A program made the position numbers and the translations under genes. Shown piece by piece: positions 1-64,000 of a stretch of 64,000 nucleotides of DNA. Origin of the DNA: an uncultured Ruminococcus sp. (GTDB lineage Bacteria > Bacillota > Clostridia > Oscillospirales > Acutalibacteraceae); contig CACZZB010000003.1 in the NCBI GenBank assembly GCA_902785555.1, forward strand, positions 1 through 64,000, read 5' to 3'. The first letter of the stretch is position 1. Each line of letters begins with the position of its first letter. Below the pieces are notes generated by a model that saw nothing but the letters and a program-made list of their open reading frames with translations, made no database searches and was not told the origin of the DNA.

Positions 1-35
1 CTGCTGTCACTTAATTCTTCAAAATATTTTTGCAT
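1..35 (-). CDS. 5' end of an unidentified gene, cut by the window edge
   Basis: Only the first 11 codons are visible (MQKYFEELSDS). The start is supported by an AAGGAG ribosome site 10-15 bases upstream and by an extended -10 (TGTTATAAT) just before it. The gene is divergent from ilvE. Too little sequence is present to name a family. Confidence 0.5.
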   Translation of the reverse strand, partial: MQKYFEELSDS

Positions 36-39
36 AACC

Positions 40-73
40 GACCAACTCCTTTTGGTCAATTATAACATACTTT
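40..73 (-). promoter_or_regulatory. Extended -10 promoter and SD-containing hairpin for the edge gene
   Basis: On the minus strand TGTTATAAT (an extended -10) lies about 20 bases before the AAGGAG ribosome site. The short leader can fold as GACCAA / TTGGTC (40-45 with 52-57), placing the ribosome site in the loop. Regulation by this hairpin is inference. Confidence 0.4.
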
Positions 74-118
74 TACGTATTTTTCATGCGGTTGCCCTGT
101 TTTGGTCTTATTGACATA

Positions 119-147
119 TTGACAGAAAAAAAAAATAGTGATATTAT
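119..147 (+). promoter_or_regulatory. ilvE promoter
   Basis: TTGACA (119-124), a 17-base A-rich spacer and TATTAT (142-147) match a sigma-A promoter. A second TTGACA begins at 111. Transcription would start about 30 bases before the ilvE start codon, leaving no room for a T-box or attenuator. Confidence 0.7.
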
Positions 148-185
148 ATTTCTTGTAATTCATTTTCTGAAAGGAAGTCCTGACA

Positions 186-1211
186 ATGGATAAGAAAAAT
201 ATAGATTGGTCAAACCTCGGATTTGGCTATATCAAAACCGACAAAAGATTCGTTTCAACATTTAAAGACGGTTCATGGGATGAAGGTGCTCTTATTGATG
301 ATGATATGATATCAATGAGCGAATGTGCCTGCGTTCTTCAATACTCACAGTCTGTTTTTGAGGGTCTCAAAGCATACACTACACAGGACGGAAAAACCGT
401 TGTATTCCGCCCCGACCTTAATGCCGAGAGAATGGCTAATTCTGCAAGAAGAATGGAAATGCCCGTATTCCCCGAAGATAAATTCATTGAAGCCGTTGAA
501 GAAGTTGTTCGTGCAAACAAGGCTTTCGTTCCGCCCTACGGCACGGGTGCAACTCTCTACTTAAGACCTTTCATGTTCGGCATCAACCCCGTTATCGGTG
601 TAAAGCCTGCCGATGAATTCCAGTTCAGAATTTTTGCAACTCCCGTTGGTCCTTACTTCAAGGGCGGTGCAAAACCTATCACCATCAAAGTAAGCGACTT
701 CGACAGAGCCGCTCCTCACGGTACAGGCTATATAAAAGCAGGTCTTAACTATGCCATGAGCCTTCATGCAATTGTTACGGCTCATAAAGAGGGCTTTGAC
801 GAAAATATGTATCTTGATGCAGGTACAAGAACAAAAGTTGAAGAAACAGGCGGTGCAAACTTCCTTTTCGTTACAAAGGACAACAAAGTCGTTACCCCCA
901 AATCCGACAGTATTCTTCCGTCAATTACAAGACGTTCCCTTATGGTCGTTGCAAAAGACTATCTCGGACTTGAAGTTGAAGAAAGAGAAGTTTATTTTGA
1001 TGAAGTCAAAGACTTCGCTGAATGTGGTCTTTGCGGTACTGCCGCTGTTATATCACCTGTCGGAAAGATATATGACCACGGCAATGAGATATGCTTCCCG
1101 AGCGGTATGGAAGAAATGGGTCCCGTTACAAAGAAACTCTATGAAACTCTCACAGGCATCCAAATGGGCAGAATCGAAGCTCCAAAAGGTTGGATAAGAG
1201 TTATCGAATAA
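186..1211 (+). CDS. ilvE: Branched-chain amino acid aminotransferase
   Basis: A 341-residue PLP-dependent class IV aminotransferase catalysing the last step of valine, leucine and isoleucine synthesis, and the reverse reaction with 2-oxoglutarate. The fold-type IV signature is clear: the PLP lysine lies in YIKAGLNYAMS (about residue 185), followed by the EETGGANFLFV strand and the C-terminal ECGLCGTAAVISPVG phosphate-binding loop. Length fits the eukaryotic/Gram-positive long BCAT form. An AAAGGA ribosome site sits about 10 bases before the ATG. It is monocistronic: a promoter is directly upstream and a terminator follows. ilvD at 30-32 kb belongs to the same pathway but is unlinked. Confidence 0.95.
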   Translation: MDKKNIDWSNLGFGYIKTDKRFVSTFKDGSWDEGALIDDDMISMSECACVLQYSQSVFEGLKAYTTQDGKTVVFRPDLNAERMANSARRMEMPVFPEDKFIEAVEEVVRANKAFVPPYGTGATLYLRPFMFGINPVIGVKPADEFQFRIFATPVGPYFKGGAKPITIKVSDFDRAAPHGTGYIKAGLNYAMSLHAIVTAHKEGFDENMYLDAGTRTKVEETGGANFLFVTKDNKVVTPKSDSILPSITRRSLMVVAKDYLGLEVEEREVYFDEVKDFAECGLCGTAAVISPVGKIYDHGNEICFPSGMEEMGPVTKKLYETLTGIQMGRIEAPKGWIRVIE

Positions 1212-1240
1212 TTTCAGGTGTATATGAAGTGACAATACAG

Positions 1241-1288
1241 AACAGGCGATACGGAAATTTTTATATTTCCCTATCGCCTGTTTGCGTT
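1241..1288 (+). terminator. Terminator after ilvE
   Basis: AACAGGCGATA pairs with TATCGCCTGTT around a 20-base loop and is followed by a T-containing run. It separates ilvE from the LysM gene. Confidence 0.75.
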
Positions 1289-1363
1289 ATTTTTTATCCC
1301 AAAATCCAATATATATGAATATACTGTATAAGAGAATTTTTTTCAAAAGGAGCTTTTGCAAAA

Positions 1364-1879
1364 ATGGAAACTGTCATATATATTGTCAAACAGGGAGATA
1401 GTCTTTGCGATATCGCTAAAAAATACAATACTACCGCAAATATGATAGCACGATACAACGGTCTTGTTGACACCGATATTCTTGAAATGGACAAAATTCT
1501 CAGAATACCTGTTTCGACTATACCGAATATGGGTACTTCTATGGAATACACTATCCAAAGCGGTGATACTCTGTCCAAAATAGCCGAAAAATACGGAACT
1601 ACCGTTGAAGCTCTCGCCAAATTAAACGGCATTGCGGATGCCGATGAAATATGGGCAGGAAATGTCATCAAAATTCCGCTGTATGCCTCAACCCTTCCCA
1701 TGCCGACTCCGGAAATACATCAGGATGACAAGATGATAAAATACATTGTCCAAGAGGGCGACACCTTATGGAAGATTTCAAAGAGATTCAACGTCAAATT
1801 AGCCGATATAATCAACCTCAACAAACTTACAAATCCCGACCTTATATATCCCGACCAAGTTATAATTATCCCCGAGTAA
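1364..1879 (+). CDS. Triple LysM-domain protein
   Basis: A 171-residue protein made almost entirely of three LysM peptidoglycan/chitin-binding modules, at about residues 4-48, 60-104 and 122-170. Each shows the YxVxxGDTLxxIAxxY start and the DxIxxxxVIxIP end. There is no signal peptide, transmembrane segment or catalytic domain, so export is not explained; spore-coat or morphogenetic LysM proteins of Clostridia also lack signals, which makes that role possible but unproven. AAAGGAG lies 11 bases before the ATG. The gene is flanked by terminators and converges on the flippase gene. Confidence 0.85.
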   Translation: METVIYIVKQGDSLCDIAKKYNTTANMIARYNGLVDTDILEMDKILRIPVSTIPNMGTSMEYTIQSGDTLSKIAEKYGTTVEALAKLNGIADADEIWAGNVIKIPLYASTLPMPTPEIHQDDKMIKYIVQEGDTLWKISKRFNVKLADIINLNKLTNPDLIYPDQVIIIPE

Positions 1880-1885
1880 AAAATA

Positions 1886-1918
1886 CGGCGGTCTGTCACT
1901 TAACAGACCGTCTTTTTC
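1886..1918. terminator. Bidirectional terminator between LysM and flippase genes
   Basis: GCGGTCTG / CAGACCGT hairpin with a T-run on the plus side and A-rich sequence on the other. It overlaps the last codons of the convergent flippase gene. Confidence 0.75.
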
Positions 1919-3366
1919 TTTGTCAGAAACAAAAGTATTCCGTATGAAAACAAGCATATTATTATCTTAATAATAAAATCAACTGAAATAAATTTCATTA
2001 AAATACATGGCGTTATTATAAAAATCAGCGGAAATATTATCCAATCAAGGAACATTATCTTTATTTCAGTGACTTTTATCAGTCTTGCTATGCTCATCAC
2101 GGTATTCAAAAGCTCACTTACGATTATTACTATTATTATGCCTTTTATACCGAGCATTGGAAGCAATATATATGTCAGTGCAACTCTTATTACCGAATCT
2201 ATTATATTGAAAATGAGATAGCTTGTCTGTTCATTCAAGCCCTTTAATATCCCGTCAACGACCGAATCAAGGTACATGAAAGGTATCACGGGTGCAAGAA
2301 CCGCTAAAAATATCCCCGAGGTATCATTGTGATAAAGCATCTGACATATATTTCCCGAAAAAAATATAAATATGACCGTCACAGGGATAGAATACAAAAG
2401 CGTAAGCCTGAACATCTTTTCGGAAATATGCTTAATGCTTTTGATATGCCTTTTGGTGAACACTTCCGACATTTCGGGAACTATCAGTGACGCAAACGGC
2501 AGTATAAATACTGTCGGAAAAACCAGCACAGGCATTACCATACCGTTTATTATACCGTACTGTGCAAGGGCATTTGCACTGTCAGAGCCGTTTTTCTTCA
2601 ATCCCAAGGGTATAAGAACATTCTCGACCGCACTCAGACCACTCCTAAGACATGAATTTGCCATTACAGGAACGGCTATGGGAATTATTTTTCTGAAAAG
2701 CCTATCTGCCTTTTTATTTCTGCATGATAATTTTCTTACGTCAAACAAATAGCATATTATCGAATATATAAACGAAATGACCTCTGCCATAGTCGTTCCC
2801 AATACTGCCGTACAGCAGGCTTTTTCAAGCGTATCGGGCTTCAGGAGTGCAAATGCCGATGCAAATACACCCATTTCTATGACCTGTTCCAAAAGCTGTT
2901 CAACGGAAGTCTGTATCGTCTGCCTTCGTGCAACAAAATATCCCCTGATACAAGCCGATACCGCCATAAACGGCAAACTCGGTGCAAGGAATTTCAATGA
3001 CTTTGAAGTCCTCACATCACGCAAAAAATATTCCGCTGTCATGTCTGATGTAAAAAACATCACACTTCCCAGAATCATCCCCAAAAAAAGCGATATCACA
3101 ATACACTTTTCAACAGAATATTTTGCTTTCCCATACTCACCCTTTGCGGTAAAGTCCGAAAATAATCTCGTAGCCGTCAGTGAAATACCCGTTGTCGATA
3201 CTGCCGCATAAAAAATATATACACTGATTATAAGCTGATACAGCCCTATTCCTTCCGCTCCTATCCTGTCGGACAAAAATACACGGAAAAACATATTCAT
3301 ACTTCTTATTATCAATGCCGATACTGCCATTATAATTCCGTTTTTTAAAAACAGCTGTTTCTGCAT
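1900..3366 (-). CDS. SpoVB/MurJ-like polysaccharide flippase (MOP superfamily)
   Basis: A 488-residue polytopic membrane protein with about 14 hydrophobic segments, of the MATE-like MOP exporter group that includes SpoVB, MurJ and Wzx. Members flip lipid-linked precursors such as lipid II or polysaccharide repeat units. The N-terminal block with the DRIGAEGIGLYQLI motif is typical of the SpoVB/YkvU branch. An upstream in-frame GTG (3375) exists, but the ATG at 3366 has GGAGA at the better spacing. The gene stands alone, divergent from the ABC exporter; whether its role is sporulation cortex or surface polysaccharide cannot be told from the sequence. Confidence 0.85.
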   Translation of the reverse strand: MQKQLFLKNGIIMAVSALIIRSMNMFFRVFLSDRIGAEGIGLYQLIISVYIFYAAVSTTGISLTATRLFSDFTAKGEYGKAKYSVEKCIVISLFLGMILGSVMFFTSDMTAEYFLRDVRTSKSLKFLAPSLPFMAVSACIRGYFVARRQTIQTSVEQLLEQVIEMGVFASAFALLKPDTLEKACCTAVLGTTMAEVISFIYSIICYLFDVRKLSCRNKKADRLFRKIIPIAVPVMANSCLRSGLSAVENVLIPLGLKKNGSDSANALAQYGIINGMVMPVLVFPTVFILPFASLIVPEMSEVFTKRHIKSIKHISEKMFRLTLLYSIPVTVIFIFFSGNICQMLYHNDTSGIFLAVLAPVIPFMYLDSVVDGILKGLNEQTSYLIFNIIDSVIRVALTYILLPMLGIKGIIIVIIVSELLNTVMSIARLIKVTEIKIMFLDWIIFPLIFIITPCILMKFISVDFIIKIIICLFSYGILLFLTKKKTVC

Positions 3367-3402
3367 TTGCTCCACTCTCCACTTTTCTCTCTGATTTATC
3401 GG

Positions 3403-3434
3403 TTGACGGAATCTCTGTAATATTGTACAATATT
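3403..3434 (+). promoter_or_regulatory. ABC exporter promoter with a perfect 16-bp palindrome over the -10
   Basis: TTGACG (3403-3408), a 17-base spacer and TACAAT (3426-3431) form the promoter. AATATTGTACAATATT (3419-3434) is an exact palindrome centred on the -10, as expected for a dimeric repressor operator. No regulator gene lies beside it. Confidence 0.65.
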
Positions 3435-3468
3435 GGGAGAAAATATATTTTTTTGAAAGGAAATGACT

Positions 3469-5202
3469 ATGTTCAGATTAAGGCGTTTTTTGAAAAACTA
3501 CAAACTCCAACTGACACTTGGTCCCGTCTGTAAACTTATAGAGGCAATTTTTGAATTGTTTATCCCTCTTATAACAGCGGATATCATTGATACAGGTGTC
3601 AAAAACCATGATGTGGGGTATGTCCTCAGACAAGGCGGTTTTATGATATTGCTCGGAGCTTTCGGACTCGGCTTTGCTCTTGTATGTCAGAAATCCGCTT
3701 CGATAGCTTCACAGGGATTCGGCACAGAAGTCAGAAATGCCATGTTCAGGCATATAAACAAACTCTCCCATGCCGAACTCGATAAAATCGGTACTCCCTC
3801 TCTCATCACAAGAATGACCAATGACATAAATCAATTGCAATTAGCTGTCGCTATGCTTATACGACTTGTTATAAGAGCACCTTTTCTTGTAATCGGTGCT
3901 GTTATAATGGCTATCTGCATTGACATAAAAATATCACTGATATTTTTATGTGCCTCTCCTTTAATTGCATTGGTACTGTTCCTCATAATGTACAGGTCTG
4001 TTCCTTTCTTCAAGAAAATACAGAAAAAACTTGATACCGTTTCCCTCATCTCAAGAGAAAATCTCTCGGGCAACAGAGTTATAAGAGCTTTCTCAAAGCA
4101 GGATTCCGAACAAGCCCGTCTTGAAGAACAAAACAACGAACTTTCACATACTGCCGTTACTGTCGGAAGAATATCCGCTTTATTGAATCCCCTTACCTAC
4201 GTTATCGCTCAGGGAGCTATCATTGCAATAGTATGGTTTGGGGCAGGCTTCGTCAAAAGCGGTGACTTATCACAGGGTGAAATTATCGCTCTCGTCAATT
4301 ATATGACTCAGATACTTCTTGCTATGATAGTTGTATCAAATTTAGTTGTCATTTTTACAAAAGCCTCTGCTTCTGCCGCAAGAGTAAATGAAGTTTTCGA
4401 CACTGTTCCGAGTGTCCGTGAAAAATCCTCGGAATACATATCCGTTGACGAAAATGCTCCCGTAATTGAATTCAAAAACGTTTCATTCGGCTATGCCGAT
4501 AACGGTCATGCACTGAAAAACCTGAATTTTTCCATTAAAAAAGGTGAAACCGTCGGAATAATAGGCGGTACAGGTTCGGGAAAATCCACGCTTGTAAATC
4601 TCATTCCGAGATTCTATGATACCTCCGAGGGTAATGTCCTTATCAAAGGAACTGATGTAAGGGAATATCCTTTCAAACAATTAAGGGAAAAAATGGGAAT
4701 TGTTCCTCAGACAGCTATGCTTTTTGCAGGCACTATAAAATCAAATATGCAGTGGGGAAAGAAAAATGCCGATATTGATGAAATAAACAAGGCTCTTAAA
4801 ATCGCTCAGGCTTATGACTTCGTTTATCAGAATCCCGAACAGTTGGACAGACCCGTCACTGCAGGCGGTAAAAATCTTTCGGGCGGTCAAAGACAACGGC
4901 TTACCATTGCAAGAGCATTAGTCTCACAACCCGAAATCCTTATACTCGATGACAGTGCAAGTGCTCTGGACTTCGCCACGGATGCCGCTTTACGCAAATC
5001 GCTCAAAGAAGAAACAAAAAATATGACTGTCATTATGGTATCCCAACGAGTAGGCACTGTCAGATATGCCGATAAAATAATCGTACTCGACAAAGGCGAA
5101 CTTGTCGGCATAGGCAAACACAACGACTTATTCAATACCTGCAATGTCTATAAAGAGATATGCCTGTCACAGCTCAAACCGGAGGAGGTTCTGAACAAAT
5201 GA
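3469..5202 (+). CDS. ABC exporter half-transporter, degenerate ATP-site subunit
   Basis: A 577-residue type IV ABC exporter: six membrane helices (about residues 15-300), then a nucleotide-binding domain. Walker A is GGTGSGKST and the signature is LSGGQRQR. The Walker B end reads ILDDSASALD, with Asp where the catalytic Glu should be, and the switch region reads VSQRVGT, with Gln replacing the H-loop His. These changes mark the non-hydrolysing partner of heterodimeric exporters such as BmrC or TM287. It overlaps the next gene by ATGA. The start at 3469 is chosen because AAAGGA is 7 bases upstream; the ATG at 3463 is too close. Substrate is unknown; drugs or lipids are usual. Confidence 0.9.
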   Translation: MFRLRRFLKNYKLQLTLGPVCKLIEAIFELFIPLITADIIDTGVKNHDVGYVLRQGGFMILLGAFGLGFALVCQKSASIASQGFGTEVRNAMFRHINKLSHAELDKIGTPSLITRMTNDINQLQLAVAMLIRLVIRAPFLVIGAVIMAICIDIKISLIFLCASPLIALVLFLIMYRSVPFFKKIQKKLDTVSLISRENLSGNRVIRAFSKQDSEQARLEEQNNELSHTAVTVGRISALLNPLTYVIAQGAIIAIVWFGAGFVKSGDLSQGEIIALVNYMTQILLAMIVVSNLVVIFTKASASAARVNEVFDTVPSVREKSSEYISVDENAPVIEFKNVSFGYADNGHALKNLNFSIKKGETVGIIGGTGSGKSTLVNLIPRFYDTSEGNVLIKGTDVREYPFKQLREKMGIVPQTAMLFAGTIKSNMQWGKKNADIDEINKALKIAQAYDFVYQNPEQLDRPVTAGGKNLSGGQRQRLTIARALVSQPEILILDDSASALDFATDAALRKSLKEETKNMTVIMVSQRVGTVRYADKIIVLDKGELVGIGKHNDLFNTCNVYKEICLSQLKPEEVLNK

Positions 5203-6938
5203 AAAACAAAGGTACTGTAAAGCGAATCCTGAAATATGCAAAGCCATATCGTTCAAGCCTTATTTTCGCTATGATATTCGCTCTTTTATATGTCGTTCTG
5301 AATCTGACCGCACCTGTACTCATAGGCTATGCGATAGATAATATAACCGACAAAAACAATGTTGATTTCAATGACGTTGCACAGCTTTTATTGATGGTCG
5401 GTGTGACAGTCCTTTCATGCTCTGTATTCCAATGGCTCATGGGTCTTTGCATAAATACTGTCAGCTACTGCACTGTCCGTGACATCAGGAGAGATATTTT
5501 CAGGAAATTCAACGCTGTCCCTCTCAGATACATTGACGGACACCCTCACGGTGATTTGATAAGCCGTATGATAAATGATGCCGATGCAGTCGGTGACGGT
5601 CTTTTGCAGGGAATAACACAGTTATTTTCAGGTCTTGTAATGATTATATGCACTCTCGGATTCATGCTCTTTATAAATCCGTATATTGCACTTGTAGTCG
5701 TTGTCATAACTCCCCTTTCAATGTTCGTTGCGGCTTTTATCACAAAGCTTTCTCAAAAACAGTTCCGTGAACAGTCAAAAACTCAGGGCGAAATAAGCTC
5801 TTACATTGAAGAATACATAGGTCAGCAGAAAGTCGTAAAAGCATTTGGATATGAAGAACGCTCACAGGAAGATTTCGAGGAAATAAACTCCCGTCTTCTT
5901 GAATGCGGCAAAAAAGCTCAGTTCTATTCATCTCTTGCAAATCCGAGCACAAGATTTGTAAACGGTATCGTAACAGCGGCTGTATGCACTGTCGGTTCTG
6001 TAAGTGCTATAAACGGCACTCTCTCGGTAGGTCAGATATCAATGTTCATAACTTACGCAAACCAATATACAAAGCCTTTCAATGAAGTGACGGGCGTTAT
6101 CCCTCAATTACAATCCGCTGTTGCAGGTGCGGCAAGAGTTTTTGCACTTCTTGATGAACAAGACCAGGAACCAGACAGCGAAAATTCCGTTGAACTTACC
6201 GACTGCAAAGGAAAAATTGATATCGAAAAAGTTAAATTTTCATACGTCCCCGAAAAACCGCTTATAACTGACTTCAATCTTCACGTAAAGCCCGGTCAGA
6301 AAGTTGCCATAGTAGGTCCGACAGGCTGCGGAAAAACTACTCTGATAAATCTTTTAATGCGTTTCTATGATGTAAACAACGGCAATATCAAAGTTGATGA
6401 TACAAGCATTTATGATATCAAAAGAAATTCCCTGCGTTCACTCTACGGAATGGTATTGCAGGAAAGCTGGCTTTATAATGCAAGTATAAAAGACAATATC
6501 GCCTACGGAAAGCCAGATGCAACTCTTGATGAAGTCAAAAAAGCCGCAAAAGACGCTTTCCTTGACCACTTCATAGAAAGACTTCCCGACAAATACGACA
6601 CGATGATTACAGAAGAAGGAGCTAATCTTTCACAGGGACAAAGACAATTGATGTGCATTGCAAGGGTAATGCTCTGCGACCCTCCCATGCTCATTCTTGA
6701 TGAAGCTACTTCAAGCATTGATACCCGTACAGAAATAAAAATACAGCAGGCTTTCAATAAGATGATGGAGGGCAGGACAAGTTTTATAGTCGCTCACAGG
6801 CTTTCGACTATCAAGGAAGCCGACATTATCCTTGTTATGAAAGACGGAAATATTATCGAACAGGGCAGTCATGATGAACTGATAAAGAAAAACGGCTTTT
6901 ACTGCACTCTTTACAATTCACAGTTTGCCGCCACTTAA
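5199..6938 (+). CDS. ABC exporter half-transporter, catalytic subunit
   Basis: A 579-residue exporter subunit with six membrane helices and a complete nucleotide-binding domain: Walker A GPTGCGKTT, signature LSQGQRQL, Walker B ILDEATSSID with the catalytic Glu, and VAHRLST with the H-loop His. It therefore supplies the competent ATP site of the heterodimer formed with the upstream gene. The ATG at 5199 overlaps the previous stop (ATGA) and has GGAGGAGG 10 bases upstream; a longer in-frame start at 5160 lacks such a site. Translational coupling should keep the two subunits at equal levels. Confidence 0.92.
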   Translation: MKNKGTVKRILKYAKPYRSSLIFAMIFALLYVVLNLTAPVLIGYAIDNITDKNNVDFNDVAQLLLMVGVTVLSCSVFQWLMGLCINTVSYCTVRDIRRDIFRKFNAVPLRYIDGHPHGDLISRMINDADAVGDGLLQGITQLFSGLVMIICTLGFMLFINPYIALVVVVITPLSMFVAAFITKLSQKQFREQSKTQGEISSYIEEYIGQQKVVKAFGYEERSQEDFEEINSRLLECGKKAQFYSSLANPSTRFVNGIVTAAVCTVGSVSAINGTLSVGQISMFITYANQYTKPFNEVTGVIPQLQSAVAGAARVFALLDEQDQEPDSENSVELTDCKGKIDIEKVKFSYVPEKPLITDFNLHVKPGQKVAIVGPTGCGKTTLINLLMRFYDVNNGNIKVDDTSIYDIKRNSLRSLYGMVLQESWLYNASIKDNIAYGKPDATLDEVKKAAKDAFLDHFIERLPDKYDTMITEEGANLSQGQRQLMCIARVMLCDPPMLILDEATSSIDTRTEIKIQQAFNKMMEGRTSFIVAHRLSTIKEADIILVMKDGNIIEQGSHDELIKKNGFYCTLYNSQFAAT

Positions 6939-6950
6939 AGGAGATTTTAT

Positions 6951-7670
6951 ATGGCACTTCAAAGAATCGACAAGATACTTTCTTCTCAGAATATCGCTTC
7001 AAGAAGCGATATCAAAGAGATGATACGAAAAAAGAGAATTTCCGCTGACGGAAAGACCGTTTTAAAGCCTGACGAGAAATTTGACCCCGAAATTACAGAG
7101 ATAAAAGTTGACGGTGAAATAATTTCTTTCAAGAAATATATCTATATAATGATGAATAAACCGTCAGGCATACTTTCGGCAACTTATGATAAATACGATA
7201 AGACCGTTCTGGATATCCTTCCGAAAGAATTTCAGAGGAACGGGCTTTTTCCGGCAGGACGACTTGACAAGGATACCGAGGGCTTTGTTCTGATAACAGA
7301 TGACGGAGAACTTGCCCACAAAATGCTTTCGCCAAAAAATCACGTCTATAAATTATACAAAGCTGTCGTTGACAAGTCGCTTTCAAATGAAGATGTGACA
7401 GCTTTTGAAAACGGAATATCCCTCGGTGAAGACAAATTTCTTCCGGCAAGTATGAAAATTCTTGATGAACACACGGCTCTCGTTGAGATATGCGAGGGCA
7501 AATTCCATCAGGTAAAAAAGATGTTCAATGCTGTCGGAGCAAATGTAATTTATCTTAAAAGACTCCGCATAGGAGGAGTCTTTCTTGATGAAAGTCTTGC
7601 TTTGGGAGAATGTCGTGAGCTGAACAAAAACGAAATTTCAGATATTTTAAGCAAATCACACGGCATTTAA
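6951..7670 (+). CDS. RsuA-family 16S rRNA pseudouridine synthase
   Basis: A 239-residue protein with an N-terminal S4 RNA-binding domain (about residues 1-60) and a pseudouridine synthase domain. The catalytic Asp lies in GRLDKDTEGFVLITDDG, the RsuA/RluB/E/F signature. The length and sequence resemble RsuA, which modifies U516 of 16S rRNA, rather than the RluB group. AAAGGAG is well placed before the ATG, 12 bases after the ABC transporter, so it may be co-transcribed with it. Confidence 0.88.
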   Translation: MALQRIDKILSSQNIASRSDIKEMIRKKRISADGKTVLKPDEKFDPEITEIKVDGEIISFKKYIYIMMNKPSGILSATYDKYDKTVLDILPKEFQRNGLFPAGRLDKDTEGFVLITDDGELAHKMLSPKNHVYKLYKAVVDKSLSNEDVTAFENGISLGEDKFLPASMKILDEHTALVEICEGKFHQVKKMFNAVGANVIYLKRLRIGGVFLDESLALGECRELNKNEISDILSKSHGI

Positions 7671-7792
7671 GTATAAATCCAATGTGCAAAACGCACAAAT
7701 TCAACTGTTAATATTTGGCTTATGTGAATTATACATAAAGTATTCGTAAAGATTTTAGTAAAAAAAAGTATTTTATTTTTAGAAAAAATCTG

Positions 7793-7823
7793 TTATAGTT
7801 ATATTGTTGAATATTGGATTCAA
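7793..7823 (+). promoter_or_regulatory. Probable msmX-type promoter with inverted repeat
   Basis: An extended -10 (TGTTATAGT) is followed by the dyad TTGAAT-N5-ATTCAA (7807-7823) at or just after the start of transcription. The -35 is weak. The dyad could be an operator; this is inference. Confidence 0.35.
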
Positions 7824-7864
7824 ATTACGCTTTTTATTAGCGAATAATTCAGGAGGCATAAATA

Positions 7865-8977
7865 ATGGCTAGTGTATCATTAAAAAATGTTTACAAAATT
7901 TACGATGGAAATGTCGTAGCCGTAAACGACTTTAACCTTGAAATTGAAGACAAAGAATTTATTATCTTCGTTGGTCCGTCAGGCTGCGGTAAATCAACTA
8001 CTCTCCGTATGATTGCGGGTCTTGAAGACATCTCTAAAGGTGAACTTCACATAGGCGATGTTCTTGCAAACGACATCTCTCCTAAAGACAGAGATATCGC
8101 AATGGTTTTCCAGAACTACGCTCTTTATCCGCACATGACAGTTTTTGACAACATGGCTTTCGGTCTTAAGCTGCGTAAAACTCCTCCGGAGGAGATAAGA
8201 AGACGTGTTGAAGAAGCTGCCCGTTCACTTGATATCGCTCATCTTCTCGAGCGTAAACCGAAGGCTCTCTCCGGTGGTCAGAGACAGCGTGTTGCCCTTG
8301 GTCGTGCTATCGTCCGTGACCCGAAGGTATTCCTTCTCGACGAACCGCTCTCAAACCTCGATGCTAAATTGAGAACTGCCATGAGAACCGAGATTTCAAA
8401 GCTCCATAAGAGACTTGGTACTACATTTATCTACGTTACACATGACCAGACAGAGGCTATGACAATGGCTGACCGTATCGTTGTTATGAAAGACGGCTTC
8501 ATTCAGCAGGTAGATACTCCTCAGAACCTCTATGAGAGACCTTGTAACCAGTTCGTTGCAGGATTTATGGGTACTCCTCAGATGAACTTCATCGATGCTA
8601 CTATCGTCCGTTCAGGTGATGACTACGGTATCCATTTCGGAAACTATACACTTCCTCTCCCAGAGTCAAAGAACAAGAAGAATATCCTTTCACACTTTGT
8701 CGGCAAAGAAGTTGTACTCGGTATTCGTCCGGAAGATATACACGATGAACCCGAATTCCTTGAAAGATCCGAAGAAAGCATTATCGAAGCTCAGGTTGAA
8801 ATTACAGAACTTATGGGTAACGAAATTTATCTCTACCTCAACATTGAAGGCACATCTGCTATTGCCCGTGTTGACCCGTCTTCAACTGCAGAAGCAGGCG
8901 AAGTTGTTGAAATCGCTTTCGACGTTGAAAAGATACACATCTTTGACAAGGAAACAGAAAGAACTATTACTAACTGA
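7865..8977 (+). CDS. MsmX/UgpC-type carbohydrate ABC importer ATPase
   Basis: A 370-residue ATPase of the MalK/UgpC/MsmX class that powers sugar ABC importers. Visible are Walker [11 protein letters not shown]-loop [11 protein letters not shown], signature [14 protein letters not shown], Walker [27 protein letters not shown], and a C-terminal TOBE/regulatory region from about residue 240. No permease or binding-protein gene lies nearby. Orphan ATPases of this type in Gram-positives (MsmX, MsmK) serve several importers encoded elsewhere, so it may energise uptake of maltodextrins released by the amylase at 44-48 kb. AGGAGG precedes the ATG. Confidence 0.92.
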
Positions 8978-9004
8978 TTTCCCCTTTCAGTTTAATAAAA
9001 AATC

Positions 9005-9037
9005 TGAGGACTGTATTTATACAGCCCTCATTTTTTA
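9005..9037 (+). terminator. Terminator after the sugar ATPase gene
   Basis: GAGGACTGTA-TTTA-TACAGCCCTC hairpin (one mismatch) followed by TTTTTTA. Confidence 0.75.
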
Positions 9038-9142
9038 TTCAGATTACGAAGATTTATTCACACACATCCGGGTGTTTCTTTTGCCGAAAAATGGTTTTTT
9101 TGTACGAAATAAAAAAATTGACGGACTTTTTGCAAAAAACTC

Positions 9143-9171
9143 TTGACAAAAATCCGTCTTTGGAGTATATT
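9143..9171 (+). promoter_or_regulatory. rpoBC promoter and leader
   Basis: TTGACA (9143-9148), a 17-base spacer and TATATT (9166-9171). The roughly 160-base leader to rpoB holds a possible GAGG/CCTC hairpin near 9190-9221 but no recognisable riboswitch. Apart from the terminator and this leader, the 358-base gap from 8978 to 9335 holds nothing I can identify. Confidence 0.7.
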
Positions 9172-9335
9172 ATTATAATACATCATAGTAGAGGAGTGTC
9201 CGTTTTTGGCTTTATCCCCTCAGACAACTTATAAGAATATTAACACAGTTTACAAAAAAAATCAAGATATTTTTTGTAAATTTTTTTATCTCTTTTAAGC
9301 ATGATGTTTTTCAAAAAATTGAATGGAGTGATTGT

Positions 9336-12300
9336 ATGGTAAATGTCAAACCGGTTCGTCTTGGCAATACTGAACGTATGAGCTTTTCCCACACCGACGA
9401 AGTTATTCCTATGCCTAATCTTATCGAGATTCAGAAGGATTCGTATGAGTGGTTCCTGGATAAGGGCTTGAAAGAAGTTTTTGAAGACGTTTCAGGTATA
9501 ACTGACTACTCCGGAAATCTTGTCCTGAGCTTTCTCGGTTATAAGCTTGACAGAGAACACCCTAATTATTCAATAGCTGAGTGTAAGGAACGTGATGTCA
9601 CTTATTCCGCTCCGCTTCGTGTCAAAGCCTCCCTTTTTAACAGGGAAACAGGCGAACACAAGGACTCGGAAGTTTTTATGGGTGACTTCCCTCTTATGAC
9701 ACCAAGCGGTACTTTCGTCATCAACGGTGCGGAACGAGTTATCGTTTCACAGCTTGTACGCTCTCCGGGCGTTTACTATAAGATGGATCATGACAAAACC
9801 GGCAAGGAGCTTTTCAGTGCGACTGTCATCCCTAACAGAGGTGCATGGCTCGAATATGAAAATGATGTCAATGATATTTTTTATGTCCGTATAGATAAAA
9901 ACAGAAAACTTCCCGTTACAACTTTCATTCGTGCTCTCGGACTCGGTACCGATCAGGAAATACTTGATTACTTCGGTGAAGATGACAGAATGTTGGCAAC
10001 TATCGAAAAGGATTCCACCGATAATCAGGATGACGCTCTCAAGGAAGTTTACAGAAAGCTCCGTCCGAGTGAACCTCCGACAGTTGAAAGTGCAAAAGCT
10101 CATCTCGATATGCTTTTCTTCGACCCGAGAAGATACGATATGTCAAGGGTCGGAAGATATAAATACAACAAAAAACTCGGTATCGCAAACAGACTTGCAA
10201 ATCATGTCCTGGCAGAGCCTGTTGCCGATCCGACAACCGGTGAAATACTCGCTGATGAAGGCGAAATGATAACAAAAGAACGTGCCTTTGAAATCGAAAA
10301 TGCCGGCGTTACAGTTGCTTTCGTACTTAACCACGAAGGTAAGTCCGTCAAGATCATATCAAACGGCATGGTAGATATCAAAAAATACGTTGACTTCGAT
10401 GTTGAGGAACTCGGCATAAACGAAAAAGTACGCTTTACTGTACTTCGTGAAATACTTGATACCTGCCCCGATGAAGAAACTCTTAAAAGAGAGATAAAAA
10501 AACGCAAAGACGCTCTTATCCCCAAGCATATCATAATAGATGATATATTCTCTACTATCAACTATATGAACTCACTTGCCTGCGGTATCGGTACGACCGA
10601 TGATATCGACCATCTCGGAAACAGACGTATCCGCTGTGTCGGCGAGCTTCTCCAGAATCAGTTCAGGATCGGTTTTTCACGTCTTGAAAGAGTTATCCGT
10701 GAAAGAATGACCCTCAACGCTCAGGATATCAACAATCTTTCTCCGAATGCTCTTATAAATATCCGTCCCGTTACCGCTGCCATCAAAGAGTTCTTCGGTT
10801 CTTCACCTCTTTCACAGTTCATGGATCAGAACAACCCTCTTGCAGAACTTACTCATAAAAGACGTCTTTCAGCCCTCGGTCCGGGCGGTCTTTCAAGAGA
10901 CCGTGCAGGATTTGAAGTCCGTGACGTTCACTATACACACTATGGCAGAATGTGCCCTATCGAGACCCCTGAAGGTCCGAATATCGGTCTTATCTCCTAT
11001 CTCGCTACTTTTGCGAAAATAAACGAATACGGTCTTATCGAAGCTCCTTTCCGTAAAATCGACAAAGAAACAGGCATTGTTACAAAAGATGTTGAATATA
11101 TGACTGCCGATACAGGCGATAATTATATCATTGCTCAGGCCAATGAACCGCTTGATGAAGACGGCAGATTTGTCAATAAAAAAATTGTCGGCAGATATCG
11201 TGATGAATTTATCGAAGTTGAGCCTTCAAAGGCTGACTATATGGACGTTTCCCCGAAAATGGTCGTATCAGTCGCTACCGCAATGATACCTTTCCTTGAA
11301 AATGATGATGCCAACCGTGCATTGATGGGCTCAAACATGCAGCGTCAGGCTGTACCGCTCCTCGTTACGGAAGCTCCTATCGTCGGTACAGGCATGGAAT
11401 ACAAAGCAGGTGTCGATTCGGGTGTCTGCATACTCTCCGAAGATGACGGTGTTGTTGAATATGTCAGTGCAGACCAGATAAAAGTAAAATACGATTCGGG
11501 AAGAACACAGACTTTCATCGTGACTAAATTCACACGTTCAAACCAGGGCACCTGCATAAATCAGGTTCCGATAGTTGATGTCGGTCAGCGTGTCAGAAAA
11601 GGCGAAGTTCTCGCTGACGGTCCGGCTACAAGCAACGGTGAGATAAGTCTCGGAAAAAATGCCCTTATCGGCTTTATGACCTGGGAAGGCTACAACTATG
11701 AAGATGCTGTCCTCCTCAATGAAAAAATAGTCCGTGATGATGTCTATACATCTATCCACATTGAAGAATATGAAACAGAAGCCCGTGACACAAAGCTCGG
11801 TGCTGAGGAAATCACAAGAGATATCCCGAATATCGGTGACGATCAGCTCCGTGAACTTGATGAAAGGGGCATAATCCGTGTCGGTGCGGAAGTCCATGCC
11901 GGTGATATCCTCGTCGGAAAAGTTACTCCCAAAGGTGAGACCGAGCTTACAGCCGAAGAAAGACTTCTCCGTGCAATATTCGGTGAAAAATCCCGTGAAG
12001 TCCGTGATACATCTCTCAGAGTTCCTCACGGTGAATACGGTATTATCGTTGACGTAAAAGTATTTACAAAAGATAAAACAGGCGACCCAAATGAAACTAT
12101 ATCCGACGAACTCGCTCCGGGCGTAAACAAAGTTGTACGCTGCTACATCGCTCAGAAACGTAAGATTCAGGTCGGTGACAAAATGGCAGGTCGTCACGGA
12201 AACAAGGGTGTCGTTTCACGTGTACTTCCCGAGGAAGATATGCCTTTCCTTCCCGACGGCAGACCCCTTGATATTGTACTTAATCCTCTTGGCGTTCCGT

Positions 12301-13076
12301 CACGTATGAATATCGGTCAGGTTCTTGAAGTACATCTCGGCTATGCAGCAAAGGCTCTCGGCTGGAAGATAATGACCCCCGTTTTTGACGGTGCTCACGA
12401 ACAGGATATTTTCCAGTGTCTGCGTGATGCCGGTATCTCGGATGACGGCAAGATATGGCTCAGAGACGGCAGAACAGGCGAACTTTTCGATAATCCCGTT
12501 ACTGTCGGCTATATGTACTATCTCAAACTCCATCACCTCGTTGATGATAAAATACACGCCCGTTCAACAGGTCCATACTCTCTCGTTACACAGCAGCCTC
12601 TGGGCGGTAAAGCTCAGTTCGGCGGTCAGCGTTTCGGTGAAATGGAAGTCTGGGCTCTTGAAGCTTATGGTGCAGCTTACACTCTCCAGGAAATACTTAC
12701 TGTTAAATCCGATGACGTTGTCGGACGTGTAAAAACCTTTGAAGCTATCGTTAAAGGTGAAAATATTCCAAAGCCGGGCATCCCCGAATCATTCAAGGTA
12801 CTTATCAAAGAATTGCAGTCCCTTGCTCTTGATATCAAAGTCCTTGACAAAGACAATAATGAAATCGACCTGCGTCAGGATTTTGATGACGGTCTTCCTG
12901 CAAACACTGTTTTTGATGAGAAAAACGTTATCACAGATGATATCAATGACAGCTATCAGACTACCGATGAAAAGGGCGAACCCGAAACCTTTGATTCTGA
13001 TGATGACGAGTATTACAAAAACGATAACGATACACTCTTTGAAGATATCTATGACTTCAATTCAACCGATGACTGA
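9336..13076 (+). CDS. rpoB: RNA polymerase beta subunit
   Basis: A 1246-residue beta subunit forming half of the RNA polymerase active cleft. The rifampicin-binding cluster is intact at about residues 488-555 ([20 protein letters not shown], then [10 protein letters not shown]), with the rifampicin-sensitive Asp, His and Ser positions present. The C-terminal [26 protein letters not shown]-type clamp motif is also present. It carries a 40-50 residue acidic tail (rich in Asp/Glu/Asn) beyond the usual end. The gene is followed 17 bases later by rpoC. The usual upstream rplJ-rplL genes are missing; a sugar ATPase is there instead. Confidence 0.98.
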
Positions 13077-13093
13077 AAGGAGGATTCCGATTA

Positions 13094-16000
13094 ATGGAAT
13101 TTAACAAATTTGAGTCTATAAAAATAGGACTTGCTTCCCCCGACCTTATCAGAGAATGGTCTTACGGTGAAGTTAAAAAACCCGAAACCATTAACTACCG
13201 TACCCTCAAACCCGAAAAAGACGGACTTTTCTGCGAGGCTATCTTCGGTCCTCAGAAGGACTGGGAATGTCACTGCGGAAAGTATAAAAAAGTCCACTTC
13301 AAAGGCAGGATTTGTGAACGCTGCGGCGTTGAGATAACAAGCTCAAAAGTACGACGTGAACGTATGGGTCATATCGAACTTGCAGCTCCTGTTTCACATA
13401 TATGGTACTTCAAGGGTATACCTTCGAGAATGGGTCTTATTCTTGACATTTCTCCCCGTACTCTTGAAAAAATCCTCTATTTCGCCATGTACATCGTCAC
13501 GGAAATCACTCCCGACAGTGATGCTTCCCGTGAACTCTCTCTCCAGCAGTGTCTTTCCGAAAAGGAATATATGGATTTCAAAGACAAGTATGAAGATGAC
13601 TTTGAAGCTATGATGGGTGCAGAGGCTATCCAGAAGCTTCTCAGAAATATCGACCTCGATTCGCTCTCGGTCGAACTCAAAGAAGAACTTGAAGGTGCAT
13701 CAGGTCAGAAAAAAGTCCGTATCCTCAAACGTCTTGAAGTTGTCGAGGCTTTCCGTCAGTCCGGAAACCGTCCCGAATGGATGATACTTGACGTTATCCC
13801 CGTTATTCCTCCCGATATCCGTCCTATGGTACAGCTCGACGGCGGCAGATTTGCTACTTCAGACCTCAATGACCTTTACAGGCGTGTTATCAACAGAAAT
13901 AACCGTCTTGCAAGACTTATCGAACTCAACGCTCCCGATATCATTATAAGAAATGAAAAACGTATGCTTCAGGAAGCCGTTGACGCTCTTATCGACAACG
14001 GCAGACGCGGCAGACCGGTCACAGGTCCGAATAACCGTGCTCTCAAATCCCTTTCCGATATGCTCAAAGGCAAGCAGGGTCGTTTCCGTCAGAACCTCCT
14101 CGGAAAACGTGTTGACTATTCAGGCCGTTCCGTTATCGTCGTAGGTCCTGAACTTAAAATGTACCAGTGCGGTCTTCCGAAAGAAATGGCTCTTGAACTT
14201 TTCAAGCCATTTGTAATGAAGATACTCTCCGAAAACAACAACAATATCCATAATATAAAAGCTGCAAGAAAAGCCGTTGAACGTGCAAGCCCCGAAGTAT
14301 GGGACGCTCTCGAAAGAGTTATCAAGGGACACCCCGTTATGCTCAACCGTGCCCCGACTCTCCACAGACTCGGCATACAGGCTTTTGAACCCGTACTTGT
14401 TGAGGGTAAGGCTCTCAAGCTCCATCCTCTCGCTTGTACAGCCTTCAACGCTGACTTTGACGGTGACCAGATGGCTGTCCATGTACCACTCTCGGCAGAG
14501 GCTCAGGCAGAAGCACGTTTCCTTATGCTTGCCGCAAACAACCTCCTCAAGCCTTCAGATGGTAAACCTGTTACCGTTCCTACTCAGGATATGGTACTCG
14601 GTTCCTACTACCTTACACTCGACAAAGACGGTGAGCTTGGCGAAGGCAAGATATTCCGTGATACAAACGAAGCTATCATGGCTTATGAAACTAAAGTAGT
14701 AAGCCTTCATGCTAAAATAAAAGTCCGCCGTGAGGGCGAATGGAACGGTGAGAAAAGATCTGTTCTCATAGATACAACTGTCGGCAGAATAATATTCAAT
14801 CAGCCTATTCCTCAGGATCTCGGCTATGTTGACAGAACCAAAGAAGAAAACTTCATGAAATACGAGATAGACTTCCTCGTAGGCAAAAAACAGCTCGGTC
14901 AGATATTCGACAAGTGCATCAAAAAGCATGGTACTCAGCTTACTTCCGTTGTCCTTGATGATGTCAAATCGCAGGGCTACAAGTATTCAACAAAGGGTGC
15001 TATCACAGTTGCCGTTTGTGATGCCGAGATACCGCCTGCAAAGAAAGATATCATCAAAGATGCAGAAGGCAAAATAGACAGAGTAACCAAAATGTACAGA
15101 CGTGGTCTTATGTCAAACGAGGAACGCTACAACAACGTACTCAAGATCTGGGAACAGGCTACAAAAGACGTTACCGAAGCACTTCAGGGCAATCTCGGAA
15201 GATACAATCCTATCTTTATGATGGCTGACTCAGGTGCCCGTGGTTCTATGAACCAGATAAGACAGCTTGCAGGTATGCGTGGACTTATCGCAAATACATC
15301 AGGTAAAACCATCGAAATTCCTATCCGTGCAAATTACCGTGAAGGTCTTAACATACTCGAATACTTCATCTCCTCCCGTGGTGCAAGAAAGGGTCTTGCC
15401 GATACCGCTCTGCGTACAGCCGACTCGGGTTATCTTACAAGACGACTTGTTGACGTTTCACAGGAAGTCATCATCCGTGAAGAAGACTGCGGTACTACCG
15501 ACGGTATCGTTGTATACGACATTAAGCCCGATAAATCCGTTATTGAAACAATGCACGAAAGACTTCTCGGCAGATATCTCTGCGAAGACTTCAAGGACGA
15601 AAACGGAAATGTTCTCGTATCCTGCAACAAGATAATGGACGACCATGACGCTGATATAATCGCTGACAGCGGTGTCGAAAAAATAAAAATACGTTCCATC
15701 CTCGACTGCCGTGCAAAACACGGTGTATGCAGAAAGTGCTACGGTTCCAACCTTGCAAACGGTATGCCCGTTACAATAGGCGAGGCTGTCGGAATAATCG
15801 CTGCACAGTCTATCGGTGAACCCGGTACTCAGCTTACCATGCGTACTTTCCATACAGGCGGTGTTGCCGGTGCGGAAGATATCACACAGGGTCTCCCCCG
15901 TGTCGAAGAACTCTTTGAAGCAAGAAAACCGAAACGTCTTGCCATCATAAGTGAAATAGGCGGTCGTGTAACCTTCGAGGAAATAAAGAAAAACCGTCAT

Positions 16001-16681
16001 GCCGTTGTAACGGACCTTGAAACAGGCGAGAAAAAAGAATATCTCATTCCATTCGGCTCAAGAACAAAAGTTGAGGAAGGTCAGATGATTGAAGCCGGTG
16101 ACCTCATTACAGAAGGTTCTGTCAATCCGCATGATGTCCTCACTATAAAAGGTACTGCCGCTGTACAGGATTATCTTATCGAAGAAGTACAGAATGCTTA
16201 TCGTATGCAGGGCGTTGATATCAACGACAAGCACATAGAAGTTATCGTCCGTCAGATGATGAGAAAGATTCGCATTGACGATCCTGGTGATACCGAACTT
16301 CTTTCAGGCTCAGTCGTTGATAAAGGCGACTTCTATGCAGCCAACGAAAAAATCGAAAAGAGAATCGCCAACGGTGAAACAGGTCTTTCACTTGCTACTT
16401 ATACTCCAATGCTCCTCGGTATCACAAAGGCTTCTCTTGCAACCGATTCTTTCCTCTCTGCAGCATCTTTCCAGGAAACCACACGAGTTCTCACCGATGC
16501 GGCTATCAAAGGTAAAGTCGATCCTCTTATGGGTCTCAAAGAAAATGTTATTATCGGTAAACTCGTTCCTGCAGGTACGGGCATGAACCGTTACAGTGAT
16601 GTTGAAATCGAATCTACTGAAGAAACTCCTACTATCATTACTCCTTTGACAGCACCTCCCGCAACAGGCGAATTTGAATAA
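13094..16681 (+). CDS. rpoC: RNA polymerase beta' subunit
   Basis: A 1195-residue beta' subunit. Near the N-terminus (about residues 58-78) it carries the CHCG...CERC zinc ribbon. The catalytic [12 protein letters not shown] loop with three Asp lies at about residues 450-462, and the second zinc site is [13 protein letters not shown] at about 870. The trigger loop and bridge helix follow, with [18 protein letters not shown] intact. AGGAGG-like spacing ties it to rpoB. rpsL, rpsG and fusA, common downstream neighbours, are absent; a convergent lipoprotein gene follows 33 bases later, with no convincing hairpin terminator between them. Confidence 0.98.
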
Positions 16682-16714
16682 TTACAGAAACCTTTCGTTC
16701 TGACCGTTATTTTT

Positions 16715-17686
16715 TTATGCCTTCTTATATTCCATTATTATACCAGCTTCTTCCATTGATAAAATATCATCCTTCAGCGTATAATAGAATATTTCATTTT
16801 CATTCATTATCTGTCCTTTTGTCCATTTTATGTCCAAAATCGATTCTCCGCTTGACCATTTTCCTGTACCGTCTTCATTCAGTATGATATACCAGTCTTC
16901 CTCGTCAACCACATCTGTTATATCTTCCTCACCGTCAATAAGTAACGCTGAAAGCACATATTTTCCTGCATGAGACTTATCCGCACTTCCCGATAATTCA
17001 ACCTTTTGTTTTTCAGGCGGTATGAGCGTTGCTTTATCTGCCCTCTCAAAAACCATCTCCACGCTCTCGTCAAACCATATCATAGTATCATTATTCAGCT
17101 TATACTTTGCTTTTTCACCCTCTAAAATTATATACTTGTCATTCCACTGCAATTCTACAACCGTACCGAAGTCATCAAATTTTCCCGTACCGTCTTCATT
17201 TATCGTTACCGTTCTTTTTAAATCAAGAACTGTTTCTCCGTTTTCCGTATACTCAGTAAGATTATAAAATCCTGCTATCTTTTTATTTGTAACAGGTATC
17301 GAGCCTTCATCTTCCGAACTTTCTTCATCCGGAAATTCAATTTCCGTTTCGTCGATATTACTTACTTCCGCTTCACTTTCTGTTTTACTCTCTACTGAAC
17401 TTTCAGACATACTCTCTGCTTCGCTTTTATCTTCACTTTCAGCCTTACTTTCAACCTTAATTTCGGAACTGTCTTCCGAAGTATGTTTTTCCGAACTTAT
17501 CTTGGAAGCCACTTCAATACTGCTTTCTGTAATGCTCTTTTCCGAAACTTCAGTACTTGTCTGTGAACTTTCAGCGGATATCTGCACTTCAGAAACCGAT
17601 GTCTGTTCCTCTTTATCATTGCTGTTACTGCAACCTGCACTTATAAGCAATGATAACGTTATCATTATCACAAAAAATCTTTTCAT
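16715..17686 (-). CDS. Lipoprotein with Ser/Glu-rich linker and duplicated C-terminal domain
   Basis: A 323-residue secreted lipoprotein: signal peptide ending in the lipobox LISAGC (lipidated Cys about residue 19), then about 110 residues dominated by Ser, Glu, Thr and Lys, a flexible cell-wall-spanning linker. Two diverged copies of one ~85-residue domain follow (about 134-218 and 238-323), each opening AGxY and containing INEDGTGKF or LNEDGTGKW. The family is not one I recognise by name. It overlaps the upstream rRNA methyltransferase gene by ATGA, so the two are probably co-transcribed. Function unknown; surface localisation is inferred. Confidence 0.8.
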   Translation of the reverse strand: MKRFFVIMITLSLLISAGCSNSNDKEEQTSVSEVQISAESSQTSTEVSEKSITESSIEVASKISSEKHTSEDSSEIKVESKAESEDKSEAESMSESSVESKTESEAEVSNIDETEIEFPDEESSEDEGSIPVTNKKIAGFYNLTEYTENGETVLDLKRTVTINEDGTGKFDDFGTVVELQWNDKYIILEGEKAKYKLNNDTMIWFDESVEMVFERADKATLIPPEKQKVELSGSADKSHAGKYVLSALLIDGEEDITDVVDEEDWYIILNEDGTGKWSSGESILDIKWTKGQIMNENEIFYYTLKDDILSMEEAGIIMEYKKA

Positions 17687-19005
17687 TTTATTCTCAGTCC
17701 TTTCGGATATTTATTCTTTAATCTTGAATCAGCCGTTTTGCCGAAGCCTATTATTATATTCCCGTATACAACAGCCGTATAACCGTTTTGACATCCACTG
17801 TCCAACTCCATGCCCGAAAGAAACTTTTTCGCCTTGTCATCATCAGCTTTCAGAATTCTCCTGATATTCTCAGGCTTAGCTGACATGAACAATGCGTGTG
17901 ACGGCTCAAATCTATTCTTTTTGAACTCTCCCACAAATATACCGGCTCTTATAACTCCGAGTCCCCTCATATCAGGCAGATTTTCAGGCATGATATACAG
18001 CTTGTCGTTTATTATATTATACTCGCCTTTCGGCACTTCATAAAATATATTTTCCAGCTCTTTTAAAGCCGTTTTCAGCAAAGTATCCTGTTTTTTGTCC
18101 TTGGCGGTCTGAAAGCAGCTGTCGGTGACATTCTCACCTTTTCGTCTTAATTTTGCCGCAAAATGTCCTTCTCCGCCCTCTATCGGGGTTATACGGACTG
18201 CACAGGGCAATTCTGTTTTTCTCCCGAAATGCCCGTCTATCTCACACTGTTCAAAATCGGGATTTTCTTCGAGAAATTTTTTTATTACTCCCTCATTCTC
18301 GCAATATGAAAATGTACAGGTCGAATATACAAGTATCCCTCCGCTTTTAACAGCCTTTGCAGCCGACCTTAATATAGAAAGCTGTCTTTCAGCACATGAA
18401 ACGGTATGCTCCCTGCTCCACTCCAAAACGGCTTCGGGATTTTTACGGAACATCCCCTCTCCCGAACATGGGGCATCTACAAGGACTTTGTCAAAATATC
18501 CCTCCAATTTACTGCATAATACTTCGGGATAGCATGACGATACGATTCCCTTAGATATGCCCATTCTCTCAAAGTTTGACAATAATATCTGTGCCCTGTT
18601 CCTGACAACTTCATTTGACCATATAAGACCCGTATTATTCAGGCATGACGCTATCTGTGCGGATTTTCCGCCGGGTGCAGCACATAAGTCCAGAATCTTA
18701 TCATTTTGGCAAACATCAAGAAGTGTTACCGCTGACATTGCAGACGGCTCCTGAACATAAAATGCTCCGCCTGAATGAAAAGGTGTATTCCCTATCCCTT
18801 TTTCGTCACACGGGATATAATATCCGTCTTTATAAAAAGGTGTTTTCTTCACCTCAAACGGCAACGCTCCTATAATTTTTTCATCCGTTTTAAGACGATT
18901 TACGGAAATTCCCCTGAAAGGTTCATCATCTGTACTTCTGGCATACAAATCATAGTCTTCTTTTAAGATATCCTTCATTTCTTCAAGAAATTCTTTCGGC
19001 AGCAT
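17683..19005 (-). CDS. RsmB/RsmF-family rRNA (cytosine-C5) methyltransferase
   Basis: A 440-residue SAM-dependent RNA m5C methyltransferase of the NOL1/NOP2/Sun family. The SAM loop LDLCAAPGGKSAQIA, the first catalytic Cys motif DAPCSGEGMFRK and the nucleophile motif STCTFSYCENE are intact. A C-terminal RsmF-type extension (about residues 290-440) is present, so it resembles RsmF/YebU-like enzymes acting on 16S rRNA. The start at 19005 (MLPKEF) has AAAGGA 8-10 bases upstream; the upstream ATG at 19023 does not. The lipoprotein gene is coupled downstream. Confidence 0.88.
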   Translation of the reverse strand: MLPKEFLEEMKDILKEDYDLYARSTDDEPFRGISVNRLKTDEKIIGALPFEVKKTPFYKDGYYIPCDEKGIGNTPFHSGGAFYVQEPSAMSAVTLLDVCQNDKILDLCAAPGGKSAQIASCLNNTGLIWSNEVVRNRAQILLSNFERMGISKGIVSSCYPEVLCSKLEGYFDKVLVDAPCSGEGMFRKNPEAVLEWSREHTVSCAERQLSILRSAAKAVKSGGILVYSTCTFSYCENEGVIKKFLEENPDFEQCEIDGHFGRKTELPCAVRITPIEGGEGHFAAKLRRKGENVTDSCFQTAKDKKQDTLLKTALKELENIFYEVPKGEYNIINDKLYIMPENLPDMRGLGVIRAGIFVGEFKKNRFEPSHALFMSAKPENIRRILKADDDKAKKFLSGMELDSGCQNGYTAVVYGNIIIGFGKTADSRLKNKYPKGLRIK

Positions 19006-19078
19006 AAATTTTTTTCCTTTCATTTGTATAATTTAAACATCCCCTGAAAATAATATTTACAGAAAGGTGGTCATCAAA

Positions 19079-19216
19079 ATGAGCAAAAACAATAAGAAAA
19101 AGAACAGCAGTACCAATTGCGATAACAAACCTCAGTCCAAAAATTGCTGTGACAACAAATACGATGATAAAGAAACCGAATCATGTGAAAAATTCCAGAC
19201 CTATTATGAGGACTGA
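19079..19216 (+). CDS. Small Cys-containing hydrophilic protein (45 aa)
   Basis: This short frame encodes a 45-residue protein rich in Lys, Asn and Asp with four Cys (14, 23, 24, 36), no hydrophobic segment and no signal peptide. Support is strong for its size: AAAGGTGG ends 8 bases before the ATG, the frame fills the gap between two divergent/convergent genes, and a clean terminator follows the stop within 2 bases. The Cys could bind metal or form disulfides. I do not recognise the family. A small spore or stress protein is conceivable but not shown. Confidence 0.65.
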   Translation: MSKNNKKKNSSTNCDNKPQSKNCCDNKYDDKETESCEKFQTYYED

Positions 19217-19217
19217 T

Positions 19218-19264
19218 TGACAACAACCGACAGCTATATTTTATAGTTGTCGGTTGATTTTTTT
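19218..19264 (+). terminator. Terminator after the small Cys protein gene
   Basis: AACCGACAgCTATA / TATAGtTGTCGGTT hairpin followed by GATTTTTTT. The T-run is on the plus side only, so it serves the small gene. Confidence 0.8.
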
Positions 19265-19655
19265 ATTCAAAGGAACTGCTGTCAAAAGTATAGGGCAAAA
19301 GCTCGCCCATTTTTATTATCCTGTAATCGTCAGTGCTTTTTGCCGAAATAATTTCAAAATCATCTCCGCAGAATTCCGCCATAAACTGTCTGCACATTCC
19401 GCAGGGATAACAGTATGTTGATGAACTTCCTGCAATTACAATAACTGAAAACTTTCTTTCACCGTCTGAAACAGCCTTTGAAAATGCTGTTCTTTCCGCA
19501 CATATCCCCACCGGATATGACGCATTTTCAACATTGCACCCTGTATATATCTTTCCGCTTTCGGTGAGAAGTGCCGCTCCTACCTTGAATCCCGAGTATG
19601 GTGCATAGGCATTTTCTCTTGCCCCAAACGCTCTTTCTATAAGTTCATTTATCAT
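19263..19655 (-). CDS. cdd: Cytidine deaminase
   Basis: A 130-residue homotetrameric-type cytidine/deoxycytidine deaminase of pyrimidine salvage. The zinc ligands and catalytic Glu are in GICAERTAF (CAE) and the second pair in YPCGMCRQF. It overlaps cysS by four bases (ATGA), so it is probably translated from the cysE-cysS transcript, although it has no link to cysteine. Confidence 0.95.
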   Translation of the reverse strand: MINELIERAFGARENAYAPYSGFKVGAALLTESGKIYTGCNVENASYPVGICAERTAFSKAVSDGERKFSVIVIAGSSSTYCYPCGMCRQFMAEFCGDDFEIISAKSTDDYRIIKMGELLPYTFDSSSFE

Positions 19656-21049
19656 ACTATTACCGTACCGTTAGGTGTATCTTTTATAGTGATACCTCTT
19701 GCTTTCAGCTCATCTCTTATCTTATCCGCAAGTGCCCAGTCTTTATTCTTCCTTGCAGCATTTCTCTGTTCAATAAGTACCTGCACATCATCTTCTACGC
19801 TGTCTTTCTTTTCCGTATACAGCAAGCCCAATACATCTGCTATCTCCATATACAGGTCATACGCAAATTTGCACAATTCCTTTGACGGACTCGTCTTTAC
19901 ACAGACATTGGCATTGATATCCCTTGCCAGCTCAAACAATGATGTTATACCGTCCGCTGTATTGAAGTCATCATCCATAGCCGTTATAAAATCTTCTTTA
20001 TGCTTCAAAAGCATCTCTTTTATTTTATCCTCACCGTCTTTTTCACCCGATGGGGCATTATCCATCAGCAATTTCAGGTCATCACGGCAGTTATACAGTC
20101 TTTCAAGTGCAGACTTGCACTGTTCTATTATATCAACAGAATAATTTATCGGACTTCTGTACTGAGATGACAACATTAAATATCTTATCGGTTCATAACC
20201 GTACTTTTCGGCAACATCCCTTACTGTAAAGAAATTGTTGAGTGACTTTGACATTTTTTTGTTATCAACATTGATATAGCCGTTGTGCATCCAATAGTGT
20301 GCAAAAGGTACACCGTTGCAGCATTCACTCTGAGCAATCTCATTTTCATGGTGAGGGAATATCAAATCCTGTCCACCGCAGTGAATGTCTATCGTTTCAC
20401 CGAGATATCTTTTTGCCATTGTAGAACATTCTATATGCCAGCCCGGTCTGCCCTTGCCCCACGGGGAATCCCATGACGGTTCATCAGGCTTTGCACCCTT
20501 CCACAATGCAAAATCCATAGGGTCTTCTTTTGTTTCGCCTATCTGTATCCTTGCACCTGCCTCCAAATCCTCAAGCGGCTGATGTGACAGCTTTCCGTAT
20601 TCTTTGAATCTGTTTGTGCGAAAATATACATCACCGTATGAAGTCGAATAGGCATAGCCCTTTTCTTCAAGAGTTTTGACCATGTCAATTATCTGCTGTA
20701 CATTTTCGGTCGCACGGGGATGAACGCTTGCTTCACGGACATTCAGACCCTTTGCATCTTTCTTGTATTCTGCAATATACTTTTCGGATACTGTCAGATA
20801 ATCGCTGTTTTCTTCATTTGCCCTTTTGATTATCTTGTCATCTATATCCGTGAAATTCTGTACAAAAGTAACTTTGTAGCCTCTGTATTCAAGATATCTC
20901 CTGAAAGTATCGAATACACATATAGGTCTTGCGTTTCCTATATGGATAAAATTATAGACCGTAGGACCGCAGGCGTATATTTTCACCTCATTCGGAGTTA
21001 TAGTCTGCAATTCCTCTTTCTGTCTTGTCATGGTGTTGTAAATTTTCAT
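19652..21049 (-). CDS. cysS: Cysteinyl-tRNA synthetase
   Basis: A 465-residue class I synthetase charging tRNA-Cys. Visible are the zinc/cysteine-binding YACGPTVYN, the HIGNARP form of HIGH, WHIECSTMA, GGQDLIFPHHENEIAQ and the KMSKS loop. The length is standard. It begins directly after the cysE stop codon and should share the cysteine T-box, so both cysteine synthesis and charging respond to uncharged tRNA-Cys. Confidence 0.97.
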   Translation of the reverse strand: MKIYNTMTRQKEELQTITPNEVKIYACGPTVYNFIHIGNARPICVFDTFRRYLEYRGYKVTFVQNFTDIDDKIIKRANEENSDYLTVSEKYIAEYKKDAKGLNVREASVHPRATENVQQIIDMVKTLEEKGYAYSTSYGDVYFRTNRFKEYGKLSHQPLEDLEAGARIQIGETKEDPMDFALWKGAKPDEPSWDSPWGKGRPGWHIECSTMAKRYLGETIDIHCGGQDLIFPHHENEIAQSECCNGVPFAHYWMHNGYINVDNKKMSKSLNNFFTVRDVAEKYGYEPIRYLMLSSQYRSPINYSVDIIEQCKSALERLYNCRDDLKLLMDNAPSGEKDGEDKIKEMLLKHKEDFITAMDDDFNTADGITSLFELARDINANVCVKTSPSKELCKFAYDLYMEIADVLGLLYTEKKDSVEDDVQVLIEQRNAARKNKDWALADKIRDELKARGITIKDTPNGTVIV

Positions 21050-21700
21050 TTAATTTTCTCCCTTTCGTTTTATTTCTTCAAGCTCTTTTCTGAGCCTGTC
21101 AATTTCAGCTTCAAGACTGCAGAATTTCTGTGAAACAGGGTCTGTGAAATGTATCTGGTCGAGTTCCTGACATTTTACCTTCTCACCGTTTATTCTCACT
21201 ACCCTTGCCGGTACACCGACAGCCGTTGCATTTTCGGGCACTTCGGTCAATACCACTGCACCTGCCGCAATACGGGCATTATCTCCGACTTTGAAAGGTC
21301 CGAGAACTCTCGCACCTGCTCCCACAAGAACATTATTTCCGAGTGTCGGATGACGCTTTCCGTGGTCTTTGCCTGTACCGCCGAGGGTAACATTCTGATA
21401 TATCGTACAGTAATCCCCTATTTCAGCGGTTTCACCGATAACAACTCCCATACCATGGTCAATAAACAAGCCTTTGCCGATAGTTGCACCCGGGTGAATC
21501 TCAATTCCCGTTTTATGCCTTGCCCTTTGGGATATCCACCTTGCAATATATTTCATATTATGGCGGTAAAACCAATTGGCTTTCCTGTATGCCCTGACCG
21601 CTTTGAATCCCGAATACAGAGTATATACTTCAAATCTGTTTCTTGCTGCAGGGTCACGTTCCATAATGGAATCCAATTCCGCTTTAAGTTTGTCAAACAT
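21050..21700 (-). CDS. cysE: Serine O-acetyltransferase
   Basis: A 216-residue hexapeptide-repeat acetyltransferase making O-acetylserine, the first step of cysteine synthesis. Left-handed beta-helix repeats cover about residues 65-175, including the catalytic-site DHGMGVVIGETAEIGD and GGTGKDHGKRHP segments. The start at 21700 (MFDKLKAEL) follows GGGGGTGA. The open frame runs 55 codons further upstream, but that part is the T-box leader and terminator and is not coding. First gene of cysE-cysS-cdd. Confidence 0.95.
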   Translation of the reverse strand: MFDKLKAELDSIMERDPAARNRFEVYTLYSGFKAVRAYRKANWFYRHNMKYIARWISQRARHKTGIEIHPGATIGKGLFIDHGMGVVIGETAEIGDYCTIYQNVTLGGTGKDHGKRHPTLGNNVLVGAGARVLGPFKVGDNARIAAGAVVLTEVPENATAVGVPARVVRINGEKVKCQELDQIHFTDPVSQKFCSLEAEIDRLRKELEEIKRKGEN

Positions 21701-21719
21701 TAATTCACCCCCAAAAATC

Positions 21720-21966
21720 AAAAAAGCCATACCCCAATATAAATATAGGGGTACAGCGATAAACTGCACGGTTCCACCCGCAATCGACAAAAAATACTTT
21801 GTCCTCATTAAGTCAATAACGGTGACAACCGTGCAAAGATACTCAATTTCCCTCTGCAAGCTCAAAAGTGCATTTCACGGATTCACTTACAATGCCCTTT
21901 CACCTGTCGGCATCTCTCTGTGGAAAGTAATTTTCCGTTACTTCTCTTTATCAACGCTTTTTTCGT
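21720..21966 (-). promoter_or_regulatory. T-box riboswitch, cysteine specifier, controlling cysE-cysS
   Basis: On the minus strand the leader has stem I with AGAGAG and a specifier loop reading GAAA-TGC-AC (TGC complementary to 21870-21872, Cys). It has the near-invariant T-box GGTGGAACCGTGC (21766-21779), and then an intrinsic terminator TACCCC...GGGGTA (21730-21753) with a T-run just before cysE. Uncharged tRNA-Cys pairing with the T-box sequence would stabilise the antiterminator. Confidence 0.93.
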
Positions 21967-21974
21967 ATACACAT

Positions 21975-22003
21975 ATTATACACTATATTTTCAGAAATGT
22001 TAA
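21975..22003 (-). promoter_or_regulatory. cysE-cysS promoter
   Basis: TTAACA, a 17-base spacer and a perfect TATAAT on the minus strand, directly upstream of the T-box leader. Confidence 0.75.
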
Positions 22004-22024
22004 TAGCTTTCCAAAAAATATTTT

Positions 22025-22828
22025 TTATTTAATCAAAAAACGATACATCTGTTTTTTGAAATCAGGTGATGTATCATACACTGCATGACCAAAACCGCTG
22101 TATATCTCCATTTCAAAGCCTTTATTAAACTTGAATATCTCAGCCATTTCAACAGTCGGCTCTGTTCCGAAAACTTTATCATCATTATCACTTACAAGCA
22201 TAACGGGACATTTTATTGATGAAACTTTGTCGGTAATATCAAGGTCTTTTGCTCCGTTTGCTATGATTATAAATCTTTTTAATTCTTCATCGGAAACTGT
22301 TTCGGCTATCCCACAAAGTGCTTCCCTGAATTTTTCAAAAGTATCTTTGGGATATATCTTCTCTCCGAATGATAAAAACAAAGATTTTTTGTCATTGTTT
22401 TCGGCATATTTTATCCACTCATTAATTACCGAAAAGCGTTCTTCATCTATACGCATGGCTGTTGAACAGAGAACAAGTTTTCTGACAAGTCTGGGATATT
22501 GCAATACTATCTCCATAGCTATCATTCCGCCCTGAGATGCTCCGAAAATACAGATATTTTCAAGTCCGAGATGTTTTATTACCTGTATCGTGTCATACGC
22601 CATATCGCTTACAGTGTAAACAGGCGGTACTTCTGTACGGCGGTCAAATATATATACCGTAAAGTCATCCCAAAATAATTTGTACTGCTTTGATATAAAA
22701 AGAGGATATAATATACTGCTTTGTACACTCAGTCCGGGAATGATGACAAGAATATTTTTTCCATGACCGAATTTCAGATACTTCATTGAAAAACCGTTTA
22801 TTGATACTTCGTCTGTCAAAAAATCCAT
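22025..22828 (-). CDS. Alpha/beta-fold hydrolase
   Basis: A 267-residue alpha/beta hydrolase of the lipase/esterase/haloperoxidase-like group. The nucleophile elbow is GASQGG (Ser about residue 120), the acid is in the VSDNDD loop, and the catalytic His is in SGFGHAVYD. There is no signal peptide, so it is cytoplasmic. GAGGAGA precedes the ATG. It lies 19 bases downstream of pgsA on the same strand and may be transcribed with rimO-pgsA. Its substrate is unknown. Confidence 0.85.
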   Translation of the reverse strand: MDFLTDEVSINGFSMKYLKFGHGKNILVIIPGLSVQSSILYPLFISKQYKLFWDDFTVYIFDRRTEVPPVYTVSDMAYDTIQVIKHLGLENICIFGASQGGMIAMEIVLQYPRLVRKLVLCSTAMRIDEERFSVINEWIKYAENNDKKSLFLSFGEKIYPKDTFEKFREALCGIAETVSDEELKRFIIIANGAKDLDITDKVSSIKCPVMLVSDNDDKVFGTEPTVEMAEIFKFNKGFEMEIYSGFGHAVYDTSPDFKKQMYRFLIK

Positions 22829-22847
22829 AATATTCTCTCCTCAAAAA

Positions 22848-23414
22848 TCATTTTGCATTTTTGATAAAATCAAAATTCTGAACTATGTAGATGATTCCCG
22901 ACAGCAGTGTAAAGAACACCGACAGCCACATAAATCCGTCACATACTATTTTCACCCACAAGGCATTTTCTATAACACTAATTTCAATCAGATACTGCAT
23001 AAGCATTATTACAAATACTGCTATTATTTGTGTAACTGTCTTGACCTTTCCCCAGATGTTAGCCGCAACGACTTTTCCCTGACTTGATGCTACAAGCCTT
23101 ATCGAAGTTACCGTGAACTCCCTTGCAAGTATTATTATAAGTGCAACCGCACTTGTCAAGCCCAATTCCACAAAACACGCCAATGCCGATACTATCATTA
23201 CTTTATCTGCAAGCGGGTCGGCAAATTTTCCGAAATCCGTTATCATGTTATACTTACGGGCAATTTTTCCGTCCAGATGGTCGGTATATGAAGCTGCTGC
23301 AAATATTATCAGTGCTATCAGATAATGATGCGGAATTGTCGGCATTAACAGAAAAAATACATAAAACGGTACTAATATCAATCTGAGTACAGTCAGTTTA
23401 TTAGGCAGATTCAT
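22848..23414 (-). CDS. pgsA: CDP-diacylglycerol-glycerol-3-phosphate 3-phosphatidyltransferase
   Basis: A 188-residue integral membrane enzyme making phosphatidylglycerophosphate, the committed step to phosphatidylglycerol. The CDP-alcohol phosphatidyltransferase signature D-x2-DG-x2-AR-x8-G-x3-D-x3-D is complete (DHLDGKIAR...GKFADPLAD, about residues 45-71). Five to six hydrophobic segments are present. The ATG at 23414 has AAAGGA 8 bases upstream, better than the TTG at 23420. The rimO-pgsA order is conserved in Clostridia. Confidence 0.95.
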   Translation of the reverse strand: MNLPNKLTVLRLILVPFYVFFLLMPTIPHHYLIALIIFAAASYTDHLDGKIARKYNMITDFGKFADPLADKVMIVSALACFVELGLTSAVALIIILAREFTVTSIRLVASSQGKVVAANIWGKVKTVTQIIAVFVIMLMQYLIEISVIENALWVKIVCDGFMWLSVFFTLLSGIIYIVQNFDFIKNAK

Positions 23415-23430
23415 TTCCAAATTCCTTTCA

Positions 23431-24759
23431 TCAACGCATTATACCTACAAGGTCACAATCCAATGTATCGCTTACTTCAACTTCAACTATATCACCGATT
23501 TTCGGTTTTTTGTCCTCTGCTATGATAAATACCTTTCCGTCAACCTCGGGAGCATCTGCCGCACTTCTGCCGAAGAAACATTCCGCCAGTCTGTCAAAGC
23601 CCTCACACAGTACATTGATTGTCCTTCCTATCATTTTCTGTGCATTTTCAGCCATTATTGCCTGCTGCTGCTCCATTATTATTTCCTGACGGTGCTTTTT
23701 TACTTCCTCGTCAAGCTGACCTTTCATTTTTGCAGCCGGTGTATCTTCCTCCGCAGAATACGCAAAACAACCCATTCTTTCAAATCTCATCTCATTGACA
23801 AACTCGGATAATTCTGCAAATTCTTCTTCCGTTTCACCCGGGAATCCCGTCATAAACGTAGTTCTCACCGTTATTCCCGGCACTCTTTCACGCAGCTTGT
23901 TTACAAGTGCTGTAAGACTTTCCCTGTCACCGTGACGGCACATTCTCTTTAATACATTTCCGTTGCAGTGCTGTAACGGTATGTCGATATATTTTATTAT
24001 CTTATCTTCCTTTGCGAATACGTCTATCAATTCATCCGTCATTCTGTCGGGATAGCAATATAATACTCTCAGATACTGTACACTTTCTATTTTGCACAAT
24101 TCTCTCAGAAGCTGTGCAAGATACGGTTTTCCGTAAATATCTTCACCGTAACAGCTCGTATCCTGTGCAATGAGTATAAGTTCCTTAACGCCTTTTTCTG
24201 AAAGTTCTTCGGCTTCTTTCAGAATATCCTCCATAGGACGGCTTCTGAATTTTCCTCTTATCATCGGGATAGCACAGTATGTACAGTTATTGTTGCAGCC
24301 CTCTGCTATTTTCAGATAAGCATAATAAAACGGTGTAGTCCTTACACGTCCTCCGCACAAGGGCAATGCCGTTTTATCGGGAAATGTCTCTTTTTTCTTT
24401 CCGTCAAGGACTTCACGGACAACACTTGTTATATCTTTATTCGCACCTATACCCACAACTGCATCAACTTCATACAGTTCTTTCATAACCTCCGTCTGAT
24501 ACCTCTCGGCAAGACATCCCGTTACTATAATAGCCTTTATTTTACCCTCTTTTTTGAGCTGTGCAAGTTCAAGTATCTCATCTATGCTTTCCTGTTTGGC
24601 ATCCTCAATAAATCCGCAGGTATTTACTATTGCAGCATCACTGTTTGCAACGTCTGCAACAAGTTCATACCCTGCTTCACGCAAATTATATAACATCATT
24701 TCACCGTCAACACGGTTCTTGGCACATCCAAGACATACCATTCCTACTCTTTCAGCCAT
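23431..24759 (-). CDS. rimO: Ribosomal protein S12 methylthiotransferase
   Basis: A 442-residue radical-SAM enzyme adding a methylthio group to Asp of ribosomal protein S12. Three parts are seen: the N-terminal UPF0004 domain with Cys in CLGCAKNRVDGE, the radical SAM core with CNNNCTYC (about residue 155), and a C-terminal TRAM domain. The conserved GC-KN and GKFRSRP motifs favour RimO over MiaB. The start at 24759 places AAAGGG 11 bases upstream; an ATG three codons earlier is possible. Driven by the repeat promoter at 24791-24836. Confidence 0.95.
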   Translation of the reverse strand: MAERVGMVCLGCAKNRVDGEMMLYNLREAGYELVADVANSDAAIVNTCGFIEDAKQESIDEILELAQLKKEGKIKAIIVTGCLAERYQTEVMKELYEVDAVVGIGANKDITSVVREVLDGKKKETFPDKTALPLCGGRVRTTPFYYAYLKIAEGCNNNCTYCAIPMIRGKFRSRPMEDILKEAEELSEKGVKELILIAQDTSCYGEDIYGKPYLAQLLRELCKIESVQYLRVLYCYPDRMTDELIDVFAKEDKIIKYIDIPLQHCNGNVLKRMCRHGDRESLTALVNKLRERVPGITVRTTFMTGFPGETEEEFAELSEFVNEMRFERMGCFAYSAEEDTPAAKMKGQLDEEVKKHRQEIIMEQQQAIMAENAQKMIGRTINVLCEGFDRLAECFFGRSAADAPEVDGKVFIIAEDKKPKIGDIVEVEVSDTLDCDLVGIMR

Positions 24760-24790
24760 TTTCAACATATCCCTTTCGTTTAAAAATACA

Positions 24791-24836
24791 CTTTTATTAT
24801 ATTACAATTTCCCCGAAATTACAACATAAAAATAAA
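24791..24836 (-). promoter_or_regulatory. rimO promoter; copy 1 of a duplicated promoter/palindrome unit
   Basis: Minus strand: TTGTAA, a 17-base spacer and TATAAT. The spacer holds the dyad AATTTC-GGG-GAAATT. 43 of 46 bases match the unit at 25962-26007 upstream of the acyltransferase gene. Confidence 0.75.
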
Positions 24837-24839
24837 TAT

Positions 24840-24866
24840 GCTGTGAGGAAACAGTTTCTTCACAGC
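24840..24866 (-). terminator. Terminator after the acyltransferase gene
   Basis: GCTGTGAAGAAAC / GTTTCCTCACAGC hairpin followed by a T/A-rich run on the minus strand; lies between the acyltransferase stop and the rimO promoter. Confidence 0.6.
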
Positions 24867-24873
24867 ACTTTAC

Positions 24874-25935
24874 TCAATGATTTGAAATTTTTCCTGAAAT
24901 ATTTTTAACTGCATTTATCATTTTGTTGCTCGTGAAAGCAAGACACACCAATGCTGCCGCTATAACACTGACAACAAATATCACTGTATGAACAGCAGGA
25001 GAAGAAACAGCCTCTTTATACGGCTTGACAAATTCCATTACGAAAAGCTGTGACAAATACATGGGAAAACTCAGCTTTCCCAGAAAGTACACAAAACGAT
25101 TATTCAAAAAGGATACGGAAGAACGCTCACTGAATGAAATAGCAGAAGCTGCCGCTGTCAAAATAAGTATAGTATAATCTCCCATGCTACGCAACGCAAG
25201 ATTTGAAGCATACATAAGGACAACTATATATATCCCCGTTTCTATTATTATCAGAAGTATTTTCGGCAGTCTGTCAAGAATCCCCTTTTCACAGAAAGAA
25301 TAACAGATACAGCCGAGTGATATTTCCGCAGCGGCTCTGAGAATACCGGCCTGACATATCCACGTCCACTGCCATGTGAAGTTTATATCACTTTTCTGAT
25401 GATATAAAAGACCGATAATAACACCGCATATTATCGGACATATATAGTGCAGGAATATATCACGGTAACGTATTGCAAGCGGTGTAAGTATAAACATCAC
25501 GATAATCATGGCTGACAGATACCATTCATATCTGAGCAAAGTAATATAACTCAGTCCGATTTGCTGCATCATGAAAAAATCAGGCATTGAGCGAAAGAAA
25601 TGTGAGAATATATCCCCATATCCCCATTTGTCATGAAACATAGTATAAATAAAACAAGCAATAAAGAAAAAAACATGACACGGAAAAAGTGAGAAATATT
25701 TTCTTTTCATAAATCCAAGACTGTCTTTGACAAGAGTTTCCTTTTGATAATTTATCCTTGATATCGACTTTGCAAAAAGAAATCCCGAAGTAACGAAAAA
25801 GAATTCCACAGCTATATAGCCTTTTTTCATAAATATATAGTTGTAGTTTCCGACATTGAAATGATATATGACCACGACAATAGAAAATATAAATTTCATA
25901 AGGTCTATTTTGCCGTTTCGTACCGTTTTTTGCAT
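24874..25935 (-). CDS. Membrane acyltransferase (acyltransferase 3 / OafA-like)
   Basis: A 353-residue membrane protein with about ten hydrophobic segments. The N-terminal pattern DLMKFIFSIVVVIYHFN, with the conserved His, and the later EFFFVTSGFLFAKS segment are hallmarks of acyltransferase family 3, whose members O-acylate cell-surface glycans or lipids. The start at 25935 has GGGGA 5-6 bases upstream; the TTG at 25953 has none. It sits between rimO and recX with its own copy of the rimO promoter and its own terminator, which looks like an insertion into an otherwise conserved housekeeping block. Confidence 0.85.
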   Translation of the reverse strand: MQKTVRNGKIDLMKFIFSIVVVIYHFNVGNYNYIFMKKGYIAVEFFFVTSGFLFAKSISRINYQKETLVKDSLGFMKRKYFSLFPCHVFFFIACFIYTMFHDKWGYGDIFSHFFRSMPDFFMMQQIGLSYITLLRYEWYLSAMIIVMFILTPLAIRYRDIFLHYICPIICGVIIGLLYHQKSDINFTWQWTWICQAGILRAAAEISLGCICYSFCEKGILDRLPKILLIIIETGIYIVVLMYASNLALRSMGDYTILILTAAASAISFSERSSVSFLNNRFVYFLGKLSFPMYLSQLFVMEFVKPYKEAVSSPAVHTVIFVVSVIAAALVCLAFTSNKMINAVKNISGKISNH

Positions 25936-25961
25936 AAAATTCCCCATTTTCAAAAAATCTA

Positions 25962-26007
25962 CTCTTATTATATTACAATTTCTCCGAAATTACAACACAA
26001 AAATAAA
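25962..26007 (-). promoter_or_regulatory. Acyltransferase promoter; copy 2 of the duplicated unit
   Basis: Minus strand TTGTAA-17-TATAAT with the dyad AATTTC-GGA-GAAATT in the spacer. It differs from copy 1 at only three of 46 positions. It abuts the recX terminator. Confidence 0.75.
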
Positions 26008-26032
26008 AGAGTGGAAATTAATCCCACTCTTT
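26000..26032 (-). terminator. recX terminator
   Basis: AAAGAGTGG / CCACTCTTT hairpin followed by TATTTTT on the minus strand, overlapping the end of recX. Confidence 0.7.
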
Positions 26033-26620
26033 ATTCATTGCTTCATTTATATCCGACCATCTGTATCCCATTGCTTTGAGTGCATTTACCGTCTTTGCAA
26101 GGTCTTTTTCATTGGATAATCTCCTTGAAAACTTCGTCTGCAAGAGATGTTTTATCTGCTCAACGGGGTCGGGTTCAAGTTCATCCAAGATTTCCTCTGT
26201 CAAGTCCTTGTCAATGCCCTTTTTCATCAGCTCAAATGATGCTCTCTGACGTGAAAAGCCTTTTTTATTAAGCAAAACTTCAGCATATTCACGGGCATAG
26301 CTCTCATCATTTATCAAGCCCAATTCTTCTAAACGCTCTATGGCAAGAGCGGAGGCACTCTCACCAAAAAGCGGTATCAGTTTATCATATAATTCTTTTC
26401 TTGTACGGCTTCTGTATTCTATCAGATACAATGCCTTTTCCTTGGCACGACTGAATTTCGATATTTCTATCAATTCATAAAGTTCCTCGTCCGTTATCTC
26501 CGAACCTACTTTTTTTCCCGTTGAAAGGAATGTCATTGTATCCACGGTAACAGCGTATTCACCGTCTATATATAACGCTGTCTGACTTTTTTTTCTTTCT
26601 TCCGCTGATGTTATTGTCAT
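26018..26620 (-). CDS. recX: RecX regulatory protein
   Basis: A 200-residue all-helical RecX made of three-helix repeats, which binds RecA filaments and limits recombinase activity. The RSRTRKELYDKL and GLINDESYAREYAE segments are characteristic. Its ATG shares one base with the recA stop (TAATG), so translation is coupled to recA. Confidence 0.9.
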   Translation of the reverse strand: MTITSAEERKKSQTALYIDGEYAVTVDTMTFLSTGKKVGSEITDEELYELIEISKFSRAKEKALYLIEYRSRTRKELYDKLIPLFGESASALAIERLEELGLINDESYAREYAEVLLNKKGFSRQRASFELMKKGIDKDLTEEILDELEPDPVEQIKHLLQTKFSRRLSNEKDLAKTVNALKAMGYRWSDINEAMNKEWD

Positions 26621-27756
26621 TATTCTTCTACCAGTGAATCAATTTTCACATCCGCTGTATCAGTCTTTGGAGTTTCCGTCTTTTCCCCTTCAACAGCCGC
26701 ATTTTCGGTTTTTTCCTCTGCCTGTTCAGCGAGCACCTTTGCACGGGCTTTTGTAGTCTTGGAGAAATTCAGCTTATCCGAGCTTGCTTTGAGTTCTTCC
26801 TCTACCTTTGCGGCAACTTCGGGATTATCTCTGAGGAAATTTTTCGCATTGTCACGACCCTGTGCAATCCTGTTGCCGTCATACGAGAACCATGCACCGC
26901 TCTTTTTGATGACATCTGCATTTACAGCCAAATCAAGCAGTTCACCTACTCTTGAAATACCCTGACCGTACATTATGTCAAATTCAGCCTCACGGAAAGG
27001 CGGTGCTATTTTATTTTTAACGACCTTGGCACGAGTTCTTGAACCGACTACTTCACCGCCTGCTTTGAGAGTTTCTATCTTTCTTATATCAATTCTAACG
27101 GAAGAATAGAACTTCAATGCACGACCGCCTGGTGTAGTTTCGGGATTGCCGAAAAGTACGCCTACTTTTTCACGAAGCTGATTTATGAATATCGCAACGC
27201 AGTTCAATTTAGATATAGAACCTGCAAGCTTTCTGAGAGCCTGTGACATAAGGCGAGCCTGCAAGCCTACATGAGATGCACCCATTTCACCGTCAATTTC
27301 AGCTTTCGGAGCAAGTGCCGCAACGGAGTCTATGACGATTATATCAATAGCTCCCGAGCGTACAAGGGATTCCGTTATCTCAAGTGCATCTTCACCTGTA
27401 TCGGGCTGTGAAACCAAAAGTTCATCTATATCAACGCCAAGAGCTGCCGCATATACGGGGTCAAGTGCGTGTTCAACGTCTATAAATGCAGCTATACCGC
27501 CTGCTTTCTGAGCTTCCGCTATACAGTGAAGTGCAAGTGTTGTTTTGCCCGATGATTCGGGGCCGTATATTTCAGTGATACGACCTTTCGGCAGTCCGCC
27601 TATACCGAGTGCAATGTCAAGTGAAAGTGAGCCTGTCGGTATAGCATCAACTTTCATTGCCGCATTCTGTCCAAGACGCATTACCGCACCTTTACCGAAC
27701 TGTTTTTCTATCTGACTCAATGCTGTTTCAAGTGCCTTCTGCTTATCAATAGCCAT
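26620..27756 (-). CDS. recA: Recombinase A
   Basis: A 378-residue DNA strand-exchange ATPase and SOS coprotease. Walker A is GPESSGKTT, and the [21 protein letters not shown] and [12 protein letters not shown] loops are intact. The last ~35 residues are an acidic, Glu/Thr-rich tail, as in other RecA proteins. The start at 27756 (MAIDKQKAL) has GGAAGG upstream; 23 extra in-frame codons reach back into the promoter and are not expected to be coding. No Gram-positive LexA box (CGAAC-N4-GTTCG type) is visible upstream. Confidence 0.98.
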
Positions 27757-27795
27757 TATATATCCTTCCTTTACTGTGTTTTTTATTACAGCTAT

Positions 27796-27825
27796 ATTAT
27801 ACAATATTTTAATATGATTTTGCAA
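27796..27825 (-). promoter_or_regulatory. recA promoter
   Basis: Minus strand TTGCAA, an 18-base spacer and TATAAT, ending about 40 bases before the recA ATG. Confidence 0.65.
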
Positions 27826-27831
27826 CTGATT

Positions 27832-28641
27832 TTAATTTTGCTTAGTACCAAAAACTACTCTATTTAAGTTCTGAATATCCTTGACAACCGAAATTTGTGT
27901 TATTCCCTGCATTTTCAGCAGTTCGGAAACATCTTCAGCCTGTTCTTCGCCTATTTCAAGGATGATTTTTCCGTCTTTTTTAAGTTTTTTCACCCATTTA
28001 TCAGCAATACACCTGTAAAAATCAAGACCGTCATTTCCACCGTCAAGGGCTGTTTTCGGCTCAAACTGTACTTCTTTCTGCAAAATCGGTATAACATCAC
28101 TTATGATATAAGGCGGATTTGATATTATTATATCAAACTCCCCCTCAACACAATTTTCATTGAAAATACTGTCATGTATCAGCTTTACATCTGCACCGTG
28201 ATATCTCACGTTCCTTTCAAGATATTCATAAGCCTTGTTTTCAAGTTCAACTGCATAAACTTCGGCTTTCAGAAATTCCTTTGCAAGCGTTACGGCAATT
28301 ATACCGCTTCCCGAACAAAGGTCTATTACTCTTTCAGTGCCTTTCATTGAATTTATACATTCCGTTACAGCTACTTCGGTGTCATCTCTGGGGATAAGAA
28401 CTCCCTCTCCGACAAAATATTGCCGTCCCATAAAATATGCCTTGCCTGTCGCATACTGCAAGGGAATACCCGCAAGCCTTTTTTCTATTGCTTTCATAAA
28501 ATCCGTTTCACTTTCGGGCATCTCATTTCCGTATAAAGCAAGTCCTCGTCTGTCAATATCAAAGATATCCTCCATAAGACACAACGCTTCATAGTCTGTC
28601 AGACGGCTTTTGGCATACAAATACAACTCCGAATATGTCAT
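27832..28641 (-). CDS. prmC: Peptide chain release factor N5-glutamine methyltransferase
   Basis: A 269-residue SAM methyltransferase modifying the GGQ glutamine of RF1 and RF2. The N-terminal helical domain is followed by a SAM loop (IDLCSGSGIIAVTLA) and the catalytic NPPYII motif. Its ATG overlaps the upstream DUF1385 gene by ATGA. prfA, the usual neighbour, is not in this cluster. Confidence 0.95.
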   Translation of the reverse strand: MTYSELYLYAKSRLTDYEALCLMEDIFDIDRRGLALYGNEMPESETDFMKAIEKRLAGIPLQYATGKAYFMGRQYFVGEGVLIPRDDTEVAVTECINSMKGTERVIDLCSGSGIIAVTLAKEFLKAEVYAVELENKAYEYLERNVRYHGADVKLIHDSIFNENCVEGEFDIIISNPPYIISDVIPILQKEVQFEPKTALDGGNDGLDFYRCIADKWVKKLKKDGKIILEIGEEQAEDVSELLKMQGITQISVVKDIQNLNRVVFGTKQN

Positions 28642-29600
28642 TTTATAATATCCTCACCGTTTTCGGGGATGACATCTTTGATAGCTGCTATGGCTACTTC
28701 TATCATATCATCTTCGGGTTCTTTTGTGGTGATATGCTGCATCCATATACCCGGAGCTGCTATTATTCTTGTAATGAAATTATCATGCTTTCCGCATATC
28801 TTTATAAGTTCATAGCCTATTCCGACAGTTACAGGCAGAAGAAGTATTTTTATCGTTGAACGAATCCATACATCAGTAAACGGTATGAACAAGCCTATCA
28901 AAATTCCGACTATCAGCATAAGGACTATAAAGCTCGTTCCGCAGCGTGGATGAAATCTTATCTGTTTTCTGACATTCTCGACATTCAGTTCAAGACCCTT
29001 TTCGTAGCAGAATATCGTTTTGTGCTCCGCCCCGTGATATTGGAATACCCTTTTGACATCCTTCTGAAGCGTACAAAGACTCATATATATCAAAAATAAT
29101 GTTATCCTTATGATACCCTCAAAAGCCGAACGCCATATTATTTGGTCATTCAAAAACGGAAATGCACCTGCAAGCAGGTTAAAAAGGAATGTCGGAACAT
29201 AGAAAAATACTCCAACACAGAATATTATTGCAACTATCATAGATACTGTCATAATAATACTTACCATTTTGTCACCGAAATGCTTGTCAAGCCATTTATC
29301 GAATTTTGACATTTCCTCCTCGGCAACTTCCTCACCCTCCATAGCTATATCCGCTGAACGCATGAGGGCTTTATTGCCCGTCACAAGAGAGTCTATCATG
29401 TTTGCAACTCCCCTTAATATAGGCAATCTGAGAATTTTATATTTCTTTACCAAGTCCATCGGCTTTATCTCCTCAAGATAGATAGAGCCGTCATTTTTTC
29501 TTGCACCGATAGTTGATTTCAAAGGTCCTCTCATCATTATGCCTTCCATTAACGCCTGACCGCCTATTGATGTAACAAACTTTGTTTTTTCTTTTTTCAA
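28638..29600 (-). CDS. DUF1385 (YqhQ-like) membrane protein
   Basis: A 320-residue membrane protein of the DUF1385 family (B. subtilis YqhQ). The family motifs GGQALMEGIMMRGP near the N-terminus and YHGAEHKTIFCYE and HPRCGTSFI later are intact, with four to five membrane segments between and after. The likely start is the TTG at 29600, which has AGAGGG 7 bases upstream; the TTG six codons earlier lacks a site. Coupled by ATGA to prmC. Biochemical role unknown. Confidence 0.88.
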   Translation of the reverse strand: MKKEKTKFVTSIGGQALMEGIMMRGPLKSTIGARKNDGSIYLEEIKPMDLVKKYKILRLPILRGVANMIDSLVTGNKALMRSADIAMEGEEVAEEEMSKFDKWLDKHFGDKMVSIIMTVSMIVAIIFCVGVFFYVPTFLFNLLAGAFPFLNDQIIWRSAFEGIIRITLFLIYMSLCTLQKDVKRVFQYHGAEHKTIFCYEKGLELNVENVRKQIRFHPRCGTSFIVLMLIVGILIGLFIPFTDVWIRSTIKILLLPVTVGIGYELIKICGKHDNFITRIIAAPGIWMQHITTKEPEDDMIEVAIAAIKDVIPENGEDIIK

Positions 29601-29669
29601 AAAAATCCCTCTTTTCAAATATTATCCGTGAATATAATTCTATCACGAAAATCTCGGATTGTAAACAGC

Positions 29670-29705
29670 AAAAAAACAGGACAGAATTTTTTTATTCTGC
29701 CCTGT
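29670..29705 (-). terminator. Terminator after the small membrane protein gene
   Basis: ACAGGGCAGAA / TTCTGTCCTGT hairpin followed by TTTTTTT on the minus strand. Confidence 0.8.
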
Positions 29706-29744
29706 CGGAATTTATTAAGTAATTTGATTAAAGCAAAAGAAACA

Positions 29745-30119
29745 CTACTTCAAATCAACCCAATTACCATTTGGATGAATCATCGTTTTATATTGATATG
29801 TTACACCAAAGTAATCAATGACACTCCCGCCATCATAACCATTAACATAAATCTGTAAATTATTTTTATCGTCAAAATACTCGTAAATATCCGAATTAAT
29901 ACATTTGTTATTTTTACAATCGAATAAATCATAAGTAATGCTCGAATCTTCGACGTTTTTTATAATTTGATATCTTCCAGACATAAAAGAAGCAACAACA
30001 TTATTTTTTACTTCATATTTATTTGTAAAATAAACTATACAAGCAAAAATAAAGATAAATAACACAATCACAGTTGACAATATTAAACATACTTTTTTAT
30101 TTTCTTTCGCACTTATCAT
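29745..30119 (-). CDS. Small low-GC membrane protein of unknown function
   Basis: A 124-residue protein with one N-terminal membrane helix (about residues 9-31) and a predicted external domain of about 90 residues. The external domain is rich in Asp, Asn and Tyr and has two Cys in DLFDCKNNKC. No family is recognised. The ATG at 30119 has GGAG 9 bases upstream; the ATG at 30134 would place that site inside the gene. The reading frame is visibly more A/T-rich than its neighbours. It lies between ilvD and the DUF1385 gene with its own terminator, which is consistent with recent acquisition. Confidence 0.65.
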   Translation of the reverse strand: MISAKENKKVCLILSTVIVLFIFIFACIVYFTNKYEVKNNVVASFMSGRYQIIKNVEDSSITYDLFDCKNNKCINSDIYEYFDDKNNLQIYVNGYDGGSVIDYFGVTYQYKTMIHPNGNWVDLK

Positions 30120-30142
30120 TTTATCAAACTCCATATGATATA

Positions 30143-31804
30143 TTAGTTTGTAGAAAGAATAGCTCCCTTATCGGCTGATGTTACAAGAGCCGCATATCTT
30201 GCAAGATAGCCTTTTACATCCTTTTTGAGAGGTGTCCAGCCCTTGCGTCTTTCGGCAAGTTCTTCATCACTTACCTTGATATTTATGGTATTTGCATTTA
30301 TATCTATTTCGATAATGTCACCGTCTTTTACAAGTCCTATATTACCGCCTGCTGCTGCTTCCGGTGAAACGTGTCCTATTGATGCACCTCTTGTTGCACC
30401 GGAGAAACGTCCGTCTGTGATAAGTGCAACTGTGCTGCCGAGACCCATTCCCATGATAGCAGATGTAGGATTGAGCATCTCACGCATACCCGGACCGCCC
30501 TTAGGACCTTCATAGCGGATAACTACTACATCACCTTCAACTATCTTTCCTCCTGTGATAGCTGCCATAGCTTCTTCTTCACTGTTGAATACCTTTGCAG
30601 GTCCCGAATGTTTAAGCATTTCGGGAGCGACCGCAGAACGCTTTACTACACAGCCATCGGGAGCAAGATTTCCTCTGAGTACGGCAATACCGCCCGTCTG
30701 ACTGTACGGATTCTCAACAGGTCTGATGATATCGGGATTCTTATTGATACAGCCCGATATATTTTCTGCAACGGTCTTGCCCGTAACTGTAATCAAATCT
30801 GTTTTCAGCAAGCCAAGCTTGTTTATTTCATTCATTACAGCATAAATGCCGCCTGCCTCGTTCAAATCTTCCATATATGTTCTTCCTGCCGGTGCAAGGT
30901 GACAAAGATTCGGAGTATGTGAGCTTATCTCATTGGCTATGTCAAGGTTGAGTTCTATACCGCATTCATGGGCAATAGCCGGCAAATGCAGCATACTGTT
31001 TGTACTGCATCCGAGTGCCATATCCATTGTGAGGGCATTTCTGAAAGCGTCCTCCGTCATGATATCACGGGGCTTTATGTCTTTTTCAAGAAGTTCCATA
31101 ATTTTCATGCCTGCACGTTTGGCAAGCTGTATCCTGTCAGAGTAAACTGCAGGGATAGTTCCGTTGCCCCTGAGAGCCATTCCGAGAACCTCTGTCAGAC
31201 AGTTCATGGAGTTAGCCGTGTACATACCCGAACATGAACCGCAGCTCGGACATGCTTTATTTTCATATTCATCAAGTTCTTCGGCTGTTATCTTTCCTGC
31301 ATTATAAGAGCCGACTGCCTCGAACATACTTGAAAGACTTGTTTTATGACCCTGAACATGACCGGCAAGCATAGGACCGCCGCTGACGAAAATTGCCGGG
31401 ATATTGAGTCTTGCTGCTGCCATGAGAAGTCCGGGAACGTTCTTGTCACAGTTCGGTATCATTACAAGAGCGTCAAAAGCATGAGCAAGAGCCATTGCCT
31501 CGGTTGAATCCGCTATAAGGTCACGGGTTATCAAAGAATATTTCATGCCCTGATGACCCATTGCTATACCGTCACATACAGCTATTGCAGGGAATACAAC
31601 AGGATTTCCTCCTGCCATTGCAACACCTATCTTGACAGCATTTGTGATCTTGTCAATATTCATGTGACCGGGCACTATCTCGTTATATGAGCTCACAATA
31701 CCTATCAGAGGTTTGGAAATCTCCTCATTTGTCATGCCGAGTGCATGGAGCAGTGATCTCTGAGGAGCACACTGCACACCTTTTTTCATATTATTGCTTT
31801 TCAT
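30143..31804 (-). CDS. ilvD: Dihydroxy-acid dehydratase
   Basis: A 553-residue iron-sulfur dehydratase of branched-chain amino acid synthesis, converting dihydroxyacids to 2-oxoacids, the substrates of IlvE. Cluster Cys are in NCDKNVPG and [16 protein letters not shown]. The C-terminal [23 protein letters not shown] motif is intact. AAAGGTGA precedes the ATG. It appears monocistronic; no T-box or leader peptide is visible in its short leader. Confidence 0.97.
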
Positions 31805-31848
31805 TTTTTATATCACCTTTCAAAAAATATAAGATACTTATAAAGAAC

Positions 31849-31877
31849 ATTTTATCACGATTTTTTTATAATATCAA
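31849..31877 (-). promoter_or_regulatory. ilvD promoter
   Basis: Minus strand TTGATA, a 17-base spacer and TAAAAT, about 45 bases before the ilvD ATG. Confidence 0.65.
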
Positions 31878-31887
31878 CAAAAACTTT

Positions 31888-33228
31888 TCAGTTTTTCCAA
31901 AAAGCATGAACGGAATTTATTACTTCCTCAGCGGTTATATTCAGTTCATCATCTGCATTTGTAAGGAATATCTCTGCACAGAATACAGCATTTGCTTTTG
32001 TACTGTCAACATTAAGCACTATCATATCCTTTTTATTGACATCGGAATATTCCTCAGCAGTATATCTGTAGATTTCAAGTATCTTGTCACCGAATGAAGA
32101 TGTCTTTGAATTCCATATATAGAAGGTCATTTTTCTGATATCGGGGTCTGAAACTGCCGTTACGGTATTATTTATCCACTTATTGGGCATTGTGATATAA
32201 TACCTGTCATTGTAGTTTATGACCGTATTCATTTTCGTGCCGAGTGCCTTATTATATACAGAATACTGTTTCCATGCTGTCATACTGCATACATTCACGG
32301 AATTTGCCGAAGCCGGCAGAGGAGTTACAACGGGTACTTCTATTATACCGTCGTTATCTGAATCACGGGAATAGATAGTATCCTTTCTTGCAGTAGGATT
32401 TGAATAAACTCCGTTGTCTTCCGTAACAAGGGGATTCTGTAAATTTTCGCCGTCAAAATATATAAGCTGTGATGTCAGGATATTACCGTTTTTTGCACCG
32501 TCGATAACAACGCCTTTCTGATTCTGTGCAATATTTCCGACCGTCACGTTGACAAATGATATAACTTCGGGGTCTGTTTCAAGCGAATATTTAGCAATGG
32601 GTTTTTTTTCCTTTTCGGAATGTTGCAGAACTTTAAACGTAGCAGGATTTTTCTGTGTAGCGAGCGACATTAAGATTATATCATCAACATTGTCATCCGT
32701 TATATCAGCTATCACCATTTCGTCATAGGTATCTTCAATGGCTATTTCATAAGCCGTATCGGATACATAATAGGCACTCAGGGTTTTTTGTGAATTGCTG
32801 TATCCTGTCCATCCGATTATAATTTCATCTGTGCCGTCATTGTTCAGGTCACTGAACATCACACGGTCAACACCCGAACCGCTGTTCGGAAAATTTCCTA
32901 TGCACTGCCATTCACCGTCAATAAATGATATTATACAGGCATTTATTTTTGTATTGTCATTGTCCGAAGCATACAGGGCAAGAGCAAATTCATTGACAGC
33001 TTTTTCGCTTTTCATCGTAATTGCGGAACGGTATTCACCATTCTGAGGATATTTGAACGTATACTTTCCGTTAGCCTGCTTTGAGATGATATTCTGTATC
33101 TCGGCTTTGTCACCTGTTGCTCTCGGAGGCTTCAAAAGAGTATTTCCCCCGAATGAAGTTGAACATCCGCTCAATAAGATAATGCTTAAAGACAATATTA
33201 TTGATAATATCAGATTTTTATTTTTCAT
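31888..33228 (-). CDS. Lipoprotein with FG-GAP/VCBS-like calcium-binding repeats
   Basis: A 446-residue secreted lipoprotein. The signal peptide ends in LLSGC (Cys about residue 20). The body has beta-propeller-type repeats with EF-like Dx(D/N)xDG loops: [27 protein letters not shown] and [13 protein letters not shown], as in FG-GAP/VCBS proteins. The start at 33228 has GGGAGAA upstream and overlaps the trmB stop by 11 bases, so the two are coupled. Function unknown; a surface adhesion or scaffold role is only a guess. Confidence 0.8.
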
Positions 33229-33892
33229 CGGGCAGTTCTCCCTTAACGGCAATAAGAAATTTTATCTTTATCCCTTCATCAGAAAACATTTTTTCATGTT
33301 CGGTCATAATATTAGGTTCATATCCCGAATCATGCAAATTGTATGTCATATATTTCACTGAAAAGCCACATTCTTTGAAATAATCAAGGCTTTCCTCAAA
33401 AAGCTCATCATCATCTGTTTTGAAATGAATTTCAGCGTTGTCTTTGAGAAACTTCCTGTAATTCATCAATTGTCTTGTATGCGTAAGACGGCGTTTCTTA
33501 TGCTTTGAACGAGGCCACGGGTTGCAGAAATTAATATATATCCTGTCTGTTTTATCGTTTTCATCAAGCATCAAATCAATTCTTTCAATATTATGAGCTG
33601 TCAGCAGAACATTATCCGTAGGGATATCTTTTTCTTTATATACTCTTTCAACATTCCTTTTCGCAAGACCGAGCATTTCAAATTTTATGTCTATTGCGAG
33701 CCAATTCACATTGAGATTACTTGAAGCAGCCTGTGATATAAAACCGCCCTTTCCGCAGCCCAGTTCTATATATAAAGGCTGTTCTTTTTTAAAAAGTTCT
33801 TTCCACTTTCCTTTGAAGTTATCGGGGTCTTTAATAAAAAAACTGCTTGCCTCAAGCTCAGGCTTAGCCCATGGCTTATGTCGGATTCTCAT
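33218..33892 (-). CDS. trmB: tRNA (guanine-N7-)-methyltransferase
   Basis: A 224-residue SAM methyltransferase forming m7G46 in tRNA. The SAM loop is [10 protein letters not shown], and the [17 protein letters not shown] segment carries the catalytic region typical of TrmB. The start at 33892 ([13 protein letters not shown]) matches the family N-terminus and has AAGGAAG upstream; 12 further in-frame codons are ignored. Confidence 0.95.
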
Positions 33893-33983
33893 TTTATCAT
33901 CTTCCTTAATTTTATTTGCACGAATCAATTATATCAAAAGCTGATGCAGAGATTTTTCTTTGAAAGAATAATATATTTTTTTA

Positions 33984-34022
33984 CGAAAAAAGACGGCTGT
34001 GAATAAACTATCCACAGCCGTC
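33984..34022 (-). terminator. ppdK terminator
   Basis: GACGGCTGTG / CACAGCCGTC hairpin with TTTTTT following on the minus strand. It sits 40-80 bases past the ppdK stop. Confidence 0.85.
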
Positions 34023-34063
34023 AAATTATATTTTCAGAGTTTCATGGACTCAAGGTTCTGAAA

Positions 34064-36691
34064 TCAGCCCTCTTTGATTGCAGCCTGAGCAGCAGCAAGA
34101 CGAGCTATCGGTACTCTGAACGGTGAGCATGATACATAATCAAGACCGATTTCATGGCAGAATTCAACTGATGAAGGATCGCCGCCGTGTTCACCGCAGA
34201 TACCGCAGTGGAGTTCGGGACGGGTTGCCTTACCGAGCTTGATAGCCATCTTCATGAGCTTGCCAACGCCTACCTGATCGAGTTTAGCAAACGGATCGTT
34301 CTCGAAGATCTTAGCATCATAGTATGCACTGAGGAACTTACCTGAGTCATCACGGCTGAAGCCGAATGTCATCTGAGTAAGGTCGTTGGTACCGAAGCAG
34401 AAGAACTCAGCCTCTTTAGCTATATCGTCAGCTGTAAGAGCTGCACGAGGAATTTCTATCATTGTACCAACTTCATATTTAAGATCAGCACCTGCAGCAG
34501 CTATTTCAGCGTCAGCTGTTTCAACTACTACCTTCTTAACGTACTTCAATTCTTTTACTTCGCCTACGAGCGGAATCATTATCTCGGGCTCTACTTTCCA
34601 ATCCGGATGAGCTTTCTGAACATTGATAGCTGCACGGATAACAGCAGATGTCTGCATCTTAGCTATCTCAGGATATGTAACTGCAAGACGGCAGCCACGG
34701 TGACCCATCATCGGGTTGAACTCATGGAGTGAGCTGATGATCTCTTTGATTCTTTCAACAGATTTGCCCTGAGCAGCTGCGAGCTTCTCAATGTCAGCTT
34801 CTTCTGTCGGAACGAACTCATGGAGCGGAGGATCAAGGAATCTGATAGTAACAGGATTGCCCTCGAGAGCTTCATAAAGAGCCTCAAAATCGCCCTGCTG
34901 TACAGGAAGGATCTTAGCAAGAGCTGCTTCTCTTTCTTCAACTGTATCTGCACAGATCATTTCTCTGAATGCGTCGATTCTGTCGCCTTCAAAGAACATA
35001 TGCTCTGTACGGCAAAGACCGATACCTTCTGCACCGAGTTCACGAGCCTTTTTAGCATCAGCAGGTGTATCAGCGTTAGTTCTTACTTTGAGTCTTCTGT
35101 ATTTGTCAGCCCATGCCATAACTGTTGCAAATTCATCTGCGATAGTAGCCGGAACTGTCGGGATAATACCGTCATAGATATTACCTGTTGAACCGTCTAT
35201 TGAGATAAAGTCACCCTCATGGAATTCCTTGCCTGCGAGTGTGAACTTCTTGTTTTCTTCATCCATAGCGATATCCGAGCAGCCTGATACGCAGCATGAA
35301 CCCATACCACGAGCAACAACGGCAGCGTGTGATGTCATACCGCCACGAACTGTAAGGATACCCTGTGATGCTTTCATACCTGTAATGTCTTCAGGAGATG
35401 TTTCAAGTCTTACGAGAACGACTTTCTTGCCTGCTGCATTCCAAGCTTCTGCATCTTCTGCTGTAAATACTATCTGACCGCAAGCTGCACCAGGTGATGC
35501 ACCAAGACCCTTGCCGATCGGGGTAGCTGCTTTAAGAGCTTTCGCATCGAACTGAGGGTGGAGAAGTGTATCAAGGTTACGAGGATCGATCATAGCAACA
35601 GCTTCTTTTTCTGTTCTCATACCTTCTTCAACGAGGTCAACTGCTATTTTAAGAGCAGCCTTGGCTGTTCTCTTACCGTTTCTGGTCTGGAGCATATAGA
35701 GTTTGCCGTGTTCAACCGTGAACTCCATATCCTGCATATCTCTGTAGTGTTCTTCGAGAGTAGCACAAACCTTCTGGAACTGTTCAAAAGCTGCCGGGAA
35801 TTTATCAGCCATTTCCTGTATTTTCATAGGTGTACGAACGCCTGCAACAACGTCTTCACCCTGTGCATTTGTAAGGAATTCACCGAACAAGCCCTTGTCA
35901 CCTGTAGCAGGGTCACGTGTGAATGCAACGCCTGTACCACAGTCATCGCCCATGTTACCGAATGCCATTGACTGTACGTTGACAGCAGTACCCCATGAAT
36001 ACGGGATATCATTGTCACGACGGTAAACGTTAGCTCTCGGGTTATCCCATGAACGGAATACAGCCTTGATAGCTTCCATAAGCTGAACTTTCGGGTCTGA
36101 CGGGAAATCATCACCGATCTTAGCTTTGTATTCAGCCTTGAACTGATTAGCGAGTTCCTTGAGGTCATCTGCATCAAGTTCAACGTCCTGAGTTACGCCT
36201 TTTGCAGCCTTCATCTTGTCTATAAGTTCTTCAAAGTATTTCTTGCCGACTTCCATAACAACGTCGGAGAACATCTGAATGAATCTTCTGTAGCAGTCCC
36301 AAGCCCAACGGGGGTTGCCTGACTGTTTAGCGATAACTTCAACAACTTCTTCGTTAAGACCAAGGTTAAGGATTGTATCCATCATACCGGGCATAGAAGC
36401 TCTTGCACCTGAACGAACTGAAACGAGGAGAGGATTTTCTTTGTCACCGAATTTTTTACCGGTGATTTCTTCCATCTTTGTGATGTACTCCATTATCTGT
36501 CCCTGGATCTCATCATTGATTTTTCTGCCGTCCTCATAGTACTGTGTGCAAGCCTCTGTTGTAATTGTAAAGCCCTGCGGAACAGGAAGACCAAGTCCTG
36601 TCATTTCAGCAAGGTTAGCACCCTTACCGCCGAGAAGTTCACGCATATTAGCATTACCTTCGCTGAAAAGATATACCCATTTTTTAGCCAT
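34064..36691 (-). CDS. ppdK: Pyruvate, phosphate dikinase
   Basis: An 875-residue enzyme interconverting PEP, AMP and PPi with pyruvate, ATP and Pi. Order: N-terminal ATP-grasp domain (GGKGANLAEM near residue 20), swivelling phosphohistidine domain with the His in GGMTSHAAVVARG (about residue 455), and C-terminal PEP/pyruvate barrel with LHCGICGEHGGDP. Length is standard for PPDK, not PEP synthase. AGGAGG and an extended -10 precede it. Common in cellulose- and starch-degrading Clostridia, where it can replace or complement pyruvate kinase. Confidence 0.98.
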   Translation of the reverse strand: MAKKWVYLFSEGNANMRELLGGKGANLAEMTGLGLPVPQGFTITTEACTQYYEDGRKINDEIQGQIMEYITKMEEITGKKFGDKENPLLVSVRSGARASMPGMMDTILNLGLNEEVVEVIAKQSGNPRWAWDCYRRFIQMFSDVVMEVGKKYFEELIDKMKAAKGVTQDVELDADDLKELANQFKAEYKAKIGDDFPSDPKVQLMEAIKAVFRSWDNPRANVYRRDNDIPYSWGTAVNVQSMAFGNMGDDCGTGVAFTRDPATGDKGLFGEFLTNAQGEDVVAGVRTPMKIQEMADKFPAAFEQFQKVCATLEEHYRDMQDMEFTVEHGKLYMLQTRNGKRTAKAALKIAVDLVEEGMRTEKEAVAMIDPRNLDTLLHPQFDAKALKAATPIGKGLGASPGAACGQIVFTAEDAEAWNAAGKKVVLVRLETSPEDITGMKASQGILTVRGGMTSHAAVVARGMGSCCVSGCSDIAMDEENKKFTLAGKEFHEGDFISIDGSTGNIYDGIIPTVPATIADEFATVMAWADKYRRLKVRTNADTPADAKKARELGAEGIGLCRTEHMFFEGDRIDAFREMICADTVEEREAALAKILPVQQGDFEALYEALEGNPVTIRFLDPPLHEFVPTEEADIEKLAAAQGKSVERIKEIISSLHEFNPMMGHRGCRLAVTYPEIAKMQTSAVIRAAINVQKAHPDWKVEPEIMIPLVGEVKELKYVKKVVVETADAEIAAAGADLKYEVGTMIEIPRAALTADDIAKEAEFFCFGTNDLTQMTFGFSRDDSGKFLSAYYDAKIFENDPFAKLDQVGVGKLMKMAIKLGKATRPELHCGICGEHGGDPSSVEFCHEIGLDYVSCSPFRVPIARLAAAQAAIKEG

Positions 36692-36741
36692 TGGAAATTA
36701 CCTCCTAGATATTTTTTTACTTGACTGGGTTGTCTTGATAT

Positions 36742-36750
36742 ATTATAACA
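36742..36750 (-). promoter_or_regulatory. ppdK extended -10 promoter
   Basis: TGTTATAAT on the minus strand, about 50 bases before the ppdK ATG, with no clear -35. An extended -10 can function without one. Confidence 0.6.
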
Positions 36751-36839
36751 TATCATTCAGAAAATTTCTATTGTTTTTTGAAAAAATTTTCAAAAAAAAC
36801 AAAAATTTTCCTATGAAATTATGCAATATCATTGTCAAG

Positions 36840-38246
36840 TTATTCGGAATCTTCTTTTTCCTCGATAAGAACAGGGATTTTTATAGTAACTGTCGTACCG
36901 ACACCCTCTGTACTGTCTATATCAAGAGTACCGTTGTGAAGTTTAACTATTTCATCAGCCACTGCAAGACCTATTCCCGAACCCCTGACAGTCTGATTTG
37001 CCTTATAGAATTTCTGTTTTACTTTCGGAAGGTCTTTGGCAGATATTCCGCAGCCGTTGTCGGCTATGACTATTATTACCTGACCGTCTGTTTCCTCTGC
37101 ATTTATCGTAACGACACCCTCTTTATCCGAATATTTCAGGGCATTGTCTATGATATTTATGAACACCTGACGCAGACGGTTCCTGTCACCGAGAACTATC
37201 GGAAGTATCTCGGGTTCATCATATACTATATGCTTATTTTCGGAATTTGCACGTTCACGGAGCATATATACAGATTCATCAAGCTCCGCAAGTATATCGA
37301 GCTTATCCATTATAAGCACCATTCTGTCCTGCTGTATCCTTGAAAAATCGAGTACCTCCTCAACTATCCCGTTAAGCCTTTCGGTTTCCTTTACTATGAT
37401 AGAAATACCCTTCTCAAGAGTTTTTTGATCGCTGCATTTGTCAAGCTGCATCGTTTCAGCCCAGCCCTTTATTGCAGTGAGAGGTGTACGCAGCTCATGC
37501 GATACGGAAGATATAAAGTCATTCTTCATTTTATCGGCTGTACCAAGTTCACCTGCCATATAATTTATGGTATCGCACAGGTCGCCTATCTCATCATCAT
37601 AGAATTTATTGATTCGGGCATTGAAATCCCCCTGAGCGATTTTTTTGGCTGTATCCGTTATTTCCCTGACAGGCTTGACTATTGAACGCAGAAAATATGT
37701 GCTTGATACGAATATGAAAAACAGCACTATCAAGCCCACCATGCACATCATTGAAATTGATATGAATATCTTCCTGTCGGATTCTTCGAGTGACACGACA
37801 TATCTTATTGCACCCGTGGGAATATTCCTGCTGTCGGAAATAACTCTCGTCACAGCCATTACATTTTCACCGGAGCTTAAACTGCCGTGCCAGTTCCCGA
37901 AATTGTCCACGTCCTTGAGTGCAAGTTCATAGTCAGGCATTTTCTGCTGATTATCGGGGGCAAATCCCGTTGAAGTTATGATGACTTTTCCGTCACTGTT
38001 GATGACCATAAGCTCCATAAGCTCCTTGTCGGGAAAATTTTCTACATAATCCCTTGCCGTTTCGGTGAAATCCGCAGACGAATTGAATATATTCACGAGT
38101 TCCGTTGAACGTCCGTTAAGTATCTGAAACACGTCGTTGTAATAAAATCCCTGAACGATAACAGCAAATACCAATATTACTATGAATAATATTATCAGTA
38201 TCACGCCAAACATATTGACAAGCCATCTTCTTGTTATTCCTTTCAA
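36840..38246 (-). CDS. Membrane sensor histidine kinase
   Basis: A 468-residue sensor kinase: TM1 about residues 10-32, extracellular sensor domain 33-158, TM2 about 160-186, HAMP about 187-240, HisKA with the phosphorylated His in SSVSHELRTPL (His250), and HATPase_c with NALKYSD, DNGCGIS and GSGIGLAV boxes. Architecture resembles WalK/PhoR/ResE kinases without a PAS domain. The likely start is TTG with GGTGG upstream. It lies 36 bases after its response regulator. Confidence 0.93.
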   Translation of the reverse strand: MKGITRRWLVNMFGVILIILFIVILVFAVIVQGFYYNDVFQILNGRSTELVNIFNSSADFTETARDYVENFPDKELMELMVINSDGKVIITSTGFAPDNQQKMPDYELALKDVDNFGNWHGSLSSGENVMAVTRVISDSRNIPTGAIRYVVSLEESDRKIFISISMMCMVGLIVLFFIFVSSTYFLRSIVKPVREITDTAKKIAQGDFNARINKFYDDEIGDLCDTINYMAGELGTADKMKNDFISSVSHELRTPLTAIKGWAETMQLDKCSDQKTLEKGISIIVKETERLNGIVEEVLDFSRIQQDRMVLIMDKLDILAELDESVYMLRERANSENKHIVYDEPEILPIVLGDRNRLRQVFINIIDNALKYSDKEGVVTINAEETDGQVIIVIADNGCGISAKDLPKVKQKFYKANQTVRGSGIGLAVADEIVKLHNGTLDIDSTEGVGTTVTIKIPVLIEEKEDSE

Positions 38247-38282
38247 AAAAACACCACCGTTTCAAGCCGTTTGCTTTGAATT

Positions 38283-38993
38283 TTAATTATCATTCGTTTC
38301 CCATTTATAGCCCAAGCCCCATACAGTCGTGATATATTTAGGTGAGGAGGGATTGTCCTCTATTTTCATACGCAGACGACGGATATTTACATCAACTATT
38401 TTTTCCTCACCCGCATACGGCTCACCCCATACTTTTTTCAGGATATCACTCCTGTCAAGGGCTTTTTTGGGATTTGAAAAGAAATACTCCATTATCTGAA
38501 ATTCCACCTGTGTCAGTTCAATGACTTTGCCTTTTTTCATAAGGGAATGATTTTTGAGATTAAGAACGAAATCGCCTGAACGTATCTCCTCTTTGAAATT
38601 ATTTTCGGAACGCATTTCCGCAATAGCTATTCTCCTGTAAAGAGCGTCAACCCTTGCGACAAGCTCGGTCGGACTGAACGGCTTGGTCACATAGTCGTCT
38701 GCACCGTTCATAAGAGCCGATACCTTGTCCATTTCCTGAGTTTTTGCCGAAAGCATTATGATACCAAGACCGTTGTTTTTCTTTCTGAGCTCCTTGCACA
38801 CCTGCAAGCCGTCTTTTTCGGGCATCATCACATCAAGTATAACGATATCGAAATCACCATTTGCATTATCATATTTTTCTACGGCAACCGCTCCGTTTTC
38901 AGCCTCTGTTACATTATATCCTGCTCTTTCAAGGTTTATAACGACAAAATCCCTTATAGCCGTTTCATCTTCCGCTACCAAAATATTTTTCAT
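38283..38993 (-). CDS. OmpR-family response regulator
   Basis: A 236-residue two-component regulator: receiver domain (residues 1-120, phosphoacceptor Asp54 in VILDVMMP, conserved Lys in DDYVTKPF) and winged-helix OmpR/PhoB DNA-binding domain (about 140-236). The start at 38993 (MKNILVAEDE) has AAGGAG 9 bases upstream; the 22 upstream in-frame codons do not fit the family. Partner of the downstream kinase. Confidence 0.94.
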   Translation of the reverse strand: MKNILVAEDETAIRDFVVINLERAGYNVTEAENGAVAVEKYDNANGDFDIVILDVMMPEKDGLQVCKELRKKNNGLGIIMLSAKTQEMDKVSALMNGADDYVTKPFSPTELVARVDALYRRIAIAEMRSENNFKEEIRSGDFVLNLKNHSLMKKGKVIELTQVEFQIMEYFFSNPKKALDRSDILKKVWGEPYAGEEKIVDVNIRRLRMKIEDNPSSPKYITTVWGLGYKWETNDN

Positions 38994-39015
38994 AATTCTG
39001 TTCTCCTTTTTATAC

Positions 39016-39675
39016 TCAAGAATTTTTATATATTTTCCAAGCCTCTTTTGCCCATTCACGGTCTATTTTTATAAAACCGTGCTGTTTGCCGAATCCTTTG
39101 AAATACTTTTTTACTATACCCATTGAACGCTCATAGACTTCAAGACGAGTTGTCTGGATATACGGACGGTTTTCACTGCCTACAAAAAACTGAAAGCTGA
39201 TAGTATTTTCACTTCTGTCCATATCAAGGAAATATCCCGACGATACCGTCATGTTTGCACTTTTTTCAACTATCCTCTCAACAGCATATTTTGCAAGCTC
39301 CACCGCCATATCATCTGCACCGAAATCAAATATTGCTATCTTTTCTTTCAGTTCATTGACACCCGATACAATACGTTTTTTGATATAAGACAGCTCAAAA
39401 AATTCTTTTTCGAGTTTTTCATCAACGACGACTTTTCTTTTTGTATCGGGTATGTAATACACCATGAACTTATTTTCTATATCATTATACAATAACGGGT
39501 GAAGCAGGTCACTCTCATGACCGCACTTCGGACATTTCCATTCAAAAAACTTATCCTCAAATATCCGTTTTTTCATATCGGGAAAGCTTTTGCCGTTCAT
39601 ACTGCATATCAGCTCGGTTTCCGATTCCTTGGAACATTTCGGACAAATTATCATCTTATTTACCTTTTCAGACAT
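39016..39675 (-). CDS. CpXC-domain zinc-ribbon protein
   Basis: A 219-residue cytoplasmic protein with an N-terminal CpXC domain: CPKC at about residues 11-14 and CPKCGHE at about 48, a four-Cys zinc ribbon. A C-terminal region of unknown fold follows. The start at 39675 has GCAGGTGA upstream. It is the first gene of an operon with the response regulator and kinase, 22 bases before the regulator. This suggests that it works with, or is controlled by, that two-component system. Function unknown. Confidence 0.8.
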   Translation of the reverse strand: MSEKVNKMIICPKCSKESETELICSMNGKSFPDMKKRIFEDKFFEWKCPKCGHESDLLHPLLYNDIENKFMVYYIPDTKRKVVVDEKLEKEFFELSYIKKRIVSGVNELKEKIAIFDFGADDMAVELAKYAVERIVEKSANMTVSSGYFLDMDRSENTISFQFFVGSENRPYIQTTRLEVYERSMGIVKKYFKGFGKQHGFIKIDREWAKEAWKIYKNS

Positions 39676-39704
39676 AAAATTCACCTGCAAATTTTTTTGA
39701 TACA

Positions 39705-39733
39705 ATTATAACACATAAACATTGGTTTGTCAC
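39705..39733 (-). promoter_or_regulatory. Promoter of the CpXC-two-component operon
   Basis: Minus strand GTGACA, a 17-base spacer and TATAAT, extended by TGT before the -10. Confidence 0.65.
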
Positions 39734-39761
39734 ATATATTTTACAGATTTTTGGGAAATAA

Positions 39762-39797
39762 AAAATTCTCTCCGTCAAAAATCCTTGGCGGAGAGAA
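39762..39797 (-). terminator. Terminator after the CAP-repeat protein gene
   Basis: TTCTCTCCG / CGGAGAGAA hairpin followed by TTTTTTA on the minus strand. Confidence 0.75.
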
Positions 39798-39808
39798 CCA
39801 TCAATATA

Positions 39809-42800
39809 TTATTGAGTTACGGTAACAGTAAAGTATTTTTTGGAAACAGTACCAATGCTGTCCTTTGCTTTTACACAAACATCATATTTTGTTGCAGTGG
39901 CAGGAGTTATTTTTATGCTTGTATTTGCTTTGAAATCCTGTACAGTCGACCATGTTGATGAGCTTGCTTTTTTATACAGAACAGCGTAGGTATATCCGCC
40001 TGAACCGTTTTTGGCGGAAGCCGTTACAGTCACGGAACTTTTGAGTTTTATCGAAGTTGCCGATATCGTAGAAGTATTTTCAACAGACGGCTTTACGGTC
40101 AGCTTTGCATAAGCCTTTGAAATACCGCCGATACTGTCCTTGGCTTTCACGCATACATCATAGGTACCGTCACTTACAGGTGTCCATGTGACCTTTGTAT
40201 TTGACTTGAAAGCCTGTTTTTCGACCCACTTTGAATCAGTGGATTTTTTTACATAAACAGCGTATGTATAACCGCCGCTGCCGCTTGAAGCCGATGCCGT
40301 GACGGTATTGGACTGACCTTTGATTATCGTTGTCGGTGAAAGCGATAGCTTGGCAATAACAGACGGTTTTACCGTTATATTGAGATAGACCTTTGCAATG
40401 CCGCCGATGCTGTCCTTTGCCTTTACACATACTTCATAAGTACCGTCATAAGCAGGTTTTACAGCGAGTTTGTTGTTTGATTTGAAATCCTGCTGAGTCA
40501 CCCATTTTTCCGTTCCCGACTTTCTCATAAATACAGAATATGTGTAACCGCCGCTGCCGTTTGAAGCAGTCGCTGTAACAGTCGTTGTCTGACCTTTGAT
40601 TATAGTTGAAGCCGAAAGTGAGGCTTTCACCGAAACTGCCGCTGTCACCTTGAATGTAGAATATGCCTTCTGAACAGTACCGCTGCTGTCCTTTACCTTG
40701 ACGCATACATCATAAGTGCCTACGGCTGTCGGTTTCATTTCAACCTTGGTATTTGAGGAAAATTTCTGTTTTTCTATCCAGTTTTCGGAAGCGGAATTCT
40801 TGTAATAGAAAGCGTATGTAAATCCACCTGTACCGCCTGTTGCAGTAACAGATGCAGTATTCGTCTGACCGCTTACGACAGATGATTTGCCTAATGTAAG
40901 TTTGGGAACTATCGGATTTGCGACTGTAAGGGTCTTTGTAACTTCTGCAACTTGTCCAAGACCATCCCTTACGCATATATTTACATCATAAGTGCCTGTT
41001 GCCGAAATTGCAAGACTTACGGAAGCATTTGAACTGTAATTTTGTTTTACTGTCCATGAGGAAGTACCGGATTTTCTGTACCGAACAAGATATGTATATG
41101 TGCCTGTACCTCCGCTTGCAGAACAACTCACTGTCAGTGATGTATTCGGGCTGACGGATGATGCGGAAAGCTTTGAAGTATTTTTAAGCTTGGGATTTAC
41201 GGAGAATGAAAGATATTTCAAACCTATATTTCCCTTACTGTCCTTAACTCTTACGCAAACTTCAAAATCACCTGATTTTGTGGGAGTGATATTTATCTTA
41301 GCATTGGAAGAATAATCCTGAACAAGTGACCATCCTGTGGTACCCTTTGTATGATACCATACAGCATAGGTACAGGTATTTGTACTGTTTGAAGAAACAT
41401 TCACTGTCAATGTCTGACCGAGATCTATCTTTGAAGCCGATAAAGTTGAAGTATTTGTAAATGCCTGTGTACATGATACAGTGAAAGTTTTATCAAGAAT
41501 TTTTCCCGTGGAGTCCTTGACTTTTATGCTGACAGTATAGCTTCCGTCAGTCTTTGGAGAAAAAGCCACGGAATTTTTCGTACTGTATGCCTGCAACGTT
41601 GTCCATGAAGTATCGGTAGATTTTTTATAATAATAAGCATACTGATATGAACCCGAACCGCCCGTTGCCGCACCTTTGAGAGTTATTGATTTTCCGAGAT
41701 AAAGCGATGTTGCACTTATTGAAGATGTATTGGCAAGTGCCGTACCGGTAACTTTGAAAGTCTTGTATAATTCTCCGCTCTGTCCGGATACGCTCTTGTA
41801 TTTCACCATAACTGTATATTCACCGGGATTCTGAGGAACATAGTTATAATATGAAACGCTCGAAAAATCCTGTAATGTAGTCCATGAAGTGCTTGACGGA
41901 AGCTTTACCATAAAGGCATAGGTCGGAGAAGAACCGCCTTCCTGAGTGACAGACATAACGATTTTTTCACCCAATGCGTAGGAATCCTTTGACAATGACA
42001 GCTGACATACCATCTTTGATTCGGCTTGTACAGATGCCGTCTGAGATGCTTTTCTGCCTGCACCGTCAACAGCAGTTACCCTTACATTATAGGACTTTGC
42101 TTCAGCCGGTTTGAACTGACAGGTACTGCTTGTTGTTGAAGATGATATTGTCTTCCAACTTGAAGAACCTGCCTCGGCATATTCATAAGTATACTTTACA
42201 GGGTCGACTGCCCCTGCTGTACTTGCATTTATAGTTGCCGAAGAACCGAGAATAACTTTTGCAGGCGTAACGCTTGCAGAAACCGAAAATACACTTGAAG
42301 AATTGAGAATGATATTGAAGTTCAGCTTTTTCTGATAGCTGACATATTTTCCGAGACCTTTTACGACCGCAGTAGCCGTTCCTATATTAACATTATTCTG
42401 ATATTCTACCGTATAATCCGTATTGAGTACAAGATTATTTCCCGAAGAATCCTTGCCCGATATCGCAGGAGTGATTGCCTTGCCCGTATAATACTGATCC
42501 GGTATCGAAGCAAATGAACATTCTTCAAGGCTTACCGCAGTCGCACGCAATGTTGCAGATGCCGATACGGAAGAATCATCCTTTAACGAAACTGTAATAA
42601 GACTTTCACCGGGATAGATTGCCGTAACAGTATTGTAATTAAAAGAAAAACATTTTGGATTTGCAATTGTCACTTTCATATTATCCGCAGTCAAACGAAC
42701 GCTTGCCGAAGGATACATAGAGTTAGTAACATACATACCGACTTTGACACCTGAACCGCATATTATCAGTGCATTATTTGTAAAACTTGTTTTAGCATTT

Positions 42801-43366
42801 GTAAGAAGCGACGGCAAAACAGATATCGGCTTATCCATCACCTGATTGCTTTTATTAAAAATATTAGAATCAAATCCGCTTGATGAGTTGTATGAAAGCA
42901 GCACACATACATATTTGTAGCCGTTTACTTTTACAACGCCGACACCGACAGACTTAAAAACCGTAGACAACAGCAGATTAAGACTATCCTGATCGCTTTG
43001 CCACTGATACAAAAGAGATGAATTGCTCAGAACATTATATCCTATAAGCTGTGAACAGTCACCCACATATTTTGAACCATTCGGACGAACCACCGAGGCA
43101 TATACCGAAAGCTCGACAGCTCTCGTAAAAGCATCATTCATAAGATTAGTATCCATTGCAAGAGCCGGACAATTCATTTCGGTACGATACTTGTTGATGG
43201 AATCAAAAATACTTTTTGTATCCTTATAGTTGTATGAAACATCGGCAACGGTAACGGATACAGCACTTGCCGCTTCCGCCTGAATCTGACCTACCGCAAA
43301 TATCGAAAACAGCATAACCAATACTAATGATATACTTATGACCCTGCTTTTGAATTTAGAGATCAT
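39809..43366 (-). CDS. Giant secreted CAP-domain protein with nine Ig-like repeats
   Basis: An 1185-residue exported protein. Order: signal peptide (about 1-33, AEAA cleavage region); a CAP/SCP-like domain (about 45-165, with INKYRTEMNCPAL and the later GVGVVKVNGYKYVCVLLSY strand); a BIg2-like segment (about 215-275); a bacterial Ig-like segment (about 280-352); and nine repeats of about 91 residues from about 360 to the end. Consensus of the repeats is LSAS...GGSGGYTYAxYYKK...W...Q.F...GTYDVCVKVKDS.G. No LPXTG, SLH or dockerin is visible, so anchoring is unexplained. The same repeat type forms the C-terminus of the amylase directly upstream, and both share the leader AAAGGAGTGTGATT and -10 TAAAAT. 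Confidence 0.85.
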   Translation of the reverse strand: MISKFKSRVISISLVLVMLFSIFAVGQIQAEAASAVSVTVADVSYNYKDTKSIFDSINKYRTEMNCPALAMDTNLMNDAFTRAVELSVYASVVRPNGSKYVGDCSQLIGYNVLSNSSLLYQWQSDQDSLNLLLSTVFKSVGVGVVKVNGYKYVCVLLSYNSSSGFDSNIFNKSNQVMDKPISVLPSLLTNAKTSFTNNALIICGSGVKVGMYVTNSMYPSASVRLTADNMKVTIANPKCFSFNYNTVTAIYPGESLITVSLKDDSSVSASATLRATAVSLEECSFASIPDQYYTGKAITPAISGKDSSGNNLVLNTDYTVEYQNNVNIGTATAVVKGLGKYVSYQKKLNFNIILNSSSVFSVSASVTPAKVILGSSATINASTAGAVDPVKYTYEYAEAGSSSWKTISSSTTSSTCQFKPAEAKSYNVRVTAVDGAGRKASQTASVQAESKMVCQLSLSKDSYALGEKIVMSVTQEGGSSPTYAFMVKLPSSTSWTTLQDFSSVSYYNYVPQNPGEYTVMVKYKSVSGQSGELYKTFKVTGTALANTSSISATSLYLGKSITLKGAATGGSGSYQYAYYYKKSTDTSWTTLQAYSTKNSVAFSPKTDGSYTVSIKVKDSTGKILDKTFTVSCTQAFTNTSTLSASKIDLGQTLTVNVSSNSTNTCTYAVWYHTKGTTGWSLVQDYSSNAKINITPTKSGDFEVCVRVKDSKGNIGLKYLSFSVNPKLKNTSKLSASSVSPNTSLTVSCSASGGTGTYTYLVRYRKSGTSSWTVKQNYSSNASVSLAISATGTYDVNICVRDGLGQVAEVTKTLTVANPIVPKLTLGKSSVVSGQTNTASVTATGGTGGFTYAFYYKNSASENWIEKQKFSSNTKVEMKPTAVGTYDVCVKVKDSSGTVQKAYSTFKVTAAVSVKASLSASTIIKGQTTTVTATASNGSGGYTYSVFMRKSGTEKWVTQQDFKSNNKLAVKPAYDGTYEVCVKAKDSIGGIAKVYLNITVKPSVIAKLSLSPTTIIKGQSNTVTASASSGSGGYTYAVYVKKSTDSKWVEKQAFKSNTKVTWTPVSDGTYDVCVKAKDSIGGISKAYAKLTVKPSVENTSTISATSIKLKSSVTVTASAKNGSGGYTYAVLYKKASSSTWSTVQDFKANTSIKITPATATKYDVCVKAKDSIGTVSKKYFTVTVTQ
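39830..42290 (-). repeat. Tandem coding repeats (nine ~273-base units)
   Basis: Protein-level repeats begin near residues 360, 453, 545, 636, 729, 820, 912, 1005 and 1097 of the CAP-repeat protein. The last three are the most alike (KDSIGGI-type ends), suggesting recent unit duplication. Confidence 0.85.
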
Positions 43367-43393
43367 ATTTAATCACACTCCTTTTTATTTTAG

Positions 43394-43422
43394 ATTTTAC
43401 CACATATTTTTTCAAAAAACAA
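43394..43422 (-). promoter_or_regulatory. Promoter of the CAP-repeat gene
   Basis: Minus strand TTGTTT, a 17-base spacer and TAAAAT, about 30 bases before the gene's start. Confidence 0.5.
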
Positions 43423-43473
43423 GCATTTATAAACAAAATTATCGTAACAAAGACAGTATTATTATAACATACA

Positions 43474-43509
43474 AACAAAAAGCGGTGATACACTCCCATG
43501 TACCACCGC
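43474..43509 (-). terminator. Amylase-gene terminator
   Basis: GCGGTGGTACA / TGTATCACCGC hairpin followed by TTTTTG on the minus strand. It comes only 12 bases after the TAA that ends the frameshifted last repeat, showing that the tail belonged to the gene. Confidence 0.85.
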
Positions 43510-43520
43510 CCATAATTCAG

Positions 43521-43742
43521 TTATTTAACTGTAATTGTGAAATATTTCTTAACTATTGTTCCTGCATTGTCCTTAACTTTGACACATACATCTTTTGTAC
43601 CTTTGCCTGCAAATTTAATTGAAGTAGAGGTTGTTGTTGAGAAAGCCTGTTTTTCAGTCCATGTGTCAGAGGAAGAAGCCTTGTAGTAAACTGCATACTT
43701 ATAAGGAGATGTACCGCCTGTTGCTGCACACTTTACAGTTAT
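43521..43742 (-). pseudogene. Frameshifted terminal Ig-like repeat of the amylase
   Basis: Reading the minus strand from 43742 gives ITVKCAATGGTSPYKYAVYY and continues as a nearly complete repeat to TFTITVK-type residues and TAA at 43521. It is in a different frame from the upstream amylase, which ends at 43739 after TNAALTNNQ. Compared with the intact preceding repeat, about 37 bases are missing at the junction (the STVSATSVSLGNA coding part), which is not a multiple of three. The remnant is otherwise free of stops, so the lesion is recent or an assembly error. Confidence 0.8.
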
Positions 43743-46700
43743 TGGTTATTTGTAAGAGCTGCATTTGTTACTTTAACAGTAAAGTACTTTTTAACAACTG
43801 TGCCTGCATTGTCCTTAACTTTTACACAAACATCTTTTGTGCCTGTGCCTGTGAACTTAATGGAAACAGAAGCTGTTGTTGAGAAGTCCTGCTTTGTTGT
43901 CCAAGTTGAAGCAGTAGAAGCCTTGTAGAAGAAAGCGTATTTGTAAGGAGCTGTACCACCTGTTGCTGCACCCTTGACAGTTATTGCATTGCCGAGTGAA
44001 ACACTTGTTGCAGAAACTGTTGAGTTATTTGCAAGAGCAGCAGATGTTACTTTTACAGTAAAGTATTTCTTCACTTCTGTACCTGCACTGTCCTTAACTG
44101 CCCATGTGCTGTCAGCAGTCTTCTTGTAGAATACTGCGAAGTTATAATATCCCGAACCACCTGTTGCTGCACCCTTTGCAGTTATGGAGTCACCAAGTTT
44201 TATTGATGTTGCGGAAAGCGTGGAATTATTGACAAGAGCCGCTTTTACAGTGATGTCGAAGAATTTCTTGACTTCTGTACCTGTCTTGTCTTTTACTTTA
44301 ATGCAAATCTGATAAGCACCTGTTGATGCTGGTTTGATATTTGCAGTAGCAGTTGTGCTGTAAGCAGAAGCTGTTTGCCAGTTGGACTGAGTTGACTTTT
44401 TGTAAACTATCTGATATGTGTAAGGAGCTGTACCGCCTGTTGCTTTAGCAGTTGCCTTGATGGTGCTGCCGAGAGCAATGCTTGTTGCGGAAACTGTTGA
44501 ATTGTTTGTCAAAGCAGCAACCTTTACTGTTACAGTGAAGTACTTTTTAGCAATATTGCCTGCATTGTCCTTGACTTTGACACAAATGTCTTTTGTACCT
44601 GTACCTGTGAAGGTGATTGAAACAGAAGCATTTGTAGAGAAATCCTGTTTTGTAGTCCATGTTGAAGTGGAAGAAGCCTTGTAAAGCACAGCATATTTAT
44701 ACGGAGATGTACCGCCTGATGCTGCACCCTTGACAGTTACGGCATTGCCAAGTGTAACTGTTGTTGCGGAAACTGTTGAGTTGTTAACAACACCGCTGCC
44801 GTTTACAGTGAAGTCGATATATTTCTTGACTTCTGTACCTGTGCTGTCCTTAACCTTGATGCAAGCCTGATAAGAACCTGCTGAGGAAGGAGTTGCAGAT
44901 ACACTTGTTGTTGAACTGTATGCTTTTACAGTTGTCCATGAGCTTGCAGAGCTGCTCTTGTAGTAGTAAGCATATGTGTAAGGAGCTGTACCGCCTGATG
45001 CTGAACCCTTGAAAGTTACAGCACTGCCAAGAGATATTGAAGTTGATGAAAGACTTGAACTGTTTATAAGTTCATCGGGATCAATAATAATGATGTCGCC
45101 GCCCTCAGATGTGAATGTCTTTGTAGCAGTAGCTGTTTTGCCTGTTGAATCTGTGATGACACACTTGAGAGTATGTTGACCGGCTGTTGTAGGTGTCCAT
45201 GAAACAGTAGCTGTTGTGTTGGAAGCCTTGATAACTTTGCCGTCAACAGAGAATTCGTACTTGTAAGGAGCTGTACCGCCGTAGCCGATACCCTTTATAG
45301 TAAGAGCTGTTGTTGAAAGCTGAGGAGCTGAACGGTCTGTACCGAAGTTCACCTGGAGAGGAGTTGTTACAGGATCGGGATCGTCAGGATCAATAGGAGT
45401 ATCTCCGCCGCCTGCACCTATTCTTGCGAGAGGTACTGTAACGAGGTCTGTATCAGCCTTTTCCTGTGAAGTGGATTCGTCTGCTGTATAGGGTTCTGTT
45501 GCATTGTCGAGGAATGTCATATCCATAGGAGTAGAGGATATACCGCCTTCACCGAATGTTGAGATGTGCATTACACCGATACCGTTGCTTTCAAGGTAGC
45601 TTCTTGTAATACCGAGAGTTGCAAGCGGAATAGTCATTGTATAGAAAGTATCTTGTGCCTTGTCGTGACCGAGTGAGAGGAAATCAACCCATTCAGAAGC
45701 CGAACTTGTAAGGTCGGCAGGTTTGTAACCTTCATATCCGTTCTTTTTGATACCTGTGATAGATGAACCAAAGAAACCATCTTCATAGTTGAATGAAATG
45801 CCGCCTGCTGTGAAGTCTATAACACCTTCTGTGTAGTCATAGTTGAAATAACCTGAACTGTCTGTCTTAAAGAGTGCAGGTTTACCTACTTTCGGTTTTG
45901 ATGAGAAGCACATGAGTGCGTCTATCTTTGTTTCAAAGCCTACTTTGAGTCCCCATACATAGCCGCTTGCAAGTGTACCCTTTGACATATCGGCTGTTTT
46001 GCCTTTGCCAAGGTTGAAGGCTATCATCTGAGGAATATCACCGTTCCAAGGTTTGCCGTTGTCGCTTATCGGATAGCCCTGTGCAGGGTCAACAACGTCT
46101 GTTACATTTGTGAACTGCCAGCCGAGATAGAGGTTAGTGTCATCCCAAGCTGCATAGAGTGCATAAGTATCATATACGGGAGCTTCATGTGAACCTCTGA
46201 ATATACGGGGGTCGTCATTTGCAACGCCCTGTGCGATAATCATGCTGTCTTTGAAGTCGCTTGCACTCTTGATAGTAACACCCTTGCCGCCAAGCTGACC
46301 TTTGGGGTTAGTTGCATATTTTCCTGTAAGAGCTGAAGCAGATGTGCTTGTTGTCTTCTTGACATACTTTTTAGTGTAAGTAAGTGTCTTGTTTGTTGTC
46401 TTTGAACCATCTGTTGCAGTTACTTTTACAGTAACATCTGTGTCGGCAATTTTACCTTCACCGATAGTAACCTTTGTTGTGGTTGTAAATTTCTTTTCAG
46501 GACCGTTATCAATTGAATAAGTACCTGATGTTGCATTTGAAAGTGAAAGAGTAATGTCAAATGTTTCAGTTGTGAAGCTTGTACCGCTTGCCTTGTCAAC
46601 TGTAACATCGGGGTCTTTTGGGACAGGAATAACTACATCAGAATAATCCTCCCATTTGTGATTTGCACTGAACAGCTTTGAAGAACCGCCTATCTGCATA

Positions 46701-48619
46701 CCGGGTTCCTGATCTGCAGGATATCTGTTGGTTGCCGAGCCTGTACCGTCATTGAAGATTGCACGACCGTTTTCAAAGCCTGAAACATCGAGCTTGAAAT
46801 AGCCTTTCGAGTTCTTTTCCGTCAGTTTGACACCCGGCCATGCTCCCATATTCTTTGCACTTGCACCGTCACCCGTGTAAACATAAGCGTAAACGCTGCT
46901 CCAGTTGTATGATGAGTTGTCAAAATATATGCAGGTTGTTGCATTCGGGTCTTTCTTGGTGTACTTGTAGGTTTCGGAAAGTGCAGAACCGTCTGAGCCT
47001 GTACCTTTTACTGTAACGGTAACTGTACCGCCGACTGCCGTTGAAGAACCGACAGTAATTTTCTGACCGCTTGTGAAAGCACCTGATGCACCTTCTGATG
47101 TTGAATAAGTAAGGTTTGTTGCATCACTTGCTGTAAGTGTTACAGAGAGAGTATCCGTAAAGCTCGTGCCTGATGCGGGGGAAGCCAATACACTGCCGCC
47201 GCCTATGGGAGCACCGCCCTTATAGAATACTGCGATACCTGTATTGCCTATCTGACCGCTCATTGTTGAGCTTGTAACAGTCCATGTATTGCCTGTGATT
47301 TCGTCTGTATAAGTACCTGCCGGAACAAGTCCGCCGCCGTTTGGAACTGTAACAGTCTTGCTGCCGCCGCCTGCATTAACAACGACTGCACCGCCTCCAC
47401 GGCATATTACGAAACAGTTGTCGCCTGTTGTGAAATATTCCTTTGTGCCTACCATTGCATTATGGAAATGGTTTACGGCTGCGACCTGTGCACTTGTAAA
47501 GTGCGTAGAGCCCTTTACATTATAAGCAATTGCTGTATGCTGTTTTTCAAAAGGTCTTGAAAGGTAAAGTGTTTGACAATCAGCTCTTGCACCCGAAACT
47601 GCAAATGCTCTGTCCATAACATCTTCACTCAGACCGTTTGTCCAGCCGTTGTTACAATAAGTATCATGGCTTTCAGGCCAGTAAACTATCTTGCTCTGAC
47701 TTACACCACGATTAGCCCATTTGCCTGTATTTGTGGTAACTTTACCGTCTCTGATAGCACCTGTAATTTCACCTGAATAGTTATCATCGGTAACACCGAT
47801 ATACTTGGTATATTCTACCATAAGGTTATCGCCGCCGCTGTTTGTGGGACCGTCAAGGATTTCACCGTAGTTGTAAAGTCCTGCTGCAGTAACTGCAGGC
47901 CAGAAATTACAATCCTCACTCGGCAAACCTATATGCTTTGCAGCGTCCCAACGGATACCGTCAACACCGCATTCTTTAAGTTCATTTACAAGACCTGCAA
48001 CTACCTGCTGTACATAGCTGTGTTCGGAGTTAAGGTCAGGCATACCGATATTACAATGAGTTACCTGCCAGCGGTTGCCCCAGTCAACATTTTTTGCCTC
48101 CGTGTTGTACTGTGTATTATGGAAATATTCATCTTTTGTAAGACCGTTCTGGATATAGTCCTTTCTTCTGCCGTCTGCCCAGCCTGCAACGTGGTTGGCA
48201 ACAACGTCAACGATGACTTTGACACCGTACTTGTCAGCCTCTGCACAAAGAGCTTTGAGGTCTTCCTTTGAGCCGAGGTCATTACCTACCGAAAAGCCTA
48301 TCGGCTGATAAAGCCAATACCATGTACCCGAAGCATCATGGGGCTGTAAAGGTGAAGTCTGTACGCTTGTGAAACCGGCCTTTGCGATATTTTCCATTTC
48401 TGCGGTAATATCGGAAATTGGCCAGTCGAAACAGTGAAGAATGTTACCGTCTTCAATCTTTGTTGCAAGTCCGTAGCTGTTTGCGGCTTCAACAGTAACT
48501 GTCGGAACCAGAGTTGCCCCAAGACCGGTGAAAGAAGATGCCAACATTGATGCTGTAAGAACAACGCTTGCTACTTTTCCTCTTACACCGAAACGGGTTG
48601 AATAAAATTCATTGTTCAC
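43739..48619 (-). CDS. Secreted multimodular GH13 alpha-amylase with CBM26 and CBM74-like module
   Basis: A 1626-residue exported amylase. Signal peptide about 1-46. GH13 catalytic domain about 47-466: nucleophile Asp225 (GIRWDAAKH), acid/base Glu253 (YGEILDG), transition-state Asp319 (PESHDT), plus DVVANHV. A bacterial Ig-like segment 470-556 precedes a CBM26 starch-binding module (about 560-660, IYFDNSSYNWSSVYAYVY). A second Ig-like segment covers 668-752. A ~300-residue domain (about 760-1068) has the size and position of CBM74 raw-starch modules. Six Ig-like repeats follow (about 1085-1626). Repeat five is internally shortened and the frame ends early. The start is GTG with AAGGAG 12 bases upstream. 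No dockerin or sorting signal. CBM74 is inferred. Confidence 0.92.
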   Translation of the reverse strand: MNNEFYSTRFGVRGKVASVVLTASMLASSFTGLGATLVPTVTVEAANSYGLATKIEDGNILHCFDWPISDITAEMENIAKAGFTSVQTSPLQPHDASGTWYWLYQPIGFSVGNDLGSKEDLKALCAEADKYGVKVIVDVVANHVAGWADGRRKDYIQNGLTKDEYFHNTQYNTEAKNVDWGNRWQVTHCNIGMPDLNSEHSYVQQVVAGLVNELKECGVDGIRWDAAKHIGLPSEDCNFWPAVTAAGLYNYGEILDGPTNSGGDNLMVEYTKYIGVTDDNYSGEITGAIRDGKVTTNTGKWANRGVSQSKIVYWPESHDTYCNNGWTNGLSEDVMDRAFAVSGARADCQTLYLSRPFEKQHTAIAYNVKGSTHFTSAQVAAVNHFHNAMVGTKEYFTTGDNCFVICRGGGAVVVNAGGGSKTVTVPNGGGLVPAGTYTDEITGNTWTVTSSTMSGQIGNTGIAVFYKGGAPIGGGSVLASPASGTSFTDTLSVTLTASDATNLTYSTSEGASGAFTSGQKITVGSSTAVGGTVTVTVKGTGSDGSALSETYKYTKKDPNATTCIYFDNSSYNWSSVYAYVYTGDGASAKNMGAWPGVKLTEKNSKGYFKLDVSGFENGRAIFNDGTGSATNRYPADQEPGMQIGGSSKLFSANHKWEDYSDVVIPVPKDPDVTVDKASGTSFTTETFDITLSLSNATSGTYSIDNGPEKKFTTTTKVTIGEGKIADTDVTVKVTATDGSKTTNKTLTYTKKYVKKTTSTSASALTGKYATNPKGQLGGKGVTIKSASDFKDSMIIAQGVANDDPRIFRGSHEAPVYDTYALYAAWDDTNLYLGWQFTNVTDVVDPAQGYPISDNGKPWNGDIPQMIAFNLGKGKTADMSKGTLASGYVWGLKVGFETKIDALMCFSSKPKVGKPALFKTDSSGYFNYDYTEGVIDFTAGGISFNYEDGFFGSSITGIKKNGYEGYKPADLTSSASEWVDFLSLGHDKAQDTFYTMTIPLATLGITRSYLESNGIGVMHISTFGEGGISSTPMDMTFLDNATEPYTADESTSQEKADTDLVTVPLARIGAGGGDTPIDPDDPDPVTTPLQVNFGTDRSAPQLSTTALTIKGIGYGGTAPYKYEFSVDGKVIKASNTTATVSWTPTTAGQHTLKCVITDSTGKTATATKTFTSEGGDIIIIDPDELINSSSLSSTSISLGSAVTFKGSASGGTAPYTYAYYYKSSSASSWTTVKAYSSTTSVSATPSSAGSYQACIKVKDSTGTEVKKYIDFTVNGSGVVNNSTVSATTVTLGNAVTVKGAASGGTSPYKYAVLYKASSTSTWTTKQDFSTNASVSITFTGTGTKDICVKVKDNAGNIAKKYFTVTVKVAALTNNSTVSATSIALGSTIKATAKATGGTAPYTYQIVYKKSTQSNWQTASAYSTTATANIKPASTGAYQICIKVKDKTGTEVKKFFDITVKAALVNNSTLSATSIKLGDSITAKGAATGGSGYYNFAVFYKKTADSTWAVKDSAGTEVKKYFTVKVTSAALANNSTVSATSVSLGNAITVKGAATGGTAPYKYAFFYKASTASTWTTKQDFSTTASVSIKFTGTGTKDVCVKVKDNAGTVVKKYFTVKVTNAALTNNQ
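43745..45070 (-). repeat. Near-identical tandem DNA repeats in the amylase 3' half
   Basis: Five units of about 270 bases, closely alike at DNA level (for example the AAGTATTTTACTGT and GTACAGCTCCTTACA segments recur), plus the frameshifted sixth to the left. A deletion of about 81 bases lies at about 44100, where STW runs straight into AVKDSAG. Confidence 0.85.
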
Positions 48620-48739
48620 TGAAAATCACACTCCTTTAAATAATATTAAATAATTTTTTCTGTCCTTAAAGTCTGCTGATATATCCCTTCCGCAGTTTCC
48701 TGCATATAACAGACAAACTCTCGTTAATATTATTTTAAC

Positions 48740-48768
48740 ATTTTATTAAAATTTGTAAAGCAATCCAA
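48740..48768 (-). promoter_or_regulatory. Probable amylase promoter
   Basis: Minus strand TTGGAT, a 17-base spacer and TAAAAT, giving a leader of about 110 bases. I see no CcpA cre site. The rest of the 559-base gap (48620-49178) is A/T-rich with small hairpins and no recognisable gene. Confidence 0.45.
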
Positions 48769-49117
48769 ATTCACAAAATTATTTATAATTTTAAATATAC
48801 CTCTGCTTTTATTGCTTTAAAGGAATTTAATTTCAAATATCTTTCAAAAAAATACTATTAAAAATAGTAATTTTTACAAGTAAATATTGATTTTTTCAGC
48901 ATAATTAACATATTTTTATAACTAAAATAAGTAAAAATGCTAATTTTTATTTTTGTATAATTATACAATTATGAAAATATTTAAATTCCAAAATATGTGT
49001 ATTTTTGAAATTTTCCTTGAAAATTTTTAAGGTTATTTTAAGACAAATGTGTGTCAGATTCTCAAAAATTCTCGGATTTTGGCGAAAAAAGCTCTTGAAA
49101 AAAATCATATTTTTTCC

Positions 49118-49146
49118 TTGTAAAAAGTTTATTTTTATTGTATGAT
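49118..49146 (+). promoter_or_regulatory. pyk promoter
   Basis: TTGTAA, a 17-base spacer and TATGAT, about 30 bases before the pyk ATG. Confidence 0.65.
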
Positions 49147-49178
49147 ATAGACATAAATAAAATGTCAGGAGAGATACT

Positions 49179-50930
49179 ATGCGTAAAACTAAAATTATAT
49201 GTACACTCGGTCCGTCAACGGATGATGAAAATGTACTCAGAGAACTTATGCTCAACGGAATGGACGTGGCAAGAATAAATATGTCACATCAGACACACGA
49301 TACCCATAAAATAAAAATTGATGCCGTCAAAAAACTTCGCAAGGAACTCAACAAGCCTGTTGCGATACTCCTTGATACAAAGGGTCCTGAAATCCGTACA
49401 GGAAATTTCCCCGAAAAGGTCATTCTTGAAACGGGTCAGGACTTCACCCTTACAACAGAACCTTGTGACGGTGACAAAACACACTGTTCCATAACCTTCA
49501 AAAATCTGCCTGATGACGTTGAAATCGGTACAAGGATTTTGATTGATGACGGTCTTATCGAAATGCAGGTCAAAAGCAAGACCAAAACCGAGATTCACTG
49601 CAAAGTTATCAATGGAGGTCCTGTTTCATCACACAAAGGAATAAATGTCCCCGGAGTATTCCTCTCTCTCCCTTTTATGAGTGAACAGGACAAAGCCGAC
49701 CTGAAATTCGGTGTTGAACAGGACGTTGACTTTGTAGCGGCATCCTTTACAAGAAATGCAAATGACATCAACGAAATGAAAGCCGTCCTTGAAAGCTATG
49801 GCGGAAGCGATATAAGAATCATCGCCAAAATCGAAAACAAGGACGGTGTTGACAATATAGACGAGATTCTCCGTGTAGCTGACGGTGTAATGGTCGCAAG
49901 AGGTGACCTGGGTGTTGAAATTCCCATTGCAGAAGTCCCCATTATACAGAAAATGATAATCAAGAAAACCCGTAATTCCGACAAACCTGTTATAACGGCT
50001 ACTCAGATGCTTGATTCAATGATGAAGAATCCCCGTCCTACCCGTGCAGAAACGACAGACGTTGCAAATGCCATATATGACGGTACAAGCGTTATCATGC
50101 TTTCGGGTGAGACCGCTGCAGGTTCATTCCCTATCGAGTCTGTCAAGACAATGGCTGAAATTGCAGAAATTACCGAAAATCACATTGACTACATAAACAG
50201 ATTCAATCATCTTGACATTCACGAAAGACCTGATGTAACTTCCGCTATATCCCATGCCGCCTGCACGACTGCACATGACCTCGGTGCATCTGCTATCATA
50301 ACTGTTTCAAAATCGGGCATGACTTCAAGAATGTTGTCGAAATACCGTCCGAACTGTCCGATAATCAGCGGTACTCCGAGTGAAAAAGTCTGGCGGCAGA
50401 CAAATATGTCATGGGGTATAATTCCCGTAATGATAGAGGAGAAAAACAACACTGATGAACTTATCAACCATGTTATCACTGTCGCACAACAGCAGAATCT
50501 TCTCAATAACGGTGATCTGGTCGTTATTACGGCAGGCGTTCCTCTCGGAATATCGGGTACTACGAATCTTATGAAAGTACATCTTGTCGGAAATATACTC
50601 GTCAGCGGTCAGACTATCGTAAATGACCTTTCCGCACACGGTCATCTTATGGTCTGCAAGAGCGAAGAAGAAGCTCTTGAAAACTTCACCGAGGGTGAAA
50701 TTCTCGTTATTCATGAAACAACCAACCGCCTTATCCCAATTATGAAAAAGAGTGCAGGTATCATAACCGAAGTTGACGGCATAAACTCCCATGCGGCAGT
50801 TGTCGGACTTGCCCTCAATAAGCCCGTCATTGTCGGTGCAACAAACGCCACTTTCATTCTCAAAACGGGCACAAACTGCAATATTTATGCAGGAAAGAGC
50901 GTTGTTACCACAGCTACAACAAAATTCTGA
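49179..50930 (+). CDS. pyk: Pyruvate kinase with C-terminal PEP-utilizer domain
   Basis: A 583-residue pyruvate kinase: TIM barrel with inserted B domain (MDVARINMSH, LDTKGPEIRTG, IAKIENKDGVDNIDEI, the MVARGDLGVEIP and TATQMLDSM signatures), the regulatory C domain, then about 105 extra residues homologous to the phosphohistidine domain of PEP-utilizing enzymes, with His about 537 in INSHAAVVGLA. This long form is known from Bacillus and relatives. GGAGAG precedes the ATG. The reductase gene follows after 19 bases and is likely co-transcribed. Confidence 0.97.
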   Translation: MRKTKIICTLGPSTDDENVLRELMLNGMDVARINMSHQTHDTHKIKIDAVKKLRKELNKPVAILLDTKGPEIRTGNFPEKVILETGQDFTLTTEPCDGDKTHCSITFKNLPDDVEIGTRILIDDGLIEMQVKSKTKTEIHCKVINGGPVSSHKGINVPGVFLSLPFMSEQDKADLKFGVEQDVDFVAASFTRNANDINEMKAVLESYGGSDIRIIAKIENKDGVDNIDEILRVADGVMVARGDLGVEIPIAEVPIIQKMIIKKTRNSDKPVITATQMLDSMMKNPRPTRAETTDVANAIYDGTSVIMLSGETAAGSFPIESVKTMAEIAEITENHIDYINRFNHLDIHERPDVTSAISHAACTTAHDLGASAIITVSKSGMTSRMLSKYRPNCPIISGTPSEKVWRQTNMSWGIIPVMIEEKNNTDELINHVITVAQQQNLLNNGDLVVITAGVPLGISGTTNLMKVHLVGNILVSGQTIVNDLSAHGHLMVCKSEEEALENFTEGEILVIHETTNRLIPIMKKSAGIITEVDGINSHAAVVGLALNKPVIVGATNATFILKTGTNCNIYAGKSVVTTATTKF

Positions 50931-50949
50931 AGATGAAAGGAATATTTTT

Positions 50950-51888
50950 ATGAGCTATACAATAAACGGGAAAGAGATTCCTTCTGTCGCCATAGGTACA
51001 TGGGCTTGGGGAGGCGGTACAAATGGCAGCAAAATGGTTTTCGGCTCAAAGTCTGACCCCGATACACTCAAAGAGAGCTTTGACATTGCTTTCAAAAACG
51101 GCTTTACCCTTTACGATACATCCGCTGTATACGGCATGGGAAATGCCGAAAAACTTTTAGCTGAATTTGCTGACGGAAAAGACTTTATTTTCAGTGACAA
51201 GTATACCCCCATGAAAAAGTTCTCACCTGAAACAGTCGATAAAATGTACAGTGAAAGTGTCGAAAAATTCAGCGGAAGAATACCCGACATATATTGGCTT
51301 CATCAGCCGAGATATATCGAGGAAACTCTTTCATATCTGTGCAAAATGAAAAAAGACGGCAAAATAGGCAGTATCGGTGTATCAAACTTCAATTTCGAGC
51401 AATTGCAGCTTGCCAATGATATTGTCAGAAAAAACGGCTGTACCATTGACGGAGTGCAAAATCATTTCAGCCTTCTGCACAGGGTATCCGAAAAAAACGG
51501 TGTACTTGAATGGTGTCAGAACAACAATGCAGTATTCTTCGCATACATGGTACTTGAGCAGGGTGCTCTGACAGGAAAATTCAATTCAAAAAAGAAAATG
51601 CCGATATTTTCAAGACGTGGTTTTGCATATAACAAACATCTCAAAAAAATAGAACCTCTTTTGGCAGAACTCGAAGAAATCGGCAAAAAACATAAACTCA
51701 CCGTGTCACAGACAGCCACAGCCTATGCCATATCAAAAGGCATGGTTCCTATCATAGGCATTACAAAGCCGTATCAGGCAGAGGAGCTTTCAAAGACCGT
51801 TTCCGAAAAGCTGACTAAGGGAGAAATATTACAGCTTGAAACAACAGCCGATGAAACAGGCATTACCGTAAAAGCCGGCTGGGAATAA
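50950..51888 (+). CDS. Aldo/keto reductase
   Basis: A 312-residue NAD(P)H-dependent aldo/keto reductase barrel. Catalytic Asp and Tyr are in LYDTSAVYGMGNAEKLL, Lys in FSDKYTP, His in YWLHQPRY, and the cofactor loop is GITKPYQAEEL. The start at 50950 (MSYTINGKEIPS) has AAAGG 9 bases upstream; the open frame extends back into pyk but that part is a shadow. Substrate unknown. It is immediately followed by one copy of the AATTAGC repeat and a terminator. Confidence 0.92.
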   Translation: MSYTINGKEIPSVAIGTWAWGGGTNGSKMVFGSKSDPDTLKESFDIAFKNGFTLYDTSAVYGMGNAEKLLAEFADGKDFIFSDKYTPMKKFSPETVDKMYSESVEKFSGRIPDIYWLHQPRYIEETLSYLCKMKKDGKIGSIGVSNFNFEQLQLANDIVRKNGCTIDGVQNHFSLLHRVSEKNGVLEWCQNNNAVFFAYMVLEQGALTGKFNSKKKMPIFSRRGFAYNKHLKKIEPLLAELEEIGKKHKLTVSQTATAYAISKGMVPIIGITKPYQAEELSKTVSEKLTKGEILQLETTADETGITVKAGWE

Positions 51889-51892
51889 TGTC

Positions 51893-51912
51893 AATCAGCA
51901 ATTAGAAATTTA
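51893..51912. repeat. AATTAGC-type repeat, copy a
   Basis: A short copy (AATCAGCAATTAGAAATT) placed 4 bases after the reductase stop codon, in the same orientation relative to its gene as copies c and e. Confidence 0.55.
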
Positions 51913-51921
51913 AACAACATA

Positions 51922-51964
51922 TAAAAAAGGCTTGTTCTACTTTGAATAGAACAAGCCTTTTTTA
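51922..51964 (+). terminator. Terminator of pyk-reductase operon
   Basis: AAAAGGCTTGTTCTA / TAGAACAAGCCTTTT perfect 15-bp stem followed by TTA. Flanking A and T runs could let it work in both directions. Confidence 0.9.
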
Positions 51965-52021
51965 ATGCAATTAACTTTGATTCTCCTTCGGGGTCAGCCC
52001 TGATAAATTTATTTTAGTGTA

Positions 52022-52357
52022 TCACATTTCGTAAGCCGTATCATATCTTTCTTTTTTATTATAAGGCATTTTTTTCTTTGATTTCTCAAAGATTTCTATT
52101 GAATATTCCTGTTCAATATACCTTAATGATCGCAATATCCTTTCTTTGATCTTTTGCTGTCTTACTTTGGAAGTATTTCCATACATTTCGTCTATTCTTC
52201 TGCCTCTGATGTAAGTATCATAAACATTGTAGGAAAAATAGTCCGTAGTAAATAGATAAATACCTTTATTTTCTCCCCTGTCAACTTTAAGGTAAAAATC
52301 TATAAAGCCGTTGTTAACATTTTTCTGACAAAAAACTTTAGGTTTGCTTTTACACAT
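52022..52357 (-). CDS. Small basic protein of unknown function
   Basis: A 111-residue, Lys/Arg/Tyr-rich soluble protein with no signal or membrane segment. The N-terminal half looks like a compact beta-rich region (VFCQKNVNNGFIDFYLKVDR); the C-terminal half is helical and charged. GGAG lies 9 bases before the ATG. It is downstream of ssrA on the same strand and converges on the reductase gene. I do not recognise the family. Confidence 0.6.
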   Translation of the reverse strand: MCKSKPKVFCQKNVNNGFIDFYLKVDRGENKGIYLFTTDYFSYNVYDTYIRGRRIDEMYGNTSKVRQQKIKERILRSLRYIEQEYSIEIFEKSKKKMPYNKKERYDTAYEM

Positions 52358-52483
52358 TTTTCATCACTCCATATTTTATTTTTTGCTCAGGACTAAACAC
52401 CCAATTTATATATTACACCACTTTTTATTACAATTCAATTAACGTAAGCATAGAAAAATCTTTCTTTTTTCTGTCATTTATGA

Positions 52484-52538
52484 CAAAAAAAGAGTACCCG
52501 AAAAAAGCGACCATAAAAGATCACTTTTTCAGGTACTA
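52484..52538 (-). terminator. ssrA terminator
   Basis: Long hairpin AGTACCTGAAAAAGTGATC / GGTCGCTTTTTTCGGGTACT followed by CTTTTTTT on the minus strand, starting about 12 bases after the tmRNA 3' end. Confidence 0.85.
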
Positions 52539-52549
52539 TATTATAACAG

Positions 52550-52900
52550 TGGAGGCGAGGAGAATCGAACTCCTGTCCAAAAAGCACTCACAACGGTTTT
52601 CTACGAGCGTATCCCATGTTTTGGGATTCCCCCCACATAACGCCCACAGGCAGGCTTTATGCTTCGGTAGCCTTTAAGCCATGACAAAGAGCAAGGCTCA
52701 TCTCTGTTCATGTTCACCACTAATCGACGCCCCTAAAGAGCCGTGGTCCTCTCAATAGGAACGCTTGCTAATTAAGCAGCAAGGGCAACAGTATTATTGT
52801 TGTCGTTTAATTTTAAAAGTCTGCGGATTTTATAGCGGTTCTGCAGTGCCGCTGCTCGCTTGCCGAGGCTCACACTCCCTGTCGAAACCTTTACGCCCCC
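52550..52900 (-). ncRNA. ssrA: Transfer-messenger RNA (tmRNA)
   Basis: The one-piece tmRNA that rescues stalled ribosomes. The 5' end GGGGGCG pairs with CGCCTCC at the 3' end. The tRNA-like TTCGATTCTCC T-arm and the 5' GGTTTCGACAGGGA segment are present. The tag frame ends in NDNNNTVALAA followed by TAA. CCA is not encoded. Its protein partner smpB lies 430 bases upstream, separated by a dead four-helix-bundle gene and repeats. Confidence 0.95.
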
Positions 52901-52907
52901 ATATATA

Positions 52908-52946
52908 CAATTAGCAATTAGCAATGTGCAATGTGCAATTATCATT
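52908..52946. repeat. AATTAGC-type repeat, copy b
   Basis: CAATTAGCAATTAGCAATGT followed by GCAATGTGCAATTATC: two AATTAGC and two AATGTGC units. It lies between the tmRNA 5' end and the four-helix pseudogene, and is inverted relative to copy c. Confidence 0.8.
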
Positions 52947-53299
52947 GCCGGCTATTTTTTTGGGTTTTCGTAATTGCCGCAAGAATTTTTATAAGTTCTT
53001 TACAGTCTGAATATATGCTTTCAAAAGCCTTTGTATCTATATATCCGCTTTCATGCAGTAATTCAAGCCAATACTCTGTTTCATTAGCCTCTTTGTAAGA
53101 TATATACATTTTGGCATAAAAATCAGACTTGGTTTGTGCATTTACTCCTTCTTTTGCATTGGCACCGATACTTGTACCGCTTCACAAGATTTGTTTTGAC
53201 AAAATATATTCTTTACTTATTTTCACAAAGATATTTATAAAGATTTATTATTCTCAATGCAAATGCCTTACTCTTATCCAATATCACATTGTTTTCCAT
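52942..53299 (-). pseudogene. Degenerate four-helix-bundle (S23/bAvd-like) protein gene
   Basis: The minus-strand sequence encodes MENNVILDKSKAFALRIINL...YLCENK, then a frame change with a TAA near 53215. In the shifted frame it continues KEYILSKQIL, stop, SGTSIGANAKEGVNAQTKSD, then an intact tail ending AAITKTQKNSRQ. Both the SGTSIGANAxEG motif and the length match the four-helix-bundle family found in 23S rRNA intervening sequences and related to DGR Avd proteins. The TGA at 53182-53184 replaces the usual Arg of LRSGTS. One frameshift plus one nonsense codon make it non-functional. It is flanked by inverted copies b and c. Confidence 0.82.
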
Positions 53300-53310
53300 A
53301 AAATTCTCCG

Positions 53311-53352
53311 TAACCGACAATTGCAAATTGCTAATTGCTGATTGCTAATTTG
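53311..53352. repeat. AATTAGC-type repeat, copy c
   Basis: The reverse complement reads AATTAGCAATCAGCAATTAG then CAATTTGCAATTG, opposite in orientation to copy b. It encodes the last residues of SmpB (LAISN) and its stop codon. Confidence 0.8.
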
Positions 53353-53804
53353 TTCTTCATTGCTCTGTCAATGTCACGTTTGGCATCACGTTTAGCCATG
53401 TCATCACGCTTGTCATAGAGTTTTTTGCCCTTGCACAGACCGAGCTGGAGTTTTACTTTTGAGCCTTTGAAATAGAGTGACAGTGGAATAAGTGAATAGC
53501 CGTCCTGTTTGACAGTGCCGTACAAACGCATTATTTCACGCTTGTGCATGAGGAGTTTTCTGACACGCATAGGGTCTTTATTGAATATATTTCCCTGTTC
53601 ATAAGGACTTATGTGCATACCTTTGACAAATATTTCTCCGTCTTCAATGGTACACCATGCGTCTTTAAGGTTAACTCTCCCCTGACGTATAGATTTTACT
53701 TCCGTTCCGAAAAGTTCTATGCCTGTTTCAAAGCTTTCCATGACAAAATACTCATGGTAAGCCTTTTTGTTCTGTGCGATAGTCTTCAATGATTCTTTTG
53801 CCAT
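53331..53804 (-). CDS. smpB: SsrA-binding protein
   Basis: A 157-residue OB-fold protein that binds tmRNA and delivers it to the ribosome. The [18 protein letters not shown] start, KEVKSIR-like region [15 protein letters not shown] and [20 protein letters not shown] end are characteristic. The start at 53804 (MAKESLKTI) has GGGGTGAG upstream. The final five residues are encoded by a dispersed repeat, so the native C-terminus appears to have been replaced by repeat insertion. It functions with the nearby ssrA. Confidence 0.95.
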
Positions 53805-53819
53805 GTACTCACCCCTTTT

Positions 53820-53841
53820 CAATGTGCAATGATTGCTAACC
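53820..53841. repeat. AATTAGC-type repeat, copy d
   Basis: CAATGTGCAATGATTGCTAA just upstream of smpB, inverted relative to copy e. The 75 bases between d and e hold no gene. Confidence 0.6.
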
Positions 53842-53917
53842 GCAACTACATTGTTTCACTTCACAAATGTGTTTGAGCAATCAGCCTGCAAAACGCAAAA
53901 AAACAGAAATCAAAAAT

Positions 53918-53950
53918 AATTGCACATTGCACATTGCTAATTGCTAATTT
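53918..53950. repeat. AATTAGC-type repeat, copy e
   Basis: The minus strand reads AATTAGCAATTAGCAATGTG then CAATGTGCAATTAT, nearly identical to copy b. It touches the recR stop codon. Confidence 0.8.
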
Positions 53951-54551
53951 ATATGTTGCTTCTGCCGCTTATGGCACGGGAAAGCGTGACTTCATCGGCA
54001 TATTCAAGGTCGGCACCGATAGGCAGACCATAAGCCAGACGAGTGACTTTTATTCCAAGCGGCTTTATAAGTTTTGAAAGATACATGGCAGTAGCTTCAC
54101 CTTCAACAGTAGCATTTGTTGCCATAATAACTTCTTTTACTGTATCATCACCAAGTCTTGCAAGAAGTTCCTTTATGCAAAGTTTATCGGGTGTGACACC
54201 GTTGAGCGGTGACAGAACACCGTTAAGCACATGATACAAGGCATTGAATTCCCTTGTTTTTTCAAGAGCGATAACATCCCTGAAATCCTCTACAACGCAT
54301 ATTATAGATTTGTCACGGCTTTCATCACCGCACACCGAACATATCTCGGTATCCGTAAGATTACAGCATATCCTGCAATGATGTATATTCCTGTGAGCAT
54401 TTATGATAGCTTTTGAAAAACCCTGTGCCTGTTCCTCCGACATTGAAAGGACATGATATGCAAGCCTTGAAGCGGTTTTATGACCGATACTCGGAAACTG
54501 CTCAAACTGCTCTATCAGCATTTCGAGCGGTGCTACTCGGTATTCGCCCAT
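53949..54551 (-). CDS. recR: Recombination mediator protein RecR
   Basis: A 200-residue protein of RecFOR single-strand gap repair. Order: helix-hairpin-helix (FEQFPSIGHKTASRLAYH), four-Cys zinc finger (CRICCNLTDTEICSVC), Toprim domain (CVVEDFRDVIALEKT) and a Walker B-like tail. It begins just after ebfC; the dnaX-ebfC-recR order is highly conserved in Firmicutes. The ribosome site is weak, consistent with translational coupling. Confidence 0.96.
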   Translation of the reverse strand: MGEYRVAPLEMLIEQFEQFPSIGHKTASRLAYHVLSMSEEQAQGFSKAIINAHRNIHHCRICCNLTDTEICSVCGDESRDKSIICVVEDFRDVIALEKTREFNALYHVLNGVLSPLNGVTPDKLCIKELLARLGDDTVKEVIMATNATVEGEATAMYLSKLIKPLGIKVTRLAYGLPIGADLEYADEVTLSRAISGRSNI

Positions 54552-54553
54552 GA

Positions 54554-54901
54554 TCAGAACAATCCCGGAACATTAAGACCGCCTGATATCTTATCCATAG
54601 TTTCAGTCTTTTCTTCACGAGCCTTTCTTATTGCTTCGTTGACTGCTGCCGTTATCATATCGGAAAGCATATCAATATCTTCGGGATCAACAGCTTCTTT
54701 TTTGATGTCAAGAGTTTTTATCTCAAACTTTCCTGTAACAACTGCTGTAACTGCACCGCCTGCTGTTGCAGTATATTCTTTTTCTTCAAGCTGCTGAGTA
54801 GCAATATCCATTTCCTCCTGCATTTTCTGAGCCTGACGTGCAAGCTGCTGGAGATTTGATGCTCCACCGTTTCCATAGCCCTTTGGTAATCTTGCTTTCA
54901 T
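54554..54901 (-). CDS. YbaB/EbfC nucleoid-associated protein
   Basis: A 115-residue DNA-binding protein of the YbaB/EbfC family, which forms dimers shaped like tweezers on DNA. The QQLARQAQKMQEEM coiled helix and the GGAVTAVVTGKFEIKTLDI sheet are typical. The start at 54901 follows a GGAGG site about 11 bases upstream that overlaps the dnaX stop. Extra upstream codons in the frame lie inside dnaX. Confidence 0.93.
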   Translation of the reverse strand: MKARLPKGYGNGGASNLQQLARQAQKMQEEMDIATQQLEEKEYTATAGGAVTAVVTGKFEIKTLDIKKEAVDPEDIDMLSDMITAAVNEAIRKAREEKTETMDKISGGLNVPGLF

Positions 54902-54908
54902 AATTTTA

Positions 54909-56519
54909 TTAACCTCCGTTATTTGTATTATTTTTTTTATCTTCAACGGGTACCCCTGCTGCCTTGAAATCCGACAGTAATTTTGTCAGAGGATCATCTG
55001 CTTTTTGTTCATCGGGATAAGAATATCTACCCAAGCTGTAAGACTTACCCGTTACTTTCTGTATTATATTTTTCAATTCCGTTCTGTGTTCGGGCTTTCT
55101 CAGAAGCTCAAAGCACAAATCGTTATTTGAATCAACAAGAACATATTTTCCGCTTATATATGCTGTACTTCCGTCAAAACTTGTTCCGAGGCTTTTTGAA
55201 TAATTCTTTATATTCTCGATTATCTCTTGCCATTGCTGAAATTTTACGGCATTTTTGCGAAGCTCGTCCATATCGACAGACGGTTTTTTGATAGGCGGTG
55301 CAATGGCATTGACGGTTTTTGAAGCCGTTTTCTGCTGCAAGACCGACGGATTGTTTTTTATAACTTCAAAAAACTTTTCGAGTACGGAAATTCTTTGTTC
55401 AAGATTTGAATTGACATTCGGATTGGAATTATCACTGCTTTCACAACTGCACAACTTTACAACCGTCATTTCCATTTCAATACGTCGGTTTACTCCCTGA
55501 AACATTCTTTCCATAGCCGACTGAAGCGTGTCAATCACTTGTATAACAAACGGCAGCTTCATCATTTCTGCCTGTTTTGAAACTCTCTCAAAGTCACTTT
55601 CCGACATAACGATATTATTCTTTGGGTCTTTTACGGTCTTTATCAGCATTATCGCTCTGAAATGTCCTATAAGCTCCTCGCAAAGCCTTGCCATATCCTT
55701 TGAATTTCTGTGCAGTTCGTCTACTGTCTGAACAGCACGAGCCGGGTCTTTGTTCAGAATAGAATCCGTTATTTCAAACAAATGGCTTTTGTCTGCAAGT
55801 CCGGCTGTTTTTCTGACAGCTTCCTCTGTAATGTGTTCAGTCTGTCCCATGCACTGGTCAAGCAATGAAAGAGCATCTCTCATTGCACCGTCAGCTATTC
55901 CCGCTATAAGCAGGGCTGCATCATGGTCTACCGAAACATTTTCCTCACCGCATACATATTCAAGTCTTTTGGCGATATCCTCGGGGGATATCCTGTGAAA
56001 ATCAAAACGCTGACATCTTGACGTTATCGTTGCAGGCAGCTTATGTACCTCTGTCGTTGCCAATATGAATATGACATGAGGGGGCGGTTCTTCAAGGGTT
56101 TTGAGCAAAGCATTGAATGCACTTATCGAGAGCATATGCACCTCGTCTATTATATATACCCTGTATTTTGCCTCAGCAGGAGTGAAATTGGCTTCCTCAC
56201 GAAGTATTCTTATATCATCAACACCGTTGTTGCTTGCTGCATCTATCTCAACGACATCTGTTATTGAGCCGTCATCTATTCCACGGCATATCGCACATTC
56301 ACCGCACGGGTCACCGTCTTTCGGAGAAAGACAATTGACAGCCTTTGAAAGTATCTTTGAACAGGTAGTTTTGCCTGTACCTCTCGACCCCGTGAACAGA
56401 TACGCATGAGCAAGGCGGTCTGCTTTAAGCTCATTTTTCAGGGTATCCGTCACCTGCGGCTGACCTATGACATCGGCAAAATATTTCGGACGGTACTTTC
56501 TATACAGAACTCTATACAA
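54909..56519 (-). CDS. dnaX: DNA polymerase III gamma/tau subunit
   Basis: A 536-residue clamp-loader ATPase. Walker A is GSRGTGKTTCSK, a zinc-binding CGECAIC follows, then EIDAASNNGVDDIR, the DEVHMLS Walker B and the TTEVHKLPATITSRCQRF sensor. Domain III and a tau-like C-terminus (about 370-536) follow. The family starts M-Y-R/Q-x-LYRKYRP, which points to the TTG at 56519; a GTG three codons earlier is the alternative. No clear slippery A-run frameshift site is visible. It lies just downstream of the SRP RNA gene. Confidence 0.96.
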   Translation of the reverse strand: MYRVLYRKYRPKYFADVIGQPQVTDTLKNELKADRLAHAYLFTGSRGTGKTTCSKILSKAVNCLSPKDGDPCGECAICRGIDDGSITDVVEIDAASNNGVDDIRILREEANFTPAEAKYRVYIIDEVHMLSISAFNALLKTLEEPPPHVIFILATTEVHKLPATITSRCQRFDFHRISPEDIAKRLEYVCGEENVSVDHDAALLIAGIADGAMRDALSLLDQCMGQTEHITEEAVRKTAGLADKSHLFEITDSILNKDPARAVQTVDELHRNSKDMARLCEELIGHFRAIMLIKTVKDPKNNIVMSESDFERVSKQAEMMKLPFVIQVIDTLQSAMERMFQGVNRRIEMEMTVVKLCSCESSDNSNPNVNSNLEQRISVLEKFFEVIKNNPSVLQQKTASKTVNAIAPPIKKPSVDMDELRKNAVKFQQWQEIIENIKNYSKSLGTSFDGSTAYISGKYVLVDSNNDLCFELLRKPEHRTELKNIIQKVTGKSYSLGRYSYPDEQKADDPLTKLLSDFKAAGVPVEDKKNNTNNGG

Positions 56520-56563
56520 ATTTAACACTGCCTTTCCGAAATTTTTGTCGCATGATGCTAAAC

Positions 56564-56600
56564 CGTGAAAAAAACAAGACAGACCGCATAAAAGCGAGTG
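56564..56600 (-). terminator. Probable SRP RNA terminator
   Basis: The sequence after the SRP RNA 3' arm has GTCTGTCTTG followed by TTTTTTT on the minus strand. GTCTGTCTTG can pair with CAAGACAG at the 5' end of the transcript. Confidence 0.5.
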
Positions 56601-56740
56601 TCATATTCTTGGATATACAGACGGACAGACTAACTGCATCGCACAGAAGCAAACGCTTAATGCTGCTCGATTCCTCGCCTGACATGGTTCACGGTGTTCT
56701 GTCGCACAGCACCTGCCCGACCGTATATCCAAAAATATGA
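56601..56740 (-). ncRNA. ffs: Signal recognition particle RNA, small bacterial type
   Basis: The minus strand folds as one long hairpin: TCATATTTTTGGATATACGG pairs with CTGTATATCCAAGAATATGA. The apical domain has the invariant core GAACCATGTCAGGCGAGGAA then TCGAGCAGCATTAAG, with the GGAA tetraloop closed by CGA/TCG. It binds Ffh. At about 140 nucleotides it has no Alu domain, unlike the 270-nucleotide scRNA of Bacillus. The position just upstream of dnaX matches the Firmicute arrangement. A strong promoter lies 40-60 bases upstream. Confidence 0.93.
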
Positions 56741-56777
56741 ATCTGTCTTGTAATAGACTAACATTGTCAACGAACTA

Positions 56778-56806
56778 ATTATACTATACTCTTATCAAAA
56801 AATCAA
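56778..56806 (-). promoter_or_regulatory. SRP RNA promoter
   Basis: Minus strand TTGATT, a 17-base spacer and TATAAT. Confidence 0.7.
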
Positions 56807-56850
56807 CTGTATTTTAAAAAATTTTTTTCTGCTGTTTATTCTTCGATAAA

Positions 56851-56880
56851 AGAAAAATGTATAGCATACTATACATTTTT
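56851..56880 (-). terminator. Terminator after the DUF1015 gene
   Basis: AAAATGTATAG / CTATACATTTT hairpin followed by TTCTTTTAT on the minus strand. Confidence 0.8.
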
Positions 56881-56903
56881 CTTTCAAAGAATCATAAAAG
56901 CAC

Positions 56904-58178
56904 TCAGAACAGTTTGTTCATTACAAGTCCCGTGATGAGCTTCGGATAAAAATATGTTGATTTCTGGGGCATTTTTTCGCCTGCTGCCGCTACATCTCTT
57001 ATTTCCGTTACCCTTGTCGGATTCAGTATAAATGCACACTGGAATTTACCGCTTCTGACACTCTCGACTGCTTCATCAAAAAGTCTTGTATATGTCAGGT
57101 TTATCTGCTTTGCCATATTCTCGGCATCTATCCCGAATATCTTTTCAAGCACAAGCGTATGCAGTACCGTTACATCAAGTCCCTGTGTTGCCTTGCTCTT
57201 GTTCGGCAAAAGCTCTGCTATTACATTTTCGTCTTTCAGCACAAGAATATTATATCCCTCGTCACCACTGTAAAATGCAAATGCCTTTTTGCCCTCGTCA
57301 TAAAGCGTCTTTAATTTACTCTCGGCAGTATTTATATCCTTTTCCTCGGTTATATCAAAATATTCCTTGCAGTCATTCAACAGCTTTTCTTTATCAAAAT
57401 CCGCCAAATCTCTTACAAGCCTGTGTGTGGGAAGTACGACAAGTCCCTCATGCTCCATGTCAACGAGCATCATCATTACATAGTTTTCTCCGCCGTCACC
57501 GATATTATTCTCGTGACAGTAATTTCTGTAATTCAATGCCGTTTCATATCTGTGATGACCGTCTGCTATATACAGCTTCTTATCCGCAAAATCTCCGCAA
57601 ATTGCATTTATCTCGGTTTCATCATCAACTATCCAAAGTCTGTGAGTTACTCCGTCACCGTCTGTCAGTTCAATTTCGGGCTTACCCTCCGAGAGCTTAT
57701 CCAATCTGTTTGTTATTTTGTGTTCGCTGTCCATGTAAAGAGAATATATCTGACTGAAATTGCAGTTGGTCGCTTTCATCAGATTGAATCTGTCCTCTTT
57801 TGCCTTTGAGAGAGTTTCCTCATGCGGAAGAACGATACCCTTTGAAAACTCCTCCAATTTAACTCTCACGATACAGCCCTTGAACTTTGTATGGATATCA
57901 TTTATAGAAAATTCTTCTTCATAAATATATATCCCGTCTTTTTCATCTCTTTTAAGTATCTCCTCATTGAGCCACTTGTCAAGTGTTTCGCCTGCTGTTT
58001 TATACGGCTCGTCACCTTTCGGAAGTTCAAGACGGATTATATTATTCTCATTCTTTGCAAGATAGCCTTTTCTTTGTTCCTCGCTGATGATATCATAAGG
58101 CGGACATACAAGCTCATCTATCTTGCCTGCCTTTTCCGTATTGAATCTCAGTGCCTTGAATGCCTTTACCTCTGCCAT
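56904..58178 (-). CDS. DUF1015 family protein
   Basis: A 424-residue cytoplasmic protein of the DUF1015 family. The characteristic motifs are VCPPYDIISEEQR near the N-terminus, LPHEETLSKAKEDRFNLMKA (about residue 115), and YIADGHHRYETALNYR. The ADGHHRYET motif is the family hallmark. Its biochemical role is not established. The ATG at 58178 has AAAGGGG about 10 bases upstream. It has its own promoter and terminator. Confidence 0.9.
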   Translation of the reverse strand: MAEVKAFKALRFNTEKAGKIDELVCPPYDIISEEQRKGYLAKNENNIIRLELPKGDEPYKTAGETLDKWLNEEILKRDEKDGIYIYEEEFSINDIHTKFKGCIVRVKLEEFSKGIVLPHEETLSKAKEDRFNLMKATNCNFSQIYSLYMDSEHKITNRLDKLSEGKPEIELTDGDGVTHRLWIVDDETEINAICGDFADKKLYIADGHHRYETALNYRNYCHENNIGDGGENYVMMMLVDMEHEGLVVLPTHRLVRDLADFDKEKLLNDCKEYFDITEEKDINTAESKLKTLYDEGKKAFAFYSGDEGYNILVLKDENVIAELLPNKSKATQGLDVTVLHTLVLEKIFGIDAENMAKQINLTYTRLFDEAVESVRSGKFQCAFILNPTRVTEIRDVAAAGEKMPQKSTYFYPKLITGLVMNKLF

Positions 58179-58214
58179 TTCCAAAAAACCCCTTTATTCT
58201 AAAAAATAATATTT

Positions 58215-58244
58215 ATTATATAACAAAAAATCAATTACTGTCAA
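58215..58244 (-). promoter_or_regulatory. DUF1015 gene promoter
   Basis: Minus strand TTGACA, an 18-base spacer and TATAAT, just after the upstream DUF6062 stop. Confidence 0.7.
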
Positions 58245-58946
58245 TCATTCCTGTATATCTTCGGAAATTATTTTTTCTCCCGTCAGGAATTCGACCGACC
58301 TTTCAATGCTGTCACGGGAATTTCCCCAGTCTGCCCCCTCGTTCCTGTAATCGAACATCGCACTGAAATGGTGTATGTCATCTCTCAACTCCATCAGATA
58401 TTCTACTGCCAACGCAAAAGTTGCCTGATAAAAAGCATCAAAATTTTTTCCAAGCCCCTTTGAGTCTACGCTCAAAAGCATTATATAATGTTCAAGGCAT
58501 ATATACGGCTGTTCGGAATAGAGCTGTCTGAATTCGGGCTCACTTATCCACATTGCATGGACTATCCTCACCATATTCTCCATATTATCCTTTATATCAC
58601 GGCATATAAAACAATCCTTTGACATATTTTCCAGCTGTTCCAGCTTTTTCTTGTCGAATTTTCCTCTCGGATTCGTTAAAGACAACTTTCCCATAACTTC
58701 CTCAAGGTGACTCTCAAGTATCAGTGCATTGGACAATCTCTTTCCCAACTTTATCATCATTGAAAAATGCCTGTAACAAAAGCCTTCTTCATTTGTTCTT
58801 ACCCTGACATTAGGCTCCATCATTGCCGAACCCGTCACATATTCCGCTTTTCTTCTTTCAAGCATATCCCTCATCCTGCACATCGGACAGCCGTCCCTCG
58901 GCATAAAAACATCATTTATCGGTATACTGCAAATATTTTCCTGCAT
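58245..58946 (-). CDS. DUF6062-like protein with two CxxC...CxxH clusters
   Basis: A 233-residue soluble protein. It has two similar sets of potential metal ligands, Cys20/Cys23 with Cys57/His60 and Cys112/Cys115 with Cys150/His153, at spacings of 34 and 35 residues, which look like an internal duplication of a zinc-binding helical unit. The sequence resembles DUF6062 proteins of Ruminococcaceae; that match is from memory. The start at 58946 (MQENICSIP) has AAGGAG 9 bases upstream. It is next to the DUF1015 gene on the same strand. Function unknown. Confidence 0.8.
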   Translation of the reverse strand: MQENICSIPINDVFMPRDGCPMCRMRDMLERRKAEYVTGSAMMEPNVRVRTNEEGFCYRHFSMMIKLGKRLSNALILESHLEEVMGKLSLTNPRGKFDKKKLEQLENMSKDCFICRDIKDNMENMVRIVHAMWISEPEFRQLYSEQPYICLEHYIMLLSVDSKGLGKNFDAFYQATFALAVEYLMELRDDIHHFSAMFDYRNEGADWGNSRDSIERSVEFLTGEKIISEDIQE

Positions 58947-59043
58947 ATTACAACACTCCTTGATATAAAACTTCTCACTTAAATTATAACTTAACACTAT
59001 CCCAAATACAACTTTTTTAATAAAAATTTTTTCTGAAAAACTA

Positions 59044-59072
59044 TTGACTTTTTATATTTTATGTTTTATAAT
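59044..59072 (+). promoter_or_regulatory. tRNA-Gly promoter
   Basis: TTGACT, a 17-base spacer and TATAAT, ending 23 bases before the first tRNA. Confidence 0.75.
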
Positions 59073-59095
59073 AACAACTGTTGCTGAGAGCAAAT

Positions 59096-59171
59096 GCGGA
59101 TGTAGCTCATCTGGTAGAGCGCAACCTTGCCAAGGTTGAGGTAGCGAGTTCGAGCCTCGTCATCCGCTCCA
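59096..59171 (+). tRNA. tRNA-Gly (GCC), copy 1
   Basis: Acceptor GCGGATG/CATCCGC, D-arm with AGCTC...GAGC, anticodon loop CTTGCCAA with GCC, T-arm GCGAGTTCGAGCCTCGT, discriminator T and encoded CCA. The 76 bases are identical to copy 2. Confidence 0.97.
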
Positions 59172-59203
59172 CATTCTCTCAGATATAAAATTTTAATACA
59201 TCT

Positions 59204-59279
59204 GCGGATGTAGCTCATCTGGTAGAGCGCAACCTTGCCAAGGTTGAGGTAGCGAGTTCGAGCCTCGTCATCCGCTCCA
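59204..59279 (+). tRNA. tRNA-Gly (GCC), copy 2
   Basis: Identical in all 76 bases to copy 1, including the encoded CCA, separated by 32 bases and transcribed from the same promoter. Confidence 0.97.
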
Positions 59280-59285
59280 TCAAGT

Positions 59286-59316
59286 TAAGGAACGCTCAAA
59301 GCGTTCCTTTTTTTCT
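59286..59316 (+). terminator. tRNA-Gly operon terminator
   Basis: AAGGAACGCT-CAA-AGCGTTCCTT hairpin followed by TTTTT. Confidence 0.9.
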
Positions 59317-59331
59317 GTCATAAAAAATTTA

Positions 59332-59360
59332 TTGAAATTGTATATTTTTTATTATATAAT
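59332..59360 (+). promoter_or_regulatory. murC promoter
   Basis: TTGAAA, a 17-base spacer and TATAAT, about 110 bases before murC. Confidence 0.7.
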
Positions 59361-59473
59361 AAAACCGATTTGGATTCCTTTCAATAAATTTCTTTTTACA
59401 TCTTTATTTTTTCGACATTTTGGAATATAATCTATTTCATAAATCATATATATATTTGATTGGAAGTGCTTTT

Positions 59474-60862
59474 ATGATCGAAAGTTATGAACATTTGCTT
59501 GACAATGTCAAAAGAATACATTTTGTGGGAATAGGCGGTTCGGGTATGTGTCCGCTTGCCGAGATACTCCACAGTGAGGGCTTTGAAATCACGGGTTCGG
59601 ATACTGCCGAATCGGATACTCTCGCCCGTATACGTTCATATAATATACCCGTTACTATGGGGCATTTCCCCGAAAATGTCATCGGAGCCGACTTAGTGGT
59701 ATATACTGCCGCTGTCAAACAGGATAATCCCGAACTTGTTTCCGCAAGAGAAAATAATATTCCTGCGATAGAACGCTGTATAATGCTTGGTGCTGTCGTT
59801 GACAAATACAAAAAATCCGTTGCCGTCAGCGGTACTCACGGCAAAACCACTACTACTTCAATGATAACACAGATATTCACAATGTCGAACTTCGACCCGA
59901 CTGCCGTTATCGGTGCAAAACTGCCTTTCATAGGCGGAAACAGCCGTGTCGGTCAGTCTGATATAATGGTCTGTGAAGCCTGCGAATATGTCGATACTTT
60001 CCTGCATATCTATCCTGCCGTATCCGTCATTCTCAACGTAGATGAAGACCATCTCGATTATTTCGGTACTCTCGACAGGATAAAACAGTCATTCACCAAG
60101 TTCATCTCTCAGACTACTTCCCTTATCGTAATAAACGGTGATGATGCAAACTCCATGGAATGTGTCAGAAATGCCGATACAGACGGAAAAAATATCGTCA
60201 CTTTCGGTTTCGGTGAAAACAATGATTTCCGTGCAGTCCTCACAAACAATGAAAAGGACGTTTTCGACAGTTTTGATTTGATACACGACGGAAAAACTCT
60301 TTGCAATATATCTCTCAGAGTCCCCGGAAAATTCAATGTTATGAATGCTCTTGCCGCTTCTGCCGCAACTATATCAATGGGCGTTTCTCCCGAAAATGTC
60401 AAGACTGCTCTCGAAACATTCGGCGGTGCTCACAGAAGATTTGAAATTCTCGGCAAGCTTCACGGAATCACTGTTGCAGATGATTTTGCACATCACCCGA
60501 CTGAACTGCGTGCAACTCTCACTACTGCCATGAATATGCACTTCAATAACGTATGGGCTGTTTTCCAGCCACATACTTTTTCAAGAACTTATATGTTCCT
60601 TGATGAATTTGCAGAAGTGCTCTCTATTCCCGACCATGCGATTCTCTCTGAGATTCTCCCCGTGCGTGAAACGAATACCTATAATATTTATGCAAAAGAC
60701 CTTGCCGATAAAATAGACGGCTGTGTATGGTTCAAGACCTTTGAGGAAATTGCCGATTATGTCACAGGCAAAGCCAAAGACGGTGACCTGATAATCACAA
60801 TAGGCGGCGGAAATGTCTATATGTGTGCAGATATGATAATCAAAAAACTTAAAGACAAATAA
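59474..60862 (+). CDS. murC: UDP-N-acetylmuramate-L-alanine ligase
   Basis: A 462-residue cytoplasmic ligase adding L-Ala to UDP-MurNAc, the first peptide step of peptidoglycan synthesis. Visible are the N-terminal Rossmann HFVGIGGSGMCPLAE, the ATP P-loop GTHGKTTTTS (about residues 120-129), DEDHLDYFG, RRFEILG and DDFAHHPTELRATL. The start at 59474 has GGAAG upstream; 18 further in-frame codons are ignored. The polyamine genes follow after only 9 bases, so they are probably in one transcript. Confidence 0.97.
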   Translation: MIESYEHLLDNVKRIHFVGIGGSGMCPLAEILHSEGFEITGSDTAESDTLARIRSYNIPVTMGHFPENVIGADLVVYTAAVKQDNPELVSARENNIPAIERCIMLGAVVDKYKKSVAVSGTHGKTTTTSMITQIFTMSNFDPTAVIGAKLPFIGGNSRVGQSDIMVCEACEYVDTFLHIYPAVSVILNVDEDHLDYFGTLDRIKQSFTKFISQTTSLIVINGDDANSMECVRNADTDGKNIVTFGFGENNDFRAVLTNNEKDVFDSFDLIHDGKTLCNISLRVPGKFNVMNALAASAATISMGVSPENVKTALETFGGAHRRFEILGKLHGITVADDFAHHPTELRATLTTAMNMHFNNVWAVFQPHTFSRTYMFLDEFAEVLSIPDHAILSEILPVRETNTYNIYAKDLADKIDGCVWFKTFEEIADYVTGKAKDGDLIITIGGGNVYMCADMIIKKLKDK

Positions 60863-60871
60863 AAGGTTGTG

Positions 60872-61690
60872 ATGTTAAAGTTGGATAAAAGACTTAAACT
60901 CTACGGATTCAATAATCTGACCAAAACTCTGAGTTTTAATATATACGATGTATGTTATGCCAAAACGGAAAGAGAACAAAAAGATTATATCGCCTATATT
61001 GACGAACAATACAATTCCGAGCGTCTGACAAATATCCTTTGTCAGGTCACTGAAATGATAGGTGCTTCCGTTCTGAACATTTCAAAACAGGACTATGACC
61101 CTCAGGGTGCAAGTGTTACCCTGCTCATATCCGAAAAAGGTCTGCCCGAAAAAATAGACAAGTCCTGCAACTGCGGCAAATATACCAATGTTTCGGAAAT
61201 TATCGCCGCTCATCTCGATAAAAGTCATGTCACTGTCCACACCTATCCCGAATATCATCCTCACAATGCCATTGCAACTTTTCGTGTTGACATTGACGTT
61301 TCAACCTGCGGGACTATATCTCCTCTTAATACCCTTGACTTTCTCATTGACAGCTTCGATTCCGATATCATTACAATAGACTACCGTGTACGGGGATTTA
61401 CAAGAGATACCGACGGCAAAAAACTTTTTATCGACCATAAAATCACTTCCATACAGGACTACATAAAAGAGGAAACCCTTAAACGCTATGATACCGTCGA
61501 TATAAACGTATATCAGGCTAATATCTTCCATACACAGCTATTGATAAAAGAAATGGAACTTCAGAACTATCTCTTTAAAACAGATGTCTATGAGATTCCC
61601 CCAAAAGAACGTCTTGCAATTTCAAACAGTCTGCGACGTGAAATGATAGAAATATTCAGCGGTCAGAATGTATACGGTGAGGGGACTTGA
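60872..61690 (+). CDS. speD: S-adenosylmethionine decarboxylase, long bacterial form
   Basis: A 272-residue SpeD of the E. coli-like long class, which self-cleaves to a pyruvoyl enzyme and yields decarboxylated SAM, the aminopropyl donor for spermidine. The cleavage-site Ser is in LDKSHVTVHTYPE (about residue 117), with CGTISPLNTLDFLIDSF and the DIDVSTCG region following. The ATG at 60872 has AAAAGG upstream; a GTG directly before it is too close. Four bases separate it from the decarboxylase gene. Confidence 0.95.
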   Translation: MLKLDKRLKLYGFNNLTKTLSFNIYDVCYAKTEREQKDYIAYIDEQYNSERLTNILCQVTEMIGASVLNISKQDYDPQGASVTLLISEKGLPEKIDKSCNCGKYTNVSEIIAAHLDKSHVTVHTYPEYHPHNAIATFRVDIDVSTCGTISPLNTLDFLIDSFDSDIITIDYRVRGFTRDTDGKKLFIDHKITSIQDYIKEETLKRYDTVDINVYQANIFHTQLLIKEMELQNYLFKTDVYEIPPKERLAISNSLRREMIEIFSGQNVYGEGT

Positions 61691-61694
61691 AAAA

Positions 61695-63143
61695 ATGAAA
61701 CTTAATCAAAATAAAGCTCCTGTCTATGAAGCTCTCTGCCAATACCGTGAAAACAGGATAGTATCATTTGATGTCCCCGGACATAAACAGGGCAAGGGCA
61801 ACCCCGTTTTAACGGAATTTCTCGGCAAACAGTGCATGAGTGTTGATGTAAACTCAATGAAACCCCTTGATAATCTATGTCACCCCGTCAGTGTCATCAA
61901 AGAAGCCGAAGAACTTATGGCTGACGCTTTCGGTGCGGCTCATGCTTTTTTTATGGTAAACGGTACTTCAAGTGCTGTTCAGGCTATGGTAATGAGTGTC
62001 TGCAAGCGTGGCGACAAGATAATCATGCCCCGAAACGTCCACAGAAGCAGTATCAATGCTCTTATAGTATGTGGTGCTGTCCCCGTCTATGTCAACCCGG
62101 GAGTAAACAAACAACTCGGAATACCTCTCGGAATGTCCGTTGATTCCGTTAAACGTGCCATCAAACAGCACCCCGATGCCAAGGCTATTATCGTAAACAA
62201 TCCCACTTATTACGGTGTATGTTCAAATCTCCGTGAAATCGTCAGAATCGCCCATGAAGCAGGCATGAAAGTCCTTGTTGACGAAGCTCACGGTACTCAC
62301 TTCTATTTCGGGGATTATATGCCATTATCCGCAATGAGCGTGGGGGCTGATATGGCGGCTATCAGTATGCACAAAACAGGCGGTTCACTTACTCAAAGCT
62401 CCGCCCTCCTTCTCGGTGAAGGAATTTCCGAAGGCTATGTCCGTCAGATAATAAATCTTACTCAGACAACAAGTGCATCATATTTACTTTTATCTTCCCT
62501 CGACATTTCAAGAAGAAATCTGGCTCTCAACGGCAAAGCTATTTTTGAACGTGTAACGACCCTTGCCAATTACGGCATTAAGGAAATAAACAAATTAGGC
62601 GGTCTGTATGCCTTTTCAAGAGAGTTAATAAACGGTGATACGATATTCGACTTTGACCCCACTAAAATTTCCGTACATACAAGAGATATAGGTCTTGCAG
62701 GCATTGAAGTCTATGATATTCTCCGTGACAAGTACGAAATCCAAATCGAATTCGGTGATATCGGAAATATCCTTGCCATTGTTTCGGTAGGTGACAAAAT
62801 TCTTAACATAGAACGTCTTATTTCCGCTCTCTATGAGGTTAAAAGACTTTACTCAAAAAGCTCCGCAGGTATGCTCGACCACGAATACATTGAACCCGTT
62901 GTCGTATGCTCTCCGCAGGAGGCTTTCTACTCCAAAAAAATTCAACTGCCTTTAAAAGAAACTCTCGGTAAAATTTGTGCGGAATTTGTCATGTGCTATC
63001 CTCCCGGAATACCCATTCTTGCCCCGGGTGAACTCATTACAAAAGACGCCCTCGAATACATAATCTATGCAAAGGAAAAAGGCTGTAACTTAACAGGTGC
63101 AGAGGATATCAACACCGAAAAAATAAATATCATGGTCGAATGA
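61695..63143 (+). CDS. Orn/Lys/Arg decarboxylase (SpeA-like arginine decarboxylase)
   Basis: A 482-residue PLP-dependent, fold type I decarboxylase of the short Bacillus SpeA-type class. Visible are VDVNSMKPLDNLCHP, the VNGTSSAVQAMVMS cofactor loop, VDEAHGTH with the PLP-contacting Asp, and the PLP lysine in SMHKTGGSLTQ (about residue 226). Family homology does not separate arginine, lysine or ornithine as substrate; arginine fits best because speD and speE flank it and biosynthetic ADCs of this size occur in that setting. The start at 61695 follows GAGGGGA. Confidence 0.9.
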   Translation: MKLNQNKAPVYEALCQYRENRIVSFDVPGHKQGKGNPVLTEFLGKQCMSVDVNSMKPLDNLCHPVSVIKEAEELMADAFGAAHAFFMVNGTSSAVQAMVMSVCKRGDKIIMPRNVHRSSINALIVCGAVPVYVNPGVNKQLGIPLGMSVDSVKRAIKQHPDAKAIIVNNPTYYGVCSNLREIVRIAHEAGMKVLVDEAHGTHFYFGDYMPLSAMSVGADMAAISMHKTGGSLTQSSALLLGEGISEGYVRQIINLTQTTSASYLLLSSLDISRRNLALNGKAIFERVTTLANYGIKEINKLGGLYAFSRELINGDTIFDFDPTKISVHTRDIGLAGIEVYDILRDKYEIQIEFGDIGNILAIVSVGDKILNIERLISALYEVKRLYSKSSAGMLDHEYIEPVVVCSPQEAFYSKKIQLPLKETLGKICAEFVMCYPPGIPILAPGELITKDALEYIIYAKEKGCNLTGAEDINTEKINIMVE

Positions 63144-63161
63144 CAGGAGGCTGATATTATT

Positions 63162-64000
63162 ATGGAAATGTGGTACACCGAAGAACAGACTGACAATGTC
63201 CGTTTCTCCATCAGGTGCGACAAACAAAAATATTCCGCTCAATCCGACTTTCAGCGTATCGAAATTTTCAGTACGCCCGAATTCGGAGATATTCTTGTTC
63301 TTGATGACAGGATAATGCTTACTCAGAAAGATGAATTCATCTATCATGAAATGATAACCCATGTCCCCGTGGCAGTCAATCCCGATATAAAAAATGTTCT
63401 CGTCATCGGTGCAGGTGACGGCGGTACTGTCCGTGAGCTTACAAAATACAAGTCTATTGAAAAAATAGACATGGTTGAAATCGACAGAATGGTCGTTGAT
63501 GCCTGCAAGGAATTTTTACCGACCGTTTCATCAAAACTCAGCGACCCCCGTGTGCATATCTTCATTGATGACGGCTTACGCTTTGTCCGTCATGTTGAAA
63601 ACAAATACGATTTAATTATCGTTGACTCAACAGACCCATTCGGTCCCGGTGAAGGTCTTTTCACAACTGAATTTTACGGAAACTGCTACAAAGCCCTTAC
63701 AAGTGACGGCATACTCGTCAATCAGCATGAAAGCCCGTTCTACAACACTTACTCAAAATCCATGAAACAGGCTCACAAAAAGATTCTTCAATTTTTCCCC
63801 ATAGTAAAAGTTTATCAGGCTCATATCCCCACTTATCCCTCGGGTCACTGGCTTTTCGGCTTCGCTTCAAAGAAATTCCATCCTGTCAATGACCTTGATG
63901 TCGGAAAATGGAACCGTCTTGGAATTGACACGGAATATTACAATACAAGACTTCACAAAGGCTGTTTCGCACTTCCTACATACGTCACAAAACAGCTTTT
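63162..64000 (+). CDS. speE: Spermidine synthase, cut by the window end
   Basis: An aminopropyltransferase joining the decarboxylated-SAM propylamine group to putrescine. The first ~279 residues are visible: MEMWYTEEQTDNVRFSI start, FGDILVLDDRIMLTQKDEFIYHE-type region, the SAM loop VLVIGAGDGGTVRE, VEIDRMVVDAC, and VDSTDPFGPGEGLFTTEFY with the catalytic Asp. The C-terminus is close to complete, as the family is about 280-290 residues. AGGAGG lies about 11 bases before the ATG. Last gene seen of the polyamine operon; agmatinase (speB) might follow. Confidence 0.96.
   Translation, partial: MEMWYTEEQTDNVRFSIRCDKQKYSAQSDFQRIEIFSTPEFGDILVLDDRIMLTQKDEFIYHEMITHVPVAVNPDIKNVLVIGAGDGGTVRELTKYKSIEKIDMVEIDRMVVDACKEFLPTVSSKLSDPRVHIFIDDGLRFVRHVENKYDLIIVDSTDPFGPGEGLFTTEFYGNCYKALTSDGILVNQHESPFYNTYSKSMKQAHKKILQFFPIVKVYQAHIPTYPSGHWLFGFASKKFHPVNDLDVGKWNRLGIDTEYYNTRLHKGCFALPTYVTKQL

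Follow-up and report, generated by a model that had tools for sequence, protein, structure and literature searches.

RAYT/REPIN systems consist of a gene bracketed by inverted repeats, together with gene-less inverted pairs and singlets of the repeats in the same genome. The accessory protein Avd of DGRs is a four-helix bundle and is said to be related to the protein family considered here.

A third system is the intervening sequence (IVS) of 23S rRNA. The sections of PMC4990558 on the Coxiella IVS describe tandem heptamers upstream of the S23p ORF and a 28-bp terminal stem with RNase III cleavage in vitro, and they report no clear function to date for the S23 protein of 23S IVSs. Because heptamers were noted there, the class of arrays described below had been glimpsed once before. 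Families of heptads have also been described on their own, namely, TAACTGA in Beggiatoaceae, GGGAATC in Xanthomonas, and the heptads of Nostoc, Geobacter, and Calothrix (the passages on these repeats in PMC4679880, PMC4692102, and PMC2700814). The discussion of TAACTGA in PMC4679880 asked for a repeat-binding protein and suggested that such a protein might itself be the mobile element. In the open-licence literature, a scope outside which preprints and most subscription papers fall, we found no general link between the four-helix family and heptad arrays.

The window is the whole stretch of DNA that was analyzed, 64,000 nucleotides of a contig from an uncultured Ruminococcus sp. We propose, with a probability of roughly 0.6, that one of its loci is a decayed small selfish element composed of a four-helix gene and two inverted arrays, mostly of four to five repeats of about 7 nt, whose pentameric protein would recognize its own array.

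The locus between ssrA and smpB

A decayed four-helix-bundle gene (23S_rRNA_IVP, PF05635/TIGR02436) occupies positions 52942..53299 of the minus strand, between the tmRNA gene ssrA (52549..52900 by ARAGORN, 52547-52900 by Rfam), which is on the same strand, and smpB (53331..53804, minus strand). The profile search matched PF05635 at 52978-53226 (-) with 83.7 bits against a cut-off of 33.8 and with one TGA inside the match, which bears out the family assignment of the first-pass annotation. This is the sole PF05635 match in the 164-contig genome. An intact relative scores 99 bits and, with a cut-off of 24, 110.3 bits in profile searches for the family (PF05635/TIGR02436), and a domain search of its protein found PF05635 as the only domain and no HUH transposase. 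Aligned with the intact copy of the close relative G046 (L068), the window gene has one frameshifting length difference, and its internal nonsense codon falls on the residue just before SGTS, in agreement with the decay by one frameshift and one TGA nonsense change that had been read from the window. A third difference is a one-base length change in an A-run near the 3' end, and the family motif SGTSIGANAKEG is retained. The window copy of the element is dead; its lesions are read from the assembly alone, and either may be a sequencing error. The domain search found no reverse transcriptase domain in seven neighboring window proteins, and Rfam found no rRNA in the window, so the decayed gene is outside 23S rRNA.

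The repeats that flank the gene are tandem 7-nt arrays of the unit ATTGCNN, running in opposite directions. On the ssrA side, the array (52907..52940) has its ATTGCNN units on the minus strand and its outer end approximately 7 nt from the tmRNA 5' end; on the smpB side, the array (53319..53352, plus strand) is inverted relative to it. Their arms (52908-52932 and 53320-53344) are 25 nt long and 92% complementary, which upholds the inverted repeats reported on either side of the gene. The element folds at z = -4.1, with the arms paired into a stem. Outer units of the smpB-side array (53331-53352) supply the codons for the end of SmpB, including its stop (KLAISN*), and in several related genomes that lack the array the tail has another form, for example, RNR*.

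Arrays of this type extend beyond the gene. A third clear array lies past smpB at 53918-53944 (53918..53949 in full, plus strand), and its outer end abuts the recR stop codon. With a degenerate short array upstream of smpB (53820..53834, minus strand), it forms a gene-less inverted pair that bounds the smpB-recR spacer. A degenerate solo array (51892..51911, minus strand) lies 3 nt downstream of the aldo/keto reductase stop codon. With up to two mismatches allowed for it, AATTGCNNATTGCNNATTGC has 9 matches in the window against 0.11 expected, a number reached in 0 of 100 shuffles, and ATTGCNNATTGCNNATTGC has 39 matches genome-wide against 0 for its reversed control. Since arrays are dispersed genome-wide, the two beside the window gene do not belong to it exclusively, and this dispersal together with the third array rules out a transposon-like inverted-repeat pair that belongs to the window gene alone. 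The first-pass annotation was thus correct that inverted repeats are present and had missed their tandem 7-nt structure, the third array beyond smpB, and the dispersal across the genome.

A PF05635 match is present in 29 of 64 genomes of the genus. It had been proposed to look for intact homologs flanked by the same repeats, the absence of which would have refuted the proposed unit; homologs flanked by arrays of the same kind exist. Two other genomes of the genus, G046 and G045, have an intact copy at the same smpB-ssrA site, with ATTGC-type arrays on both copies. When the smpB-ssrA spacers of 30 of the 54 smpB loci were inspected by eye, many other genomes of the genus had a short spacer without the gene and some had other sequence. 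In G027 (SmpB 98% identical), the spacer holds a gene-less inverted array pair, and those of G010, G055, and G002 hold arrays of other units. The G045 spacer (L067 / L089) also contains a perfect 102-bp inverted repeat. Part of the tmRNA 5' end is present, in inverted orientation, in its far arm; the repeat either records a copying event or is an artefact of the assembly.

Heptad arrays beside the gene across phyla

The association of the gene with arrays is general and extends across phyla, as shown by computation in four samples. For every flank, the best period from 4 to 15 was compared with 60 dinucleotide shuffles (p<=0.05), using 200 bp of flank in the genus sample and 250 bp in the other three; control windows were about 1 kb away (700-900 bp in the genus). 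Loci were the best-scoring matches rather than a random draw. The genus sample used 50 of 55 match rows, after exclusion of five short or second pieces, and the named sample used the best 80 of 413 confirmed relatives, from many phyla, found in a scan of a genome collection. Pooled, the samples have period-7 arrays in 247 of 371 gene flanks versus 7 of 341 control windows, with at least two loci present in two of the samples. Period 7 or 14 was detected in 66/96 flanks versus 2/85 controls in the genus, in 112/159 versus 4/148 at the 80 named loci, in 41/56 versus 1/51 at 30 loci of Gammaproteobacteria, and in 28/60 versus 0/57 at 30 loci of Cyanobacteria. Period 8 accounts for 20 further flanks of the named loci and 18 further flanks in Cyanobacteria, each versus one control. 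About a third of flanks have no period-7 array. The four-helix gene itself was detected in 59 of 369 gammaproteobacterial and 74 of 146 cyanobacterial genomes. For 12 cyanobacterial plasmid copies (taken from 32 records with a match; two are identical in sequence), period 7 was found in 10 upstream and 7 downstream flanks. No match to the four-helix family was found in phage records. As a gene control, flanks of smpB in the same genus have period 7 in 11 of 60 cases, a number raised because the smpB-ssrA spacer is itself a favored site.

Other periods and settings were observed at single loci. Apparent period-6 arrays occur at L303 and L304, with a weaker one at L306, and an apparent period-9 array occurs at L174. 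On plasmid pANA02 of Anabaena sp. 90 (L264), a four-helix gene with heptads on its flanks separates cas6 from cas4 in a CRISPR locus; 18 such four-helix genes in cas loci are given in the relevant section of PMC3936711.

Units are matched across each gene. An ungapped comparison of the upstream flank with the reverse complement of the downstream flank scored at least 14 at 64% of 124 loci, versus 13% for the same comparison in direct orientation and 1% of 617 pairs of flanks from different loci. Within one genome (G002, G015), different copies have different units, each matched across its own gene. In the 5' to 3' reading of the upstream side, C is scarce in the units, and A occupies one particular position of the 7-mer in 95% of 106 units and again in 95% of 199 arrays; the base before this phased A is usually T, G or C, and the base after it G or A. 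The likelihood of the unit alignment is 243 versus a null maximum of 215 (30 shuffles, equal restarts); a first run used 200 restarts for the data and 25 for the null, and the excess is kept with equal restarts.

If the arrays were host microsatellites, polymerase slippage would make intergenic heptad tracts and the four-helix genes would merely sit there. The relevant sections of PMC4679880 and PMC4692102 describe an excess of heptads in bacterial genomes and propose slippage as their origin, and some four-helix copies have no detectable arrays. We nevertheless regard this explanation as very improbable: it is opposed by period-7 arrays being far more frequent beside the gene than in windows about 1 kb from it, by left and right units that are matched and inverted within a locus and rarely across loci, by the different units beside different copies in G015 and G002, by the conserved strand polarity and A phase, and by the use of period 8 in some lineages.

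Array size may bear on the pentameric protein of the proposed selfish element. Among ATTGC arrays at loci of three genomes, 37 of 76 have five units and 22 of 76 have four, and the solved PDB relatives 2rld and 2gsc each contain five chains. Period-8 and period-7 arrays have median lengths of 35.5 nt and 32 nt, respectively (p=0.24), and their unit counts differ slightly (p=0.018). In an analysis that included a simulated calibration, conservation of unit number rather than of array length came out clean in a smaller set and was lost in a larger set, so that either number or length may be what is fixed. Turnover of units is fast: similarity of units rises mainly above 70% protein identity, and strand polarity alone persists at low protein identity. 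Array similarity was also considered as proof of co-evolution of protein and repeat and was set aside, as the rise above 70% identity is what plain common descent gives.

Gene-less arrays, copies at different sites, and stable-RNA neighbors

Arrays without the gene keep the order seen around it. At 40 array loci of G002 and G015, neighboring arrays less than 400 nt apart are in the order found around the gene in 11 pairs, in the same direction in three, and in the opposite order in none, with gaps from -1 to 263 nt. Many single arrays have no partner nearby. Since arrays occur solo and in gene-less inverted pairs, they are not simply the transposon ends of the gene. At one orthologous site, an array pair is present in G000 and G015 and the site is bare in G046; the interior of the G000 pair resembles the native spacer. 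By inspection, interiors of gene-less pairs are mostly unlike each other, with two partly alike. Interiors that are mostly unlike, and native-looking at the one site compared, indicate that the pair is not a classical miniature transposon. Across 11 genomes compared at one array-pair site, spacers are too diverged for a target site duplication to show. Where G000 has an array pair, L274, L286, and L287 (of G027, G002, and G056) have other shared sequence (GTGGGGAAAACCC...).

Arrays also have a preferred position relative to genes. In three genomes, 50 of 73 arrays have their outer end at most 20 nt from an ORF boundary, versus 19 of 73 for the inner end. The sections on repeat placement in the earlier studies report that TAACTGA arrays are near start codons (PMC4679880) and that GGGAATC in Xanthomonas forms inverted pairs and follows a similar rule of strand where it meets stop and start codons (PMC4692102). 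Arrays that abut start and stop codons, with this like placement in two other families, are consistent with a regulatory system, in which the protein would bind UTR arrays of many host genes and the arrays of its own gene would be autoregulatory. The decay of the window gene, the patchy presence of the family in the genus, the fast turnover of units, and the copies at different sites look selfish instead, and we consider regulation quite unlikely.

The type of dispersed array tends to correspond to the type of gene in the genome. Each of the six genus genomes that have an ATTGC-type copy also has ATTGC arrays, versus 20 of 58 others (p=0.003, kinship ignored), and at least 20 ATTGC matches are found in five of the six versus 5 of 58 (p=0.0002, kinship ignored). 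Two genomes have many ATTGC matches without a detected ATTGC-type gene, G015 with 180 (91% complete) and G021 with 60 (80% complete). Among the 369 gammaproteobacterial genomes, (GGGAATC)x3 occurs in a single one, G478, in which the GGGAATC unit upstream of an apparently frameshifted four-helix copy had been found before the genome-wide count. The reversed (GGGAATC)x3 control also occurs in one genome, G266, with 6 matches.

Homology between copies at different sites is confined to approximately 0.4-0.6 kb around the gene. Aligned pairs are 85% identical over 539 bp (G047/G055), 92% over 578 bp (G031/G005), 88% over 492 bp (G041/G010), and 81% over 391 bp (G000/G002); G047/G038 are 99% identical over 519 bp, with only the downstream flank comparable. 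Among the aligned pairs, the one with a bounding array at each end is G041/G010. In the tRNA-adjacent copies L052, L054, L069, and L072, homology continues beyond the upstream arrays as far as the tRNA end; downstream, the test detected no period-7 array, with one of period 6 in L072. The earlier suggestion that gene and repeats once moved as a unit is sustained as regards the unit, since the intact copies have arrays of the same kind and homology of this extent includes the arrays; the unit may or may not have moved here by machinery of its own.

Another vehicle can amplify the gene, as in the cyanobacterium G597, where near-identical copies are inside a separate element with terminal inverted repeats. 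This multi-copy element (L373-L383, L345) has TAACTGACGTTACGCA ends and carries a heptad-flanked four-helix gene, which in some of the G597 copies is itself interrupted by another array-bearing insert. The G597 expansion was examined as clean evidence of self-mobility and ruled out as such, because the separate element carries the copies. In the genus, a hairpin-forming CGAAAATCCTG is near the edge of the element in 4 of 50 copies (L052, L069, L070, L072), roughly 100 nt downstream or 190 nt upstream of the gene match, and it could mark another kind of element end. Both the G597 copies and this shared hairpin are consistent with four-helix genes being carried as cargo by ordinary transposons in which heptads occur by chance. 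We give that explanation hardly any weight, as arrays are associated with the gene across phyla and the aligned pairs, to which this comparison was confined, share no common terminal end.

Within the genus, 19 of 50 copies are at most 350 bp from a tRNA or tmRNA gene, versus 0.5 expected, and all 19 are co-directional with it. Some of them may represent one inherited site, as six precede tRNA-Leu and three precede tmRNA. Ten copies (L051-L054, L056, L057, L069, L072, L077, L079) are downstream of the 3' ends of tRNA (Ser, Leu, Gly, Met, Arg) or tmRNA genes and on the same strand as the RNA gene. A T-arm-like GTTCGAGTCC, shared by copies located at different tRNAs, follows the gene match by about 44-108 nt in L052, L054, and L069. 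Several subfamilies that are co-directional beside tRNA or tmRNA genes in the genus fit travel in, or processing from, stable-RNA transcripts, like the 23S IVSs. Location beside RNA genes was ruled out as a general rule, as none of the 80 named loci has a tRNA or tmRNA within 350 bp. Rfam scans of 20 named loci placed none in 23S rRNA and found no rRNA, with one tRNA and one 6S RNA in that set and one tRNA among 20 further loci. Two tRNAs, about 1.1 kb away, were found at 60 gammaproteobacterial and cyanobacterial loci, and two slightly further off at 20 genus loci without a near tRNA. The connection to 23S IVSs that had been drawn for the window is thus a loose one, with 0 of 20 named loci inside 23S rRNA.

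These locations also bear on whether the arrays matter only as a stem in a transcript that RNase III cleaves, with reverse transcription as the means of spread and a protein that has no array-specific role. The fold of the window element with its paired arms, the 28-bp stem and RNase III cleavage in vitro in the Coxiella IVS (as the IVS sections of PMC4990558 describe), and the co-directional neighbors in the genus all agree with such RNA processing. We consider it unlikely on balance: a stem requires neither tandem heptads, the A phase, nor solo arrays; many single arrays are without a nearby partner; and the named, gammaproteobacterial, and cyanobacterial loci examined have no rRNA and few stable RNAs near them.

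The proposed element and known systems

In the selfish element that we propose, the protein would recognize its own array in single-stranded form, perhaps with one repeat per subunit, and the element and the gene-less arrays would be copied to new places by host or partner enzymes, presumably with RNA or single-stranded DNA as the intermediate. A wider and more tentative possibility is a mobile system without a recognized nuclease, recombinase, or polymerase, built on a pentameric four-helix-bundle ring that recognizes arrays of about five short repeats and serving as the common source of heptad families. Each subunit of such a ring would bind one repeat, as single-stranded RNA or DNA, and the ring would thereby single out the element and, in trans, gene-less arrays to be copied to gene boundaries and to loci of stable RNAs. 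The cyanobacterial heptads, TAACTGA, GGGAATC, and other heptads in bacteria and archaea might then derive from it. The heptad arrays of cyanobacteria, sulfur bacteria, Xanthomonas, and Geobacter have been described without a source, and a widespread element of the proposed kind could provide one for such orphan 7-nt families. Joining the question of where heptads come from with that of what S23 proteins do makes each directly testable. If true, the proposal would also give RAYT/REPIN a companion among very small selfish elements.

The window element resembles the 23S IVSs of Coxiella and Leptospira in having a gene of the S23p family and stem-forming terminal inverted repeats. Those IVSs are inside 23S rRNA, whereas the window element and the 20 named loci are outside; and unlike in the IVSs, arrays here are matched on both sides of the gene and gene-less arrays are dispersed in the genome. 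DGRs have a reverse transcriptase and a template repeat nearby; no reverse transcriptase domain was found in the seven window neighbors. Copies of a miniature inverted-repeat transposable element share an interior, which the gene-less pairs here mostly do not. RAYT/REPIN systems are alike in outline, with a repeat-bracketed gene and dispersed gene-less pairs and singlets, but their gene encodes an HUH transposase, whereas the intact relative here has PF05635 only, and their repeats are palindromic REP sequences rather than tandem heptads. The orphan heptad families, as the repeat-focused sections of the papers cited above describe them, are likewise tandem 7-nt arrays at gene boundaries, often of four or five units. 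Those sections name no associated gene, whereas the arrays described here flank PF05635 genes, and GGGAATC itself is found upstream of one.
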